From: Streptomyces sp. Mut1
Lineage (GTDB): Bacteria > Actinomycetota > Actinomycetes > Streptomycetales > Streptomycetaceae
Length of the DNA: 64,000 nucleotides
NCBI RefSeq assembly: GCF_030719295.1
Contig: NZ_CP120997.1
Coordinates: forward strand, 5,405,501 to 5,469,500
Reading direction: 5' to 3'
Part shown: piece after piece, positions 1 through 64,000 of the stretch
Position numbering within the stretch: position 1 is the first letter of the stretch
Layout of the letters: each line of letters begins with the position of its first letter
Position numbers and translations under genes: made by a program
Notes under the pieces: model-generated
Told to the model about the DNA's origin: nothing
The model's database searches: none
The model's input: the letters and a program-made list of their open reading frames with translations, nothing else

Positions 1-1
1 C

Positions 2-1156
2 CCCTTCGGCCAGTTCATCGTGAAGGTGCACGGCCGCTGCAACCTCGCCTGCCGCTACTGCTACCTGTACGAGGGCCCCGACCGGACCTGGCGCGACCGC
101 CCCGCCGCCGCGGCCCCCGCCGTTCTGGACCGCACCGCCGGCCGCATCGCCGAGCACGCGACGGCCCACGGGCTCCGTAGCGTCGCCCTCGTCCTGCACG
201 GCGGTGAACCCCTCCTCGCCGGACCCGGCCGGCTGGCGGCCCTCGCCGACGCGGTGCGCGCGCGGGTGCCGGCGGGATGCGCCGTCCACACCACCGTGCA
301 GACGAACGCCACCCTGCTCACCGACGCCGGGATCACCACCCTCGCCCGGCACGGCATCCGCGTCGGCATCAGCCTCGACGGCGGTCTGGCCGCCCACAAC
401 ACCCTGCGCACCGACCACGCCGGCCGCCCCTCCTGGCCCGCCGCCTCACGCGGTGCCCGGCTCCTGGCCGACCACCACCCCGACGCGTACGCGGGCATCC
501 TCACCGTCGTCGACCCGCGCACGGACCCCCTGGAGATGTACGAGTCGCTGCTCGCCCTGCGCCCCCCGGCCCTGGACCTCCTCCTGCCGCACGGCAACTG
601 GTCCAGCCCGCCGCCCGGACTGCCCGGACTCACGGACACGGCCATGGGCCCGGGATCGGGCCGCGCGACCCCGTACGGCGACTGGCTGTGCGCCGTCTTC
701 GACCACTGGTGGCCTGCCCCGGGGCGGGAGACCCGCATCCGGCTCTTCGAGGAGTGCGTCGCCCTGCTCCTCGGACTGCCCGCCGCCACCGAGTCCCTCG
801 GTCTCGATCCGGTCAACGCGGTCGTGGTCGAGACGGACGGTTCCATCGAGCAGGTCGACTCCCTCAAGTCCGCGTACGACGGCGCGGCCGCCACCGGCCT
901 CGACGTCTTCCGCCACACCTTCGACGACGCCCTGCGCCACCCCGGTGTCGCCGCCCGCCAGGCGGGAGCCGGCGCGCTCGCCGCCGCCTGCCGCGCCTGC
1001 CCGCTGCTGACCGTGTGCGGTGGCGGCCACTACGCGCACCGCTATCGCGCAGACAACGGCTTCGCCAACCCCTCCGTCTACTGCGCCGACCTCGAACGGC
1101 TGGTCCGCCACGTGGCCGCCAGGCTCGCCGAAGCAACCGCTGGAGACCTTCCATGA
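2..1156 (+). CDS. fxsB: FxsB-type radical SAM/SPASM peptide-modifying enzyme (5' partial)
   Basis: Radical S-adenosylmethionine enzyme of the FxSxx-COOH (FxsB) type, expected to modify a short ribosomal peptide ending in F-x-S-x-x. Counting from the first in-window GTG (base 20), the [4Fe-4S]-binding CxxxCxxC is C7, C11, C14. A C-terminal SPASM-like cluster (CRACPLLTVCGGGH, then a further Cys near the end) would hold auxiliary Fe-S clusters. The reading frame is open upstream of base 20 (PFGQFIV precedes KVHGRC, as in family members), so the true start lies outside the window and GTG 20 is probably internal. Its TGA overlaps the ATG of the HExxH gene (ATGA). Many relatives carry the HExxH domain as a C-terminal fusion; here the two parts are separate genes. 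The substrate peptide gene is expected upstream and is not visible. Confidence 0.88.
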   Translation, partial: PFGQFIVKVHGRCNLACRYCYLYEGPDRTWRDRPAAAAPAVLDRTAGRIAEHATAHGLRSVALVLHGGEPLLAGPGRLAALADAVRARVPAGCAVHTTVQTNATLLTDAGITTLARHGIRVGISLDGGLAAHNTLRTDHAGRPSWPAASRGARLLADHHPDAYAGILTVVDPRTDPLEMYESLLALRPPALDLLLPHGNWSSPPPGLPGLTDTAMGPGSGRATPYGDWLCAVFDHWWPAPGRETRIRLFEECVALLLGLPAATESLGLDPVNAVVVETDGSIEQVDSLKSAYDGAAATGLDVFRHTFDDALRHPGVAARQAGAGALAAACRACPLLTVCGGGHYAHRYRADNGFANPSVYCADLERLVRHVAARLAEATAGDLP

Positions 1157-2541
1157 GCACCGCCATCCCCGACCACGTCCTGCGCGAACTCGGCCGCACC
1201 GAGGGCGACGCCGCGTCCCTCGGCCTGCTCGTCCGCGACCAGGACACCCGCCGCCTCCTCCTTCTGAGGGCGGTGCTCGACGCGGCGTCGGCCGCGCCGG
1301 CGACCGTGTGCCCACCCCCACTGCTGGACCGGCTGCGCGAGGACTGGGCCCTGCTCGAAGCCGCCGAACGCACCGACCGGGCCGCGGCGCGCACCGTCCT
1401 GTTCCACCCCCTGGCCGGCCCCTGGGCGCAGCGCCTGCTGGGCGGCCTCACCGCCCCGGCCGCGGGCCCGGACCTCCTCGCGGACCTGGCCCACCTGACC
1501 GCACTCGCGGCCGCGGCGGCGATCCGGGCGGGGGTGGATTTCACCGTCTGCCTCGGCCCCAGGGACGGGCTGCTGTCGCTGCCCACGCTGGGAGCCGCCC
1601 GGGTGGACGCGGGCCCGGTCGAACTGCACTGCTCGGGAGGCGAGCTGACGGTACGGCCTGCTGACGTGCCGCCCCTGACCGTACGCATTCAGTCGGACGG
1701 CACCACGGGATCAGCGGACCCACGGTGGCTGCCCATGCTTATGCTGCCTGCGGTACTGCCGGGATCCGGTGCCATCCCGCTCGACGACCTCGACCCGTAC
1801 CGCACCCTTGGCAGCGGACTCGAAGAACACGGACTGAGCGGTGCGGACCCGATCGACGACTGGGAGCGCAAGGCCTGGATCGAGTCCTGGTCAGGGATCG
1901 AGCCGCTGCTGCGCATCGGCGGAGAACACCGGCTTGCCGAGGCGGCCGTCCTGCTGCGCTGCATGGTCCCCCTCGGGCCACCGCCCGGCTCCGGGCCCAC
2001 GGGTCGGAGTGCGGCGCATTGCAGCGGCACCCGGCGCGAGGCATTCGGCGCGATCCTCAGCAGCAAGCCCGCCACTGCGGCCTACTTCACGTCGACGCTC
2101 GTACATGAACTCCAGCACACCAAGCTCGCAGCGCTCTGCGCCCTCGTCCCCCTGCACCACGAGGACGCGACGCCCCGGCATTTCGCTCCTTGGCGTCCCG
2201 ATCCCAGGCCCTTCGACGGGCTCTTGCAAGGTGCCTACTCGCATCTGGCGCTCGCCGACTACTGGCAGCGGTTCGCACTGAACGCCCAGCGCGTCACCCA
2301 CCGGGATCTGGCCTGGGCCGAACACGCGCGGTGCAGGCAGCAGGTCGGGGCAGTGCTGCCGGTACTGGCGGGGTCGGCCTCCCTGACCGTCGAGGGACGT
2401 GTACTCGTCAACGAAATGATCACGCTCTACCACCGTCTGGAGGATTCGCCGCCACCCACGGGTCACCTGGCGCGTGCGGAGGCGTACGTGGCCACCGCCA
2501 AGGTGATATGGCAGCAGAGGAACGGATCATCCAGGAGTTGA
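1153..2541 (+). CDS. HExxH-motif peptide modification protein (FxsB partner)
   Basis: 462-residue protein starting at ATG 1153 inside the stop of the radical SAM gene, so the two are probably translationally coupled. The core is H318-E-L-Q-H322, followed by a second conserved segment around GAYSHLALADYWQRF. This HExxH domain occurs beside or fused to FxsB-type radical SAM enzymes. From memory of recent work on fused forms, such domains can act as iron/alpha-ketoglutarate-dependent beta-hydroxylases rather than peptidases; that role is inferred here, not shown. The frame opens far upstream in the preceding gene, but that is a G+C-rich overlap artefact, and ATG 1153 matches the family start. 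An 81-base gap with a TATCTT-like box follows before the next gene. Confidence 0.85.
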   Translation: MSTAIPDHVLRELGRTEGDAASLGLLVRDQDTRRLLLLRAVLDAASAAPATVCPPPLLDRLREDWALLEAAERTDRAAARTVLFHPLAGPWAQRLLGGLTAPAAGPDLLADLAHLTALAAAAAIRAGVDFTVCLGPRDGLLSLPTLGAARVDAGPVELHCSGGELTVRPADVPPLTVRIQSDGTTGSADPRWLPMLMLPAVLPGSGAIPLDDLDPYRTLGSGLEEHGLSGADPIDDWERKAWIESWSGIEPLLRIGGEHRLAEAAVLLRCMVPLGPPPGSGPTGRSAAHCSGTRREAFGAILSSKPATAAYFTSTLVHELQHTKLAALCALVPLHHEDATPRHFAPWRPDPRPFDGLLQGAYSHLALADYWQRFALNAQRVTHRDLAWAEHARCRQQVGAVLPVLAGSASLTVEGRVLVNEMITLYHRLEDSPPPTGHLARAEAYVATAKVIWQQRNGSSRS

Positions 2542-2622
2542 GCAGCCGCGCGATCATGGCCGGGATTCGCAGGCCCCGGTGTATCTTGAAAAGGCTCACA
2601 ACGAGGTCAGGGAGACGGTTGA

Positions 2623-5616
2623 ATGCCCGTAACGCGTAGGCAAGTTGGAGCAACCGGGGCGCAGACCGTCACCCTCAGTTTCGCCGGATTCAACCGGGCC
2701 TGGGCGGCGTGGATCACGGACCGGCTGGAGCGGCACGGGGTGACCGTCGTCCAGCAGCGCTGGGACCCCCCGGTGGAGTTGCCGTTGGAGGACGCGCTCC
2801 GCGACCTCACGCTCTCGCGCGGGCGGATTCTGGTCCTGCTCAGCGACTGGTACTTCCAGCTCGGCCCCCGCAGCCACGAGGAGTGGAACAGAGCCCTGCG
2901 CGAAGTGGTCGTGCCCGATCCCGACCGCTTCGCCGCGGTAACAATCACCACCTCGGCGCTGCCCGGTGCCACCTCCGCGTTCGGTGCGGCGGACCTGACG
3001 AACGTCGGTGCGGACGAGGCGGAACGCCGTCTGCTCGTACACCTGGGACTTCCCGCCGATCCGCTTCCCGAGGACGCCGCCGCGCCGCCCGGCCCCCGCT
3101 ACCCCGCCGACACACCCGAAGTCTGGGGAGGGGTACCGCGCCGCAACACCCGGTTCACCGGCCGCGAGGCACTGCTCACCGACACGTACCAGGCCCTGCA
3201 GGAGGCGGGGACCGGGGCGGGCGTGGTGACGCTGCACGGCATGTCGGGTGTAGGCAAGACCCAACTGGCCGCCGAATACGTCTACCGCTTCGGCTCCGAC
3301 TACGACGTGGTCTGGTGGGTGCCCGCGGACCGGCGCGCGCTCTACCGGCAGAAGCTGGCCGAACTCGCCCCCGAACTGGGACTCGCCACCGGCGCCGAGT
3401 ACGGCGAACGGCTGCGTGCCGTCCGCGACTCGCTGCGCCGCGGCGACCCGCACGCCCACTGGCTGCTGGTCCTGGACGGCGCCGACGAGCCCGACCAGAT
3501 CTGGGACCTGGTGCCCACCGGCCCGGGGCACGTGCTGATCACTTCCCGCAACCCGGAGTGGAGCGAGCACAACAGCAACCTCGTAGAGGTGCCCGTATAC
3601 CGGCGCGACGAGTCCGTCGCCTTCATCCGCCGTCGTGCCCCCAGGCTGACCCGGACGGAGGCCGACCAGCTGGCCGACGCGCTGGAGGACCTCCCGCTGC
3701 TGCTCGATCAGACAGCCGGGTGGCTGAACGACTCCGACATGTCGGTCGAGGAATACATCGAACTTCTCAGTGGCGGCATCGACCAGGACGTGGTCAAGGT
3801 CTCCGCGGACTTCCCTCTCGCCTTCCAGACCGCCTGGTCGATACTGCTGAACAAACTCAGGGACACCGTCCCCGAGTCCGTCGACCTGCTGCGCCTGTGC
3901 AGTTTCTTCGCACCCGGTTCCATTCCCGTGCGGCTGTTGAAGGAAATGCCGTCGGGGGAGTTGCCCGAGCAGCTCTCGGGTCTGATGAACGACCCGCTGC
4001 TGTGGAACAAGGCGATCGGCCAGTTGCGCCAGTACTCCGTGGTCCGCCTGGAATCCCACGAGTCAGTCGTGGACGAGGCGTCCTCCGGGGAGTCGCTCTA
4101 CCTGCACCGCATGGTCCACCAGATCGTCCGCAAGGACATGCCGGATCACGACCGGCAGGAATTCATCGATGTCGTCCGCCGCGCCCTCGCCGCCGCCGAC
4201 CCGGGCCGGCCCACGGACACCAGGCTCTGGCCCCGCTACGCGGAGATCACACCGCATCTGAAGTGGGCCGACGTGCTGCGCAGCACAGACACCGCTGTGC
4301 AGACCCTGGTACTCAACTGCCTCCGCTACATGTACCTCTCCGGGGAGTACCGGGCCGGCATCAAGCTGGGCGCGCGTGCCATGACCGCCTGGCGGGAACT
4401 GCTGGGCGAGAACCACGCGCGCGTCTTCGACCTCAGCTACAACTACGCCAACCTGCTGCGGGCCGTGGGCGACTACGCCGGAACCGAGGCGATCGAAAGG
4501 GCAGCCGTCAATCACCTGAGGACCGAGCGCGGCCCCCAGGATCTCGAACACCTCCGGGCGGCCGGTGGCCTCGCCGCGGACCTGCGCGGCCTCGGCCGTT
4601 ACGAAGAAGCGCAGGAGCTGTCGAGCTGGATCCTGACGTCGTACCGGGAACTGCTGGGCGAGCAGGACTCCCGCACGCTCAGCGCGCAGAACAACCTCGG
4701 CACGTCCATGCGCCTCCTCGGGCGCTATGAGGAGGCCTTGGAACTCAACCGGCGCACTCTGGAGGCACGCCGCCAGCTGTTGCGGCCCCGCCACGGGTGG
4801 ACCCTGTACTCCGAGGTGAACTACGCGACCGACCTGCGCCTCCTCGGCAGGTACCACGAAGCCCAGTCCGTCCAGGCCCAGAGCGCCCGTGTGCACCGGA
4901 TCGTGATGGGCCAGGACAACCCCCAGACCCTGCGCGCCGAGCACAACCTGGCACTCTGCCAGTATCGGGCGGGGGAGCGGAACAAGGCCGCTGTGCTGTT
5001 CACTCGCGTACTGGAGCGCGGTGAGCGCGTGCTTGGCGAGAATGACCCGCTGACCATGATGTTCGCCGCCAGCCAGAGCTTCTTCGCCCGCGAGCACGCC
5101 GACATCGACCAGGCCAGGGCCATAAGCGAGAAGGTGGTGGGCGGCTATGTGGACATGCTGGGTGAGGAACATCCGTACGTGGCCGGCAGCCGCGCCAACC
5201 ACGCCCTGATCCTGCGCAATGTAGGGGAACGCCAACAGGCGCACCACCTGCTGGAAGAGGCCCTCATCGACATGGGCCGTTCGGTGGGGGAGAGCCATCC
5301 CTGGACCCTGGGCTGCGCCATCAACGCTTCGGCCGTACGCAACCTGGTCGGCGACGTGGAGTCCGCCGTCAATCTGACGGACTCAGTCGTCACACGCGCC
5401 ACCGAGGTCCTGGGACGCACCCACCCGCTGACTCTCTCCGCCCGCATCGCCCATGCTGCGGACCTGAGGGGGATTCGGGACAGGCAGCGAGCGGAGAAGG
5501 TTGAGACGGAGGCACTGGACGATCTGGTGGCGACGCTCGGCGCGCAGCACGCGCACACCGTGTCGGCGCGGTCCAGGAACCGTCCGTACTGGGACTTCGA
5601 GCCGCAGATGATCTGA
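2623..5616 (+). CDS. FxSxx-COOH system TIR-like/NB-ARC/TPR protein (copy 1)
   Basis: 997-residue STAND-type protein. Residues about 10-140 form a TIR-like domain (SFAGFNRAWAAWITDRLE, ILVLLSDWYF, SHEEW). The NB-ARC NTPase has its P-loop near residue 205 (HGMSGVGKT), a Walker B-like LVLDGADEP near 285 and an LITSRNPEW sensor segment. From about residue 560 there are repeated TPR units of the NNLGTSMRLLGRYEEALEL kind. Family knowledge: such proteins accompany FxsB loci and are annotated as FxSxx-COOH system TPR proteins, and STAND proteins usually oligomerise when the repeat sensor detects a ligand. ATG 2623 is preceded by GGGAGA. It is clearly a paralogue of the gene at 10260 (shared SHEEWNRALREVVVPDPDRF and VVWWVPADRR), but lacks that protein's first ~155 residues. 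Confidence 0.88.
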   Translation: MPVTRRQVGATGAQTVTLSFAGFNRAWAAWITDRLERHGVTVVQQRWDPPVELPLEDALRDLTLSRGRILVLLSDWYFQLGPRSHEEWNRALREVVVPDPDRFAAVTITTSALPGATSAFGAADLTNVGADEAERRLLVHLGLPADPLPEDAAAPPGPRYPADTPEVWGGVPRRNTRFTGREALLTDTYQALQEAGTGAGVVTLHGMSGVGKTQLAAEYVYRFGSDYDVVWWVPADRRALYRQKLAELAPELGLATGAEYGERLRAVRDSLRRGDPHAHWLLVLDGADEPDQIWDLVPTGPGHVLITSRNPEWSEHNSNLVEVPVYRRDESVAFIRRRAPRLTRTEADQLADALEDLPLLLDQTAGWLNDSDMSVEEYIELLSGGIDQDVVKVSADFPLAFQTAWSILLNKLRDTVPESVDLLRLCSFFAPGSIPVRLLKEMPSGELPEQLSGLMNDPLLWNKAIGQLRQYSVVRLESHESVVDEASSGESLYLHRMVHQIVRKDMPDHDRQEFIDVVRRALAAADPGRPTDTRLWPRYAEITPHLKWADVLRSTDTAVQTLVLNCLRYMYLSGEYRAGIKLGARAMTAWRELLGENHARVFDLSYNYANLLRAVGDYAGTEAIERAAVNHLRTERGPQDLEHLRAAGGLAADLRGLGRYEEAQELSSWILTSYRELLGEQDSRTLSAQNNLGTSMRLLGRYEEALELNRRTLEARRQLLRPRHGWTLYSEVNYATDLRLLGRYHEAQSVQAQSARVHRIVMGQDNPQTLRAEHNLALCQYRAGERNKAAVLFTRVLERGERVLGENDPLTMMFAASQSFFAREHADIDQARAISEKVVGGYVDMLGEEHPYVAGSRANHALILRNVGERQQAHHLLEEALIDMGRSVGESHPWTLGCAINASAVRNLVGDVESAVNLTDSVVTRATEVLGRTHPLTLSARIAHAADLRGIRDRQRAEKVETEALDDLVATLGAQHAHTVSARSRNRPYWDFEPQMI

Positions 5617-5688
5617 GGCCATGGTGCTGGTGACGGCTAGTCAGTAACCTTGCGGCAAAGGCTACTTGAGCGCTCATGGGGGGCAACG

Positions 5689-6102
5689 ATGGCTGTCGTT
5701 GTGGGTTCACCGGCACCCGGCGAGGACGGTCCCATACCGGTCGTGGTGGACGTCGAGGCGTTCACCGCCACCGGGGCACCCGTCACCGACGCGGACTCGC
5801 TGTACGGGAGCGAGGAGACGCGGGACGGTGCGGGGGCCGCCCGCCGTGCGCTCGGGGCGGCGGGTGATCTGTATGGGGACGGCCTCGACCTCGCCCGCCG
5901 CTGCGCCTCCCAGGCCATGCGCAGGCTGGGCGACCTCGGGGACGGGCTGCGGCCCGACGAGGTCGAGCTCCAGGTCGGCATCACCTTCGAGGCGGGGATG
6001 GCCGCCGTGGTCAAGGCCGGTGCGGAGGCGCAGATCCAGGTCACCTTCCGCTGGCAGCCGGGGCGCGAGGAGCAGGCGGTCGCGGTGGTGGCGCCCTCGT
6101 GA
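5689..6102 (+). CDS. Trypco1 / CU044_2847-like small protein
   Basis: 137-residue protein starting at ATG 5689 after a G-rich Shine-Dalgarno stretch; the gap from the previous gene is 72 bases. The compact beta-alpha-beta pattern ends in EVELQVGITFEAGMAAVVKAGAEA and QIQVTFRW. This resembles the trypsin-co-occurring domain family (Trypco1/CU044_2847), found beside NTPases, proteases and STAND proteins in actinobacterial conflict-type loci. No catalytic residues are evident, so an adaptor or recognition role is inferred. The stop codon overlaps the GTG start of the AAA gene (GTGA), implying coupled translation. Family assignment is by recall of the pattern, so moderately sure. Confidence 0.7.
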   Translation: MAVVVGSPAPGEDGPIPVVVDVEAFTATGAPVTDADSLYGSEETRDGAGAARRALGAAGDLYGDGLDLARRCASQAMRRLGDLGDGLRPDEVELQVGITFEAGMAAVVKAGAEAQIQVTFRWQPGREEQAVAVVAPS

Positions 6103-7046
6103 GGGACACGGCGCGGGAGGCGTCGCCGGCGCCGATCCTCCCGTACAGCCGTATCGTCGGGCAGGACGAGCTGAAGCTGGCCCTGGAGCTGAACTTCATC
6201 GCCCCGGCCATCGGCGGCGTGCTCATCGCGGGGCAGCGCGGCACGGCCAAGTCCACCGTGGTGCGGGCCTTCGCGCTGATGACCGGCGGGTGCATGCCCG
6301 TGACCCTGCCGATCAACGCGACCGACGACCGGGTGCTCGGCGGCTGGGAGCTGGACGCGCTGATGCACGGGGAGGCCCGAAGGCAACGCGGGCTGCTCGA
6401 AGAGGCGCACGACAAGGGGCTGTTGTACGTCGACGAGGTCAACCTCCTCGACGACCACATCGTCAACATCATCCTCGACGTGGTGTCCACCGGCGTCCTC
6501 TCCGTCCAGCGGGAGGGAATCGACACCGAGACCCATGTCTCGTTCGGGCTCGTCGGCACGATGAACCCCGAGGAAGGCAGTCTGCGGGCCCAGCTCCTGG
6601 ACCGGTTCGGGCTGATGGTGACGGCCGCGGAGCTGGACATCGAGGAGCGGCACCGGATGATCACCACCGTGCTCGCCTTCGAGGAGGAGCGCCTGCGCGC
6701 GGACTCCGGCTGGCTACGGGCCGCCGAGGAGGACAACCGGCGCCTGCGCGACGGCCTGCTCGCCGCGCGCGCCCGGCTGACAGCGGTACGGCTGGAGGCG
6801 GACATCAGCCGGCTCTGCGCCGAAGCGGCTGCCCGGACAGGTGCCGTCGGGCAGCGTGGTGATCTGCTGGTGGCCAAGGCCGCCCGTGCCCTCGCCGCAC
6901 GGGAGGACACGGAGCGGGTGAATGCCCGCCATGTGCGCCGGGTCCTGCCGCTCGCCCTGCGCCACCGCAGGCCCGAGTCCGTGCACGGTCAGGAGCCGGC
7001 CTGGGGGCAGGACGAGGAAGCCGCAATCGACGAGCTCTTCGGCTGA
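6099..7046 (+). CDS. MoxR/BchI-like AAA+ ATPase
   Basis: 315-residue AAA+ ATPase of the magnesium-chelatase subunit I/MoxR clade. Walker A is G45-QRGTAKS-52, Walker B is Y110-VDEVN-115, and the segment VGTMNPEEGSLRAQLLDRFGL gives sensor 1 and the arginine-finger region. The C-terminal helical lid (HVRRVLPLALRHRR) is present. No cobaltochelatase or chlorophyll genes are nearby. The partner is the adjacent VWA protein, as in MoxR-VWA chaperone pairs, so a role in remodelling or activating a protein complex is likely. GTG 6099 overlaps the previous stop by four bases, and the VWA gene starts six bases after the stop. Confidence 0.88.
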   Translation: MRDTAREASPAPILPYSRIVGQDELKLALELNFIAPAIGGVLIAGQRGTAKSTVVRAFALMTGGCMPVTLPINATDDRVLGGWELDALMHGEARRQRGLLEEAHDKGLLYVDEVNLLDDHIVNIILDVVSTGVLSVQREGIDTETHVSFGLVGTMNPEEGSLRAQLLDRFGLMVTAAELDIEERHRMITTVLAFEEERLRADSGWLRAAEEDNRRLRDGLLAARARLTAVRLEADISRLCAEAAARTGAVGQRGDLLVAKAARALAAREDTERVNARHVRRVLPLALRHRRPESVHGQEPAWGQDEEAAIDELFG

Positions 7047-7052
7047 CGCGCG

Positions 7053-8993
7053 ATGCCCGAACGGCCGACACCGAACCAGGACCCGGGGGAGCCGGACGAC
7101 CTCCCCGGCCGGTTGCTGACCGCGCTCGTCTGCTCCGCCCTGGAGCCGTCCCTCACGGGCGTGCTCCTGTTCGATCTCCCGCCCGAATACCTCTCCCCCG
7201 TCGCTGGGGTGTTCGCGGACATGCTCGGCCGGTCCTGCGGAAACCCCTCGGGCCGTACCGTGCCCCGGACCTTCCTGGACTCCGCCACGCTCGACGAGGA
7301 CCTGTGGATACGGCCCCGGGTCCATCGGGGCCCCGCGGGCATCGAGTTCACCCTCGGGCCCGGCCCGCTGGCCGAGACGGGGAACGGCCCCCGGCTGGTC
7401 GTCGTGCCCGACCTGGCCCGGTTGAGCGTCCCGGGCATGCGCGCCGCCGTACGACTGCTCGGCGCGGACACCGTCGCGCACACGGACCACCGGCACGACG
7501 GCCGGCCCCGCACACGATGGCTGGCGTGCTGCCGCGCCGAGGACACCGAACTGGTCTCACCCCACCTGCTGGACCGCTTCTCCGTGCGCCTCGCCGCCCC
7601 GGGGCTGCGGCCACACCCCGGCCCGGACCCGCTCGGCGCACTCCCCGCAGACTGGGCGCGGGCCCTCGACCCCGAGACTCCCCGGCCCTGCCTCACGCTC
7701 ACGGACGAGGCCGCGTCGACCGTGCTGGAACACCTGGACGAGCGGGAGAGCGGAGGTCACCGCCGCGAACTCGCCCTCGCCCGCATCGCCCGGGGCCTGG
7801 CCCGGCTGGACGAGGCAGGGCCCACCGCGGCCGAGAGGCGCCCGTCCGACGGCGGACCGCGCCCGGTCACGGCCGGCCATGTGGACCGGGCGGCACGGCT
7901 GATCCGCCTCCGCGCCGTCCACCGCCCCGGAACGCCGCCGCAACCGCCCCCGGAGCACGAGCTGCCCGGACCTCCCCGGCCCGGCAGCCGACCCCACAGT
8001 CCCGAGCCGCCGCGGAGTCGGGACCGGGACGCGGAAGCGGGCACCCCGGTGCACGGCCCGGACTCCGCCGTGCCGCTCGGCCTCGCACCGGCCGCCGGGG
8101 AAGTGCCGCACGCGGATGTCCCGTACCCGGAGGACAGGGCGGGCCCGGGGCCGGGGGAGGCCACACTGCGGACACCCGCCCGCCGCACCACGGGTGGGCG
8201 CGCCTCCCGCGGACCGGTCGTCGGGGTGCGGCGCGCCCGCGACCTGTGGGACCTGGCTCCGGTCCGCACCGCGATGGAAGCCGCCAAGTACCGGGCGGTA
8301 CGCGGCGATGCCGGCGATTCGCTGGTGATCGCCCCGCCCGATCTGCGCGGCTACGTACGGGCGCCGGAACCGGTGCGGACCCTGACCCTGGTGCTCGACC
8401 ACACGTGCCGCGGCGACTGGGACTGGTACGCGACGCTCGAACCGTTCCTGCACTGGGCCTACGTCACCCGGGCCTCCGTCCAGATCGTGGAGGTCGGGGG
8501 CGAGGGGGAGCCGAACGAACTCCGCTCCCGCTCGTTCACCGCCCGGTCCACCCGCGACCCCAGGATCGCCGCCGCGCTGGCCCGGCGGCCAGGACGAGCC
8601 ACCCCGCTCGCGCACGGACTCGACCTGGCGGGACAGGCCCTGCGGCGCGCGTTCCGGCACCACAGCGCCGGACTGATCGAAGCGCTGCTGGTCGTCGTCA
8701 CCGACGGCCGCGGCAATGTGCCGCTCACCGCGAGCCGCAGCGGACGGCCGGGGCCGGGCCCGGTCCAACGGGCCGGCGTCGACGACGCGGTGGCGGTGGC
8801 CGGCCACATCCGCGCCCTGGGCCGCAGCCGGCTGCGCAGCGTGGTCGTCGACCCGGGCCGGCACCCGTACAGCCGCCTTGCGACCGCCCTGGCCGAGGCA
8901 CTCGGCGGCGGTGTCGTCGGACGGCGGGAGGCCGGGGACGCCACCGGCCCGCAGGACCCCGAGGCCGTGGCCCCGGAGGCGCGTCATGGCTGA
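7053..8993 (+). CDS. BchD-like protein: degenerate AAA region plus VWA-type domain
   Basis: 646 residues. Residues 1-300 resemble an AAA domain without a P-loop (LLFDLPPEYLSPVAGVFADML, VVVPDLARLSVPGMRAAVRLL, LLDRFSVRL and a lid-like helical region), as in the D subunits of Mg-chelatases. Residues about 300-430 are a Pro/Arg-rich linker. Residues about 440-600 are a von Willebrand A-like fold with LTLVLDHTCRGDWDW, a later Thr (RATPLAHGLDLA) and VVVTDGRGN. The usual metal-site DxSxS is DHTCR here, so metal binding may be altered. Expected to pair with the ATPase just upstream. Its stop overlaps the CHAT gene start by eight bases. Confidence 0.8.
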   Translation: MPERPTPNQDPGEPDDLPGRLLTALVCSALEPSLTGVLLFDLPPEYLSPVAGVFADMLGRSCGNPSGRTVPRTFLDSATLDEDLWIRPRVHRGPAGIEFTLGPGPLAETGNGPRLVVVPDLARLSVPGMRAAVRLLGADTVAHTDHRHDGRPRTRWLACCRAEDTELVSPHLLDRFSVRLAAPGLRPHPGPDPLGALPADWARALDPETPRPCLTLTDEAASTVLEHLDERESGGHRRELALARIARGLARLDEAGPTAAERRPSDGGPRPVTAGHVDRAARLIRLRAVHRPGTPPQPPPEHELPGPPRPGSRPHSPEPPRSRDRDAEAGTPVHGPDSAVPLGLAPAAGEVPHADVPYPEDRAGPGPGEATLRTPARRTTGGRASRGPVVGVRRARDLWDLAPVRTAMEAAKYRAVRGDAGDSLVIAPPDLRGYVRAPEPVRTLTLVLDHTCRGDWDWYATLEPFLHWAYVTRASVQIVEVGGEGEPNELRSRSFTARSTRDPRIAAALARRPGRATPLAHGLDLAGQALRRAFRHHSAGLIEALLVVVTDGRGNVPLTASRSGRPGPGPVQRAGVDDAVAVAGHIRALGRSRLRSVVVDPGRHPYSRLATALAEALGGGVVGRREAGDATGPQDPEAVAPEARHG

Positions 8994-10263
8994 GGGCAGG
9001 GTCCGCCCGATCCGCGGCCCGGCCGCATCGGCCGCGCAGGCCCCGCCCGTCCGGCGGACGCCGGCACCGGAAGGGGCACGGACGGCGCAGCCGCGCGGTC
9101 TGGGCGCCGCGCCCGTCGACGCCGCGCGGGCACCCGACACGACGTACGCCCGCATCCGCGTCGCGCGCCACCACACGGGAGCGGGTGCGGCGGAGGCCTT
9201 CGGAGTCGAGGCGTGGTGCGACGGGGTGGACCACTTCCCGTACACCACGGGAAGCGGTCAACTACGGCCCCGGGACATCGGTCTCGGCCACGCACGCCGG
9301 AGCGGCACGCCGCCCTCCGAACTCTTCCGGTCCATTCGGCGCTGGTCGAAGTACCAGCACCAGCTCACCAGTTGGATCAACCGGTGCCGGCTCGCCCACG
9401 GCGACGGGCTGCAGATCGTCGTCCTCGACCAGACGGGCTTCGACCTGCCGTGGGAAGCACTCGACCTGCCCGCCGTACCGGAGGCCGGGCTGCGCGGCGG
9501 CCCCTTGGGCGCGCTCGTGGACGTGGCGCGCTGGCTGGACGACTTCCCCGACAGGGCGGTCGCGCCCAACGGCGCGGTGCTGGGCTTCTTCCACCCCGAC
9601 ATGAGCCGTGACCAGGAGTTCTTCGAACAGTACGAACACCGGACGCACTTCGGCATCGAGAGCTTCCTGAACAACCTCGACGACGTCACCGAACAGCGGA
9701 CCGGCCTCGTCTACATGGGTTGCCACGGCACCTTCGACCACGAGCTCAGCAAGCTCACCCTGGCCGGCGGGACCTGGGCGGACTACGACGATCTCGACAT
9801 GCGCCTGCTGAGCCGGGACGACACGCTGGTCTGCCTGAACGCGTGCCACTCCGGGCGGTTCCTCGACTACGGCGGGGACGGCAGGCAGTATCTGCGTGGC
9901 TTCACACAGATATTCCTGCGCAACGGCGCCGGCGGCTGCATCGTCTCGGCCGGCGAGGTCGGTGACTCCGAGGCCCGGGTGATGATCCGCCGGATCGTCG
10001 ACACCGTGACCGAGGACCCCGACCGGCCGGTGGCCGGCGCGCTGCGGGCGATTCGCGCCGGGGTCCACGACACGTTCCTGATCGGCGGCGGCGTACCGAT
10101 GATGGTCAGGGACGACGGCACCTTCGACACGCGGCGGCAGCGGAACGTGCTGCGGCTGCTGTACAGCCTGATGTTCCAGTACTACGGACACCCGCTCAGT
10201 ACGCTGCGCCTCACCGGACGCCACCAGGGCACCCCGGCTCCGAGGGAAGGGGGCGGGCTGTGA
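8986..10263 (+). CDS. CHAT-domain caspase-like protease
   Basis: 425 residues. ATG 8986 lies inside the end of the VWA gene; an in-frame upstream extension exists but is probably not used. The C-terminal half is a CHAT (caspase HetF associated with TPRs) domain with a visible dyad: H247 in GLVYMGCHGTF and C287 in CLNACHSGRF, followed by the family segment GAGGCIVSAGEVGDSEA. CHAT proteases are typical effectors of NTPase-gated bacterial signalling or defence loci. The N-terminal ~150 residues begin with a low-complexity stretch and then an unassigned domain (TYARIRVARHHTGAGAAEAF). The stop TGA overlaps the GTG of the next STAND gene. Substrate unknown. Confidence 0.88.
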   Translation: MAEGRVRPIRGPAASAAQAPPVRRTPAPEGARTAQPRGLGAAPVDAARAPDTTYARIRVARHHTGAGAAEAFGVEAWCDGVDHFPYTTGSGQLRPRDIGLGHARRSGTPPSELFRSIRRWSKYQHQLTSWINRCRLAHGDGLQIVVLDQTGFDLPWEALDLPAVPEAGLRGGPLGALVDVARWLDDFPDRAVAPNGAVLGFFHPDMSRDQEFFEQYEHRTHFGIESFLNNLDDVTEQRTGLVYMGCHGTFDHELSKLTLAGGTWADYDDLDMRLLSRDDTLVCLNACHSGRFLDYGGDGRQYLRGFTQIFLRNGAGGCIVSAGEVGDSEARVMIRRIVDTVTEDPDRPVAGALRAIRAGVHDTFLIGGGVPMMVRDDGTFDTRRQRNVLRLLYSLMFQYYGHPLSTLRLTGRHQGTPAPREGGGL

Positions 10264-13200
10264 CCCGCGACGAGCGTCCCCTGCTGATCGAACCCGTCGT
10301 GGGCTGGCTGCCCGAGGTGCGACCCGGCCTCGTCCAGTGCGTCAGCGTCGACCTGCGCGGCCCGCTCGACGGCCGGGGCCGGACGGACACCGACGCCTGG
10401 CCGTACGACGACGAGGAGGAACTGGCGTTCAGTGTCGCCCTGGAGGGGGCGCCGTACTTCGTCTGCGAGGCACTCGACGACCCCGGTGTCGTCCTGCACC
10501 GCTTCGGCGGTACGTACGGCCCGGCGACGTTCCTCGTCACCGCGGGGCCCTCCAGCGGGCCCGGCGTGCTGCGGCTGACCGTCTTCAACCAGTGGGGCGC
10601 GTCGGTGCGCAAGGAAGAACTGGCCTGCCTCATCACGGAGTCGGCGCACTCCGGCGGGGCGAGGCCCGGCACCCTCGTCCGCGGGCCGGAGACGTCCCCC
10701 GCGCACCCCGGACCGGTCGCGGCCGACGGCCCCGACGCGAGCGTCACCATCAGCTCCGCCGGGTACAACTGGGCCTGGGCGGAATGGATCGGCTACCGGC
10801 TGGAGCTGCGCGGAGTGCGGGTGTTCCGCCGGAGCTGGTCCCCACCGCCCGAACTGCCGCTGGAGGAGGCCCTGCGGGACCTCGCTCGCGCCCCCGGCCG
10901 CGTCCTGCTCCTGCTCAGCGACCCCTACGTCCAGCCGGAACTCCGCAGCCACGAGGAGTGGAACCGGGCCCTGCGCGAGGTCGTCGTACCCGACCCCGAC
11001 CGGTTCGCGGCGGTGCGCCTCACGGAGTCGGCGCTGCCCGGCGCCGCCTCGGCGCTGAATGCGGCGGACCTCGTCCGCGTACCCGCCGACGAGGCGGAGC
11101 GACGGCTGCTGGTGCTCCTGAGGCTGCCCACGCGGCCACTGCCTGAGGAACTGGCCGCACTGCCCGGCCCGCGCTTCCCCGCGGACCCGCCCGCCGTATG
11201 GGGCGGGGTGCCTCGCCGCAACCCGCGCTTCACCGGCCGCGAAGAACTGCTGCCGGCCATGCACGAGACGCTCCACATGGCCGAGCCGGGGCGGCGCCGA
11301 GTGGTCCTGCACGGCATGCCCGGCATCGGCAAGACACAGCTGGCGGCGGAGTACGTCTACCGTTTCGGCTCCGAGTACGACGTCGTGTGGTGGGTGCCGG
11401 CCGACCGGCGCTCGGGCTACCGGCAGAAGCTCGCCGAACTCGCCCCGGTGCTGGGCCTGTCCACCGGCGTCGAGTACGGCGAGCGGCTGCGTGCCGTACG
11501 CGAGGCGCTGGGCTGGGGCGAGCCGTACGCCCGGTGGCTGCTGATCCTGGACGGGGCGGACGAACCCGAACAGCTGCGGGACCTGGTACCCCTCGGACCC
11601 GGGCACGTCCTGATCACCTCCCGCAACCCGGAGTGGGGGGAGTACGACGTCCGGGCCCTCGACGTACCTGCCTACACGCACCAGGAGTCGGTCGCCTTCG
11701 TCCGCCGCCGGGCCCCGCGCCTCACACCCACCGAAGCCGCCCGGCTGGCCGGGGCGCTGGAGGACCTCCCGCTGCTGCTCGACCAGACGGCGGGCTGGCT
11801 GAACGAATCGGTCATGTCCGTCGAGGAGTACATCGGGCTGCTCGGCCACGGCGCCGACCAGGACGTCGTCAAGGTGTCGGCCGACTTCCCGCTCACCTTC
11901 CGGACCGCCTGGGCGATCCTGCTGAACAGGCTCCAGGCCGCCGCCCCGGAAGCCGTCGACCTGCTGCGTCTGTGCGGCTTCTTCGCGCCGGGCTCCGTTT
12001 CCGTACGGCTGCTCAAGGCGGTTTCGCCGGACGGACTGCCCGAGCGGCTCGCGGGCGTGATCCGCGATCCGGCGCTGTGGAGCACGACGATCCGCCGGTT
12101 GCGCGAATACTCCGTGATCCGCGTGGAGCCGCACGGGGCCGAGGGCAGTGAGTCCGTCCACCTGCACCGCCTGGTCCACCGGATCATCCGCAAGGACGTG
12201 CCGGAGCACGACCGACTGGCTCTCGCCACCGGAGCCCGCCGCGCGCTGGCCGCCGTCGATCCGGGCGATCCCTCGGACATCCGTCACTGGCCGGCGTACG
12301 CCGCCCTCACCACCCACCTCGAATGGGCCGGGGTCCTGGACAGCACGGACCCCGAGGTGCACCGACTGGTCCTCAACTGCCTCCGCTACATGTACCTCTC
12401 CGGGGAGTACGGCAGCGGCATTCGGTTCGCCGCGCCCGCGATGGAGTCCTGGGAGAGGCTGCTCGGCGCCGCCGATCCCCGGATCTGGGACCTGCGTCAC
12501 CACTACGCCAATCTGCTGCGGGCCCTCGGCGACTACCGGAGCAGCGAGAGGGTCGAGCGCGCCACCGCCGACTTCCTGGCCACCGAGCGCGGCGAACTGG
12601 ACCTGGACCACCTGCGGGCCGCCGGCGGGCTGGCCGCCGATCTGCGCGGCCTCGGCCGCTACCAGGAGGCCCTGGAGCTCTCCGCGTCGATCCTGGAACG
12701 CGATCGAAGGCTGCTCGGACCCGAGGACCCCCGCACCCTCAACGCGGAGAACAACCTCGCCGTCTCACTGCGGCTGCTCGGCCGGTACGCACAAGCGCTG
12801 GAACAGGACGAACGCACGCTGGAACTGCGCCGGGCCGTGCTGTCCGCGGACGCGCCACCGGCCCTGTACTCGGAGATCAACCTCGCCACGGACCTCAGGC
12901 TCCTGGGCCGGCACCGCGAAGCGGGGCACGCCCTGCGGGAAACGGTCGAGCACCATCTGCGGGTGATGGGCGACAACAACCCGCAGACGCTGCGCGGGCA
13001 GTACCAGCTGGCGCTGTGCCGGTACGCACTGGAGTGGGCCGGGACCGCGCTCATGGACCTCGTCGGGGTCAGAGAGGACGCGCTGCGGATGCTGGGAGAG
13101 CACGCCCCCCTCACCCTTCTGATCACCGCTGGGGTCGCGGGCGCGCAGAGGGAGGCGGGCGACCCCGGCCCGGCGCTGCGGCTCCACGAACAGGTCGTGG

Positions 13201-13574
13201 CCGGCTATCGGGGCATGCTGGGTGCCGAGCACCCGTACACCATCGGCGCCGAGGGGAACCTGGGGCTGATGCTTTGGACGGCGGGGGACCGGGGCCGGGG
13301 AGCCGAGGAGGTCGAACTGGCCCGCGTCGCAATGGCGGAGGCGGTCGGGGAGGACCATCCCTGGACCATCGGGTGCGCGCTGAACACGGTCCTGGTTCGG
13401 GCCCGGACCGAAGGGCTGCCGGACGTGCCGCTGCTGGGGCGGGAGAACAGCGCGCGGGCCGATGCCGTGCTGGGGCCCCGCCACCCGCTGGCAGCGGCCT
13501 GCCGGCAGGCGCTCACGGCGGCGTCGGCGGATACCGGGCCCGGGTTCTGGTCCTTCGAGCCGCTCGTCATCTGA
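10260..13574 (+). CDS. TIR-like/NB-ARC/TPR protein with extra N-terminal domain (copy 2)
   Basis: 1104 residues, GTG start overlapping the CHAT stop. Residues 1-150 are a beta-rich domain absent from copy 1 (LLIEPVVGWLPEVRPGLVQC, EELAFSVALEGAPYFVCEAL), followed by a short linker. Then come a TIR-like domain (about 158-300, SHEEWNRALREVV), NB-ARC (P-loop HGMPGIGKT near residue 353, LILDGADEPEQ, LITSRNPEW) and TPR units to the end. The strong resemblance to the gene at 2623, down to shared LNCLRYMYLSGEYGSG-type segments, shows duplication within the locus. It is the last gene of the unit; a perfect inverted repeat follows three bases after the stop. Confidence 0.88.
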   Translation: MTRDERPLLIEPVVGWLPEVRPGLVQCVSVDLRGPLDGRGRTDTDAWPYDDEEELAFSVALEGAPYFVCEALDDPGVVLHRFGGTYGPATFLVTAGPSSGPGVLRLTVFNQWGASVRKEELACLITESAHSGGARPGTLVRGPETSPAHPGPVAADGPDASVTISSAGYNWAWAEWIGYRLELRGVRVFRRSWSPPPELPLEEALRDLARAPGRVLLLLSDPYVQPELRSHEEWNRALREVVVPDPDRFAAVRLTESALPGAASALNAADLVRVPADEAERRLLVLLRLPTRPLPEELAALPGPRFPADPPAVWGGVPRRNPRFTGREELLPAMHETLHMAEPGRRRVVLHGMPGIGKTQLAAEYVYRFGSEYDVVWWVPADRRSGYRQKLAELAPVLGLSTGVEYGERLRAVREALGWGEPYARWLLILDGADEPEQLRDLVPLGPGHVLITSRNPEWGEYDVRALDVPAYTHQESVAFVRRRAPRLTPTEAARLAGALEDLPLLLDQTAGWLNESVMSVEEYIGLLGHGADQDVVKVSADFPLTFRTAWAILLNRLQAAAPEAVDLLRLCGFFAPGSVSVRLLKAVSPDGLPERLAGVIRDPALWSTTIRRLREYSVIRVEPHGAEGSESVHLHRLVHRIIRKDVPEHDRLALATGARRALAAVDPGDPSDIRHWPAYAALTTHLEWAGVLDSTDPEVHRLVLNCLRYMYLSGEYGSGIRFAAPAMESWERLLGAADPRIWDLRHHYANLLRALGDYRSSERVERATADFLATERGELDLDHLRAAGGLAADLRGLGRYQEALELSASILERDRRLLGPEDPRTLNAENNLAVSLRLLGRYAQALEQDERTLELRRAVLSADAPPALYSEINLATDLRLLGRHREAGHALRETVEHHLRVMGDNNPQTLRGQYQLALCRYALEWAGTALMDLVGVREDALRMLGEHAPLTLLITAGVAGAQREAGDPGPALRLHEQVVAGYRGMLGAEHPYTIGAEGNLGLMLWTAGDRGRGAEEVELARVAMAEAVGEDHPWTIGCALNTVLVRARTEGLPDVPLLGRENSARADAVLGPRHPLAAACRQALTAASADTGPGFWSFEPLVI

Positions 13575-13576
13575 GA

Positions 13577-13635
13577 CACACACCGAAGGGGCCTGCCCCG
13601 CGAGAGAATCGCGGGGCAGGCCCCTTCGGTGTGTG
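13577..13635. terminator. Perfect 27-bp stem between convergent genes
   Basis: Left arm 13577-13603 and right arm 13609-13635 are exact reverse complements around the five-base loop GAGAA. It sits between two convergent genes: the + strand TIR/NB-ARC/TPR gene ends at 13574 and sucA on the - strand ends at 13645. The long G+C-rich stem without an obligate U-tract fits a bidirectional streptomycete terminator. Confidence 0.9.
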
Positions 13636-13644
13636 CGCTGCCGG

Positions 13645-17481
<3,837 letters not shown>

Positions 17482-17738
17482 GGCGGCAACCGCCCTCTTC
17501 CGCTTCACAAGGTGATGGACAGCGGGAATCAAGGCTACGCCTCCCCGGCCGTTCCCTGCAGGCCGGGCCGGTCTTCGTCGTGCAAGTCACATCGAAAGTC
17601 GGGTTTCGGCGCAGGAAATGGCGGGAAACAAGCATGGTTCCGCTTCACTCCGGGTACGCGAGGCCGCAACTACGGCCCCTTGGACCGTACCCCCTGAACA
17701 GAACACGCAGAACGTGCCCTTCCGGTTCGAACCCTACG

Positions 17739-18815
17739 TCAACCTCGTTGTTGAGGTATCCCCGGAAGAGTGACGCGGATGCGGCAGCCGCGAGCAGATT
17801 CGGCCACCCCGATACGGCCGCCGTGCAGATCCACGGCCCAGCGGGCGATCGCGAGCCCCAGACCCGTACCGCCGTCGCTGCCCGGACCGTGCGGGGAGGC
17901 CACCTCGCCCCGGTTGAAACGCTCGAAGACGCGATGGCGCTCGGGCTCCGGGATGCCGGGGCCCTCGTCCGCCACCTCCAGGAGCAGGGACTCCGGCTGC
18001 GGACCGCGCCGGGCGAGCACCGTGACCCGGCCGTGCGGCGGGCTGTGCTTGACCGCGTTGTCGATCAGGTTGGCCACCACCTGGTGCAGCCGCTCCGCGT
18101 CCGCGTGCGCGGTCAGCTCGGGCGGCGAGACGTCCAGGTGCAGATGGACGTCGGTGCGCGAGTGGTTCCCGGAACCCGAGGACAGCCGGCGGTGCGCGGC
18201 GGCGAGGTTCGCCTCCTTCAGCACCCCCGACAGATACGGCCACACCTCGAAGCGGCCGGTCCTCAGCGTGACCACGCCGTTGTCCAGCCGGGACAGGTCC
18301 AGCAGCGTCTCCACCAGCCGGCCGAGGCGCTCCGTCTGTTTGAGCGCCGTGCGCATCGTCTCCGGATCGGCGGACGAGACCCCGTCCACGACGTTCTCCA
18401 GGACGGCTCTCAGCGCCGCGATGGGGGTGCGCAGCTCGTGCGAGACATTCGCCACCAGCTCCTTGCGGTGCCGGTCCACCGCCGCCAGGTCGTCGGCCAT
18501 CAGGTTGATCGTCTGGGCCAGGTCGCCCAGTTCGTCGCGCCGGCCCGCGCCGTTCACCCTGCGCGTGTAGTCGCCGTGCGAGATGGAGCGGGCCACGGCA
18601 CGCATCTCGTCCAGCGGCGCGGTCAGACCGTGCGCCACGAACTGGGTGATGAGCAGGGTCGCGATGACCGAGAACACCGTGATGAACCGCAGCTCGGTCC
18701 GCGTACGCAGGGCGACCATGAGCAGCCCCGTCGTGATGAAGACCGACACCACGACCAGGGTGCCCAGCTTGGCCTTGATGGAGAACGGCCGCAGTCCCGG
18801 TCCGGGCGCGGTCAT
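17739..18815 (-). CDS. OmpR-class sensor histidine kinase
   Basis: 358 residues. Two predicted membrane segments (about 16-36, LGTLVVVSVFITTGLLMVAL, and 43-63) are separated by only a few residues, so there is almost no extracytoplasmic loop and sensing may be in the membrane or cytoplasm. HAMP follows, then HisKA with the phospho-acceptor in ANVSHELRTPIAAL, and HATPase with NLIDNAVKHSPP, DEGPGIP and GGTGLGLAIARWAVDLHGG. The ATG at 18815 overlaps the response-regulator stop (ATGA), so the two are an operon. The longer upstream reading frame runs antiparallel through the regulator and is rejected. The stimulus is unknown. Confidence 0.93.
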   Translation of the reverse strand: MTAPGPGLRPFSIKAKLGTLVVVSVFITTGLLMVALRTRTELRFITVFSVIATLLITQFVAHGLTAPLDEMRAVARSISHGDYTRRVNGAGRRDELGDLAQTINLMADDLAAVDRHRKELVANVSHELRTPIAALRAVLENVVDGVSSADPETMRTALKQTERLGRLVETLLDLSRLDNGVVTLRTGRFEVWPYLSGVLKEANLAAAHRRLSSGSGNHSRTDVHLHLDVSPPELTAHADAERLHQVVANLIDNAVKHSPPHGRVTVLARRGPQPESLLLEVADEGPGIPEPERHRVFERFNRGEVASPHGPGSDGGTGLGLAIARWAVDLHGGRIGVAESARGCRIRVTLPGIPQQRG

Positions 18816-19549
18816 GGCGCCGGGGTCTCCAGCGCGTAGCCGACGCCGTGCACGGTACGGATGCGCTCCGCGCCGATCTTCCGGCGCAGCGCCTTGATGT
18901 GGCTGTCGACGGTCCGGGTGCCCGAGGCGTCCGCCCAGTCCCAGACCTCGGCCAGCAGCTGCTCCCGGGAGAGCACCGCGCGCGGGGTGTTCGCCAGGCA
19001 CACCAGCAGGTCGAACTCGGTCGGTGTCAGGTGGACGTCGTCGGCCCGGACCCGCACCCGGCGCTGCGCGTGGTCGATCTCCAGCTCGCCGAGGCGGAGT
19101 ATCCCGCTGCGCGGTGTCACGGCGGCCAGCGCCGCCCGCTCCACCCTGCGCAGCAGGACGTGGACCCGCGCGGCCAGCTCACGCATGGAGAACGGCTTGG
19201 TCATGTAGTCGTCGGCGCCGACCCCGAGCCCGACGAGCATGTCGGTCTCGTCGTCCCTGGCGGTCAGCATCAGCACCGGCACCGGCCGCTGGGCCTGCAC
19301 CCGGCGGCAGACCTCCAGGCCGTCGAAGCCGGGAAGCATGATGTCGAGCACCATCAGATCCGGCTGCCAGGCCTCGGCCGCGTCCACGGCCGCCGGGCCG
19401 TCGAGAGCGGTCTGCACCAGGAAGCCCTCCGCCCGCAGCCGGGCGGAAATGGCATCGACGATCGTGGCGTCGTCCTCGACCACCAGCACGCGGCGCTGCG
19501 CGCCCGGGGTGGCCGCGACACCGTTGTGGGTGGTGTGTGTCTGTTCCAT
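18812..19549 (-). CDS. OmpR/PhoB-family response regulator
   Basis: 245 residues. Receiver domain with acidic pocket VVEDDA, phospho-acceptor Asp in LMVLDIMLPGFDGLEVC, the conserved Thr in MLTARDDE and Lys in YMTKPFSMREL. The C-terminal winged helix has LTPTEFDLLVCLA, TRTVDSHIKALRRKIG and RTVHGVGYAL. The start at ATG 19549 (MEQTHTTHN) has a purine-rich ribosome site (GGGGCGG) ahead; an upstream in-frame start would add 11 residues. First gene of the operon with the sensor kinase at 17739. Confidence 0.94.
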   Translation of the reverse strand: MEQTHTTHNGVAATPGAQRRVLVVEDDATIVDAISARLRAEGFLVQTALDGPAAVDAAEAWQPDLMVLDIMLPGFDGLEVCRRVQAQRPVPVLMLTARDDETDMLVGLGVGADDYMTKPFSMRELAARVHVLLRRVERAALAAVTPRSGILRLGELEIDHAQRRVRVRADDVHLTPTEFDLLVCLANTPRAVLSREQLLAEVWDWADASGTRTVDSHIKALRRKIGAERIRTVHGVGYALETPAP

Positions 19550-19784
19550 CGCCCCGCCCCTGCCCGTTCTCACGGAGGCCATTCCCCCGGACGAACGGTT
19601 TTCGCTCGTGAATTTCGTGGGTGATCCCGCTACCGGTCAGCAGCGTAGAGGCAGCGGAGGGCTTCCGGCTACGCAGGGTGCAAGTCTGTGCGGACGGAAC
19701 GGGTGTACGTGAAACGCGGAGTGCCGCGCTCGTCGGGCTCGGGCCCCGGGCGCCCGGGGGGCCGTAATACCCGCCGGGGGGATG

Positions 19785-20477
19785 TCAGAGTGCGCGAATG
19801 GCGAGATGGACCACGTCCGGAACACCTCGGGCAACGCCTACTTCTTCCGTCCTTACCCCTTGGAACCCGGCATTCCGTAGGGCCTGCTCGAAGGCGGCGG
19901 AAGGTTGTGCGGACCACACCGCGAGCACGCCGCCCGGCGTGAGCCGCGCGTGGCAGTCCGCGAGACCGGCGGGGGAGTAGAGGTTCCCGTTGTCCTCGGT
20001 GACGGTCCAGTCCGGCCCGTTGTCGATGTCCAGACACAAGGCGTCGTAACGGTCCGTAGTCGTGCGCAGGTACGCGACGAGGTCGGTCGTCAGCACCTCG
20101 GTACGGGGATCGGCGAGCGCGGGCCCCGAGATCCCGGCCAGCGGCCCGGCCAGGTGCCAGTCCACGATCGCCTGCTCCCGCTCGGCGACCGCGATCCTGC
20201 CCCAGCGCGGCTCGGCGGCCGCGCGGGCGAGCGAGAACCCGACACCGAGCCCGCCGATGAGGACGGCGGGGCCTGTGCGGCCGGCCGGGAGCGCGGCGAG
20301 CGCGGCGTCGATCAGCAGGCGCTCGGAGCGTCCGTCGGAGGTGTCCATGAGGAAGCATCCGTTGGCGATGATCTCGAAGTCCTCGCCCCGCCTGCGCAGG
20401 ACGACCTCCCCGTACGGACCCTCGCGGCGGTCCAGGGTGACGGGGGCGTCGGTGTCGGGGCCGAACGTGTGGGGCAT
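19785..20477 (-). CDS. Spermidine synthase-like (SpeE-fold) protein
   Basis: 230 residues with the Rossmann methyltransferase fold of spermidine/spermine synthases: a beta-hairpin start (GPYGEVVLRRRGEDFEIIANG), the nucleotide loop VLIGGLGVGFSLARAAA, an acidic strand end IAVAEREQAI and DALCLDIDNGPDW. Typical polyamine synthases are about 270-300 residues with GGGxG and conserved acidic diamine-binding positions; here these are partly different, so the substrate is uncertain. ATG 20477 has GGAG eight bases upstream; the in-frame extension to 20732 has arginine/proline-rich non-protein-like composition and is rejected. Divergent from lon. Confidence 0.8.
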   Translation of the reverse strand: MPHTFGPDTDAPVTLDRREGPYGEVVLRRRGEDFEIIANGCFLMDTSDGRSERLLIDAALAALPAGRTGPAVLIGGLGVGFSLARAAAEPRWGRIAVAEREQAIVDWHLAGPLAGISGPALADPRTEVLTTDLVAYLRTTTDRYDALCLDIDNGPDWTVTEDNGNLYSPAGLADCHARLTPGGVLAVWSAQPSAAFEQALRNAGFQGVRTEEVGVARGVPDVVHLAIRAL

Positions 20478-20851
20478 GGCGCTGGTCTCCGGTGGGCGTG
20501 GGCCGGTGTCACGGTCATCCTGTCGCGCCGGGCGGGGCGGGGGCCAATGGGTTGCCGGAGCCGGGCGGCGCCACGAACTCCACGGCCGCGGCGGGCGTGG
20601 TGACGTCGGCGTCCGTGCTGATCGCCCGGGCGGCGCCCCGGGACACCACGGCGGCGGGCACCGCCTCACCGATTCCGGGGGCGGGGCGAGTGCGTGGTGC
20701 CGGAAATCGGCGACGGCCTCCCGGTGTTGCACGGGAGGCGGCGCGGCCGGTGTTACCCCTGATCGCTCAGAGCGAACACGCCGGGGGGAACATTGAGGGG
20801 CTCACAAGCATTGAGTCTTCATAGCTCAACTTGACTGCCGAAGGGGAGATC
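20478..20851. other. Divergent intergenic region upstream of lon
   Basis: 374 bases separate the spermidine synthase-like start from the lon start. The lon-proximal end carries a HAIR-like inverted repeat (20811-20829) and an additional TTGAG half-site at 20793. The rest is G+C-rich; I see no open frame with convincing composition and no tRNA. Confidence 0.6.
20811..20829. promoter_or_regulatory. HAIR-like HspR operator upstream of lon
   Basis: TTGAG at 20811-20815 and CTCAA at 20825-20829 are separated by nine bases. The HspR HAIR consensus core is CTTGAGT-N7-ACTCAAG; this site reads TTGAGT-N7-GCTCAA, one mismatch in the inner position. It lies 22 bases before the lon ATG, where a repressor would block transcription start. 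HspR control of lon is known in streptomycetes; here the site itself is read from sequence. Confidence 0.75.
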
Positions 20852-23266
20852 ATGGCTACTGAGTCCAATGCCGTCACACCGCTCACCCTGCCCGTGCTGC
20901 CGCTCGACGACGAGGTCGTGCTGCCGGGGATGGTGGTGCCTCTCGACCTGTCCGACACCGAGGTGCGCGCCGCCGTGGAGGCCGCGCAGGCCGCGGCCCG
21001 GGAGGACGGGGGCAAGCCCGAGGTGCTGCTCGTCCCGCGCATCGACGGGACCTACACCGGCATCGGTGTCCTCGGGATCGTCGAGCAGGTCGGACGGCTC
21101 TCCGACGGCGATCCGGGCGCCCTCATCCGGGGCCGCGACCGGATCAGGGTCGGCGCGGGCACCAGCGGGCCGGGCGCCGCGCTGTGGGTGGAAGGGGTCC
21201 GGGCCGACGCCTCCGTCCCCGACCCCCTGCCCGGGGCCGCCGCCGACCTGGTCAAGGAGTACAAGGCGCTCGCCACCAGCTGGCTGAAGAAGCGCGGCGC
21301 CTGGCAGGTCGTGGACCGGGTCCAGCAGATCGAGGACGTCTCCGCGCTCGCCGACAACTCCGGGTACTCACCCTTCCTCACCACCGCCCAGAAGGTCCGG
21401 CTGCTGGAGACCACCGACCCGGTCGCCCGGCTGAGGCTCGCCATCCAGTGGCTCGGTGAACACCTCGCCGAGCAGGATGTCGCCGAGTCCATCGCCAAGG
21501 ACGTCCAGGAGGGCGTCGACAAGCAGCAGCGCGAATTCCTGCTGCGGCGCCAGCTCGACGCCGTACGCAAGGAGCTCTCCCAGCTCAACGGCGACCCGGA
21601 GGACGAGTCCGACGACTACCGGGCCCGCGTCGAGGCCGCCGACCTGCCCGAGCACGTCCGCGAGGCCGCGCTCAAGGAGGTCGACAAGCTGGAGCGGTCC
21701 TCCGACCAGAGCCCCGAGGGCTCCTGGATCAGGACCTGGCTCGACACCGTCCTCGAACTGCCCTGGACCGAGCGCACCGAGGACGCCTACGACATCAGGG
21801 GCGCCCAGGAGGTCCTGGACGCCGAGCACGCCGGACTCCAGGACGTGAAGGAGCGCATCACCGAGTACCTCGCGGTGCGCAAGCGCCGTGCCGACCGGGG
21901 GCTGGGTGTGGTCGGCGGGCGGCGCGGCGGCGCCGTGCTGGCCCTCGTCGGCCCGCCCGGCGTCGGCAAGACCTCGCTCGGGGAGTCCGTTGCGCACGCC
22001 ATGGGCCGCAAGTTCGTCCGCGTCGCGCTCGGCGGTGTCCGGGACGAGGCGGAGATCCGCGGCCACCGGCGTACGTACGTGGGGGCGCTGCCCGGACGCA
22101 TTGTCCGGGCCATCAAGGAGGCCGGTTCGATGAACCCGGTCGTCCTGCTGGACGAGATCGACAAGGTCGGCTCCGACTTCCGGGGCGACCCGGCCGCGGC
22201 CCTCCTCGAAGTGCTCGACCCCGCGCAGAACCACACCTTCCGCGACCACTACCTGGAGGTCGAGCTCGACCTCAGCGATGTCGTCTTCCTGGCCACCGCC
22301 AACGTCCTGGAGGCCATCCCGGAGGCGCTGCTCGACCGGATGGAGCTGGTCAGGTTCGACGGCTACACCGAGGACGAGAAGGTCGTCATCGCCCGTGACC
22401 ACCTGCTCCCGCGCCAGCTGGAGCGGGCCGGTCTGGCGAAGGACGAGGTCGCTCTCGACGAGTCGGCGCTGCGCAAGCTGGCCGGCGAGTACACCCGGGA
22501 GGCCGGTGTGCGGAACCTGGAGCGGTCCGTCGCCCGGCTGCTGCGGAAGGTCGCGGCCCAGCACGAACTGGGCGACCGCGAGCTGCCGTTCACGGTGACC
22601 GAGGACGACCTGCGCGGTCTGATCGGGCGCCCGCACCACGTCCCCGAGTCCGCCCAGGACCCGGCCGAGCGCCGCACCGCGGTGCCGGGTGTGGCGACCG
22701 GGCTCGCGGTGACCGGGGCCGGTGGTGACGTCCTGTTCGTGGAGGCGTCGCTCGCCGATCCGGAGACCGGGGCGTCCGGACTGACCCTCACCGGTCAGCT
22801 CGGCGACGTCATGAAGGAGTCCGCGCAGATCGCGCTGAGCTTCCTGCGGTCGCACGGCGCGGAACTGGAGCTGCCGGTCGCGGACCTCAAGGACCGCGGG
22901 GCGCACATCCACTTCCCGGCGGGCGCGGTCCCCAAGGACGGCCCGAGCGCGGGCATCACCATGACGACCGCGCTGGCCTCGCTGCTCTCCGGCCGGCTGG
23001 TCCGCACGGACGTGGCGATGACCGGTGAGGTCTCGCTGACCGGGCGGGTGCTGCCGATCGGCGGGCTGAAGCAGAAGCTGCTGGCCGCGCACCGCGCGGG
23101 CATCACCACCGTGGTGATCCCCAAGCGGAACGAGGCCGACCTGGACGACGTCCCGGCCGAGGTGCTGGAGACCCTGGAGGTCCACCCGGTCACCGACGTC
23201 CGCCAGGTGCTGGAGATCGCCCTCGCCCCGGCCTCGGCGGAGCTGAGGGTTCCGGCCGCGGCGTAG
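20852..23266 (+). CDS. lon: ATP-dependent Lon protease
   Basis: 804-residue cytoplasmic AAA+ serine protease. It has the N-terminal Lon substrate domain (LTLPVLPLDDEVVLPGMVVPL), a coiled-coil-rich middle, an AAA module with LVGPPGVGKTSLGES and VVLLDEIDKVG, and the protease domain with the catalytic dyad S699 (KDGPSAGITM) and K740 (PIGGLKQK). ATG 20852 is preceded by AAGGGGAG; a TTG 21 bases upstream is in frame but has no ribosome site. Regulation by HspR is suggested by the operator at 20811. A hairpin follows 48 bases after the stop. Confidence 0.97.
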   Translation: MATESNAVTPLTLPVLPLDDEVVLPGMVVPLDLSDTEVRAAVEAAQAAAREDGGKPEVLLVPRIDGTYTGIGVLGIVEQVGRLSDGDPGALIRGRDRIRVGAGTSGPGAALWVEGVRADASVPDPLPGAAADLVKEYKALATSWLKKRGAWQVVDRVQQIEDVSALADNSGYSPFLTTAQKVRLLETTDPVARLRLAIQWLGEHLAEQDVAESIAKDVQEGVDKQQREFLLRRQLDAVRKELSQLNGDPEDESDDYRARVEAADLPEHVREAALKEVDKLERSSDQSPEGSWIRTWLDTVLELPWTERTEDAYDIRGAQEVLDAEHAGLQDVKERITEYLAVRKRRADRGLGVVGGRRGGAVLALVGPPGVGKTSLGESVAHAMGRKFVRVALGGVRDEAEIRGHRRTYVGALPGRIVRAIKEAGSMNPVVLLDEIDKVGSDFRGDPAAALLEVLDPAQNHTFRDHYLEVELDLSDVVFLATANVLEAIPEALLDRMELVRFDGYTEDEKVVIARDHLLPRQLERAGLAKDEVALDESALRKLAGEYTREAGVRNLERSVARLLRKVAAQHELGDRELPFTVTEDDLRGLIGRPHHVPESAQDPAERRTAVPGVATGLAVTGAGGDVLFVEASLADPETGASGLTLTGQLGDVMKESAQIALSFLRSHGAELELPVADLKDRGAHIHFPAGAVPKDGPSAGITMTTALASLLSGRLVRTDVAMTGEVSLTGRVLPIGGLKQKLLAAHRAGITTVVIPKRNEADLDDVPAEVLETLEVHPVTDVRQVLEIALAPASAELRVPAAA

Positions 23267-23313
23267 GTGCCACGGCGTGACGGGCGTGGCAGCACGGACA
23301 CGGCCGGTACGGG

Positions 23314-23349
23314 CGGCCCGCCCTCCCCTCGCGGGGGAGGCGGGCCGTT
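23314..23349 (+). terminator. Hairpin terminator after lon
   Basis: An inverted repeat GGCCCGCC-C-TCCCC / GGGGAGGCGGGCC with a short TCGCG loop and one bulge, followed by TTT. It lies downstream of lon and upstream (in genomic order) of the convergent deacetylase gene, so it may serve both. Confidence 0.7.
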
Positions 23350-23398
23350 TCGCGTACGCGAGGCGAAACCCCGGCCGTTCCGGGTACGGGCCGCGGGA

Positions 23399-24163
23399 CT
23401 ACGGGCGGTAGATCGTGCCCGGGACGGGCTCGGCGGGCGCCATCAGCTGGGGCACCGTCACAAAGGTGTAGCCCTGCTTCTTCAGCGCGTCGATGATGCC
23501 GGGCACGGCGGGCACGGTGCCCTTGTAGATGTCGTGCAGCAGGATGATGCCGTCCTTGCTCGCCTGGTCGAGTATCCGCTTCTTGATCAGCGCGGAGTCG
23601 TTCGTCGAGTAGTCCTTGGCGGTGGCGCTCCACAGGATCTGGGAGAGACCGAGGTCCTTGCTGATCCCGGAGACGGTGTCGTCGGTGCGGCCCTGCGGCG
23701 GGCGCATCAGCCGCGGCTTCTTGCCGGTGATCGCCTCGATCGCGTCCTGCGTCTTCTCCAGCTCGGCCCGTATCTCGGCGGGCTTCTTGTCCGTGAGGAT
23801 CTCGTGCGACCAGGTGTGGTTGGCGACCTCGTGGCCCTCGGCCTCGATGCGGCGGACGGTCTCGGGGTGCTTCTTGACGTGGTTCTTGCCCAGCAGGAAG
23901 AAGGTCGCGTGGACCTTCTTCTCCTTGAGGATGTCCAGCAGATGAGGGGTGTCCTCGGCGGGGCCCGCGTCGAAGGTCAGGGCTATGCACTTGGCCTTGC
24001 GGCAGTCCACCGGGCCGAACGAGCCCTTGGCGTCCGAGCCGGCGTCGGCGCGCGCGGAGCCGGGCGCCGTGGTCTCCATCGAGCAGCCGCTCAACGTCAG
24101 AGTGAGCGCTGTCACAAGGGCGACGGCCAACCCTGTACCGATCGACTTCGTCCTACTGGGCAC
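23399..24163 (-). CDS. NodB-type polysaccharide deacetylase lipoprotein
   Basis: 254 residues. The N terminus is a lipoprotein signal (SIGTGLAVALVTALTLTLSGCS, Cys near 28), so it is anchored outside the membrane and probably acts on peptidoglycan or another amino-sugar polymer. NodB motifs: ALTFDAGPAEDT (canonical TFDDGP with the second Asp replaced by Ala), the metal-binding HTWSH, RPPQG (usual RPPYG) and LLHDI. The first Asp and both histidines are kept, so activity is likely. GTG 24163 has GAGGGAG upstream and places the signal peptide at the terminus; an in-frame ATG at 24226 is less fitting. Confidence 0.87.
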   Translation of the reverse strand: MPSRTKSIGTGLAVALVTALTLTLSGCSMETTAPGSARADAGSDAKGSFGPVDCRKAKCIALTFDAGPAEDTPHLLDILKEKKVHATFFLLGKNHVKKHPETVRRIEAEGHEVANHTWSHEILTDKKPAEIRAELEKTQDAIEAITGKKPRLMRPPQGRTDDTVSGISKDLGLSQILWSATAKDYSTNDSALIKKRILDQASKDGIILLHDIYKGTVPAVPGIIDALKKQGYTFVTVPQLMAPAEPVPGTIYRP

Positions 24164-24298
24164 GGCTCGCCACTCCCTCGCGCGAACGGCCGCACTGGTG
24201 TGCGACCTGGAGCGGCGACTATACATGTGGCGTATACACCGGATGTATAGCGGGGGTGTCTCCTGAAGTGCCGGGCCGGCCGGGGGCGTGAACGCGAC

Positions 24299-24330
24299 GA
24301 GGCCCGGCGACGGGGTACGTCACCGGGCTC
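24299..24330 (-). terminator. Hairpin downstream of the GH25 gene
   Basis: On the - strand GAGCCCGGTGACG pairs with CGTCGCCGGGCCTC around a short loop, with one mismatch. It begins about 25 bases after the stop of the muramidase gene at 24355, the usual distance for a terminator. Confidence 0.6.
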
Positions 24331-24354
24331 CGTGCGGGAAGGGTGCGGCTGGGT

Positions 24355-25197
24355 CTATCCGTTGGCCAGCGCCTGTACGCGGTCGAGGGCGCCGTTGAAG
24401 TGGTTGTGGTCGCCGACGGTCGGGCCGGACGACGTGTACTGCCAGATCGTGTAGAAGCCCCAGCCGGCCGGGAGTTCGCCGACCGCGGAGCTGTAGCGCG
24501 CCACCCACAGCGGGTTGGTGGTGGCGAAGCCCGCGTTGTTGCCGGTGCAGTCCTTCCACCAGCTGGTCGCGGTGTAGATGACCGCGTCCCGCCCGGTGCG
24601 CGCCTTGTACGTGTTCACGAAGTCACGGATCCACGCGACCATCTGGGCCGCGGTCTTGCCATAGCACTGCGCCCCGTACGGGTTCCACTCGATGTCGAGC
24701 ACGCCCGGCAGGGTCTTGCCGTCCCTGGACCAGCCGCCCCCGTGGTCCACGAAGTAGTTGGCCTGGACGGCGCCGCTCGTGGTGTCGGGCGTCGCGAAGT
24801 GGTAGGCGCCGCGGATCATGCCCACGTTGTACGAGCCGTTGTACTGCTGGGCGAAGTAGGGGTTCGTGTAGTACGTGCCCTCGGTGGCCTTGGTGTAGGC
24901 CCACTTGACGCCGCTGTTCCAGAGGGTCGCCCAGGCGACGTTGCCCTGGTAGCTGGCGACGTCCACGCCCTCGGTCTGGACGGCGCGGGTGCCGATCGGC
25001 AGGCCGCCCTGGCCGTCGTGGGCGACGACGCCCATGCCCATGGTGGCGGTGCCGCGGGCCGGTCCGGCCGGGCTTCCGCCGGCCGCGTTCGAGGCGCCCG
25101 GCAGGGCGATGAGGAGCGAGAGGGCCGCGAGCAGGGTGCCCGCGGCCGCGAAGCGGGAGCGGCGGGACTTCGTGGAGCCGGATCTGTGCACGGGCAT
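24355..25197 (-). CDS. Secreted GH25 lysozyme (N,O-diacetylmuramidase type)
   Basis: 280 residues. The signal peptide has a basic start (TKSRRSRF) and a hydrophobic stretch AAAGTLLAALSLLIALPGASNA, so the protein is exported. The GH25 domain starts at TEGVDVASYQG, continues with WAYTKATEGTYYTNPYF and GMIRGAYHFA, and has the catalytic pair in PGVLDIEWNPYG; it ends in GFYTIWQYTSSG. It hydrolyses the beta-1,4 bond of peptidoglycan. No separate wall-binding domain is seen. ATG 25197 has GGAGG seven bases upstream. Divergent from the MarR gene. Confidence 0.92.
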   Translation of the reverse strand: MPVHRSGSTKSRRSRFAAAGTLLAALSLLIALPGASNAAGGSPAGPARGTATMGMGVVAHDGQGGLPIGTRAVQTEGVDVASYQGNVAWATLWNSGVKWAYTKATEGTYYTNPYFAQQYNGSYNVGMIRGAYHFATPDTTSGAVQANYFVDHGGGWSRDGKTLPGVLDIEWNPYGAQCYGKTAAQMVAWIRDFVNTYKARTGRDAVIYTATSWWKDCTGNNAGFATTNPLWVARYSSAVGELPAGWGFYTIWQYTSSGPTVGDHNHFNGALDRVQALANG

Positions 25198-25264
25198 GTG
25201 CGTGCCTCCGAGGCCTCGGTGAGGGGATCTGCCGACCCGGGGAACACGGCGTGGCGACCCCGGA

Positions 25265-25297
25265 GACATGCCATGGTGTGAACATGTCATGCATGAC
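25265..25297. promoter_or_regulatory. Overlapping palindromes between GH25 and MarR genes
   Basis: GACATG (25265-25270) and CATGTC (25283-25288) form an inverted repeat with a 12-base spacer. A perfect 12-bp palindrome GTCATGCATGAC occupies 25286-25297. They lie in the 226-292-base divergent region (depending on the MarR start), 68-100 bases before the muramidase ATG. Candidate operator for the adjacent MarR protein; binding is inferred only. Confidence 0.4.
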
Positions 25298-25489
25298 GCT
25301 ACGCACGTAGACCCATGTGACGGAAGAGGGCCTCGGCTGTGCCGTTGGTCTACTCCTGCGAAATACTGACCGAGCTGCGGCGATGACCGCCGGCGGAAGA
25401 AACTTTCAGCGGCAGGAAAGCTCATGAGGGGTGTTGACGTGCACGGGAGCGAAAGCGGGCGTGAACCCGGCGCAACCGGAGGAAGTGGT

Positions 25490-25921
25490 GTGGACCACGA
25501 ATTCCTCGCCCTGGAGCTGGAGTTGGCCGTCTTCCTGCGCCGCGCACGGGCCAATTCCGGCGAAATGGCGCGCGAGGTGCACCCCGAGCTGGAGGCCGCC
25601 GCCTACGGCCTGTTCGTACGCCTGGAATCCGCCGGGCGCCAGCGCGCCACCGATCTCGCCTCGTACTTCGGCGTCGGCAAGGCCACCATGAGCCGTCAAC
25701 TCCGTGCCCTGGAAGCGCTCGGACTGGTGGCGCGGGAGCCCGATCCGGCCGACGGGCGCGCCTTCCTCGTCCACCTCACCGAGGAGGGCCTCGCCCGGTT
25801 CCGCAGCGTCCGCGACGCGCGCCGCGACCGCTATGTGCGCAAGCTCGCCGACTGGGACCGCGCCGAGGTGGCGGAACTGGCCCGGCTGCTCCACCACTTG
25901 AACGCCCGCGCCGAGGACTGA
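25490..25921 (+). CDS. MarR-family transcriptional regulator
   Basis: 143-residue winged-helix dimer protein. Dimerisation helix LELAVFLRRARANSGEMA, recognition region DLASYFGVGKATMSRQLRALEALGLV, wing REPDPADGRAFLVHLTEEG and a C-terminal helix. GTG 25490 is chosen because GGAGGAA lies five bases upstream and VDHEFLALE begins the conserved part; an in-frame ATG at 25424, also with a possible AGGAAAG site, would add 22 residues of no obvious structure. The divergent neighbour is a muramidase gene, a plausible target. Ligand unknown. Confidence 0.88.
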   Translation: MDHEFLALELELAVFLRRARANSGEMAREVHPELEAAAYGLFVRLESAGRQRATDLASYFGVGKATMSRQLRALEALGLVAREPDPADGRAFLVHLTEEGLARFRSVRDARRDRYVRKLADWDRAEVAELARLLHHLNARAED

Positions 25922-25958
25922 CGGTGACGGGCGGCCGCCCCGCCGCCTTCGTACCGCC

Positions 25959-26744
25959 TCACAGCCGGGCGTAGACCGCCGTCGCGTCGTCGTGCGTCTT
26001 GCCCCGCAGCAGACGCCTGCGCTCCGTGTCCGCGTCCTCCAGGGCGCGGACCCGGTCGATCAGCCCCTGCGGCCCCTCCTTCTCCAGGACCCCGAGGCAG
26101 TCCGCCCAGTCGCCCTCGCCGAACATCTCCGTCCAGCGGCTCGCCCCGTCCGTCATCGCCGCCAGGGCCCGCACCTCCGCGCGCGGCGTCCGCCCGGTCA
26201 CCGCGCGGTCCGCCACGTCCGGATCGGCGGCAGCCGTGAAGAAGCCGCCCTCCTTGTTGCGCGCGCGGGCGTCGGCCACCGCCTCCGAGACCAGAAGCTC
26301 CGGCGGCAGCCGGTCGAGCCGGTCGTCCAGCACAGCGTGTACATCTCCGCCGGGCGACTCGAACAGCAGCACCGAATCGGACAGCACCAGGTGCTCGACC
26401 CAGGCCTCGTCCCAACGCACGACGACGACGGTTGCCTGTGGCGTACGCACGTGAGAAAGGTCACACAGGGAGCGGTGGCTGTCCGCGGTGTGCCGGATGG
26501 ACTCCGCCAGGATCTCGCGCAGGGTCAGATCCCGCCGCGAACCGGACAGTTCGACCAGGGCGCCGCCCAGTCTCGCGGTGAACCAGGGAACCGAGTGCAC
26601 ACAGCCGTCGTCGCCCTGCGGGGGCGTGACGCCGTCCAGCAGCACCAGTCCTCCGCCCTGGCCGGAAGCGGGAAGGGCCGTGGCGGTCCAGTCCTCGTTC
26701 GGACGTCCGGGCGTGCCGGCGGCGGTAGCGAGTTCGATGCGCAT
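25959..26744 (-). CDS. PP2C-like phosphatase-fold protein
   Basis: 261 residues. PP2C-type landmarks are loosely kept: an Asp after a short strand (PNEDW), LVLLDGVTPP, TVVVVRWDEAWVEHLVLSDS, AAMTDGASRW and a C-terminal THDDATAVYARL that matches the last metal-binding Asp motif. The usual GxSDGxG is absent, so activity is likely but not certain. ATG 26744 is chosen over the upstream in-frame extension, which is of unlikely composition. Convergent with the MarR gene across 37 bases; the divergent neighbour is the conservon. Confidence 0.75.
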   Translation of the reverse strand: MRIELATAAGTPGRPNEDWTATALPASGQGGGLVLLDGVTPPQGDDGCVHSVPWFTARLGGALVELSGSRRDLTLREILAESIRHTADSHRSLCDLSHVRTPQATVVVVRWDEAWVEHLVLSDSVLLFESPGGDVHAVLDDRLDRLPPELLVSEAVADARARNKEGGFFTAAADPDVADRAVTGRTPRAEVRALAAMTDGASRWTEMFGEGDWADCLGVLEKEGPQGLIDRVRALEDADTERRRLLRGKTHDDATAVYARL

Positions 26745-27108
26745 GCGGTCAGTCTGCACGATGCCTTCACCGCGCCTGCACGGCACCGGGATTGGTGCAT
26801 ACCAGCAGGTCAGGCGGGTGAGCGAGGCGGAAGGGCGTGCTCCGCCCCGGGATGCGGGCGGGCATCCTGCCAAAGCCTGCCCGGAAGTTCCAGCCGGTGG
26901 CCGTGGGGGGCGCCGGCGCCCGGCGGCGTGACTTGTTCGCCAACTCGGGAGTGATGTTCACTCGTTCGAGTGGCGGAGCGGTTGATGCGCGCCCCCTGCG
27001 CAAAAGCACTGGAATGGTCGGAAGCCGTACCAGGGGGCGGGGCGCTCGTTCTTGTGACCGTGCGTCACCTCTGCTTCAAGGGCGGACGAGTCAAGATTGC
27101 GAGCACCG
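26745..27108. other. Intergenic region before the conservon
   Basis: 364 bases between the PP2C-like start and the conservon start. It contains an inverted repeat CACTCG-TT-CGAGTG at 26959-26972 and a weaker GGATGC/GCATCC repeat at 26850-26867. No tRNA or convincing small open frame seen. Probably carries the conservon promoter. Confidence 0.5.
26959..26972. promoter_or_regulatory. CACTC-N4-GAGTG inverted repeat upstream of the conservon
   Basis: CACTCG and CGAGTG flank TT, giving a 14-base near-palindrome about 137 bases before the conservon start. The same outer arms CACTC-N4-GAGTG occur again at 53777-53790. Candidate operator; the protein is unknown. Confidence 0.35.
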
Positions 27109-30100
27109 GTGCAGAAGAAGCGGCCTCGGAGCAAGGGCGGCAGCAACAGCGGTTCCGAGGCGGCGCCGACTGCCGGGGCCGGGAGCGGCCGCACCGTACG
27201 CGTCCGCACCAGGCTGGTCGCGGGTGTGGCCGTCGTCGGGATCACCGTCATAGCCGCCGGGACGCCCGCGGTGCTCGCCGCCTCGTCCGACCTCACCGAC
27301 GCGCAGCAGCTGGTCACCCTCGCCGAGCTGAACCAGCAGGCCATCTCGCTCGCCCACTCCCTCGCCGACGAGCGCGACGAGGTCACCACGTACATCGCCG
27401 GGGGCCGTGCGGGCGAGCCGGGCAGCCGGAGCGCCCGCGTCGACCAGCAGGTGGACGAGATCAGGGACGCGGCCCCCGCCGACCTCCGCCGTGACCTGTC
27501 CACCATCCCCTCCCTGCGCCGCGACGCGGTCAGCGGCAAGGGCACGGCGCTGGAGGCCCACCAGGCGTACTCCGAGGTCATCGCCAAGCTCCACGGCCTC
27601 GCCGACGAGCTGGCCAGGGACACCCCGCCGCGCGCCGCGGAGGAGACCCGCACCCCGCAGGCGCTCGGCCGTGCCACCGAACAGGCCGCCGCCACCCGAG
27701 GGCTGCTGCTCGCCGCGCTCGCCGTGCCCCGCCCGGAGCCGGCGGCCCCGCGGATCGACCCGTTCACCGGTCTCCCCGTCCGGACCGAGGACGAGGGCGA
27801 GACCAAGGAGGACCGCACCCGCGACGCGCTGAGCGCCGCCGCCCAGCAGGCCCGGGTCGGCGAGCTGTCCGCGCTCGCCGGGTTCGACCAGTCCGCCGGT
27901 ACGACCGCCCGCGACAAGCTGGCCTCCATTGTCACCGGCCCCGAGGTCAACAGCGCCGAGAAGTACCTCGCCGAACTCACCGACCGCCCCGAGCTGTCCG
28001 ACAACGACCTGAAGGTGAGCACCAAGAAGGTCGCCGCGGCGCTCTCCGCCCGGGTCGACCGGATGCGCTCGGTGGAGTCCGCCCTCGGCACCACACAGGT
28101 CCAGCGGCTCGGGCAGCTCCGCGACGACGACGTCACGGCCCTCGAACTGCGCATCGCGCTCCTCGGCGGCTGTCTGCTCGTCGCCGTCGGCGTCTCCACC
28201 GCCGTCGCCCGCACCCTCACCCAGCCGCTGGCCGTACTGCGGATCGGCGCCGCCCGGCTCGCGGCGGAGCCCGCCACCGCCGAGCCGGTCCGCTACACCG
28301 GTCGCAACGACGAGTTCGCCCAGGTCGTCCGCTCCATCAACGCCCTGCACGGTCAGCTGCACGGGCTGCTGACGGAGTTCAACGGGCGCTTCGAGTCCCT
28401 GGAGACCGAGCGCGCCGAGCTGGTCGCCGGACGCGAGACCCTCACCGTCCAGCGCGCCGAACTCCAGGTCCGCACCGCCGACCTCACGGCCCAGCTGGAG
28501 AAGCTGAAGAACACCGTCCACCACACCTTCGTCAACCTCTCGCTGCGCACCCTGGGCCTGGTCGAGCGCCAGCTCGGCGTCATCGAGTCGCTGGAGGAGC
28601 GCGAGCAGGACCCGGAGCGGCTCGGCACGCTCTTCAAGCTCGACCACATGGCCACGGTCATGCGCCGCCACAGCGAGAACATGCTGGTCCTCGCGGGCGC
28701 CGAGCACGGCCACGGGCACCCGGGCCCGATCCCGCTGGTCGACGTCCTGCGCGCGGCCGTCAGCGAGATCGAGCGGTACGAGCGGGTCACCATCCAGTCC
28801 CTCCCGCCGCACGCCCAGGTCGCCGGGTTCGCCGCCGACGACCTCAGCCACCTGGTCGCGGAACTCCTGGAGAACGCGACCTCCTTCTCCCCGCCCGACT
28901 CCCACGTCCAGCTCTCCGGCTGGCTGCTGGAGACCGGCGAGGTCATGCTCTCCGTCCAGGACGAGGGCATCGGCATGTCCTCGGTACGGATGGGTGAGCT
29001 GAACACCCGCCTCGCCGATCCGACGCTCTTCGAGGCCGGCGAGCAGAACGCGGACGGGGCAGGACTCGGCCTCCAGGTGACCTCGCTGCTCGCCGCGCGC
29101 CACGGCGTACGGGTGGAGCTGCGCGAGCAGAAGGGCAGCGGGGTGACGGCCGTCGTCGTGCTCCCCGAGGCCCTGCTGCCGAAGGCGCTCCCGGCCGCCA
29201 CCCCGCCGCCGGTCACCACGGCCGGCGAGGCGCCCGCACTGAACCTGCCGGGCTCGGTGGCCGAGGCCAACTCCAACACGCTGCCGGGGCGCGGCCCGTC
29301 GACGTCCGACGACCCGATGATCGCGGCGGCGGAACGCGCGATCGCCGCGTCGGGGGCGGCCGAGGTCACGGAGACCACAGCGGACGCCGAGGCCACGACG
29401 GACGCCGAGGCCCCGCAGGCCCCGGAGACCGCTGAGACCACGACGGACGCGGAGGCCGCTGAGGACGCTGAGGCCCCCGCCGCCCCGGAGCCCGAGCCCG
29501 ACGAGCCCGACGAGTTCGACGAGCCCACGGAGACCCCCGAAGCGGCCTCCGCCCCCGAGCCCCTCCCGGCCGCGCAGTCCGCCCCCGACCCCGCCGCCCC
29601 CGCCCCCGACCCCGAGAACGACCCCGAAGCCACCCTCCAGGTGCGCCTGCCGCGCCCGCCGCGCTCCGGCGAGGTCCCCGAGCCCACGACCGCCGGCGGC
29701 CCGTACGCCATCGGCCCCGACCGCCACGAGCGCGCCCCCGACGAGGGCCCGCACAGCGGCACCCCGACGGGGGAACCCGAGGCGGCCGAGGCCCGGGAAG
29801 CCACCGGCACCGTCCCCGGCCCCCGCGAGCCCGAGGCCGGACGGATCACCGACAAGGGCCTCCCCAAGCGGACCCCCAAGATCGTCCGGCCCGCCGGGGC
29901 TCCCGCCGCCGAGCGCGGGGGGAGCGTCGACAAGGAGGCCCTGCGGCGCCGGCTCGGCGGCTTCCACCAGGGGGCGAAGGACGGCCGCCGCGACGTAGAG
30001 GCGGAGATCGCCGAGGGCACAGGACCGGCCGGAGGCACCACACGGACCGAGCAGGCCGAGCCGGCAGGCCGTAGCGACGGCCGGACCGAAGAGACGGGGG

Positions 30101-30126
30101 ACACAGTCGAGGAGGCACGCAGTTGA
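27109..30126 (+). CDS. cvnA: Conservon sensor kinase-like protein (nitrate/nitrite-sensing type)
   Basis: 1005-residue membrane protein, first of the four-gene conservon. Membrane segments at about 34-56 (VAGVAVVGITVIAAGTPAVL) and 347-370 enclose an extracytoplasmic NIT-like helical sensor domain. A HAMP-like segment (LTQPLAVLRIGAARLAAEPA) follows, then a coiled coil, an H-box-like TVHHTFVNLSLRTLGL near 470 and a HATPase near 585 (ELLENATSFSPPDS, QDEGIGMS, GAGLGLQVTSLLAARHGV). The last ~300 residues are low-complexity Ala/Glu/Pro. In this family the kinase signals with roadblock, DUF742 and GTPase partners, without a response regulator. GTG 27109 (VQKKRPR) fits the family; TTG 27097 is alternative. 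Confidence 0.88.
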   Translation: MQKKRPRSKGGSNSGSEAAPTAGAGSGRTVRVRTRLVAGVAVVGITVIAAGTPAVLAASSDLTDAQQLVTLAELNQQAISLAHSLADERDEVTTYIAGGRAGEPGSRSARVDQQVDEIRDAAPADLRRDLSTIPSLRRDAVSGKGTALEAHQAYSEVIAKLHGLADELARDTPPRAAEETRTPQALGRATEQAAATRGLLLAALAVPRPEPAAPRIDPFTGLPVRTEDEGETKEDRTRDALSAAAQQARVGELSALAGFDQSAGTTARDKLASIVTGPEVNSAEKYLAELTDRPELSDNDLKVSTKKVAAALSARVDRMRSVESALGTTQVQRLGQLRDDDVTALELRIALLGGCLLVAVGVSTAVARTLTQPLAVLRIGAARLAAEPATAEPVRYTGRNDEFAQVVRSINALHGQLHGLLTEFNGRFESLETERAELVAGRETLTVQRAELQVRTADLTAQLEKLKNTVHHTFVNLSLRTLGLVERQLGVIESLEEREQDPERLGTLFKLDHMATVMRRHSENMLVLAGAEHGHGHPGPIPLVDVLRAAVSEIERYERVTIQSLPPHAQVAGFAADDLSHLVAELLENATSFSPPDSHVQLSGWLLETGEVMLSVQDEGIGMSSVRMGELNTRLADPTLFEAGEQNADGAGLGLQVTSLLAARHGVRVELREQKGSGVTAVVVLPEALLPKALPAATPPPVTTAGEAPALNLPGSVAEANSNTLPGRGPSTSDDPMIAAAERAIAASGAAEVTETTADAEATTDAEAPQAPETAETTTDAEAAEDAEAPAAPEPEPDEPDEFDEPTETPEAASAPEPLPAAQSAPDPAAPAPDPENDPEATLQVRLPRPPRSGEVPEPTTAGGPYAIGPDRHERAPDEGPHSGTPTGEPEAAEAREATGTVPGPREPEAGRITDKGLPKRTPKIVRPAGAPAAERGGSVDKEALRRRLGGFHQGAKDGRRDVEAEIAEGTGPAGGTTRTEQAEPAGRSDGRTEETGDTVEEARS

Positions 30127-30602
30127 CTGCGCCCAGCACATTCGGGCTGAGCACCGAGGCCCGGAACCTTCACTGGTTGCTGAGCAATCTGGTGGAGGAG
30201 GTGCCAGGGGTCCACTCGGTCACCGTCGTCTCGTCCGACGGGCTGATGCTGCTCTCCTCCGACCCCGGCCACCTCAGCGCCTCCGAAGAGGGAAAACCCA
30301 GCGGTCCGCGCGGCTCCAGCGCCGACCTGGCGACCATCGTCTCCGGCATCGGCAGCCTCACGGCCGGCGCCGCGAAGCTGATGGAGGGCGGCGGCGTCAA
30401 ACAGACCATGGTCGCGATGGAGGAGGGCAGCGTCTTCGTCATGTCGATCAGCGACGGCTCGCTGCTCGGGGTGCACGCCGCACCCGACTGCGACATGAGC
30501 GTCATCGCGTACCACATGGCGCTGTTCGTCGGCCGGGCCGGACACGTACTCACCCCCGAACTCCGCAGTGAACTGCGCAAATCGATGGAGAGCGCCCAGT
30601 GA
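30123..30602 (+). CDS. cvnB: Conservon roadblock/LC7 protein
   Basis: 159 residues with the roadblock/LC7 fold: helix RNLHWLLSNLVEEVPGVHSVTVVSSDGLML, central helix ADLATIVSGIGSLTAGAAKLM, and strands VAMEEGSVFVMSISDGSLLGV. These proteins regulate small GTPases, here the conservon GTPase encoded two genes on. The start is TTG 30123, seven bases after GAGGAGG and overlapping the stop of the kinase gene, which indicates coupled translation. Confidence 0.93.
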   Translation: MTAPSTFGLSTEARNLHWLLSNLVEEVPGVHSVTVVSSDGLMLLSSDPGHLSASEEGKPSGPRGSSADLATIVSGIGSLTAGAAKLMEGGGVKQTMVAMEEGSVFVMSISDGSLLGVHAAPDCDMSVIAYHMALFVGRAGHVLTPELRSELRKSMESAQ

Positions 30603-31015
30603 GCCATGCCGCCGCCGGACCGGCCCGCAAGCTTCCCGTCCGGGGGGCCGGCAAACGGCCCGCGCGGGTCCGCCCGTACTCGCTGACCGGTGGCCGCACC
30701 CGCTTCGGGCACGTGCTGCTGGTCGAGACGTTCGTCGCCGCGCTGGAGGCGCCCGACGAGCGCCGCGAACTCACCGGCGGGAACCTGGCATCGCGACTGA
30801 TGCCGGAGCTCAGGGCCATTGTCGAGATCTGCCGCCGGATGCGTACCGTCGCGGAGGTCTCGGCCCTGCTGAAGATGCCGCTCGGCGTGGTCCGGGTGCT
30901 GCTCAGCGACTTGGCCGACCAGGGAAAGATCCGCGTGTACGGGACCGGTCACGGCACCGGCCAGCCCGACCGCGCACTGCTCGAAAGGGTGCTCGATGGA
31001 CTCCGTCGTCTCTGA
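30599..31015 (+). CDS. cvnC: Conservon DUF742 protein
   Basis: 138 residues with a basic N terminus and a DUF742 winged-helix-like domain (RVRPYSLTGGRTR, LMPELRAIVEICRRMRTVAEVSALLKMPLGVVRVLLSDLADQGKI; quoted in two parts of one helix-turn-helix-like region). GTG 30599 overlaps the roadblock stop (GTGA); the 3' end overlaps the GTPase gene by 20 bases. Thought to be a scaffold or regulator in the membrane complex with the kinase and GTPase. Confidence 0.92.
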   Translation: MSHAAAGPARKLPVRGAGKRPARVRPYSLTGGRTRFGHVLLVETFVAALEAPDERRELTGGNLASRLMPELRAIVEICRRMRTVAEVSALLKMPLGVVRVLLSDLADQGKIRVYGTGHGTGQPDRALLERVLDGLRRL

Positions 31016-31646
31016 GTCGCCGCTGTTCGCCCCGCGGCAGCCGGGGCCGGAGGGCCGGCCCGAGGAGAAGCTCCAGCCCTGGCAGCTGGACCGCACCAGG
31101 GCCCCGATCGCCACCAAGATCGTGGTCGCGGGCGGCTTCGGCGTCGGCAAGACCACCTTCGTGACCTCGGTCTCGGAGATCGCCCCGCTCCAGACCGAGG
31201 CGATGATGACCCGGGCCGGCGAGGGCATCGACGACCTCGACGCCACGCCCGAAAAGACCACGACGACCGTCGCCATGGACTTCGGCCGGCTCACGCTGGA
31301 CGACGACCTGGTGCTGTACGTCTTCGGCACCCCGGGCCAGCAGCGCTTCTGGTTCATGTGGGACGACCTGGTGCGCGGCGCGATCGGCGCGGTCGTCATG
31401 GCCGACACCCGGCGGCTCGCCGACTGTTTCCCCGCCCTCGACTACTTCGAGAGCTGCGGACTCCCGTACATCGTGGCCGTCAACCACTTCGAGGGCACGC
31501 CCGGGTTCGAGGCGGAGGACGTCCGGGAGGCCCTGACCGTCCCCGCGCACGTCCCCGTGGTGATCATGGACGCGCGCAGCAGGATCACCGTCGTCGAGTC
31601 GCTGCTGGCCCTGGTCGGCCACGCACTCGACGCCGGCCCCGGGTAG
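30996..31646 (+). CDS. cvnD: Conservon Ras-like GTP/ATP-binding protein
   Basis: 216 residues. P-loop VVAGGFGVGKTTFV, effector-like region DATPEKTTTTVAMDFGRL, the switch segment LYVFGTPGQQRFWFMWDDLV and the specificity strand YIVAVNHFEGTPGF. NKxD is replaced by NHFE, as usual for this family. It is the output switch of the conservon, acting at the membrane with the three proteins encoded upstream. The start lies within the end of the DUF742 gene. Confidence 0.94.
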   Translation: MDSVVSESPLFAPRQPGPEGRPEEKLQPWQLDRTRAPIATKIVVAGGFGVGKTTFVTSVSEIAPLQTEAMMTRAGEGIDDLDATPEKTTTTVAMDFGRLTLDDDLVLYVFGTPGQQRFWFMWDDLVRGAIGAVVMADTRRLADCFPALDYFESCGLPYIVAVNHFEGTPGFEAEDVREALTVPAHVPVVIMDARSRITVVESLLALVGHALDAGPG

Positions 31647-31674
31647 CCCCAGCCACACACAACGGAGAACCGCG

Positions 31675-32916
31675 ATGCGGAAGATACTCATAGTCGGAGC
31701 CGGTCAGTCCGGGCTCCAGCTCGCCCTCGGACTTCAGTCCAAGGGGTACGAAGTCACCCTCATGTCCAACCGCACGGCCGACGAGATCCGCTCCGGCCGG
31801 GTCATGTCGACGCAGTGTATGTTCCACACCGCGCTCCAGCACGAGCGGGACTACCAGCTGAACTTCTGGGAGTCGCAGGCCCCGCGCATCGAGGGCCTCG
31901 GCGTCTCGGTCGCCGCCCCCGACTTCTCGCGGGCCGTCGACTGGGTCGGCAGGCTGGACGGCTACGCCCAGTCCGTGGACCAGCGGGTCAAGATGGCCGG
32001 CTGGATGGAGACCTTCGCCCAGCGCGGCGGCCAGCTCGTCATCCACGGCGCCGCCGTCTCCGACCTGGACTACTTCTCCCGCGCCTACGACCTGGTGATG
32101 GTCGCGGCCGGCAAGGGCGAGCTGGTCTCGATGTTCGGCCGGGACGCGTCCCGCTCGCCGTACGACGCCCCGCAGCGCGCGCTGTCCGTGGCGTACGTCC
32201 ACGGCATGGGCCCGCGCCCCGAGCACCCCGACTTCGACGCGGTCCGCTGCAACCTGGTCCCCGGTGTCGGCGAACTCTTCGTGATGCCGACCCTGACCAC
32301 ATCGGGCCGCGCGGACATCCTGTTCTGGGAAGGCGTCCCGGGCGGCCCGCTCGACGCGTTCCAGGGCATCAAGGACCCCTCCGAGCACCTGGCCAAGACG
32401 CTGGAGCTGATGGAGCGGTTCACCCCCTGGGAGTACGCCCGCGCCACCAAGGTCGAGCTGACCGACGCCAACGGCACCCTCGCGGGCCGCTACGCCCCGA
32501 CCGTGCGCAAGCCCGTCGGCCGGCTGCCCGGCGGCGGCCTGGTCCTCGGAGTGGCGGACGTCGTCGTCGCCAACGACCCGATCACCGGCCAGGGCTCCAA
32601 CTCGGCCTCCAAGTGCGCCGACGCCTACCTGGACGCGATCGTCGAGCACGGCGACCGGGAGTTCGACGAGACCTGGATGCGGGCCACCTTCGACCGCTAC
32701 TGGGACACCGCCCAGCACGTCACGAAGTGGACGAACGCCATGCTCGGGGTCCCGCCGGAGCACGTCCTGAACCTCATCGGTGCGGGCGGACAGCTCCAGC
32801 CGGTCGCGGACCGCTTCGCCAACGGCTTCAACGACCCGGCGGACTTCGAGAACTTCTTCTACGACCCGGAGAAGACGAACGCCTACCTGGCCTCGGTCAC
32901 GGGACCCGCCGCCTGA
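31675..32916 (+). CDS. Styrene/indole monooxygenase-like FAD oxygenase
   Basis: 413 residues. FAD-binding Rossmann motif ILIVGAGQSGLQLALGLQ, then family segments STQCMFHTALQHERDYQLNFW and DILFWEGVPGGPLDAF, and the second FAD motif VVVANDPITGQGSNSASKC. It matches the single-component-flavin, two-protein styrene/indole epoxidase class, which needs a separate NADH:FAD reductase; none is visible nearby. ATG 31675 has GGAGA upstream. It starts 28 bases after the conservon GTPase, where other conservons often carry a P450, so it may be cotranscribed and regulated by the conservon. Confidence 0.85.
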   Translation: MRKILIVGAGQSGLQLALGLQSKGYEVTLMSNRTADEIRSGRVMSTQCMFHTALQHERDYQLNFWESQAPRIEGLGVSVAAPDFSRAVDWVGRLDGYAQSVDQRVKMAGWMETFAQRGGQLVIHGAAVSDLDYFSRAYDLVMVAAGKGELVSMFGRDASRSPYDAPQRALSVAYVHGMGPRPEHPDFDAVRCNLVPGVGELFVMPTLTTSGRADILFWEGVPGGPLDAFQGIKDPSEHLAKTLELMERFTPWEYARATKVELTDANGTLAGRYAPTVRKPVGRLPGGGLVLGVADVVVANDPITGQGSNSASKCADAYLDAIVEHGDREFDETWMRATFDRYWDTAQHVTKWTNAMLGVPPEHVLNLIGAGGQLQPVADRFANGFNDPADFENFFYDPEKTNAYLASVTGPAA

Positions 32917-32937
32917 GCAGGTCCTGCGGACTCCCGC

Positions 32938-32962
32938 GCCCCGGCCGCTACGAGGCCGGGGC
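32938..32962. terminator. Hairpin between convergent monooxygenase and NlpC/P60 genes
   Basis: GCCCCGGCC (32938-32946) and GGCCGGGGC (32954-32962) are perfect complements around seven bases. The hairpin overlaps the last codons of the NlpC/P60 gene on the - strand and follows the monooxygenase stop by 22 bases. Confidence 0.65.
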
Positions 32963-34120
32963 CGAGGAGGAGGCGTACCCCTCGTCGGAGCCGGCGGACG
33001 AGCCGGCGGGCAGCTCGGGCGCCCGGTACGTGGCCATCGCGGCGCCCTCCGGGTCCGGCCGCACCGCGCCCAGGACCGGATTGGACGCCACGGGGGAGAC
33101 CTTCACCCGCGAGCCCGGCCGGGGCGCCTGCACCACCTGGCCGTTGCCGATGTACAGCGCCACATGGGTCGCCTTCGGGAAGTAGACCACCAGGTCGCCG
33201 GGGCGCAGCGCGTTCATCGGCACCCGGGGCAGCTGCCGCCACTGCTCCTGCGAAGTGCGCGCGATGGTACGTCCGGCGTTCGCCCAGGCCTGCGAGGTCA
33301 GCCCGGAGCAGTCGAACGAATCCGGCCCCTGGGCGCCCCACACGTACGGCTTGCCGATCTGCCGGACCGCGTACCGGACGGCTGCGGCGCCCTGCGCGGA
33401 CGGCGGGCGGAACGAGGAGAGCGCGCCGGAGGCGACCAGGGCGCTCTGCGCCTGGTCGGTGGTCTTCTGTTCGAGACCGGAGACTTCGGCGAGCTGGTCC
33501 GCGGAGAGCGTGGCGAGCTTCGCCTCCACCTCTTTCAGCCGGGTCCGCACGGTGTCGCGTTCCTTCTTCTGCCGGGCGGCGAGCACCTGCTGCTCGTCCA
33601 GCACCTTGCGGGACTCCTTCGCCAGCTCGTCGGCCCGCTTCTCGGCCGTACCGAGCCGCCGGACGGTCGCCGCCCGCCCGGCGGCCAGCCGCTGGATGAC
33701 CTGCCCCTGGTCCAGGGCGTGTTCGGGGTCGCGCATCAGCAGCAGCCGCAGATACGCGGAGAGGTCGGACCGGCCCTGGTACTGCTCGCGGGCCAGCCGG
33801 CCGGCGGCGTCGCGGCTGCGGGAGAGGGCGAGCCGGGCGGTGACGAGTGCGGCGTCGAGCTCCTTCGCCTTCGCGGCCCGCTTCTTCAGCTCGGCCGCCG
33901 TGCCGTTGTAGGCCTCGGTGGCCTCCTCCGCCTGCTGGTACAGCCGCTGCAACTCGCTCAGCAGCCCGGCGGCACTGCTGTCGGCGGCCCCGGAGGCCGA
34001 CGCCGCGCCGGACGGCTCCCCGGGACCGGGCGAGGGCGCCGCGACGGCGGTGCCCGGAGAGGTCACGACGACGGCGGCCAGCGCCGTTGTGCCGAGGGAA
34101 CGCAGCCAAGTGCCCGACAC
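32948..34120 (-). CDS. Secreted NlpC/P60 peptidoglycan hydrolase with coiled coil
   Basis: 390 residues. Signal peptide WLRSLGTTALAAVVVTSPGTAVAA, then a long coiled coil (about 45-235: LLSELQRLYQQAEEATEAY, RLGTAEKRADELAKESRKVL) and a C-terminal NlpC/P60 domain with the nucleophile in SFDCSGLTSQAW (near residue 270) and the catalytic His in ATHVALYIGNG. Resembles RipA/Rpf-interacting D,L-endopeptidases, whose coiled coil restrains activity. GTG 34120 follows GGAGG by seven bases; an in-frame ATG at 34192 would spoil the signal peptide. The 168-base leader contains an inverted repeat (34166-34192). Confidence 0.92.
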   Translation of the reverse strand: MSGTWLRSLGTTALAAVVVTSPGTAVAAPSPGPGEPSGAASASGAADSSAAGLLSELQRLYQQAEEATEAYNGTAAELKKRAAKAKELDAALVTARLALSRSRDAAGRLAREQYQGRSDLSAYLRLLLMRDPEHALDQGQVIQRLAAGRAATVRRLGTAEKRADELAKESRKVLDEQQVLAARQKKERDTVRTRLKEVEAKLATLSADQLAEVSGLEQKTTDQAQSALVASGALSSFRPPSAQGAAAVRYAVRQIGKPYVWGAQGPDSFDCSGLTSQAWANAGRTIARTSQEQWRQLPRVPMNALRPGDLVVYFPKATHVALYIGNGQVVQAPRPGSRVKVSPVASNPVLGAVRPDPEGAAMATYRAPELPAGSSAGSDEGYASSSAPAS

Positions 34121-34165
34121 GACTTCACCTCCACAACCGGGGCGAATCGTGCGACTACCCCATGA

Positions 34166-34192
34166 GTGAGCGCAATCCATCCATACGCTCAC
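34166..34192. promoter_or_regulatory. Inverted repeat in the NlpC/P60 leader
   Basis: GTGAGCG (34166-34172) and CGCTCAC (34186-34192) form a perfect seven-base repeat with a 13-base spacer, 46-72 bases before the GTG start. It could be an operator or a stem in the 5' untranslated region. Confidence 0.35.
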
Positions 34193-34288
34193 CCGGCGCC
34201 GGGCGATGCAAGAACCCGGGGGTGTGGCGGCGGGCCGGCGCCCCCGGATTCCCCCGGAAGGCGGCGGCCCGCCCTCCGGCCGGCGCGG

Positions 34289-37012
34289 TCAGGCCACCGG
34301 GAACGCGTAGACCGTGCGGCCGCGCCGCACGATCGCCGTCTTGCCGTACGTCAGCACCTGGTAGCCGGCCTTCACCGTCTCGCCGTCCGGGTCCTGGTTG
34401 CCGATGTCCTGGAACTTCCACAGCCGCCGCCCGTCGGCCCCCGAGAACGCGGTGACCTGGCCGTAGCCCGCCGCGAACACGGTGTCGCCGCTCTTGGTGA
34501 CGGTGACCGCGGGCGCCTTGGTCTCCGCCGACTCCGTGGACCGGCGCCACTTCAGCTTGCCGTTCCCGCGGTCGACGGCCCCCACCTCCTGGTTGCTGTT
34601 GGTGGTGTGCAGCAGGTCGCCCGTCACGACCGAGGGCCCGAAGACCGTCTTGCCGGTGCCCTTCAGCGTCCACTTCGCCTTGCCCGCGGGCGTCTCGAAG
34701 GCGCGCAGGCCGGTGCCGTTCGCCGCGTACAGCACGCCTTCCGCGTCGCCCACGGCCGCCCCGTCGAGGGTGACGCTGCCGAACCTGCGGCTCCACTGGG
34801 CCTTGCCGGTCTCCCGGTCGAAGCTGCGGAAGATGCCCTTCTTCTTGGCCGCCTTCAGGGCCGCGGGGGTGAGCGTCAGATGGTCCTGCCGCACGATGAC
34901 GGCGTCCGGCCGGACCGCGATCAGCCGGAAGACGGGCGCGATCGGGCCGCGGCCGTTGGGCACCGGCGTCCGCCACAGCTCCTTGCGCCCCACGACGTCG
35001 TACGCGAACAGGTACGACCTCACCACCTGCTTGTCCTTGCCGCGCTTCTCGCCCTTCTTGGGCGCGGGCGCCTTCACGGTGGCCTTGTGCGAGCCGGTGA
35101 ACCAGATGGTCGTCCCGGCCGATCCGACGAGCGTGCGCACCGACAGGTCCGGCGCGTCCTCGAAGCCGTCGGCGTACGCCACCCGGTGGGCGACCCGGCC
35201 GTCCTTCGCCGAGAGCCACAGGAACTCCGAGGGGCCCGCCACGAAGCAGTGCTCCTCGCCCGCGGCGAGGGCGGCCTGCCCCTTGGCGCCGTCCGCGTTC
35301 TCCCAGAGCCGGCGTCCGGTGCGCAGATCGACCGCGCTCACATGGCTCTGGTCCGTCAGCACCAGCAGCCGGTCGTTCCAGAGCGCGGCGGTCAGCGGCA
35401 GCGGCTCGTCCGCCGGGTGGGTGTGGATCCAGAGCGGCTGCGGGGCGACTCCGGAGAGGCTGGGCCCGGCGGTGGTGGGCGCGGGCTTGGGGTCGTCCTT
35501 CGGCTTGTCGTCGTCGCCGGACGTGAGCGCGTACAGGGTCCCGCCCCCGGCCAGCAGTCCGGCCACACCCGCGGCGGCCCCGATCAGCAGGCCCCGCCGG
35601 CCCATGCCGCCCCGGCGGGGCTCGGCGGGCGGGGCGATGTTGGGGATGGGCGCCGGAGGCAGGGGCACGGGCAGCGGCTGCGGGGGCGGCGCGGTCTGGG
35701 CGTACGGCTGCTGCTCGTACGTCCCCGGGTTCGGCCAGGGGGCGGCGGGGCCGCCGATGGCCTTGAGCTGCGTGGTGTGGGTGTCGGGCGGCGGCGCCGG
35801 GGTGGAGGGGATGGGGCCCGGCGCGGCGACGGTCGGCTGCTGCCAGGCGGGCGGGGGCGGCGCCTGGTGGTGCGGGGGCGGCGCCTGGTGGTGCGGGGGT
35901 ACGGCGTCAAAGACGCCGGGCACCGCGTCCTGTATGGGGGGCGGCGCGGGGGCCACGGCGTCCCAGACGTCACCGTAGGACTTCGGGGCGTTCGCGCCCT
36001 GGGCACCCGAGGGGTTCTCTTCGGACGCCGGATTGTGATCGGGCACGGGGTTCTCCACAGACACGTTCTTGACGGAAACGGATTCATTCACGGGCGCGGG
36101 GACGGGCCCGCCCGGCTCGGCCCCGGCCGCCAGGCGGCCGGCCCTGACGCCCTGCGCGGCCACGGCGGCCGACAGCCGGCCCGGCAGCCAGCCGCCCGCC
36201 GCGAGACCGGCGGCGCCCTCCAGCGCCAGTTCGGCGGCCACCGTCCCCGCGCCGGGGCGGGCGGCCGGGTCCTTCGCCAGGCACCTGGCGATCAGGTCGC
36301 GCAACGCCTCCGGGACGTCCCCGAGTTCGGGTTCGCCCCGGGCGATGCGCTCGGCGTCCGCCAGCGGGGTGGTCCCGGTCGCCGCGTAGGCGAGCAGCAG
36401 ACCGAGCACGAAGAGGTCGGAGGCCGGGCCCGCCGTCTCGCCCGCGAGCTGTTCCGGGGTCAGATGGCCGAGCCGTACGGAGAGCCCGCCGCCCGGACCG
36501 GCCTCGGCCCCGGCCGCCGCGCCCAGCGGGCCGAACGCGGTGAGCCAGGGGCCGTCCTCGGCGAGCAGCACGGTCCGGGGGGAGAGGCCCTGGAACACCG
36601 TCCCGGTGGCGTGCACGCGCGAGAGGGTCTCGGCGATGCCGGCGCCCAGTATCCGCACGGCGCGCTCGGGCAGCGGGCCCACGGTCCCGATCGCCTCGGT
36701 CAGGGTCAGCGCGGGCACGTAAGCCGACGCGGTCCACGGGCGGTCGTCCTCGCCGGAGCCGTCCGCGGGGGCGTCGAGCACCTCGGCGACCCAGCCGCCG
36801 GCCAGCCGGTCGGCGATACGCGCCTCCGCGTCGAAGCGGTGCCGGAAGGCGGGCAGCGCGGCGAGCTCGGGCCGGGCCGCGGTGACGACGACGAGGTCCT
36901 GCGCCGTCTCGCCGCGCGCGAGGTACAGCACCGAAGCGGCCGTCTCCCGCAGGCGGGCCAGCACGGTGTACGGCCCGAAGCGCCCCGGATCGTCCTGACG
37001 CAGCGCCTCCAT
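34289..37012 (-). CDS. Pseudokinase fused to a PQQ-like beta-propeller
   Basis: 907 residues. The N-terminal ~280 residues have a Ser/Thr protein kinase fold (FGPYTVLARLRETAASVLYLA, DLFVLGLLLAYAATG, LIARCLAKDPAARPGAG) but the catalytic residues are gone: the VAIK lysine region reads VVVTA, HRDLKPxN is FQGLSPRTVLL, and DFG is AFG. A Pro-rich linker (about 330-470), one membrane segment near 475-500 (GLLIGAAAGVAGLLAGGGTLYAL) and an extracytoplasmic PQQ-type propeller with repeated LWENADGAKGQ/LKWRRSTE blades follow. So it is probably a receptor without kinase activity. ATG 37012 follows AAGGGGGG. Confidence 0.85.
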   Translation of the reverse strand: MEALRQDDPGRFGPYTVLARLRETAASVLYLARGETAQDLVVVTAARPELAALPAFRHRFDAEARIADRLAGGWVAEVLDAPADGSGEDDRPWTASAYVPALTLTEAIGTVGPLPERAVRILGAGIAETLSRVHATGTVFQGLSPRTVLLAEDGPWLTAFGPLGAAAGAEAGPGGGLSVRLGHLTPEQLAGETAGPASDLFVLGLLLAYAATGTTPLADAERIARGEPELGDVPEALRDLIARCLAKDPAARPGAGTVAAELALEGAAGLAAGGWLPGRLSAAVAAQGVRAGRLAAGAEPGGPVPAPVNESVSVKNVSVENPVPDHNPASEENPSGAQGANAPKSYGDVWDAVAPAPPPIQDAVPGVFDAVPPHHQAPPPHHQAPPPPAWQQPTVAAPGPIPSTPAPPPDTHTTQLKAIGGPAAPWPNPGTYEQQPYAQTAPPPQPLPVPLPPAPIPNIAPPAEPRRGGMGRRGLLIGAAAGVAGLLAGGGTLYALTSGDDDKPKDDPKPAPTTAGPSLSGVAPQPLWIHTHPADEPLPLTAALWNDRLLVLTDQSHVSAVDLRTGRRLWENADGAKGQAALAAGEEHCFVAGPSEFLWLSAKDGRVAHRVAYADGFEDAPDLSVRTLVGSAGTTIWFTGSHKATVKAPAPKKGEKRGKDKQVVRSYLFAYDVVGRKELWRTPVPNGRGPIAPVFRLIAVRPDAVIVRQDHLTLTPAALKAAKKKGIFRSFDRETGKAQWSRRFGSVTLDGAAVGDAEGVLYAANGTGLRAFETPAGKAKWTLKGTGKTVFGPSVVTGDLLHTTNSNQEVGAVDRGNGKLKWRRSTESAETKAPAVTVTKSGDTVFAAGYGQVTAFSGADGRRLWKFQDIGNQDPDGETVKAGYQVLTYGKTAIVRRGRTVYAFPVA

Positions 37013-37064
37013 GGCGACCCCCCTTTTGTGACCGTCCGGCCGTCCCTGGACCAGACGGCCGATC

Positions 37065-37367
37065 CTAGTCGGGCAGTTCCCGCTGCCCCTTTCCGCCATC
37101 GTTCCCCGGTTTGGACCAGGGCCACCGGGGCTTGTGGCGTTCGCGGCCCTCGGGGACGTACTCGTACACCCAGCCCCGCTGGATGCCCAGCCGTTTCGAG
37201 TATCCGGCCGGGGCCCTGCGGTACGCGTACACGGTGGCGGGTCCGCCGGCGGCGTCCGGGACGGGGACCTCGTACCACTTGGGCGGGTGGCCGGTCGCGC
37301 CCGTGAGGACGGGCAGGACCCGGCCGTCCAGCGGGCCGCCGACGAAGGCGGTGTTCTCGCTTCTCAC
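37065..37367 (-). CDS. Small conserved hypothetical protein
   Basis: 100 residues, GTG 37367 (VRSENTAFVGGPLDGRVLPV). The protein has a compact all-beta look with VYAYRRAPAGYSKRLGIQ and a charged tail rich in Arg, Lys and Pro. No catalytic motif recognised. It sits 17 bases after the TetR gene (same strand) and 52 before the pseudokinase gene. The reading frame continues upstream, antiparallel within TetR, but that part is not protein-like. Confidence 0.6.
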   Translation of the reverse strand: MRSENTAFVGGPLDGRVLPVLTGATGHPPKWYEVPVPDAAGGPATVYAYRRAPAGYSKRLGIQRGWVYEYVPEGRERHKPRWPWSKPGNDGGKGQRELPD

Positions 37368-37384
37368 CCGGCCAGTCTGACCGA

Positions 37385-38134
37385 TCAGTCCGGCGGCAGC
37401 AGATGCGCGGCCACCCCGACGAGCGGGGCGAGCCGGTCCGCCAGCCGGCCGGCCGGGCCCGTGATGTTCTCCAGGGGCAGCAGCGCGGCCACGGCGGAGG
37501 CGGTCTGCGGGTCGGAGGCCGAGGTGACGGCGAGGAGGCCGATGAACTGGTCGACCAGCCAGTCGCGCAGCTCGGACGCGTCCGGCCGCTTGCCCTCGTC
37601 CAGCCAGATCAGCGAGGCGGCCTCGACCGCCGCGATCCAGGTGCGCACCATCATGCTCAGCCGGGGCGCGGGCTCGCTCTGCGCGTCGTGGCCCAGGTGC
37701 AGGAGGATCTGCTCGGCCGCCGCCCGCCGGACCTCGTCCACGATGGTGCCCGTCCGGGACGTCTCGGCGACGCTGCCGCCGCGCAGCAGGGCGCTGAAAC
37801 CGGCGTCGTGCTCGTCCACGAAGGCCAGATAGCGGTCCAGGACGCGCACCACCCGCTCGGTCGGCGGGCCCTCGGCCGGCTCGGCGAAGCACAGCTTCAG
37901 CTGCTCCGCCGCCGACCTGAGCGCCGCCTCGTACAACTGCTGCCGCCCGCCGGGGAAGTAGCGGTAGACCAGCGGGCGGGACACCCCGGCCACCGTCGCG
38001 ACCTCGTCGAGCGAGACCTCGTCGGGGGCCCGGTGGGCGAAGAGGGTGAGCGCCGCACCGAGCAGCTGGGTGCGCCGCTCCTCGACGCTGAGCCTTCGGT
38101 ACGCGCGCGCGGGCGGCGCGGCTGCGGCAGTCAT
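37385..38134 (-). CDS. TetR-family transcriptional regulator
   Basis: 249 residues. N-terminal helix-turn-helix: RRTQLLGAALTLFAHRAPDEV, LDEVATVAGVSRPLVYRYFP. The C-terminal ligand domain is helical with no recognised signature. ATG 38134 is chosen over a very long in-frame extension through the neighbouring diiron gene. It lies just downstream of, and on the same strand as, the AurF-like diiron oxygenase, so control of that gene or the divergent ferritin-like gene is plausible; a candidate operator is at 39144-39166. Confidence 0.92.
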   Translation of the reverse strand: MTAAAAPPARAYRRLSVEERRTQLLGAALTLFAHRAPDEVSLDEVATVAGVSRPLVYRYFPGGRQQLYEAALRSAAEQLKLCFAEPAEGPPTERVVRVLDRYLAFVDEHDAGFSALLRGGSVAETSRTGTIVDEVRRAAAEQILLHLGHDAQSEPAPRLSMMVRTWIAAVEAASLIWLDEGKRPDASELRDWLVDQFIGLLAVTSASDPQTASAVAALLPLENITGPAGRLADRLAPLVGVAAHLLPPD

Positions 38135-38160
38135 ACCGGCAAGCCTAAGGGCTGTCGCCC

Positions 38161-39096
38161 TCAGGCCAGCAGTCCCGACTTCTTCCACAGCCTGCGTCCC
38201 ACGCCGTTGAGGACCCCGATGTCCTCGAAGAAGTCGGTCAGCCGCTTGGCGCCCGTCTGCATGACCTCGGCCCGGTGGCCGCTGGCCCGTACCTGGGCGA
38301 CGGCCTCGTGGCGGTCCAGCCCGACGTTCTCGTACACCCGCGGGTTGACGAAGCAGACGGAGAAGACGCGGGCCGCCTCGCCGCAGCTCAGCCGGGCCAG
38401 TTCGCGTTCCCAGCGCGGGGCGGTCACCATCTGGCGGCGCAGCTCCTCGCGGGCGTAACGCACATGCCGGGCCTCCTCGATCACATGGATGCGGGTCACC
38501 CCGCGCACCAGGGGCTGGACGCGCTCGTCGGGGAAGGTGAGGCGCTGCATCCAGTCGAGGATCTCCTCGCCGAGGAGCGTGCCGGCGAACGAACCGGGCG
38601 TCGTGGAGACGCTCTTCAGGACGCGGGCCATGTTGTGGTACCTGCGCGGTACGGAGTAGGTGGGCCCGTCGCCCCAGGTGATCATCCGGCCGAACATCAT
38701 CGAGTGGCGGCACTCGTCGGCTATCTCGGTGAGCGCGTAGCGGACGTGGTTGCTGGTCGCGGGCTTGTCGTAGATGTGCCGGACCAGCAGCTGCATGAGG
38801 ATGATCTCGAACCAGATGCCCAGCGAGGCCAGCGAAGCGGCCTCGTGCCGGGCCAGTTCGAGCCGCTGGTCGTGCCCCATGCGCTTCCACAGCGGGGTGT
38901 CGTAGAGGGAGACCAGCTCCGGCGGCCAGAACCACTTGCCGTCCTCGGGCGGCGAGTCCCAGTCGAGCTCCTTGTCCGGGTCGAAGGAGTGCTTGGCCGA
39001 CGCCTCCAGCAGCCGTTCCGCGATCTGTTCGCGGCCGCGCAGCGGGCCGAGCGCGTCACGGAGGGTCTGCAGATCGCTTTCGGTCACGGTCGTCAT
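38161..39096 (-). CDS. AurF-like diiron oxygenase
   Basis: 311-residue helical protein. Diiron-ligand motifs: a Glu/His pair in LTEIADECRHSMMFGRM and the second EExRH in HVIEEARHVRYAREELRR, with a further carboxylate/His pair in LARHEAASLASLGIWFE. This is the p-aminobenzoate N-oxygenase (AurF) superfamily, which oxidises amines or related substrates with O2. ATG 39096 has GAGGTG upstream. Divergent from another diiron (ferritin-like) gene at 39274. The real substrate is unknown. Confidence 0.85.
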   Translation of the reverse strand: MTTVTESDLQTLRDALGPLRGREQIAERLLEASAKHSFDPDKELDWDSPPEDGKWFWPPELVSLYDTPLWKRMGHDQRLELARHEAASLASLGIWFEIILMQLLVRHIYDKPATSNHVRYALTEIADECRHSMMFGRMITWGDGPTYSVPRRYHNMARVLKSVSTTPGSFAGTLLGEEILDWMQRLTFPDERVQPLVRGVTRIHVIEEARHVRYAREELRRQMVTAPRWERELARLSCGEAARVFSVCFVNPRVYENVGLDRHEAVAQVRASGHRAEVMQTGAKRLTDFFEDIGVLNGVGRRLWKKSGLLA

Positions 39097-39143
39097 GGCT
39101 GGGGGCACCTCACACATGGGTTACCGACGGTCACCCATTATGA

Positions 39144-39166
39144 GACTGCGTGTCAGCAAGGCAGTC
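39144..39166. promoter_or_regulatory. Candidate operator between divergent diiron genes
   Basis: GACTGC (39144-39149) and GCAGTC (39161-39166) form a perfect six-base inverted repeat with an 11-base spacer in the 177-base divergent region. The size fits a TetR-type operator; a second repeat TGTTG/CAACA (39185-39207) is adjacent. Binding by the nearby TetR protein is inferred. Confidence 0.4.
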
Positions 39167-39273
39167 AATCCCCTGCGCACGACTTGTTGACCCCGCGTCT
39201 ACCAACATGTGAACCTGCCAACTGAGCCGGTAACGCGCTGTGTTACGACGTACGCGAGGCGAAGGAGCCGTCC

Positions 39274-40392
39274 GTGTCGACCCACGACCTCTACACCACC
39301 GCCCCAAAACAGCCGCTGTGGGAGGTGCCCGCCTCCGGCGCCGCACGCTTCAGCTGGGACTACGACGACGGCCGCGAGCGCCTCCTCGCCCTGTACCAGA
39401 AGGGCAAGGACAAGCAGTGGGACGGCAACAAGCGCATCGACTGGAGCCTGGAGGTCGACCCGACCGACCCGCTCGGCACCCCCGACGAGGCGCTGACCCT
39501 GTACGGCACCCCGCACTGGACGAAGATGACCGAGAGGGACCGGGGCGAGCTGCGCAAGCACTACACCGCCTGGCAGTTCAGCCAGTTCCTGCACGGTGAG
39601 CAGGGCGCGATGATCTGCGCCGCCCGGATCACCGAGTCCGTACCCGACCTGGACGCCAAGTTCTACTCCGCGACCCAGGCCATGGACGAGGCCCGGCACG
39701 CGGAGATATACAGCCGGTTCCTGCACGAGAAGATGGGGATGCTCTACCCGGTCAACGACAACCTCCAGGGGCTGCTCGGCGACACCCTGCGCGACTCCCG
39801 CTGGGACATGCCCTACCTCGGCATGCAGGTCCTCATCGAGGGCCTGGCCCTGGCCGCGTTCGGCATGATCCGCGACACCACGACCAAGCCGCTGCCCAAG
39901 CAGATCCTCGCGTACGTCATGCAGGACGAGGCCCGGCACGTCGCCTTCGGGCGGATGGCGCTGCGCGACTACTACCGGCAGCTCAGCGACGCGGAACTGC
40001 GCGAGCGCGAGGAGTTCGTCATCGAGGGCTGCTACCTGATGCGCGACCGGCTCAGCGGGGTGGAGGTCCTGGAGAACTTCGGCATCGGCAAGCAGGAGGC
40101 GAAGGATCTCTCCGAGCACTCCGAATACCTCCAGCTCTTCCGTAAGCTGCTGTTCAGCCGGATAGTCCCGTGCGTCAAGGACATCGGCCTGTGGGGCGAG
40201 CGGCTGCAGAAGGCCTACGTCGACATGGGCGTCCTCGAACTCGGCGACTCCGATCTGGACCTCCTCATGGCGAGGGACGAGGAAATAGCCGAGCAGCTGG
40301 ACAAGGACCGCTTCGAGGCGGAGGAGCGGGCACGGGTGGCGGAAGTGGCCGAGGCGATCAGCCAGGGCGGGGTGGATGCGGCAGGAGTCTGA
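39274..40392 (+). CDS. Ferritin-like diiron protein (R2-like/acyl-ACP desaturase-like)
   Basis: 372 residues. Helical bundle with two clear metal motifs, AMDEARHAEIYSRFLH and MQDEARHVAFGRMALRDYY, plus carboxylates in FLHGEQGAMICAARI and LIEGLALAAFGM: the E..ExxH..E..ExxH pattern of ribonucleotide reductase R2-like and fatty-acid-modifying diiron enzymes. Function not fixed; an oxidase or desaturase is likely. GTG 39274 follows AAGGAG by six bases. The stop overlaps the kinase-fold gene by 17 bases, so they are cotranscribed. Confidence 0.83.
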   Translation: MSTHDLYTTAPKQPLWEVPASGAARFSWDYDDGRERLLALYQKGKDKQWDGNKRIDWSLEVDPTDPLGTPDEALTLYGTPHWTKMTERDRGELRKHYTAWQFSQFLHGEQGAMICAARITESVPDLDAKFYSATQAMDEARHAEIYSRFLHEKMGMLYPVNDNLQGLLGDTLRDSRWDMPYLGMQVLIEGLALAAFGMIRDTTTKPLPKQILAYVMQDEARHVAFGRMALRDYYRQLSDAELREREEFVIEGCYLMRDRLSGVEVLENFGIGKQEAKDLSEHSEYLQLFRKLLFSRIVPCVKDIGLWGERLQKAYVDMGVLELGDSDLDLLMARDEEIAEQLDKDRFEAEERARVAEVAEAISQGGVDAAGV

Positions 40393-41425
40393 GCGCCACC
40401 GCGCACGCCTGGCCGCCCACGACCGGGCCTCGGCCCGGCTCTCCCGGATGAGCGACCGCCGGATCGGCGAGGCCGTAGCCTCGGCCGCCCCGCTGGGCTC
40501 CGGTCTGGGCGGCAGGTCGGCGGAGCTGGACGTGGGCGGCACCCGGGTCTTCGTCAAGCGGGTGCCCCTGACCGAACTCGAACTGCGCCCGCGCAACGCA
40601 CGCTCGACCGCCAACCTCTTCGGGCTGCCGGTCTTCTACCAGTACGGGATCGGCTCGGCCGGCTTCGGAGCCTGGCGGGAGCTGGCCGCGCACGTCCTCA
40701 CCACCGACTGGGTCCGCACCGGGGCGTACCCGGACTTCCCGCTGATGTACCACTGGCGGGTCCTGCCCGACTCCCCGCCCGAGGGCTTCACCGACGAATT
40801 CGGCGGCATCGAAGGAGCGGTGGCCCACTGGGAGGGCCACCCGGCCGTCCGCGAACGGCTGGAGGCGATCGGCCGGTCCGCGGCGAGCCTGGTGCTCTTC
40901 CTGGAACACGTGCCGCACACCCTCGCCGCCTGGCTCGGCGAGCGCCGCGAGGCCGCCGCGAGGGGCGGCGAGGACCCGCCGTACGCCTGGCTGGACGCCG
41001 CCCTCGCGCGCGGCGCCGGCTTCATGGGCGCGCACGGGTTCGTCCACTTCGACGCCCACTTCCACAACGTCCTGACCGACGGGCACGCGATCCGCTTCGC
41101 GGACTTCGGCCTCGCGCTGAGCTCCACGTTCGACCTCTCCGCCGAGGAGTCCGCGTTCCTGGCCGGCCACCTCGCCTACGACCGCCACTACGTCGCCGGC
41201 CACCTGCTGCGCCACCACCTCTTCGACGGGGTGCGCGACGCCGCCTTCCTGCGCGACTGGATCGCGGGCGACCGGCCCGGCGGCGTACCGCCCGAGGTGG
41301 CCGCGCTCGTCGACCGGCATGCCGCGCCCGCCGTCGTCCTGGACGGATTCCACCGCGGCCTGCTGACGGTGAGCAGGCGCACGCCCTACCCGTCCGCCGC
41401 CATCGACAGCGCGGCCGGACACTGA
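40376..41425 (+). CDS. Kinase-fold (APH/protein-kinase-like) protein
   Basis: 349 residues, ATG inside the end of the diiron gene. Kinase-type residues are intact: an ATP Lys in RVFVKRVPL, catalytic loop HGFVHFDAHFHNVLTD (Asp and Asn both present) and IRFADFGLAL as DFG. The lack of a typical activation segment and the HFDAHFHN loop point to the aminoglycoside-phosphotransferase/small-molecule kinase branch rather than a Ser/Thr receptor kinase. Substrate unknown; coupling with the diiron gene suggests a shared pathway. Confidence 0.75.
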   Translation: MRQESERHRARLAAHDRASARLSRMSDRRIGEAVASAAPLGSGLGGRSAELDVGGTRVFVKRVPLTELELRPRNARSTANLFGLPVFYQYGIGSAGFGAWRELAAHVLTTDWVRTGAYPDFPLMYHWRVLPDSPPEGFTDEFGGIEGAVAHWEGHPAVRERLEAIGRSAASLVLFLEHVPHTLAAWLGERREAAARGGEDPPYAWLDAALARGAGFMGAHGFVHFDAHFHNVLTDGHAIRFADFGLALSSTFDLSAEESAFLAGHLAYDRHYVAGHLLRHHLFDGVRDAAFLRDWIAGDRPGGVPPEVAALVDRHAAPAVVLDGFHRGLLTVSRRTPYPSAAIDSAAGH

Positions 41426-41471
41426 CCGGGCCTCGAAATCGTGTTCGTCCCGATGCCGTAGCTTGGGCGCC

Positions 41472-42347
41472 ATGACCACGCCCCCGCCCCCGCCGCCGCA
41501 GGGCCCGTACGGCGCGCCCCAGGGCCCCTACGGCCCGCCGCAGCCCCAGCAGAATCCGTACGCCCAGCAGCCGCTGCCCGGACAGCAGCCGCCCCCGTAC
41601 GGATATCCGCAGGGCGCCCCGACGCCGCCCTCGCCCTGGGGCGCGGTGCCCGGCGGGCCCGGGTTCCCGGGGATGCCGCCGCCCCGGCGGAACAGGGCCG
41701 GCCTGATCGCCGCGGCCGTCGCGGGGGCGCTCGTGGTGGCCGGCGGCGTCGCCTTCGGGGTCGTGCGGCTGATGGACGGGGCGGACGACGGCAAGCTTCC
41801 GACGGCCGGGAGCTTCCCCGCGGCCGAATACCGGCTGACCGTGCCGAAGACCCTGCTGGACGACGAGTACACCCTGTTCGAGGACACCTCGGCCACGGAC
41901 GGGAAGGACATCGAGGACACCTACGACCCGACCATCCGCGACCCGAAGGCGGTGGTCACCCAGTACACCTCCAAGAGCGGTGGAACCCTGGTCGTCTCCG
42001 GGATGTGGGGGCGCATCAAGTCACCGGAGTTCTCCCGCGACAAGATCCTGGAGGGGGCAGCCGAGGCCGACGGGATGACCATGGCCGTGCCCGCCCGGGA
42101 GTTCACCCCCGAGGGCTACGGCATCACCGTCTCCTGCCAGGTCGTCAGCTCGAAGGAGGGGGCCGTCACCACCACGCTCCCGATGTGCGCGTGGGGCGAC
42201 AGCAACACCGCCTCCTTCGTCGCCGTCGTCACCGCCGAGAGCGCCTTGCAGGACCCGGAGAAGGTCGACCTCGACCGGGCGGCGCTCGAAACGGCCCGGG
42301 TGCGCGAGGAGATGCGCAAGCCGATCGAGGCCACGCGGGCGGGCTGA
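41472..42347 (+). CDS. Proline-rich single-pass membrane protein
   Basis: 291 residues. Residues 1-70 are rich in Pro, Gln, Tyr and Gly (PPPPPPQGPYGAPQGPYG), followed by RRNR and one membrane segment (AGLIAAAVAGALVVAGGVAF). The C-terminal ~180 residues are an extracytoplasmic domain of unknown function with one likely disulphide pair (Cys in ITVSCQVV and LPMCAWGDS). A TAGCTT box ends only nine bases before the ATG and no Shine-Dalgarno is visible, so a leaderless transcript is likely. This layout is common in streptomycete envelope proteins. No function assigned. Confidence 0.75.
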   Translation: MTTPPPPPPQGPYGAPQGPYGPPQPQQNPYAQQPLPGQQPPPYGYPQGAPTPPSPWGAVPGGPGFPGMPPPRRNRAGLIAAAVAGALVVAGGVAFGVVRLMDGADDGKLPTAGSFPAAEYRLTVPKTLLDDEYTLFEDTSATDGKDIEDTYDPTIRDPKAVVTQYTSKSGGTLVVSGMWGRIKSPEFSRDKILEGAAEADGMTMAVPAREFTPEGYGITVSCQVVSSKEGAVTTTLPMCAWGDSNTASFVAVVTAESALQDPEKVDLDRAALETARVREEMRKPIEATRAG

Positions 42348-42355
42348 CCGTCCGC

Positions 42356-42379
42356 CAGCCGGTCAGCCGGTCAGCCGGT
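42356..42379. repeat. Three tandem CAGCCGGT repeats
   Basis: Three exact eight-base copies (42356-42379), with a partial fourth unit starting CAGTCC. They fill the gap between the convergent membrane-protein and lipoprotein genes and touch the stop of the latter. Slippage-prone; no role inferred. Confidence 0.8.
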
Positions 42380-42687
42380 CAGTCCGAGACCTCGATGATG
42401 TTCCCGTCGGCGTCCAGGGTGTGGGTGTTCCAGTACGTCCACCACTTGTCGTCCACGTGCTCCGGGACCTTGCCCTCCGGGTAACGGGCGTACCCCTTGG
42501 GCGGCTCCTGGCCGTCCGGCACACAGGCGCTCCCGGTACTGCCCACGTACAGCACCGGGTACTCGCCGCCGGAGCACACCGCGTCCGCCGTGGAACAGGC
42601 GGACGTGAGCACGGCCAGGGCCACGCCCGTGACGGCGAGGGCTGCGGTGGCGGTCCGGAGGCGGCGGGGACGACGGGCTGTGCGCAC
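42379..42687 (-). CDS. Small lipoprotein (SCO0607-like)
   Basis: 102 residues. Basic start, then a lipoprotein signal ALAVTGVALAVLTSACS with the lipidated Cys near 32. The mature part is short, with a probable disulphide (CSGGEYPVLYVGSTGSAC) and YPEGKVPEHVDDKWWTYWN near the end, as in small streptomycete lipoproteins that I recall as SCO0607-like. GTG 42687 follows AAGGAG by seven bases. Function unknown; exposed on the outer membrane face. Confidence 0.75.
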   Translation of the reverse strand: MRTARRPRRLRTATAALAVTGVALAVLTSACSTADAVCSGGEYPVLYVGSTGSACVPDGQEPPKGYARYPEGKVPEHVDDKWWTYWNTHTLDADGNIIEVSD

Positions 42688-42806
42688 GGTGGGGCTCCTT
42701 CTGGGGGTGGCTGTCGGTGTCCAGGCTGCTGCCTCGGGCCGGCGCGGTCCTGAGTACCCGTACTCGGATGCGGTACTCGGGTACGTGTACGGGCCGTTCG
42801 TCTCCC

Positions 42807-43874
42807 TCACCCCACGACCGGCGGCAGAACACGCTCCACAGCCCCGGCCACGCCCAGCAGCTCCGCGTCCCGGCCCCGGTCGGCCACCAGTTGGAGCCCG
42901 ACCGGGCAGCCGTCCGCGGTGAACCCGGCGGGCACGCTCGCCGCCGGATGCCCGCTCAGGTTGAACGCCCAGGTCAGTGACGTGGAGTAGGTCTCGCCCG
43001 GACCCTCGTGGCCGTGCGGGCGGTTCGGGGTGACGGGGGTCAGGAGCAGCGGGGTGCGGGCGAAGAAGGCGTCCAGCCGGCGGTCGTTCTCCCCGCGCAG
43101 CTCCGCCTCCGGCGGCGGCACGTCCCCGCCGCGTACCGCGTGCCAGGCCGCCGCCGGGTCCAGCAGCTCGCACCCGCCCCCGGCCGGCCGCACCACCCCG
43201 GCCGCCACCAGCCGCCGCACCGCGCCCCGCACCACGGCCGCCACCTCCGGGTCGGTCTCCGCGAACCCCAGGTCCGGGCTGTAGGCGGCGGACAGGGGCA
43301 GCACGGGGGCCACCGGCGCGTAGCCGTCCAGGACGTGGCGCAGATACGTCTCCGCACCGGCCGCCGAAGCTGCCAGCACCCCGGCCGACGCGAGCCCCGA
43401 CCGGTCCGGCGACGGCAGCAGCCCGTTCGTCGTCTTCAGCCCGAACACCCCGCACCAGGCGGCCGGGATGCGCACCGACCCCGCCCCGTCGCTGCCGGTC
43501 GCCAGCGGGACCAGGCCCGCCGCGACCGCCACCGCCGAACCGGCCGACGAACCGCCCGGGGTCCGGTCCGGCCGCCACGGATTGACGGTGCGCCCGTGCG
43601 CGCCGAGCCCCCAGGTCTGCCAGCGCGTCCCCGGGCCGGGCACGGAGGTCGAGCCGACCGGGACGCCACCGGCCGCGATCAGCCGCCGGGCCGCGTACCC
43701 GCGGATACCGGCCGGGCCCTTCACCGCGAACGGGAGCCCGGCCAGGGGGAGGCGGGACGCGGCCGGGAGCCGGGCGAGCGCCTCCTCGGGCCGGACGTCG
43801 AGGAACGCGCACAGCCGCGGGTCCTCGCGCCCGATCGCGGCCAGCGCCCCGCGCACGTCCCAGGATTCCGTCAC
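42807..43874 (-). CDS. Amidase-signature family hydrolase
   Basis: 355 residues. Amidase-signature Ser-cisSer-Lys features: Lys in [10 protein letters not shown], the Gly/Ser-rich core [15 protein letters not shown], and [20 protein letters not shown] carrying the nucleophile. Shorter than typical family members (about 450), missing part of the middle region, so the substrate may be small. Stops four bases before the PBP stop-side boundary; same strand, and may be read from the envelope operon. The exact amide substrate is unknown. Confidence 0.85.
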
Positions 43875-43878
43875 CGGC

Positions 43879-45336
43879 TCAGTCTTCCAGGGCCGCTTCC
43901 ATCACGGCACGCGCGATCGGCGCCGCGCTGCCGCCGCCGCTGATGTCGGCCCGGTCGGCCTCGGCGTCCTCGACGACCACGGCGACCGCCACCGCCGGGC
44001 GGGCCGCGCCGTCGGCCTGCGCCCAGGAGATGAACCAGGCGTACGGCAGGTCCGAGTTGTCGACGCCGTGCTGGGCGGTGCCGGTCTTGCCGCCGACCGT
44101 CGCCCCGTCGATCGCCGCGTTCGTGCCCGTACCGTCCTCCACCACGTCGACCATCATCTGCCGCAGCCGCATCGCCGTCGTCGGTTCCATCGCCCGGTGG
44201 TAGGAGCGCGAACCGGTCGTGCGCACCGTCGCGCCGCTGTGCTTGGTCGTCCGCTCCACCAGGTGCGGGTACATCAGCTCCCCGCCGTTGGCGACGGCCG
44301 CCGCCACCATCGCCATCTGGAGCGGGGTCGCCGTGGTGTCGAACTGCCCGATCGAGGACTGTGCCAGCTGGTCGTCGCTCATCTCCCGGTCGAAGTTGCT
44401 CTTCGCCACCCCCGACGGGATCTTCAGGTCCGTGTCGTTGAAGCCGAACCGGCCGGCCGCCGCCACCATCCCGTCGAGCCCGACCTCCACCCCCAGGTGC
44501 GCCATCACGGTGTTGCACGAGACCCGGATCGCGTCCGCCAGCGACGCCTTGGCGCAGCCGCGCGACTCGTTGGGCAGGACGGTGGAGGTGCCCGGCAGCA
44601 CATAGGGCGACGGGGTGTCGGTCGCCGCGTCCGGATCGGTGACGACCTCCGCGTCCAGGGCCGCGGCCGCCGTCACGATCTTGAACGTGGAGCCGGGCGG
44701 ATAGGTCTGCCGGATCGCGCGGTTGAGCATGGGCCGGCTGTCCGCCGCGTTCAGCTCCCGCCAGGCGTCGGTGACCGACGAGCCGGTGCCGGACAGCCGC
44801 CCGGGGTCGTACGACGGGGTCGAGACCAGCGCGAGGACGCGGCCCGTCGCCGGCTCGATGGCCGCGACCGCGCCCCGCCGGTTGCCGAGCCCCCGGTAGG
44901 CGGCCCGCTGCATCGCGTCGTTGACGGTGGTGACGACGTCACCGCCCGGCTGCCGGTCCCGGGTGACCTCGTTCCACAGGGGGAGCGGGGCGAGCAGCGG
45001 GTCCGTGCCGGAGAGGACCGCGTCCTCGGCGTTCTCGATGAGCGTGGTGCCGTACGTCTGCGAGGCGTATCCGGTCACCGGGGCGTACAGCGGGCCGTAG
45101 CGGTAGGTCCGCTCGTGGGCGAGCTGCTCGCCGGTGTCCTTCGAGCCGGTGACGGGCCGGCCGTCGACCAGGATGTTGCCGCGCGGCTGGTCGTAACGGG
45201 CGATGGTGTTACGGCGGTTGGCGGGGTTGTCGTCCAGCTCGTCGGCCTCGAAGACCTGGACGCGGGCGGCGTTCACCAGCAGCGCGACGAGCAGCAGCAG
45301 GCAGAACGCGGCGGCGTGCCGGATGTGGCGGATCAC
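43879..45336 (-). CDS. Class B penicillin-binding protein (PbpA/FtsI-like transpeptidase)
   Basis: 485 residues. Membrane anchor at 8-22 ([17 protein letters not shown]), a short dimerisation region, and the D,D-transpeptidase with nucleophile S216-TFK-219, S273-CN-275 and K417-TG. Builds peptidoglycan cross-links outside the cell, together with the SEDS protein encoded directly upstream. GTG 45336 overlaps the stop of that gene (GTGA). It is shorter than the essential FtsI and resembles the dispensable second-type pair of streptomycetes. Confidence 0.93.
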
Positions 45337-46721
45337 CGCTCGCCCTCCGGGAGGGACGGGGCCGGGGCGACGACCCCGGCCTCCACCTCGTCCGGCGGCG
45401 GCCGGCGGGCGACATCGCTGACCCGGATCAGCAGCGCCACGATGATCCAGTTGGTCACCACGGACGAACCGCCCTGCGCGAGGAACGGCATCGCCATCCC
45501 CGTCAGCGGGATCAGCCCCATCACCCCGCCCGCGATCACGAACACCTGGAGCGCCAGGATCGAGGCGAGCCCGATCGACAGCAGCCGCCCGAACGCGTCG
45601 CGCAGCGCGAGCCCGGCCCGGAATCCGCGCGCCACCAGCAGCGCGTACAGCAGGAAGACGGCGGTCAGCCCGGCGAGGCCCAGCTCCTCGCCGGCCGTCG
45701 CCAGGATGAAGTCGGACTTGGCGGCGAACCCGATGAGGACCGAGTGGCCGAGCCCGAGGCCGGTGCCGAGCATCCCGCCGGCGGCGAAGGCGAACAGCGA
45801 CTGGGCGAGCTGGCCCGGCCCCCGGCCGGCGTCGATCGAGGCGAACGGGTCGAGCCAGTCCTGCACCCGGCTGTGCACATGCGGTTCGAAGGAGCCCACG
45901 ACGAACGCGCCGACCGCCGCGAGCAGCAGCCCGACCGCGATCCAGCCGGTCCGCCCCGTCGCCACGTACAGCAGGATCACGAACAGCCCGAAGAACAGCA
46001 GCGAGGTGCCGAGATCGCGTTCCAGGACCAGGACGCCGACGCTGAGCAGCCAGATCGCCACGATCGGCCCGAGCACCCGCCCGGTGGGCAGCTGGAGCTT
46101 CCAGATCCTGCGGCCGGTGTACGCGAGGGCGTTGTGGTTCGCCGCGAGGTAGGCGGCGAAGAACACCGCGAGCAGGATCTTGGCGAACTCGCCGGGCTGG
46201 AAGGAGAAGCCGGCGACCCTGATCCAGATCTTCGCCCCGTTCACCGCCGGGAAGAAGATCGGCACGATCATCAGGACGAGCGCGGCGGCGACCGAGAGGT
46301 ACGCGTAGCGCTGGAGCACCCGGTGGTCGCGCAGGAACACCACCACCGCGATGAAGAACGCGACGCCGAGCGTGGACCAGATCAGCTGGGTCGTCGCCGC
46401 CCGGTCGCCCGGCGTCTCCAGGTCCAGCCGGTAGATCAGCACCAGACCGAGGCCGTTGAGCAGGACGGCGATGGGCAGCAGCAGCGGATCGGCGTACGGG
46501 GCGCGGAAGCGGACCGCGAGATGGGCGAGCAGCGCGAGCAGCCCGAGGCCGCCGCCGTATCCGGCGACGTCGGGCGGGACCGCGTCGTCGTGGGCCAGCC
46601 CGACCGCGGCGTAGCCGTAGACGGAGATGAGGACGGCCCCGATGAGGAGCGAGAGTTCCACGCCGCGCCGCTTGGGCAGGCGCAGCACGGGCGGGGGTGC
46701 GTCCGCCGTCGATGCGGTCAT
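45333..46721 (-). CDS. FtsW/RodA/SpoVE-family (SEDS) glycosyltransferase
   Basis: 462 residues with about ten membrane spans. SEDS motifs: KIWIRVAGFSFQPGEFAKI, LVLERDLGTSLLFFGLF, a long extracytoplasmic loop VGSFEPHVHSRVQDWLDPF, SDFILATAGEELGLAG and MPFLAQGGSSVVTNW. Polymerises lipid II glycan chains with its PBP partner. ATG 46721 is used (MTASTADAPP); a TTG nine bases upstream is in frame. A 69-base gap separates it from the sensor-kinase gene upstream on the same strand. Confidence 0.95.
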   Translation of the reverse strand: MTASTADAPPPVLRLPKRRGVELSLLIGAVLISVYGYAAVGLAHDDAVPPDVAGYGGGLGLLALLAHLAVRFRAPYADPLLLPIAVLLNGLGLVLIYRLDLETPGDRAATTQLIWSTLGVAFFIAVVVFLRDHRVLQRYAYLSVAAALVLMIVPIFFPAVNGAKIWIRVAGFSFQPGEFAKILLAVFFAAYLAANHNALAYTGRRIWKLQLPTGRVLGPIVAIWLLSVGVLVLERDLGTSLLFFGLFVILLYVATGRTGWIAVGLLLAAVGAFVVGSFEPHVHSRVQDWLDPFASIDAGRGPGQLAQSLFAFAAGGMLGTGLGLGHSVLIGFAAKSDFILATAGEELGLAGLTAVFLLYALLVARGFRAGLALRDAFGRLLSIGLASILALQVFVIAGGVMGLIPLTGMAMPFLAQGGSSVVTNWIIVALLIRVSDVARRPPPDEVEAGVVAPAPSLPEGER

Positions 46722-46790
46722 GCCCCGCAACGTAGCAAGAGGCGGGTGGTATTTCCCTTATGTTCAGGTGTGGAGGTTTACGGGGAGCCC

Positions 46791-48104
46791 TCAGGCGGTG
46801 CCCGGGGACTCCTCCTCGTCGAGGTGTACGTAGTGCGGCAGCGTCAGCCGGGCCACCGCCCCGCCGTCCGGCGCGTTCCCGAAGGACAGCGCGGCGCCCA
46901 TCACCTCGGCCTGCCCGGCTGCGATGGTCAGCCCGAGGCCGTGCCCCTTGCCGCCGGCCTCGGTGCGGAAGCGCTGTGGGCCGCCCGCCGTCAGGTACTC
47001 GGGGAAGCCGTCGCCGTGGTCGCGTACGGTCACCACCGGCCCGTCGACCGTCAGCACCACGGGCGGCGTGCCGTGCCGGTGCGCGTTGCTGATCAGGTTG
47101 CCCAGCACCCGTTCCAGGCGCCGCCGGTCCGTCTCGACGCGTACCGGCTCCCCGGTGACGACGACCTCGGTGTCCGTGCCCGAGGCCCGCACCACGCCCG
47201 CGGCGAGCGGGGCCAGTTCGTGCACATCGAGATCGACGTGTTCGGTACGGGCGTCGAGGCGCGAGATCTCCAGCAGGTCCTCGGTCAGGGCGCGCAGGGC
47301 CCGCGCCCGGTCCTGCACCAGCTCGGACGGCCGTCCCGGCGGCAGCAGTTCGGCGGCGGCCGACAGACCGGTCAGCGGGGTGCGCAGCTCGTGCGCCACA
47401 TCGGCGGTGAAGCGCTGCTCGGCCTGGAGCTTGCGCTGGAGCGCCGACGCCATCGTGTCGAGCGCCCCGGCGACGACGGCGACCTCGTCCTGCCGGCGCG
47501 CGGGGTCCGCCGTACGCGGGTCGTTGACGCGGGCGTCCAGATCGCCCGCTCCGATCCGCCGGGCCACCCGCGCGGTCTGGTGCAGCCGCCGGGTGACCCG
47601 GGTGACGGCGAACGCGCCGACCAGCAGGGTGGCGCCGATCGCCAGCAGCGAGGAGCCGAGGATCGCCCCGTCCAGGCCGTTGATCGTGCGGGCGCTCTGG
47701 CTGTAGTCGGTCCAGGCGGCCAGCGCCCGCCCGTCGTCCGCCGGGGTGGCCGCCCACATCGCCGGGCGCCCCAGGTGCCCGGCGACCATGGTGCCGCGCC
47801 GCCCGCCCGCCGCCAGGGCCCGAAGCCGCGCGGGCAGCCCCGGCGGGTCCACCCCGGAGCGCGGCGGGAGCGCCTCGCCCGCCTCGTAGGCGCGGGACAC
47901 CTCGGTGAGCCGGGCGAGCGCCTTCTCGCGGGCGTGGCCGACCGTCTGGCGGGTGACCGCGGTGTGGACCAGCACGCCGAGGAGCGCGGCCAGCACGCAG
48001 CACATCACGGTGATGAAGACCGCCGACTTCCAGGTGAGCGTGGCGGTCCAGGCGGGCAGCCGCAGCCGGCGCCGGCGCCGCGTCGTCCTCGCCCGGCGGC
48101 TCAT
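46791..48104 (-). CDS. Orphan sensor histidine kinase (CseC-like arrangement)
   Basis: 437 residues. Membrane spans about 28-48 (AVFITVMCCVLAALLGVLVH) and 185-205 flank an extracytoplasmic sensor of ~135 residues. HAMP, HisKA (DVAHELRTPLTGLSAAAELL) and HATPase (NLISNAHRHGTPP, DHGDGFP, GKGHGLGLTIAAGQAEVMG) follow. The ATG 48104 overlaps the stop of a lipoprotein gene (ATGA). A lipoprotein paired with a kinase recalls CseA/CseC of the SigE envelope-stress system, but no response regulator or sigma factor is adjacent, so its partner is elsewhere. The genes after it encode wall synthesis proteins. Confidence 0.9.
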   Translation of the reverse strand: MSRRARTTRRRRRLRLPAWTATLTWKSAVFITVMCCVLAALLGVLVHTAVTRQTVGHAREKALARLTEVSRAYEAGEALPPRSGVDPPGLPARLRALAAGGRRGTMVAGHLGRPAMWAATPADDGRALAAWTDYSQSARTINGLDGAILGSSLLAIGATLLVGAFAVTRVTRRLHQTARVARRIGAGDLDARVNDPRTADPARRQDEVAVVAGALDTMASALQRKLQAEQRFTADVAHELRTPLTGLSAAAELLPPGRPSELVQDRARALRALTEDLLEISRLDARTEHVDLDVHELAPLAAGVVRASGTDTEVVVTGEPVRVETDRRRLERVLGNLISNAHRHGTPPVVLTVDGPVVTVRDHGDGFPEYLTAGGPQRFRTEAGGKGHGLGLTIAAGQAEVMGAALSFGNAPDGGAVARLTLPHYVHLDEEESPGTA

Positions 48105-48838
48105 CGGCGCTCCGCCGGGACGGAGGCCGTGGGCCGGGGCGTGCGGCGGGCGGAGGGGCGCGGGCTCGGCGGGTGCCCCTTGTCCTGCCCGATGCGCAGG
48201 ATCTCGTCCTGCGTGGGAAGCATCGCGCGCTGCCGGTCGTCCCAGGACCACGCCGTGCGGTACTCGTAGCCCGTGATCGCCGACGGCGCCCGCATGATCA
48301 GGTCCCGGCCGGCCAGCTCCACGCTGATCACCGCGTCCGACGTGGACATGATGCGGATCAGCGCGCCCGCGTCCGGCATGTAGACCCGGACCGAGAGCTG
48401 ACGGCCGGCCAGCCGGATCGCGAGGACCATCTCGTCCTTGCCGTCCCCGGTGAGGTCCCGGAAGTAGGGCGGCAGGACCGGGCAGGAACGGGGCGCGTCG
48501 CGGCAGGCGTTGATCTGCTCCACCGTCCGGTCCGGCAGCTCGTCGACCCCGCTGGACCGGTCGGGCAGCGCCTTCAGCCCCGCCCGCACCACCGCCACCG
48601 GGTCCAGCCGGCGCACATCGCCGCCCGGGACCCGGATGCCGGGGATGCGCGCGGTCTCGCCCTCGCCGTAGTCGTACGGGGCGGCGGACGCCGGGGGCAG
48701 CGTCGGCCACAGGCGCACCGGACCGACCGCGGCCGGCATCCGGCCGGCGCTCCGCAGCTCCCCGCCCGTGCCGCAGCCGGCCAGCAGCGCGGCACCGGCG
48801 ACGGCCACGAGGGCGGGCAGCAGCCGCGGACGCCGCAT
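48101..48838 (-). CDS. Lipoprotein paired with the sensor kinase
   Basis: 245 residues. Lipoprotein signal LPALVAVAGAALLAGCG, Cys at 22. The mature part includes an integrin-like calcium-loop motif (RDLTGDGKDEMVLAIRL) and a strand-rich region VRVYMPDAGALIRIMSTSDA. Two Cys (INACRDAPRSCPVL) may form a disulphide. It overlaps the kinase start by four bases, so the pair is likely a unit in which the lipoprotein modulates the kinase, as CseA does; that role is inferred from arrangement. Confidence 0.8.
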   Translation of the reverse strand: MRRPRLLPALVAVAGAALLAGCGTGGELRSAGRMPAAVGPVRLWPTLPPASAAPYDYGEGETARIPGIRVPGGDVRRLDPVAVVRAGLKALPDRSSGVDELPDRTVEQINACRDAPRSCPVLPPYFRDLTGDGKDEMVLAIRLAGRQLSVRVYMPDAGALIRIMSTSDAVISVELAGRDLIMRAPSAITGYEYRTAWSWDDRQRAMLPTQDEILRIGQDKGHPPSPRPSARRTPRPTASVPAERR

Positions 48839-48966
48839 GACTTCCTCCGATCCGGGGGTTTCCGGGGAGCGGACCGGGGAGGGCCCGTCCGCCCCGTCGA
48901 CCTTATTCGGAAGGAAGTCTCTTATGTGTATTTAGTGCTGATGCGCAGTCAGTCAGCCTGCCGCGG

Positions 48967-49299
48967 TCAGTGCTGGTACGGGTTCTGACCCTGGCCCTGC
49001 CCCGGCGCGCCCGGTGCGTAGCCCGGCTGCTGGGCCTGCCCGTACGGGTTGCCGCCCTGCGCCGCCATGTGCTGGGCCAGCAGCTGGTCGGCCTGCTCCT
49101 TGGGTATCCGCTGCTCACCGCCGCAGAACGTGCACTGCGTGGCGAACTTGGTGGAGAAGGGGAACAGCGGCACGAAGAACAGCGTGAACTTCGTGACCCG
49201 CTTGCGCAGCGTGTGCGCGGCCGGATTCCCGCACCAGCCGCAGACCAGCGTCAGGACGGCCAACTGGTAGAGATAGCCTCGCGTGCCAAAGATGATCAT
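48967..49299 (-). CDS. Zinc-ribbon protein with proline/glutamine-rich tail
   Basis: 110 residues. Two CxxC knuckles (LVCGWCGNPAAH and TQCTFCGGEQ) flank a hydrophobic stretch FTLFFVPLFPFSTK, suggesting a zinc-ribbon tied to the membrane surface; the tail is Gly/Gln/Pro/Tyr-rich. Typical of streptomycete zinc-ribbon small proteins of unknown role. ATG 49299 overlaps the HEAT-repeat gene stop (ATGA), so cotranscribed with it. Confidence 0.85.
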   Translation of the reverse strand: MIIFGTRGYLYQLAVLTLVCGWCGNPAAHTLRKRVTKFTLFFVPLFPFSTKFATQCTFCGGEQRIPKEQADQLLAQHMAAQGGNPYGQAQQPGYAPGAPGQGQGQNPYQH

Positions 49300-51401
49300 G
49301 TGGGTTCCTTCCCCGTGTTCCCCAGGAGCGCCCGGCGGCAGAGCGCCAGCAGCTTTTCGTCGGTGTACGTGTCATGGCTGCCGTACCCGCCGTCCATCGC
49401 GTTGTGCCGGCGTACGGAGGTGAGCTCGGCGAACAGCACGTGCGCCGCGTCCGACCCCGCGTCAGCGGGCCCCATCCGCGCCAGGCATTCCGCCACCCGG
49501 ACCCGGACGTGACGATTCTGCTCCCAGGCCGCCAGCAGCACCGGGACGGACTCCTCGGCCCGCCCGGAAACCTCCCACAGCGCGATCGCCGCGTCCACCC
49601 GCAGCCACAGCTCCTCGTGGCGCAGCAGCGACCGCAGCCCCGGCGCGGTCGCCGCCGCCCGCCCGCCCAGCCGCCCCAGCGCGCTCGCCGCCGCACGCGC
49701 CACGTACACGTTCTGGGTCGCGAGCCCCTCGACCAGCACCGGGAGCACCGCGCCGGCGTCCCCCTCCACCGCCCACAGCGCCTCGGCCGCCTCGACCGAC
49801 TCCGTCGTCCCGGTGTGCCGCATCAGCGCCCGCAGCTCGGGCACCGCGCAGCCGGCGGCCGGCCCGAAGGAGGCCAGCGCCCGCAGCGCCGCCGTACGCA
49901 GCCACTCGCCCCGGAACGCCTCGGTGCCGCGCAGCACCCGCAGCACCTCCGGCGCGGCCTCGCCCGCCCGCAGCGCGGTCAGCCCGGTCAGCAGCGGGCC
50001 CGCCCGGTCGTACGCCTGCTCGTCGAGCACCACCTCGCCCAGCCGGCTCCGCAGCGCGCCGGCCAGCGGCCGGGCCGCCTCGCCCAGGAAGCCGATGCCG
50101 GGCCCCACGTCGTACGGCACGTCCGGGCGGTCGAGCGCCGCGGCCAGGGCGGGCAGCGCGCGGGCGTCGCCCAGCCGGGCCAGGGCCTTCACCGCGCTGC
50201 CGAGCGTCGGCCGCCCGCCCGCCCACTCCCGCACCCAGGCCCCGGGGTCCGCCGCGACCCGCGCCGCCAGCGCGTCCGCCGCGGGCGCGGCCAGGCCGAA
50301 CAGGCCCTCCAGCAGATGCGAAGCGGCCTCCGCGAGCTTCGGATCGGGCGAGGCGAGCTGCTCGCCCACCAGCCCGACCAGCTCCGCGTAGGAACCCCGC
50401 CAGTCGCCCATGAGCCCGCCGCTCATGCGCACGGCGTCGGCGCGCTGCCAGGGGTCGGGGCTGCGCAGCTGATCGGTGAGCAGCTCCGTGCGTTCGGTGA
50501 CGCGGTCGTCGAGCCCGATGTGCAGGGTGCGCAGCAGATCGGCCGTCCAGGGCGCGGTCCGCCCCGCGCTCTCCTCGGCGGCCGGCGCCCGCAACTGCCC
50601 CAGCAGCGCCACCGGGGCGGCCTCGGGGGCGGCGGGCTTGGCACCGCAGGGCCGGGCGCCCGCCGGGTCGGGGAGCGTACGCAGTTGCCGCAGCAGCCCC
50701 GTCACCAGCGGCACCACATCGCCCGGCAGCGAGCGCGGCGCGCAGCGCGCCAGCTGGGCCAGGGCCGCCAGCCGCAGCCCCGGCGGATTGGCCTCGGCGG
50801 CCAGCCGGCTCAGCCAGTCGGCGACCGGCGCGGCCAGCGGCCGGTGGCGCAGCGCGAGCCGCCCGGCCGCCTCGACCAGCGCGAGCCGCACCTCCTCGTC
50901 CGCCTCCACCGCCAGCCGCTCCCGCAGCAGGACCAGCACCCGGGCCGGGTCGTCGTGCAGGGTGGCCAGGGCGAGCGGGGCGGAGAGCCGCAGGCCCTGG
51001 TCCGGGTCGGCCATCAGCGGGAAGAAGACCCCGGCGCCGGCGGAGACGGCGGCCGCCGCCATCGCGTAGTTCGCCGCGCCCTCCGCCTCGTCCTCGTCGA
51101 TCTCCTCCTCGTCGTCCTCGCCCAGGTCGATGCCGCCGATGCTGGTGAGCAGCTCGACTATGTCGCCCCGGTCCGGGACCGCCGGATCGGCCACCAGCTC
51201 GAAGAGGAAGGGGATGCAGGCGAGCGTGCACGCGTAGACGTCGCCCTGGTGGTGCACCGCCCCGTACATCCCGTCCAGGGCGCCTTCGCGCTCCGCCGGA
51301 TCGGGGGACGCCAGGCCCCGCAGCAGCGCCGGCACGTCGTCGGCCGGCCCGTAGGCATGCTCCATCGAGGCCCAGTCGACCTCTTCGATCCCCGCGAACA
51401 C
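49296..51401 (-). CDS. HEAT-repeat protein
   Basis: 701 residues, almost entirely HEAT/armadillo-like helical repeats of about 30-35 residues (for example GEVVLDEQAYDRAGPLLTGL, AASALGRLGGRAAATAPGLR, AVLPVLVEGLATQNVYVARA). An acidic insertion (LGEDDEEEIDEDEAEG) lies near residue 95. No enzymatic motif; probably a protein-binding scaffold, consistent with the coupled zinc-ribbon gene. GTG 51401 (VFAGIEEVDWASMEHAYG) has GGGGAGG upstream; ATG of MEHAYG is an alternative 12 codons in. The 147 bases upstream hold no gene. Confidence 0.85.
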   Translation of the reverse strand: MFAGIEEVDWASMEHAYGPADDVPALLRGLASPDPAEREGALDGMYGAVHHQGDVYACTLACIPFLFELVADPAVPDRGDIVELLTSIGGIDLGEDDEEEIDEDEAEGAANYAMAAAAVSAGAGVFFPLMADPDQGLRLSAPLALATLHDDPARVLVLLRERLAVEADEEVRLALVEAAGRLALRHRPLAAPVADWLSRLAAEANPPGLRLAALAQLARCAPRSLPGDVVPLVTGLLRQLRTLPDPAGARPCGAKPAAPEAAPVALLGQLRAPAAEESAGRTAPWTADLLRTLHIGLDDRVTERTELLTDQLRSPDPWQRADAVRMSGGLMGDWRGSYAELVGLVGEQLASPDPKLAEAASHLLEGLFGLAAPAADALAARVAADPGAWVREWAGGRPTLGSAVKALARLGDARALPALAAALDRPDVPYDVGPGIGFLGEAARPLAGALRSRLGEVVLDEQAYDRAGPLLTGLTALRAGEAAPEVLRVLRGTEAFRGEWLRTAALRALASFGPAAGCAVPELRALMRHTGTTESVEAAEALWAVEGDAGAVLPVLVEGLATQNVYVARAAASALGRLGGRAAATAPGLRSLLRHEELWLRVDAAIALWEVSGRAEESVPVLLAAWEQNRHVRVRVAECLARMGPADAGSDAAHVLFAELTSVRRHNAMDGGYGSHDTYTDEKLLALCRRALLGNTGKEPT

Positions 51402-51548
51402 GCCATCGCCTCCCCACCGACGTCCACGAAAGCAGTGTCTGCGCAGAGTGTGCACCACGGCTCGGACAATCCGACCACCCCCCGTACCCATTTGCCCTTG
51501 GACATGACAAAACTCGCGTCTGTGCGGTAGGAGTGCCGGCGCGTACGG

Positions 51549-52445
51549 CTACGCGGTATCCGGAATCGGCCGGCCCCGGCCGGGTTCGTTCAGCGGGGCG
51601 AGCAGGTCGCCGTGCCGGTCCAGCCGCCCGGCCATGTCGCCCGCCAGGAAGACCAGCTCACCGGGGCTGCGGCACTGCTCGATCTCCGTCCAGGTGACCG
51701 GCGCCGAGACGGACGGTTCGGCCCGCGCGCGCAGGGTGTAGGGCGTGGCGGTGGTCTTGGCGGCGGCGTTCTGGCTGAAGTCGACGAACACCTTGCCCGG
51801 CCGCAGCGCCCGCCGCATCCGGTGCACCACCAGGTCCGCGAGCTCCCGCTCCGCCCGGACGGCCAGCCCCTTCGCGTACGCCGAGACCGCCGCCGAGTCC
51901 GTGGGGGTGATCGGCACCAGCAGATGCAGACCCTTGGACCCCGAGGTCTTCCCGTACGCGTCGAGCCCGTCGTCGGCCAGCCGCTCCCGCAGCCACAGCG
52001 CGACCCGGCAGCACTCCACGACCGTGGCGGGCGCCCCCGGGTCCAGGTCGAACACCAGCCGGTCGGCCACCGCGGGCGTCTCCGCCCGCCACTGCGGGGT
52101 GTGGAATTCCACCACCAGGTTCGCGGCCCACATCAGGGAGGCCAGATCCTGGACGACCACCTGCTCGGACGGCTCGCTCTCGCGGTGCGGCACCGGGGTC
52201 CTGTGTACCCAGGACGGAGTACCGGGCGGCGGGTTCTTCGTGAAGAACAGCTGCCCGTCCGGCCCGTCCGGGTAGCGCAGGAACGACACCGGCCGGTCCC
52301 GCAGCTGCGGGAGCAGCACCCCGGACGCCGTGGCCGCGTAGTAGTGCAGCACCTCGCCCTTGGTGGTGCCGGTGGCCGGGTAGAGCACCTTGTCCAGATT
52401 GCTCAGCGACAGCCGTCGCCCCTCCACCTCCGTGATCGGCGTCAT
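51549..52445 (-). CDS. LigD polymerase-domain protein (NHEJ primase-polymerase)
   Basis: 298 residues: a stand-alone archaeo-eukaryotic-primase-type polymerase domain as in LigD. Family segments LSNLDKVLYPATGTTKGEVL, GQLFFTKNPPPG, the metal-binding VFDLDPG, TSGSKGLHLLVPI and SPGELVFLAGDM. It extends DNA or adds ribonucleotides at broken ends before ligation. Divergent from ku across 61 bases, a usual NHEJ arrangement; no ligase domain is in the protein. The in-frame upstream extension over ku is rejected. Confidence 0.93.
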   Translation of the reverse strand: MTPITEVEGRRLSLSNLDKVLYPATGTTKGEVLHYYAATASGVLLPQLRDRPVSFLRYPDGPDGQLFFTKNPPPGTPSWVHRTPVPHRESEPSEQVVVQDLASLMWAANLVVEFHTPQWRAETPAVADRLVFDLDPGAPATVVECCRVALWLRERLADDGLDAYGKTSGSKGLHLLVPITPTDSAAVSAYAKGLAVRAERELADLVVHRMRRALRPGKVFVDFSQNAAAKTTATPYTLRARAEPSVSAPVTWTEIEQCRSPGELVFLAGDMAGRLDRHGDLLAPLNEPGRGRPIPDTA

Positions 52446-52506
52446 ACGATAAGAATCACACGCAAAAGCGATTTCTACGGATATTGCGGATGTAAGGGGT
52501 GAAGCG

Positions 52507-53637
52507 GTGAGGTCCATCTGGAACGGCGCCATCTCCTTCGGGCTGGTCAGCATCCCGATCAAGCTGGTCAACGCCACGGAGAACCACTCGGTCTCCTTCC
52601 GGCAGATCCACGTCGAGGACGGCGGCCGCATCCGCTACCGCAAGGTGTGCGAGCTGGACGGGGAGGAGGTGGCCCCGGCCGAGATCGGCAAGGCGTACGA
52701 GGACGCCGACGGCACGATGATCCCGATCACCGACGAGGATCTGGGCAAGCTGCCGCTGCCCACCGCCAAGACGATCGAGATCGTCGCCTTCGTACCGGCC
52801 GACGCGATCGACCCGCTCCAGATGGACGCGGCGTACTACCTCTCCGCCAACGGGGTCCCGGCCGCCAAGCCGTACACCCTGCTGCGCGAGGCCCTCAAGC
52901 GGAGCCGGAAGGTGGCGCTGGCCAAGTACGCGCTGCGCGGGCGCGAGCGGCTGGGCATGCTGCGGGTGGTCGGCGACGTGATCGCCATGCACGGCCTGCT
53001 CTGGCCGGACGAGATCCGGGCCCCCGAGGGCGTCGCGCCGGAGTCCGACGTGACGGTGCGCGACGCCGAGCTCGACCTCGCGGACGCCCTGATGGACACC
53101 CTCGGCGAGGTCGACATGGACTCGCTGCACGACGACTACCGCGAGGCGGTCGAGGAGATGATCGCCGCCAAGGCGTCCGGCGAGGTCCCGGAGCCGGCCG
53201 AGAAGGGCTCCTCCGGCGGCGGCAAGGTCATCGACCTGATCGCCGCCCTGGAGAGCAGCGTCCGGGCCGCGAAGGAGGCCCGCGGCGAGGAGGGCGAGGG
53301 CGGGGAGGAGAACGGCGGGGAGAACGGCGAGGGCGAGCGGCCCGTCGCCGGCGTCACCTCGATCTCGGACCGCAAGGCGTCGGGCGGCTCCCGCAAGAAG
53401 GCGGCGTCGGGCTCGGGCTCCGGCGGTTCGGATTCCGGCGGCTCCGGCTCCGGCTCCGGTGCGGCCAAGAAGTCCGCCGCAAAGAGCACGGCCAAGAAGG
53501 CGTCCGCGAAGAAGCCGCCCGCGAAGAAGGCGGCCTCCAACAAGGGAACGGCCAAGAAGGCGGCCGCCAAGAAGTCGCCGGCCAAGAAGCAGTCCACCGC
53601 CAAGAGCGGCACCTCGCGCAAGCGCGCCTCGGCCTGA
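52507..53637 (+). CDS. ku: Ku homodimer DNA-end-binding protein
   Basis: 376 residues. Ku core in 1-255 (MRSIWNGAISFGLVSIPIKL, EIVAFVPADAIDPLQMDAAY, DVIAMHGLLWPDEIRA). Residues about 285-376 form a Lys/Ala/Ser/Pro tail like histone H1 (AAKKSAAKSTAKKASAKKPP), as in mycobacterial and streptomycete Ku, thought to help thread onto or bridge DNA. GTG 52507 is the expected start. Functions with the divergent LigD-polymerase protein in non-homologous end joining. Confidence 0.95.
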   Translation: MRSIWNGAISFGLVSIPIKLVNATENHSVSFRQIHVEDGGRIRYRKVCELDGEEVAPAEIGKAYEDADGTMIPITDEDLGKLPLPTAKTIEIVAFVPADAIDPLQMDAAYYLSANGVPAAKPYTLLREALKRSRKVALAKYALRGRERLGMLRVVGDVIAMHGLLWPDEIRAPEGVAPESDVTVRDAELDLADALMDTLGEVDMDSLHDDYREAVEEMIAAKASGEVPEPAEKGSSGGGKVIDLIAALESSVRAAKEARGEEGEGGEENGGENGEGERPVAGVTSISDRKASGGSRKKAASGSGSGGSDSGGSGSGSGAAKKSAAKSTAKKASAKKPPAKKAASNKGTAKKAAAKKSPAKKQSTAKSGTSRKRASA

Positions 53638-53760
53638 CCGGGCGGGCGCGGGGGCCGGTTGCGCACCCCGGGTTGTCAGCTGTTGCGACCGTATCGAATG
53701 TATCAGGCGAATCTGCGGTATTGGCGGTGAAAGTGCCTGTCTGCGGGGGGAGTTCCTGGG

Positions 53761-53792
53761 GTGATTCCGCAGGAATCACTCAAACGAGTGAT
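53761..53792. promoter_or_regulatory. Overlapping alternative inverted repeats
   Basis: GTGATTCC-GCA-GGAATCAC (53761-53779) and ATCACTC-AAAC-GAGTGAT (53775-53792) are both perfect and share ATCAC, so the two hairpins exclude each other if transcribed. The second carries the CACTC-N4-GAGTG arms also found at 26959-26972. Could be a double operator or an RNA switch; unproven. Confidence 0.4.
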
Positions 53793-53899
53793 CAAGTACG
53801 GATTCTTTCGGCGTGAGTTCGTGCCATGATCGCTGCGTCGGTCCTCCGGCATCGAAATGACGCCCAACTAAGCCCAGACCAAAGAAAGTTGTACCCTCA

Positions 53900-53929
53900 A
53901 TGCTGAATCTGCTCCAGTGGATGTGGTGA
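53900..53929 (+). CDS. Candidate nine-residue peptide MLNLLQWMW
   Basis: An ATG at 53900 opens nine codons ending at TGA 53927-53929, with an AAGAAAG purine stretch 12 bases before. The peptide is hydrophobic with two Trp in the last three residues. A stable hairpin starts four bases after the stop. No gene for which it could be a leader follows on the + strand for 3.5 kb. Too short for statistical support. Confidence 0.2.
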   Translation: MLNLLQWMW

Positions 53930-53932
53930 CCG

Positions 53933-53955
53933 CGCCTGCCCGGACGAGGCAGGCG
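53933..53955 (+). terminator. Hairpin after the nine-codon frame
   Basis: CGCCTGCC (53933-53940) and GGCAGGCG (53948-53955) pair perfectly around CGGACGA. No U-tract follows. It may end a short transcript on the + strand or serve the convergent ku gene. Confidence 0.5.
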
Positions 53956-54006
53956 GCCGGCGGTTGACCCGCATCACGGCTGAACGGGCCGGCGCCTGAG
54001 CGAGGC

Positions 54007-57000
54007 TCAGTCACCGGCCCTCTTCTCGTCCTCCTGGAGCAGCCGCCGAAGGTTCTCCGCCTCGGCCTCGGCGCCCAGACTCCGGTACACCTCCTCCGCC
54101 CTTCCCGCGTACTCCAGGGCCAGGCGGTCGCGGCGCGTGCTCAGGGCCGCGCGCGCGAGACCGGCCAGCGCCCGCGCCGCGGCGGGGCGGGCGCCGGTGT
54201 GTTCGGCCAGGGCCAGCGCCTGTCCGTAGACCTCCAGGGCCGCCTCCGGCCGGCCCGTCGAGCGATGTACGTCGGCCACCCCGAGCAGGGCCCTGGTGCG
54301 TTCGTAGGCGCTGCCGATCCTGCGCGCGACCTCCTCCGCCCAGGTGAAGTGGAGCAGCGCTTCCGCGCTGTCACCGTTCGCGGTGAGCGCGGCACCCATG
54401 CTGATCAGCGCGTTCGCCTCGCCCAGCGCGTCCCCCCGGGCCCGGTGGCTCTCCAGTGCCCGACGGAAGCCCGCCAGCGCCTGCTGGGTGTCTCCCATGG
54501 CCTGGTGCACCGCGCCCATGTTGGTGTCCAGGATGGCCAGTTCTTGCGCCCCGCTGTGCAGGTGGGCCAGTATCCGCGACCGTTCGAGGTGGTCGCGGGC
54601 CTGCTCGATGCGCCCCTGGAGCTGGTGGATCTCGCCGATGTTGTTGTGTGCGCGGGTCTGCCCCAGCAGGTCCCCCGTGCCTTCGTGGATCCGGAGTGTG
54701 ACGCGCGCCCGGACGAGCGCCTCGTCGTACCGGCCCTCGTAATACAGCGCCGCCCCCTCGACGTTGAGGCAGTCCGCCTCGCCGTACACGTCCCCAAGGC
54801 CGCGGTAGAGCGCCAGCGCCCGGTCCACCATGTGCAGCGCAGGACCGGTGTGGCCGGCGCCCAGGTGGGCGCGGCTCGCCTGGAAGGAGCTGTCGGCGCA
54901 CCCCGCGAGGTCGTTCAGGCCCTGGAACAGCGTCAGCGCCTCCGCGGCGCAGCTCAGCGCCTCCCCGGGCCCTGTCTGAGCCAGCACGTCCGCCGCCTCC
55001 ACCAGTGTCTGCGCCAGCAGTACCGGGTTCCCCCGGGGGCGCAGCGCTTCCACGGCCGCGCCGTACAGCTCGTTGGTGACCGCCCAGCTGCCCCAGATCC
55101 GTAAGGAGGGGGCCAGCGCGTGCGGGAAGAGGGGCGCGTGCTCCGTGCCCTCGGCGGCGGCGGTACGGGCGGCGGCCAGCAGGTTGGCCCGCTCGGCGTT
55201 CAGCCAGACCGTCGCCTGCGCGTCGTCGTCGAACTCGGCCGCGTACACCGACGGGTGCTCGGGCTCCAGCGTCCGCCGGCGCGGGTGGGTGAGGCGGTGG
55301 GCCCGGTGCGCGGAAGTGAGGTAGTACCCGAGGAGCCTGCCGACGGCCGCGCCGCGCGCGTTCTGAGAGTCCGTGGCCGTGGACATGCGGAGCGCGAAAG
55401 CCCGGGTGAGGTCGTGGAGCTGGTAGCGGCCGAGCGCCGGCTCGGTCAGGAGGTGGCAGTCCAGTAGCTCCTCTATGCTGCGCCGCGCGCCCCCGGCTCC
55501 GCCGCCGGGCCGGGGACCGGACTGGTCTCCCGCCAGCGCGGCTGCCGCCGCGGCCGTGATGTCGGGGCCGGGGTGCAGCGCCAGCAGGCGCAGCAGCCTG
55601 CGGGTGCCGGGAGCCAGCTCCGCGTAGGAGAACCGGAACGCGGAGACGAACACCTCTTCGTCGAGTTCGTCCAGCGGATCGCTCGACTGCGCCAGACGGT
55701 CCAGGAGGTGGCGCAGGTCCCAGATCTCCCGGTGCCGGAACCGTCCGGCCAGCAGGGTCGTGGCCAGCGGATGGCGGCCGCATGCCTCCACGAGCAGCCG
55801 CAGCGCCTCCGGATCACGCGCCGTACGGGCGGTGCCCGCCACGCGGGTGAACAGGGCCGCCGCCTCCCGGGCCGGCAGCGCGTCCACGAGCAGGGAGGTC
55901 GCCCCGTCCAGCGCGGAGAGCCGGTTGCGGCTCGTCACGATCGCCATGCAGCCGGCCGAGCCGGGCAACAGCGATCTGACCTGGGCGGCGTCCCGCGCGT
56001 TGTCGAGGACCACCAGCACCCGGTGGCACGCCGTCCACTCCCGCCACTTGGCCGCCCGCTCATCGAGGGTGGCCGGTATCGCGGCGCCCGCGCCGGCCGC
56101 GTGCAGCAGGAGCGCCAGGGCCTCCGCCGGGTCGAAGGGCCGCCGCCCGCTGAACCCGTGCAGATCCACGTACAGCTGACCGTCCGGATACGCGTCGGCC
56201 AGCCGGTGCGCCGCGTGCACCGCCAGCGCGGTCTTGCCGATACCGGGCATTCCGTGCAGCACCGTGAGCGGCAGCGCGTACTCGTCGGCGCCGTCGAGCC
56301 CTTCGCGCAGGAGCGCCAGCTCCCGGGTGCGGCCGGTGAAGTCCCGGGTGTCACGGGGGAGGTTGTTACGTACCGGGGGGCCGGCCACAGGGCGCGCGGG
56401 CGGGGGAGAGGGGGGCTCGGGCGGGGGCCCGGCGGTGGCGGCGACCACCTCGGGCCGCGTCAGGGCCCGGTCCTGTTCCAGAATCCGCTGATGGAGTGTC
56501 CGCAGACCGGGCCCGGGTTCCATGCCCAGCGCCTCGCGCAGCCGGGCGTGCGTCGTCCGGTACAGCTCCAGCGCCTCGCTGTGCCTGCCGCTGCGGTGGA
56601 GCGCCAGCATCAGGGAGCCGATGATCCCCTCGGCCAGCGGGCTCTCCGCCGCCAGTTCCCGCAGCTCACCGATGAGATCGGCATGGTGCCCGAGCTCCAG
56701 CTCCAGCCGGATGCGCTCCTCGCGTACATGGCGGTGGTCCTCCAGCAGGCGGGCGCGCACCGACGCCGCCCACTCTCCGGAGTTCTCCGCCAGCGGCTCG
56801 CCCCGCCACATGCTCTCGGCGAGACGCAGCAGACCGATCGCCCAGTCCGTCCGGCCCTCTTCCGCCGCCGCGGCGGCCTCGGTGCGAAACCGCTGGAAGC
56901 GGATCAGGTCCAGGTCGTCCGGTTCGTTCATCCGGAGCCGGTACAGCCGGGGCGGCACGTGGTCCACCTGCACGAGCGGCCCCACCGCGTCGCGCAGACA

Positions 57001-57213
57001 GCCGCGCAGTTTGGAGAGGTAGGTCTGGAGCGTGGTGGGGCCCTTGAGCGGGGGCTCGTCGCCCCAGACCCGCTCCATCAACGTGTCCACGGCGACGGGT
57101 TCCCCGCGCGCGTGTACCAGAACCGCGAGCACGGCGCGGTGTTTCACCGAACCGAGCATGTGCTGCTGTTCCCCGTGCCACAGTTCGAGAGGTCCCAGAG
57201 CAAGAAGATCCAT
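54007..57213 (-). CDS. AfsR-like SARP regulator (BTAD, NB-ARC, TPR)
   Basis: 1068 residues. OmpR-type winged helix at 1-95 (LLALGPLELWHGEQQHMLGS, TLMERVWGDEPP, TTLQTYLSKLRGCLRD), bacterial transcriptional activation domain at about 95-250, NB-ARC with P-loop TVLHGMPGIGKTALAVHAAH near 320 and LVVLDNARDAAQVRSLLPG, then TPRs from about 700 (RAHNNIGEIHQLQGRIEQAR, TNMGAVHQAMGDTQQALAGF). The AfsR type usually integrates kinase signals to activate secondary metabolism. ATG 57213 is chosen over a 62-residue upstream extension. Divergent from the GT-B-like gene, a possible target. No biosynthetic cluster is visible here. Confidence 0.93.
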   Translation of the reverse strand: MDLLALGPLELWHGEQQHMLGSVKHRAVLAVLVHARGEPVAVDTLMERVWGDEPPLKGPTTLQTYLSKLRGCLRDAVGPLVQVDHVPPRLYRLRMNEPDDLDLIRFQRFRTEAAAAAEEGRTDWAIGLLRLAESMWRGEPLAENSGEWAASVRARLLEDHRHVREERIRLELELGHHADLIGELRELAAESPLAEGIIGSLMLALHRSGRHSEALELYRTTHARLREALGMEPGPGLRTLHQRILEQDRALTRPEVVAATAGPPPEPPSPPPARPVAGPPVRNNLPRDTRDFTGRTRELALLREGLDGADEYALPLTVLHGMPGIGKTALAVHAAHRLADAYPDGQLYVDLHGFSGRRPFDPAEALALLLHAAGAGAAIPATLDERAAKWREWTACHRVLVVLDNARDAAQVRSLLPGSAGCMAIVTSRNRLSALDGATSLLVDALPAREAAALFTRVAGTARTARDPEALRLLVEACGRHPLATTLLAGRFRHREIWDLRHLLDRLAQSSDPLDELDEEVFVSAFRFSYAELAPGTRRLLRLLALHPGPDITAAAAAALAGDQSGPRPGGGAGGARRSIEELLDCHLLTEPALGRYQLHDLTRAFALRMSTATDSQNARGAAVGRLLGYYLTSAHRAHRLTHPRRRTLEPEHPSVYAAEFDDDAQATVWLNAERANLLAAARTAAAEGTEHAPLFPHALAPSLRIWGSWAVTNELYGAAVEALRPRGNPVLLAQTLVEAADVLAQTGPGEALSCAAEALTLFQGLNDLAGCADSSFQASRAHLGAGHTGPALHMVDRALALYRGLGDVYGEADCLNVEGAALYYEGRYDEALVRARVTLRIHEGTGDLLGQTRAHNNIGEIHQLQGRIEQARDHLERSRILAHLHSGAQELAILDTNMGAVHQAMGDTQQALAGFRRALESHRARGDALGEANALISMGAALTANGDSAEALLHFTWAEEVARRIGSAYERTRALLGVADVHRSTGRPEAALEVYGQALALAEHTGARPAAARALAGLARAALSTRRDRLALEYAGRAEEVYRSLGAEAEAENLRRLLQEDEKRAGD

Positions 57214-57485
57214 ATCGCCCCCGATGGGTGCGCCACTTCCTGCCGCCGTCGGCAGCGTCCGCACGTCTGTGCGGAACCGTCCACTCTTCCCTGACCCATC
57301 GACCCGGACCAGAGCGCACAGGGGCGTGTCCGGGGCGCATGACGCGGCGCATTTCTTCGTACAGCTGGAACGCAGGATTCCTGCAAGCCGTCCGTCCACG
57401 TCCCTGGGCAGAAGCGTGCCGGGCCGCCACCAGTCGCGGCCCTCGCGGGCCGCCGGTCCGCGGCGACGAAACGGGGACTGATCAG

Positions 57486-58733
57486 ATGAGCTTGACCATG
57501 CCGGACGCGCACCGGCCTCTCGTGCCTGTGCGCCTGGACGTCGACCGCTGGGCCACCCGGCGGACCCGCAGGAGAGTGCTGGCCGTGGTGCACACGGTCA
57601 CCGCGGGGCAACGACTGCTCGAAGCCGTACGTCTGCTGGAGGGCGACGCGCGGTTGCAGGTGTTCTTCACTCAGGCGCCCGACGTGTTCAGCCACGGGGT
57701 GGACCACTTCCTGGAACAGCTGGGCGGCCTCGTGCTGCCCTGGCACCAGGCGGTGCAGACGCCGTTCGATCTGGCACTGGCCGCGGCCCACGGCGGACTG
57801 GGCGAACTGCACGCCCCGGTGATCGTGCTGCCGCACGGCGCCGGGCACAACAAGCTGATCCCCGCCGGCCGGCGCGGCCGCCCGGTCGCCGGACGCGGGA
57901 TCTACGGACTCGACCGGCAGTGGCTGATCCAGGACGGCCGGCTGGTGCCCGAATCGATCGTGCTCGCCCACCACGAGGACATGACGCGGCTCGGCCGTGA
58001 ATGCCCCGAGGCCCTGCCCGCGGCCGAGGTGGTCGGCGACCCCTGCTTCGACCGGATCACGGCGAGCCTGCCCCAACGGGCCCTCTACCGCGACGCCCTG
58101 GGCGTCGGGCCGCGGCAGCGACTGGTGACGGCCTGCTCCACCTGGGGGCCGGGTTCCCTCCTCGGCCGGCAGTGGGAACTGCTGGAACGACTGGTCGCGG
58201 AGCTGCCCCGGGACGGCTTCCGGGTCGCCCTCCTGCTCCACCCGCACGTCTGGAACGCCCACGGCGCCTGGCAGATACGCAGCTGGCTCGCGGGGTTCGG
58301 ACGCTCCGGGCTGTTGCTGATCAGCCAGTACGCCGACTGGGTCGGGGCGCTGGTGGCCGCCGACCACATCGTCGGGGACCACGGTTCGCTCACCCTCTAC
58401 GGGGCCATGACCGGCGTTCCCGTCTTCATGGGCAGTGACCCGGAGGGCGACCTGGACCCCGCCTCGCCCGCCGCCGAACTGGCCTCCTTCGCCCCCAGAC
58501 TGCACACCGGCCGCCCCCTGGACCGCCAGCTCGCCCGCGCCGCCTCGGCCCACCGCGCCGAGCGCTACGAACAGGTGGCGGCCCGGATCACCTCGGAGCC
58601 GGGGCGGTTCGCCGTCAGGATGCGCGCCCTGATCTACCGCAAGCTCCGACTGCGCGCCCCCGCGGCCCGGCCGCATACGGACCATGCCCCACTGCCGGTC
58701 ACCGTGCGGCCCGGCGAACGCGGGCCGGCCTGA
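57486..58733 (+). CDS. GT-B-like (CDP-glycerol transferase-like) protein
   Basis: 415 residues. Two Rossmann-like halves suggest a GT-B fold: RRVLAVVHTVTAGQRLLEAV, HAPVIVLPHGAGHNKL, a central RLVTACSTWGPGSLLGRQW, then VALLLHPHVWNAHGAW and HIVGDHGSLTLYGAMTGVPV, which resembles the acceptor/donor region of TagB/TagF and epimerase-like transferases (HxH...SDxxS pattern with GDHGS here). Similar streptomycete proteins are sometimes mislabelled as translation initiation factors. Substrate unknown. ATG 57486; the stop overlaps the next start (TGATG), so translation is coupled. The 272-base upstream region is shared with the SARP gene. Confidence 0.65.
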   Translation: MSLTMPDAHRPLVPVRLDVDRWATRRTRRRVLAVVHTVTAGQRLLEAVRLLEGDARLQVFFTQAPDVFSHGVDHFLEQLGGLVLPWHQAVQTPFDLALAAAHGGLGELHAPVIVLPHGAGHNKLIPAGRRGRPVAGRGIYGLDRQWLIQDGRLVPESIVLAHHEDMTRLGRECPEALPAAEVVGDPCFDRITASLPQRALYRDALGVGPRQRLVTACSTWGPGSLLGRQWELLERLVAELPRDGFRVALLLHPHVWNAHGAWQIRSWLAGFGRSGLLLISQYADWVGALVAADHIVGDHGSLTLYGAMTGVPVFMGSDPEGDLDPASPAAELASFAPRLHTGRPLDRQLARAASAHRAERYEQVAARITSEPGRFAVRMRALIYRKLRLRAPAARPHTDHAPLPVTVRPGERGPA

Positions 58734-59380
58734 TGGGCGCGACGACGGTGCGTCTCACCGAGGACGTCCAGCAGCGGGGCGTCCGCCGTACCGGAGCCAC
58801 CGTGCTGCAGGCCGGCCGCGCGCTGCGGGACGTCGACGAGCATCTGCGCGTCCGGTTCGCCACGCCGCCCCCGATGCCGCTGCTGGCCGACGTCCTGGTG
58901 GCGGAACTCCCCTCCGCCGGGGACCTCCTGACGGGGCATGCGCGGTACGAGGGCCCCGTCCGGTACGCGGCCGGACTCGCCGACCGCCACCCCGGCGCCC
59001 TGGTGGTGGCCGTGTACCGGGGGAACCACTGCTGGCTGCGGTGCGGCGGCCGGCCACGGCTGCTGGTCCACGGCCGGGGATGGCCGGCACAGTCCTGGGC
59101 GGTCTGGGCCTCGGTCGCGCACGTCTGGCTGGTGGCTGGCCTGGACCCGGACGGATTCGACCCGGCCGCCATCCGGGTCGTCAGGACCGTACGCGGCTAC
59201 GGGCCGGCGTCCCCGCCGTCCCGCACGTCCTCGGGGCCGGCCGCACCCGGGGCCTCGGCGTCCGGAGCCCCGGGCTCCGTCTCCGCCGGCTCCAGGGCGC
59301 CGAGCCGTGCCCGCGCCTCGTCCGCCTCCGCCGACCGCGACCGGCCGGCTGAGGCGTACAGGGACAGCGCCCTGCTGTAG
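58733..59380 (+). CDS. Unknown protein coupled to the GT-B-like gene
   Basis: 215 residues starting in the stop of the previous gene (TGATG). Residues 1-160 look like a folded domain (MPLLADVLVAELPSAGDLLT, ALVVAVYRGNHCWLRCGGRP, WAVWASVAHVWLVAGLDPDG), whereas the last ~60 are Ser/Ala/Pro/Arg-rich and lie antisense to the NB-ARC gene's 3' end (overlap 59197-59380). I do not recognise the family. Two Cys in NHCWLRCGG might bind metal or form a disulphide. Acts presumably with the protein encoded upstream. Confidence 0.6.
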   Translation: MGATTVRLTEDVQQRGVRRTGATVLQAGRALRDVDEHLRVRFATPPPMPLLADVLVAELPSAGDLLTGHARYEGPVRYAAGLADRHPGALVVAVYRGNHCWLRCGGRPRLLVHGRGWPAQSWAVWASVAHVWLVAGLDPDGFDPAAIRVVRTVRGYGPASPPSRTSSGPAAPGASASGAPGSVSAGSRAPSRARASSASADRDRPAEAYRDSALL

Positions 59381-61431
59381 TACCGCCGGGCCTGCTGGGG
59401 CTGCCCGCGCCGCTCGGAGAGCCGGGCCAGGGCTCCGAGCACGTGGGCGGCCTCGAATCCGGCCCCCTCCGCCTGGAGCGCGGACAGCGCCGCCGACAGC
59501 TCCGACTCCGCTCGGGCGAGCCTGCCCAGCCCCACGCAGGCCCGCCCGGTCAGACCGGCGGCCCGCGCCGCGTTGTACGTGTCGCCGGCCGCCTCCAGAG
59601 CGAGGCGGGCGGCCTCGGCGTTGACGACGGCGTCCTCGTACCGCTCCTCGGCCAGGGCGACATCGGCCAGATTGAACCGGGCCAGCGCACCGGCCCGGAG
59701 ATCCCCGCAGGCGGGAAGCCCGGTCGCGGCGCGGGCGAACAGCTCGGCCGCGCGGTCGAGCCGCCCGAGCCGCCGATGGGCCAGACCCCGGTAGTTCAGC
59801 GTCCGGGCGTGCCCGAGGGCGTCGCCGCGCGCCAGGAAGGAGGCGGAGGCCCGCTCGAACATGGCGAGCCCCTCGGCGTGGTCCCCCGTGGCGAGCTTCC
59901 CCAGGGCCCCGGAGGTGAGCATCCGGCAGACGGCCTCCTCGTTCCCCGCCTCCTCGGCGGCGAGCAGCCCCTCCTCGTGCGACTCGCGCCACTCCCCGTA
60001 GAGCTTGCGGCGCGGGAACAGCGGCCACAGCGCGTCGGTGAGCCCCCAGGCGAGTTCCGGGGCGCCCATCGGGCGCGCGAGGCGGATCACCGCCATCAGG
60101 TTGGGCAGTTCCCGCTCCAGCCAGTCCAGCGCGGCCTCCGGCCCCGTCTGCCCGCCCACCGGGCCGAGGTCCTCCCGGACGCCGGGCTCCGGCTCGGGGT
60201 CCGGCGCGGGGAGCGAGCGTCCCGGCTCGATGATCTCCTCGGCCCGGCGGGTATTGGCGAGATAGTGGTGACCGATGCGGAGCAGGGCCGCGGCCCGTTC
60301 CTCGCCGCTCTCCTCCTGCGCCGCCCGCGCGGCGGCGTGCAGCCGCACCAGATCGTGGAACCGGTAGCGCTCGCCGCCCGACGACCCGGCGATGTCGACA
60401 AGCAGATTCGCGTCGTGCAGCGCGTCGAGCGCCTCGACGGCATCCCCGCCCAGCAGCGCGTGTGCCACCGGGGCGCCGAACTCCCGGCCCGGGTGGAGCC
60501 CCAGCAGCCGGTAGAGGCGGGCGGCCGTGGTGGGCAGGCTCTGGTAGGAGAGGTCCAGCGCCGCCCGTACGTCGTGGTCGCCCTCTATCGCCAGGGCCCT
60601 CAGCCGCTCGTGCTCCTCGGACAGGGCGCGGACCATCGCGGTGATGCCCTGCCGGGGGCGGGCCGCCAGCCGCGCCCCGGCGATGCGTACCGCGAGCGGC
60701 AGGCCCGCGCAGAGCAGGACGAGAGCCCGCGCCTCCTCGGGCTGGGCGGCGACCCGGCCGTCGGCGAGGGTCGCGTCGAGCAGTTCCACCGCGGCCTCGG
60801 TGGAGAGGGGTTCCAGGTGGAGCACATGGCCCCCGTCGAGGCTCAGCCCCGACATCCGCCGACGGCTGGTCACCGCCGTCACACACCGCCCCGCGGGTAA
60901 CAGGGGCCGTACCTGGGCCGCGGTCGCGGCGTCGTCGAGCAGGACCACGAGCCGCCGGTCAGCGGTCAACGACCGGTAGAGCGCGACCCGTTCGCCCAGC
61001 GTCGGCGGTACCTGGCCGGTGGGGACGCCGAGCGCCCGCAGGAACCGCCCCACCACCTCGCCGGGGTCGACGGGCCCGCCCGGTGCCTGGGCGCCCAGGT
61101 CGGCGTACAGCTGACCACCGGGGAAGTCCGGGCGCAGGGCGTGCAGCCAGGCCAGCGCGACCGCGGTCTTCCCCACCCCGCCCAGCCCGCTCACCGCCGC
61201 CAGCGTGGAGTGGCCGCCCTCCGCGGCCCGGCAGCGGTGCGCCTCAAGGGTGCGGAGTTCGTCCGTCCGGTCCGTGATGCGGACCGAGGGCGGTAACTGC
61301 CAGGGCGGCGGCACCTCTTCCCGTGGGGCGGCGCCCGACACATGGATGCCGCCGTCCACGTTTCTCGCCTGCACCACGAAGCCGTGCACCGTACCGCTCA
61401 GATCGTTGTTGGTGTGCTCGTGCCCCCGCAT
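59197..61431 (-). CDS. NB-ARC/TPR STAND protein with RHIM-like amyloid motif
   Basis: 744 residues. The N terminus has LSGTVHGFVVQARNVDGG (residues 11-28), like the actinobacterial amyloid-signalling motif related to RHIM. NB-ARC follows with P-loop G82-LGGVGKT-89, VVLLDDAATAAQVRPLLPAG and CVTAVTSRRRM, a winged-helix region, and TPRs (LNYRGLAHRRLGRLDRAAEL, AAGLTGRACVGLGRLARAES). Oligomerisation of the NTPase would bring the N-terminal motifs together to template a partner. ATG 61431 follows GGAGGGG by five bases; an ATG 14 codons upstream has a poorly spaced site. Its 3' end overlaps a convergent gene. Confidence 0.85.
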   Translation of the reverse strand: MRGHEHTNNDLSGTVHGFVVQARNVDGGIHVSGAAPREEVPPPWQLPPSVRITDRTDELRTLEAHRCRAAEGGHSTLAAVSGLGGVGKTAVALAWLHALRPDFPGGQLYADLGAQAPGGPVDPGEVVGRFLRALGVPTGQVPPTLGERVALYRSLTADRRLVVLLDDAATAAQVRPLLPAGRCVTAVTSRRRMSGLSLDGGHVLHLEPLSTEAAVELLDATLADGRVAAQPEEARALVLLCAGLPLAVRIAGARLAARPRQGITAMVRALSEEHERLRALAIEGDHDVRAALDLSYQSLPTTAARLYRLLGLHPGREFGAPVAHALLGGDAVEALDALHDANLLVDIAGSSGGERYRFHDLVRLHAAARAAQEESGEERAAALLRIGHHYLANTRRAEEIIEPGRSLPAPDPEPEPGVREDLGPVGGQTGPEAALDWLERELPNLMAVIRLARPMGAPELAWGLTDALWPLFPRRKLYGEWRESHEEGLLAAEEAGNEEAVCRMLTSGALGKLATGDHAEGLAMFERASASFLARGDALGHARTLNYRGLAHRRLGRLDRAAELFARAATGLPACGDLRAGALARFNLADVALAEERYEDAVVNAEAARLALEAAGDTYNAARAAGLTGRACVGLGRLARAESELSAALSALQAEGAGFEAAHVLGALARLSERRGQPQQARRYYSRALSLYASAGRSRSAEADEARARLGALEPAETEPGAPDAEAPGAAGPEDVRDGGDAGP

Positions 61432-61557
61432 GCGTTCCCCTCCGGACAGCCGAGTGCCGACTTCCACAGACATCCTTTCCGTACGTGCGCTCGATACCCG
61501 GGCCCGCGGCGGCCGACTGCGGCCGATTGCCGAATCCCGCGTCGCATCGAGGTGTTT

Positions 61558-61580
61558 CGCATATGTCGCAGGCATATGCG
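61558..61580. promoter_or_regulatory. Perfect inverted repeat CGCATATG-N7-CATATGCG
   Basis: Arms 61558-61565 and 61573-61580 are exact and A+T-rich for this genome, centred about midway between the two divergent starts and just upstream of a CATAGT box. Typical size for a dimeric repressor or activator site. Regulator unknown. Confidence 0.5.
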
Positions 61581-61659
61581 TGCGCCTGAGTGACCATAGT
61601 GCCGCGAGAGGCCGCCGGTACCGGGAATGGGGCCTTGGTCGGTGTACGTCCGCCCGGTA

Positions 61660-61792
61660 AAGTGCGAGACGCCGCGACTGGCGCGCATCCCCGCGCGGGG
61701 TGCTCAGTGGAATCGACCACGAGGGAGCGGCACACCCCGGGCGTGCCCGGGGGCGTCATGCCGGAGAGCCGTCCGCCTGGGCATCCGGGTCC
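61660..61792 (+). ncRNA. ZTP (pfl) riboswitch in the glyA leader
   Basis: Conserved ZTP elements appear in order: CTGGCG (61678-61683), GTGGAA then ACCACGAGGGAGCG in the middle, and the hallmark CCGCCTGGGCA (61773-61783). ZTP riboswitches sense the folate-stress alarmone Z nucleotides and commonly control glyA and purine genes. Just downstream CCGGGTC (61785-61791) can pair with GACCCGG (61812-61818), whose 3' end abuts and partly covers the GGGAGG ribosome site, so translational control is plausible. Identified by eye; covariance-model score not computed. Confidence 0.8.
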
Positions 61793-61828
61793 ACGCCGCA
61801 GCCATGCGACCGACCCGGGAGGAACCCC

Positions 61829-63112
61829 GTGACCGCGTCCGTACCCGCACAGCCCCGCCACCCCGCCCTGGCGGCAGCCGATCCGGAGCTCGCCGCACTC
61901 GTGGCCGCCGAGGAACAGCTCCAGGCCGACACCCTGCGCCTGATCCCCAGCGAGAACTACGTCTCCGCCGCCGTGCTCGAAGCCTCCGGCACGGTGCTCC
62001 AGAACAAGTACTCCGAGGGGTACCCCGGCAAGCGCTACTACGAGGGCCAGCAGGTCATCGACCAGGTCGAGACCCTCACCGCCGAGCGCGCCCGCGCCCT
62101 CTTCGGCATGGACCACGCCAACGTCCAGCCGTACTCCGGCTCACCCGCCAACCTCGCCGTCTACCTGGCCTTCCTCAAGCCCGGCGACACCGTGCTCGGC
62201 ATGTCCCTGCCGATGGGCGGCCACCTCACGCACGGCTGGGGCGTCTCCGCCACCGGCACCTGGTTCAACGGCGTCCAGTACGGCGTGCGCCGCGACACCG
62301 GCCGCGTCGACCTGGACGAGGTCCGCGACCTGGCCCTCGCCGAGCGGCCGAAGCTGATCTTCTGCGGCGGCACCGCCGTGCCCCGCGAGATCGACTTCGC
62401 GGGCTTCGCGGAGATCGCCCGCGAGGTGGGCGCGGTCCTGGTCGCCGACATCGCCCACATCGCGGGCCTGATCGCGGGCGGCGCCCACCCCTCGCCCGCC
62501 CCGTACGTGGACGTCGTCTCCACCACCACCCACAAGACCCTGCGCGGCCCGCGCGGCGCGATGCTGCTCAGCCGCGTCGAGCACGCCCGCGCCCTGGACC
62601 GCGCCGTCTTCCCCGGTCTCCAGGGCGGCCCGCACAACCAGACCACGGCCGCCATCGGCGTCGCCCTGAACGAGGCGGCCACCCCGGCGTTCTGCTCCTA
62701 CGCCCACAGGGTGGTCGCCAACGCGCGAGCACTGGGCGGGGAACTGGCCGCCCGGGGCTTCGACCTGGTCTCCGGCGGCACCGACAACCACCTGCTCCTG
62801 GTGGACCTCACCAGCAAGGACATCCCCGGCAAGACCGCCGCCAAGGCCCTCGACCGCGCCGGCATCGTCGTCAACTACAACGCCGTCCCCTACGACCCCC
62901 GCAAGCCCTTCGACCCTTCCGGCATCCGCATCGGCACCCCGGCGCTCACCTCGCGGGGCGTCCCCGGGTCGGAGATGGCGGCCGTCGCGGAGTGGATCGA
63001 CCGCGTGATCACGGCTGCCCGCGCGGGCGACGAGGCCACGATCGGCGCGGTGCGGGCCGAGGTGAAGGAACTGATGGCCGGGTACCCGGCCCCGGGGTTG
63101 CCGGTCGCCTGA
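61829..63112 (+). CDS. glyA: Serine hydroxymethyltransferase
   Basis: 427-residue PLP enzyme converting serine and tetrahydrofolate to glycine and 5,10-methylene-tetrahydrofolate. Family segments: RLIPSENYVSAAVLEASGTV, NKYSEGYPGKRYYEG, VADIAHIAGLIAGG, PLP-binding K236 in STTTHKTLRGPRG, and GGTDNHLLLVD. GTG 61829 follows GGAGG by six bases; the in-frame upstream extension overlaps the riboswitch and is rejected. Control by the leader at 61660 ties it to one-carbon status. A perfect terminator stem follows 17 bases after the stop. Confidence 0.96.
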   Translation: MTASVPAQPRHPALAAADPELAALVAAEEQLQADTLRLIPSENYVSAAVLEASGTVLQNKYSEGYPGKRYYEGQQVIDQVETLTAERARALFGMDHANVQPYSGSPANLAVYLAFLKPGDTVLGMSLPMGGHLTHGWGVSATGTWFNGVQYGVRRDTGRVDLDEVRDLALAERPKLIFCGGTAVPREIDFAGFAEIAREVGAVLVADIAHIAGLIAGGAHPSPAPYVDVVSTTTHKTLRGPRGAMLLSRVEHARALDRAVFPGLQGGPHNQTTAAIGVALNEAATPAFCSYAHRVVANARALGGELAARGFDLVSGGTDNHLLLVDLTSKDIPGKTAAKALDRAGIVVNYNAVPYDPRKPFDPSGIRIGTPALTSRGVPGSEMAAVAEWIDRVITAARAGDEATIGAVRAEVKELMAGYPAPGLPVA

Positions 63113-63128
63113 CGCGGCGCGCATGACT

Positions 63129-63162
63129 GTGCCCCGCACCGGAGTCGACCGGTGCGGGGCAC
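63129..63162. terminator. Perfect 14-bp stem between glyA and the DUF397 gene
   Basis: GTGCCCCGCACCGG (63129-63142) and CCGGTGCGGGGCAC (63149-63162) pair exactly around AGTCGA. It lies between convergent genes and probably ends both transcripts. Confidence 0.9.
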
Positions 63163-63172
63163 GGCTTGGGGC

Positions 63173-63418
63173 TCAGCCCCGGGCGGCGTACGTGACGAAC
63201 TCGCCCCACGCGGCGGGGGAGAGGGCGAGTTCGGGGCTGTGCTGGTCCTTGGAGTCCCGGACATGGACGGCGGCGGGGCAGGCGGCGACCTCGACGCAGC
63301 TGTCGCCCTCCGAGCCGCTGTAGCTGGACTTGTGCCAATCCATTGCCACCTCGACGCAGGCGTCGCCCTGAGAGCCGCTGTAACTGCTCTTGAACCAGGT
63401 CAGGCCGGACGTGCTCAT
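63173..63418 (-). CDS. DUF397 protein with duplicated motif
   Basis: 81 residues. DUF397 partner of XRE/DUF5753 regulators. The family motif appears twice in tandem: WFKSSYSGSQGDACVEVA and WHKSSYSGSEGDSCVEVA, then the usual VHVRDSKDQHSPELALSPAAWGEF. Most members have one copy, so the N-terminal copy is an internal duplication of about 50 bases. ATG 63418 overlaps the regulator's stop (ATGA). Such pairs act in development and antibiotic control (WhiJ-like systems). Confidence 0.9.
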   Translation of the reverse strand: MSTSGLTWFKSSYSGSQGDACVEVAMDWHKSSYSGSEGDSCVEVAACPAAVHVRDSKDQHSPELALSPAAWGEFVTYAARG

Positions 63419-64000
63419 AGCGCTCCTCGCATTCGCTTCAGCAGGCTCAGCGAGTCCTCGGGAGTCAGAGCCTGTGAACGCAGTTTCGCATACCGCTGCT
63501 GGAGGATGCTGATCTCTTTCGGATCGGAGATCAGCCGCCCGTTCTGCTGGCCCTCCGAGTAGGCGAACCATCGGTGTTCGGGCGTTTCCGCCAGCAGGAT
63601 CGGGCCATCCGTGCCTGCGTGGTGTGGCTGACGCATGGGCATGATCTGAAACTCCACGTTCCAGTTTCCCTCGATCAACTCGATCAAGTGGTCGAGGAGT
63701 TCGCGCGTGACGTCGTCCCCGCCCGTGTGTCGCTCCAGCACCGACTGCTCCACGATGAAGCTGACGGCGGTAGGCGGCTTCCGGTTTACGGACAGCAGTT
63801 CTTGACGGGCCATCCGTGCCGCGATCCGCTCTTCCAGCTCCTCCGGGTCCGGCAGGGGTGGGACGTCGAGCGAGATGGCCCGCGCGTACGCCTCGGTCTG
63901 CAACAGGCCCGGGATCACCCGGCAGTCGTACGTGTAGAGGCTGATCGCCGTCGCCTCCAGGCGTGCCCACTGCACGAACCAACTCGCGAGACCGGCCTGC
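63415..64000 (-). CDS. XRE-family regulator with DUF5753 (5' partial)
   Basis: The visible 195 residues are a DUF5753 ligand/partner domain (LEATAISLYTYDCRVIPGLL, QTEAYARAI, ELLDHLIELIEGNWNVEFQI, FAYSEGQQNGRLISDP). The frame stays open to the window edge (AGLASWFVQWARLEA), so the N-terminal helix-turn-helix lies outside. An internal ATG-like GTG at 63975 should not be taken as the start. It is the regulator partner of the overlapping DUF397 gene. Confidence 0.9.
   Translation of the reverse strand, partial: QAGLASWFVQWARLEATAISLYTYDCRVIPGLLQTEAYARAISLDVPPLPDPEELEERIAARMARQELLSVNRKPPTAVSFIVEQSVLERHTGGDDVTRELLDHLIELIEGNWNVEFQIMPMRQPHHAGTDGPILLAETPEHRWFAYSEGQQNGRLISDPKEISILQQRYAKLRSQALTPEDSLSLLKRMRGAL

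Follow-up and report, generated by a model that had tools for sequence, protein, structure and literature searches.

The locus described here, whose eight genes from FxsB to TN2 occupy positions 2..13574 of the window (the whole stretch of 64,000 nucleotides analysed), all on one strand, is in our reading a conflict system of the VMAP-MoxR-vWA kind that uses an FxSxx-type peptide and carries an accessory second tier, acting as proposed below, and we give this reading a probability of roughly 45%. Its observed part is the gene content, order and families, the presence or absence of a five-gene cassette across loci, and the co-variation of that cassette with the peptide. This cassette (a motor ATPase pair, a separase-like protease and a sensor among its genes), which adjoins a known immune-like set for a small modified peptide, is apparently undescribed. 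That said, the original prediction had taken the link between peptide enzymes and a MoxR-vWA-STAND module to be the new part, and this link was already published: Kaur et al. 2020 (PMC7159879) described a VMAP ternary conflict system that processes an FxSxx peptide, and there, too, the conflict or immunity role of VMAP-FxSxx systems is a prediction only. No demonstrated role for any FxSxx system was found in the literature searched. The features are the following:

L009 coordinates 4275-6341, 6472-7500 and 7508-11293: the upstream VMAP, MoxR and vWA genes, in VMAP-MoxR-vWA order
2..1156, (+): FxsB, cyclophane-forming radical SAM/SPASM maturase (TIGR04269 427 bits, cut-off 370; C...C..C cluster motif)
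1153..2541, (+): HExxH, separate predicted aKG-HExxH-type peptide beta-hydroxylase (TIGR04267 163 bits, cut-off 40; HELQH motif)
2623..5616, (+): TN1, TIR-like, NB-ARC (STAND) and TPR (NF040586 870 bits, cut-off 300; TIR_2, NB-ARC, TPR_12)
5689..6102, (+): Trypco1, first cassette gene (PF19493 52 bits, cut-off 24.6; ATG at 5689)
6099..7046, (+): ChlI/BchI-type AAA+ ATPase, chelatase clade of MoxR (intact Walker motifs; PF07728, PF20030)
7053..8993, (+): ChlD-like protein, degenerate AAA, Pro-rich linker and vWA (TIGR02031/TIGR02442 weak)
8986..10263, (+): CHAT cysteine protease (PF12770 41.7 bits, cut-off 24; His247/Cys287 dyad)
10260..13574, (+): TN2, head domain, TIR-like, NB-ARC and TPR (NF040586 758 bits from residue 317; TIR_2 at 162-283)
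10260..10643, (+): TN2 head domain, Ig-like beta-sandwich, no Pfam match
13577-13635, no strand: inverted repeat, perfect 27-bp hairpin, directly after the last gene
13645..17532, (-): kgd/sucA-like gene, constant neighbour of the hotspot and outside the system

Both the single-strand run of eight genes and the five tight junctions among seven that had been claimed for it were borne out, the latter measuring -4, -4, +6, -8 and -4 bases, and each family call holds by profile search. The two wider junctions span 81 and 72 bases, and since the 72-base gap precedes Trypco1, a separate promoter for the Trypco1 side is possible, a point against our reading. Base 2 marks the edge of the window rather than the start of FxsB, whose longest frame begins 119 bases before base 1 (G000:C1:5405382), and four further genes lie 5' of FxsB, outside the window. 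The 27-bp inverted repeat is probably a terminator common to the operon and to the gene facing it, which we take, from its sequence, to be kgd/sucA-like. This gene adjoins 31 cassette-bearing and 31 cassette-free loci, and the slot between TN1 and it is filled by other genes too in some loci. The last point, along with the occurrence of the cassette by itself in other families (see below), speaks for an alternative that we regard as possible but doubtful, namely that an integration hotspot by the kgd-like gene has taken up two immune-type systems which work independently and make no functional contact; the Asn pattern discussed below would then stem from common ancestry. Against it, the STAND part of TN2 repeatedly clusters with TN1, and a scan of the two wider junctions that precede 13577 turned up no hairpin of the terminator kind, bearing in mind that hairpin scans can miss.

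The upstream half of the locus matches the published system closely. The original prediction staked itself on an FxSxx gene upstream, and such a precursor, FxsA, does lie 5' of FxsB (TIGR04268 46.2 bits, cut-off 28), ending 238 bases before the longest FxsB frame. Its C-terminus is FTNAF, with Asn in the Ser position; in other words, the family profile is passed while the literal Phe-x-Ser-x-x motif is absent. One protein combines VMAP-C (PF20028, 1.4e-32) with an N-terminal peptidase (Trypsin_2, 9.9e-15) and has the motifs TCAH, DLAL and GMSG. The upstream MoxR carries both of the N-terminal motifs sought, WxhapG and PsWRxa, as WLIYRG and PPWRDF. The vWA component matches NF041121 (SAV_2336 N-terminal domain) at 473 bits and has a single TPR_12 match of 17.5 bits, below the cut-off of 30.1; its vWA is assigned by place and family. 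The P-loop of TN1 reads GMSGVGKT, and its TIR-like part gave no match to solved structures by sequence. By profiles, the upstream genes and positions 1-5616 of the window also hold an FxSxx-type precursor, radical SAM/SPASM, HExxH and separate TIR-AP-ATPase-TPR. As in Kaur et al. 2020, these stand with Trypco1 and with a VMAP(trypsin)-MoxR-vWA order; unlike there, the peptide is Phe-x-Asn, the locus has in addition ChlI, ChlD and CHAT as well as another STAND protein, which bears an Ig-like head domain, and the HExxH protein, assumed to be a peptidase in PMC7159879, belongs by its sequence to a family now placed among aKG-dependent peptide hydroxylases. FxsA, FxsB and HExxH all belong to genuine RiPP families, which would fit an ordinary RiPP cluster whose product is a secreted bioactive peptide and whose STAND proteins and protease serve as regulators or for leader removal. 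We deem this very unlikely, given that MoxR, vWA and TIR-STAND genes recur with the FxSxx-type peptide and that no transporter family was matched among the 12 proteins that our protein scans covered. Against the conflict-system reading, PADLOC returned weak partial matches only, for 9 of these 12.

Turning to the cassette, the earlier MoxR/BchI call for its ATPase stands as far as a BchI/ChlI-type AAA is concerned and fails as regards a VMAP-system MoxR, both N-terminal motifs being absent. ChlI scores 274 bits against TIGR02442, under the family cut-off of 779, and a second chelatase ATPase-subunit score, 220 bits against a cut-off of 467, falls short as well. In the ChlD vWA, a call for which the profile matches are weak, DHT replaces the usual MIDAS start and TDGRGNVPL is present, these residues being conserved among relatives; the profile of those relatives matches the BchI structure 1g8p at 5.9e-8. 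The pair thus resembles the ChlI-ChlD (BchI-BchD) of Mg-/Co-chelatases in coupling an active AAA subunit to an inactive-AAA/vWA partner, and differs from it in scores far under the family cut-offs, in an operon without a large chelatase subunit, and in having CHAT and STAND as partners. Likewise, ChlI resembles the MoxR-vWA-beta-propeller ternary system (PF20030) with 37.2 bits, above the bpMoxR cut-off of 27, whereas no beta-propeller family was matched among the 12 scanned proteins. Nor does the cassette alone qualify as a VMAP ternary system, VMAP-C being found only in gene 5 of two of the four stand-alone loci scanned. One could argue that ChlI-ChlD is a metal- or cofactor-insertion chaperone, comparable to chelatase or CoxD-CoxE pairs, that matures FxsB or the iron enzyme HExxH, with CHAT and STAND as passengers: the nearest families to ChlI are BchI/cobaltochelatase, and metal insertion is known for MoxR-vWA pairs. 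We find this very improbable, as the fetched stretch gave no ChlI match in 35 LWGF-type loci that do possess genes for FxsB and HExxH (the latter interrupted by an in-frame stop in L099), ChlI-ChlD-CHAT also occurs without an FxsB or HExxH match, and ChlD stands beside CHAT in 36 of 37 loci, the exception (L023) being a contig that starts inside CHAT.

The CHAT protein (425 residues, 1-51 at low confidence) is predicted to adopt a Csx29/separase-like double-domain fold at approximately 11-14% identity; by sequence, its profile gave no match to solved structures. Among 28 CHAT sequences Cys287 is invariant and His247 is conserved in at least 90%. It differs from the TPR-CHAT protein Csx29 (Craspase) and from separase in this low identity, in having an AAA/vWA pair as operon partner, and in that a family search for an N-terminal TPR domain found no match. 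As for TN2, its type of head domain is joined to different effectors in other loci. The effector in L167 looks kinase-like by eye only, and a Pfam scan of five L167 proteins, CHAT and ChlD among them, gave no match.

From FxsB through to TN2, the genes stand in the same order in 24 of 37 CHAT-family loci, with a variant order in 2 more, and this order recurs across many genomes far above chance, which rejects an origin by chance or artefact. The original prediction could have foundered on homologues that are routinely unlinked, and here the outcome is mixed: linkage to FxsB holds in all 26 Streptomyces/Actinacidiphila CHAT loci whose upstream side is visible (7 further loci of the set of 37 begin inside the cassette), and it breaks down in Actinomadura/Nonomuraea, where four ChlI-ChlD-CHAT loci lack an Fxs match (as does one in another family), and in most Fxs loci, only 5 of 80 fetched FxsB regions having the cassette. 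Recombination between TN1 and TN2 as a route of cassette loss was rejected, the TN of cassette-free loci being closer to the sister TN1 than to TN2 in all 8 windows compared (15 readable pairs, 12 cassette-free loci; L123 left out). When full TN1-kgd gaps were searched for scars, L184 kept its match and L102 had none; matches in L111, L215 and L216 (1.6e-6 to 6e-5) are ambiguous, with control matches in 20 of 700 shuffled and 1 of 35 reversed gaps. Searching viral contigs with ChlD patterns yielded one weak partial relative among 72 pattern matches.

In the peptide tail, Asn occupies the Ser position in every one of the 38 LWGF-type loci read that carry the cassette, of which 33 are in the tree and 5 are not, and the scarred cassette-free locus L184 has FQS. 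On the tree, a likelihood test favours dependence between cassette and Asn (LRT 26.8, with 0 of 120 null simulations as high), which counts against two systems without contact. That alternative is in turn favoured by the conservative independent-pairs test, which was not significant on 8 pairs on well-supported branches (on average 2.6 in the same direction, 0 opposite and 5.4 without difference). Moreover, 13 loci have FxN without the cassette, and no ChlD match was found anywhere in five of five such genomes checked, so that FxN is not sufficient for the cassette, and a cassette elsewhere in the genome is rejected for them. G031, an FxS genome, has one weak, partial ChlD match (7.8e-11). Conversely, three cassette loci (L039, L042 and L134) have acidic YxD-like tails, as judged by eye, and no FxN, so the cassette does not need an FxN tail in every lineage. 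For the earlier proposal of the peptide as trigger, ligand or product of a STAND-gated protease, the Phe-x-Asn co-variation is new and indirect support. Enzymes of the caspase/legumain/separase fold class are selective for the residue preceding the cleavage site, and one can also imagine the cassette as a further MoxR-vWA conflict module (chelatase-type ChlI-ChlD plus Csx29-like CHAT) in which CHAT accepts the Phe-x-Asn FxsA tail as substrate or ligand. We judge this unlikely; if true, direct reading of the peptide by CHAT would account both for the constancy of Asn in the cassette-bearing LWGF-type loci read and for its variation after cassette loss, as in L184.

In the two-tier conflict system that we favour, the first tier (VMAP trypsin, MoxR and vWA protein) would keep the system off until switched by an invasion cue. 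FxsB would install a cyclophane cross-link in the tail of FxsA, probably at Phe-x-Asn, the HExxH enzyme may hydroxylate that tail, and the finished peptide would serve as an internal signal or ligand. In the second tier, ChlI and ChlD would form a BchID-like ATPase ring that holds CHAT together with TN2, the STAND protein bearing the head domain, with Trypco1 assumed to be a small adaptor. The Asn-form peptide or the output of the first tier may engage ChlD, CHAT or STAND, whereupon ATP-driven remodelling or STAND assembly would free CHAT, as a dormant protease of the Csx29/separase type, to cut its target, and TIR-STAND assembly would leave the infected hypha dormant or dead.

Loci that otherwise match, some with the cassette and some without it, form a natural on/off series, and the cassette itself encodes a candidate dormant protease with Craspase and separase as relatives. 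Finally, one residue of the peptide tracks the cassette, and its Asn and Ser forms open the way to testing if the peptide acts as a signal, a substrate or a toxin.

The window, bases 5405501-5469500 of contig C1 in an 8.0-Mb genome, carries eight plus-strand genes at bases 2-13574, and gene calls and family searches confirm both the families that the original prediction had read from the sequence and its count of tight junctions (five of seven).

Junctions of the operon, all plus strand (bases between genes; negative values are overlaps)
FxsB (radical SAM/SPASM maturase) to HExxH (alpha-ketoglutarate-dependent peptide hydroxylase class): -4
HExxH to TN1 (first TIR-like, NB-ARC, TPR protein): +81
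TN1 to Trypco1: +72, counted to the ATG at 5689 (75 if the start is taken one codon later)
Trypco1 to ChlI (AAA+ ATPase): -4
ChlI to ChlD (degenerate AAA plus vWA): +6
ChlD to CHAT (cysteine protease): -8
CHAT to TN2 (second such STAND protein, with an Ig-like head domain): -4

Among ten inverted repeats in bases 1-13700, the sole long perfect hairpin (27 bp, 13577-13635) lies directly after TN2 and ahead of a convergent kgd-like gene (13645-17532, minus strand). The system continues upstream of the window, where we inspected 12 kb, annotated past the first 4.2 kb.

Upstream genes, all on the strand of the operon
VMAP protein, 688 aa: VMAP-C 1.4e-32, Trypsin_2 9.9e-15; the only VMAP-C match in this genome at 1e-5
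MoxR ATPase: both motifs reported for VMAP systems, WLIYRG and PPWRDF
Protein in the place of vWA, 1261 aa: NF041121, 473 bits; one sub-threshold TPR match
Peptide precursor, 63 aa: FxSxx-COOH family, 46.2 bits (cut-off 28); ends EMLWGFTNAF

The small FxSxx-type gene that had been anticipated upstream is therefore present, and the base system is a known one, of the VMAP-FxSxx type. Kaur et al. 2020 (PMC7159879) report VMAP-MoxR-vWA systems whose neighbours encode the FxSxx peptide, the radical-SAM/SPASM enzyme, the HExxH protein and, as a gene of its own, the TIR-AP-ATPase-TPR protein; they propose that the peptide is a toxin or a signal. The same link is embodied in NCBI families (FxSxx_TPR). 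The union of peptide enzymes with a MoxR-vWA-STAND module, put forward originally as the new element, had therefore already been published. The HExxH family is now described, in PMC12636437 (citing a Nat. Chem. 2024 paper), as an alpha-ketoglutarate-dependent hydroxylase acting on cyclophane peptides.

What does appear new is the five-gene cassette from Trypco1 to TN2, which behaves as a unit. Within the reach of these searches it is an add-on, and also a stand-alone conflict-type module, without earlier description. No text on ChlI-ChlD-CHAT modules was found in the literature searched, including the available parts of PMC8195603 and PMC10907252, and the main text of PMC7159879 has no word starting with "CHAT" and mentions chelatases in general remarks only; supplements and most subscription journals lay outside the search, so this absence is provisional.

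ChlI has intact Walker motifs and scores well under the chelatase family cut-offs, and above that of Pfam bpMoxR (37.2, cut-off 27). The AAA half of ChlD is degenerate and BchI-related (5.9e-8 to structure 1g8p). Its vWA half has DHT, invariant in 18 relatives, in place of the usual DxSxS. We infer that the two would form a ring and that CHAT would be released; a role of the peptide as internal signal or ligand, and dormancy or death of the infected hypha as the outcome, are likewise predicted. ChlD was found in 3 of 61 relatives and, at the level of the class, in 3 of 394 genomes, this one counted; for the head domain, this genome was the only one among 296 of the phylum. A single ChlD-like match, short and partial (42% over 48 residues), comes from an uncultivated viral contig (L163).

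Most of the Streptomyces loci of this type that we examined have the Fxs conflict locus next to the same kgd-like gene, a fixed chromosomal hotspot. This gene follows TN2 in 31 cassette-bearing loci (at 71-153 bases in 30, at 2,493 in locus L019), and in 31 Fxs loci lacking the cassette it lies 69-3,501 bases beyond the final STAND gene or some filler. No kgd showed up in 56 of 118 stretches; these were mostly FxsB loci without MoxR, incomplete stretches and stand-alone cassettes, with L095, L096 and L144 among the rest. In a later set of 37 it was found in 36 by script and in L184 on re-inspection. One could suppose a metabolic tie, as the HExxH class uses alpha-ketoglutarate and kgd consumes it, yet Fxs loci without an HExxH match sit there too, so the adjacency is probably coincidence. 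The HExxH match carries a reported in-frame stop in two cassette-free genomes (G389 and G898; loci L099 and L190), where the hydroxylase may be dispensable.

Three cassette-free loci retain remnants: the last 264 codons of TN2 in L135 (88% DNA identity to L036); 36 bp of Trypco1 (97%), a ChlI piece and the final TN2 codons in L217; and a 68-bp cassette piece (79%) in L184, against a background of 20 matches in 700 shuffled gaps at the same cut-off. Some lineages have thus truly lost the cassette. A Trypco1-like gene stands alone in L097, and a second STAND protein is present in L101 and L193, that of L101 without the head domain. Effectors are exchanged as well, the head domain of TN2 being fused to different ones elsewhere. 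In eight loci (L101, L107, L110, L113, L114, L125, L127, L139) the slot between TN1 and kgd holds other genes, by eye an extra STAND-type protein, an HTH protein and IMP-dehydrogenase-like and hydrolase-like ORFs. Cassette-free TN1 shares up to 93% identity with TN2 of a sister locus across the STAND core, but in the C-terminal TPRs identity often drops to 35-65%, a pattern suggestive of a homogenised core and a diversifying sensor part.

The cassette also co-varies with the peptide tail. FxsB is present in 79 of 121 Streptomyces genomes; we fetched 80 FxsB regions (67 of a lower-scoring, mostly unfused group, 13 fused), 36 surrounding HExxH relatives that scored 281 bits or more, contig-end-clipped ones left out, and one more. 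Removing L128 (a 3-kb contig) and eight duplicate records leaves 68 loci with LWGF-type precursors; the tails of L190, L205, L208 and L210 fell outside the reading, L208 being the same record as L171, whose tail was read. All 33 cassette loci have Phe-x-Asn (another residue, 0), while the cassette-free ones have Asn in 13 and another residue in 22; with one duplicate kept, the counts are 34/0/13/22, the 22 comprising Ser 13, Glu 4, Ala 3, Arg 1 and Gln 1. Five extra cassette genomes (L017, L021, L023, L027, L041), with peptide genes read on other assembly stretches, also have Phe-x-Asn.

On the FxsB tree, a model with cassette-dependent loss of Asn beats independence (LRT 26.8; 0 of 120 null simulations reached this, maximum 7.55), the loss rate being 7.8 without the cassette and at the lower bound with it; weighing against this are the reliance on one tree, a sample enriched for cassette loci and some rate estimates at bounds. 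A stricter independent-pairs test was non-significant (8 pairs: 2.6 the same way, 0 opposite, 5.4 without difference). Also counting against co-variation, Phe-x-Asn without the cassette is common, and L039, L042 and L134 combine the cassette with acidic YxD-like tails and no HExxH match, a second kind of peptide partner for it. Two FxsB matches were seen in L039 and L042. The tie of the cassette to a single residue offers a first clue to the purpose of the peptide.
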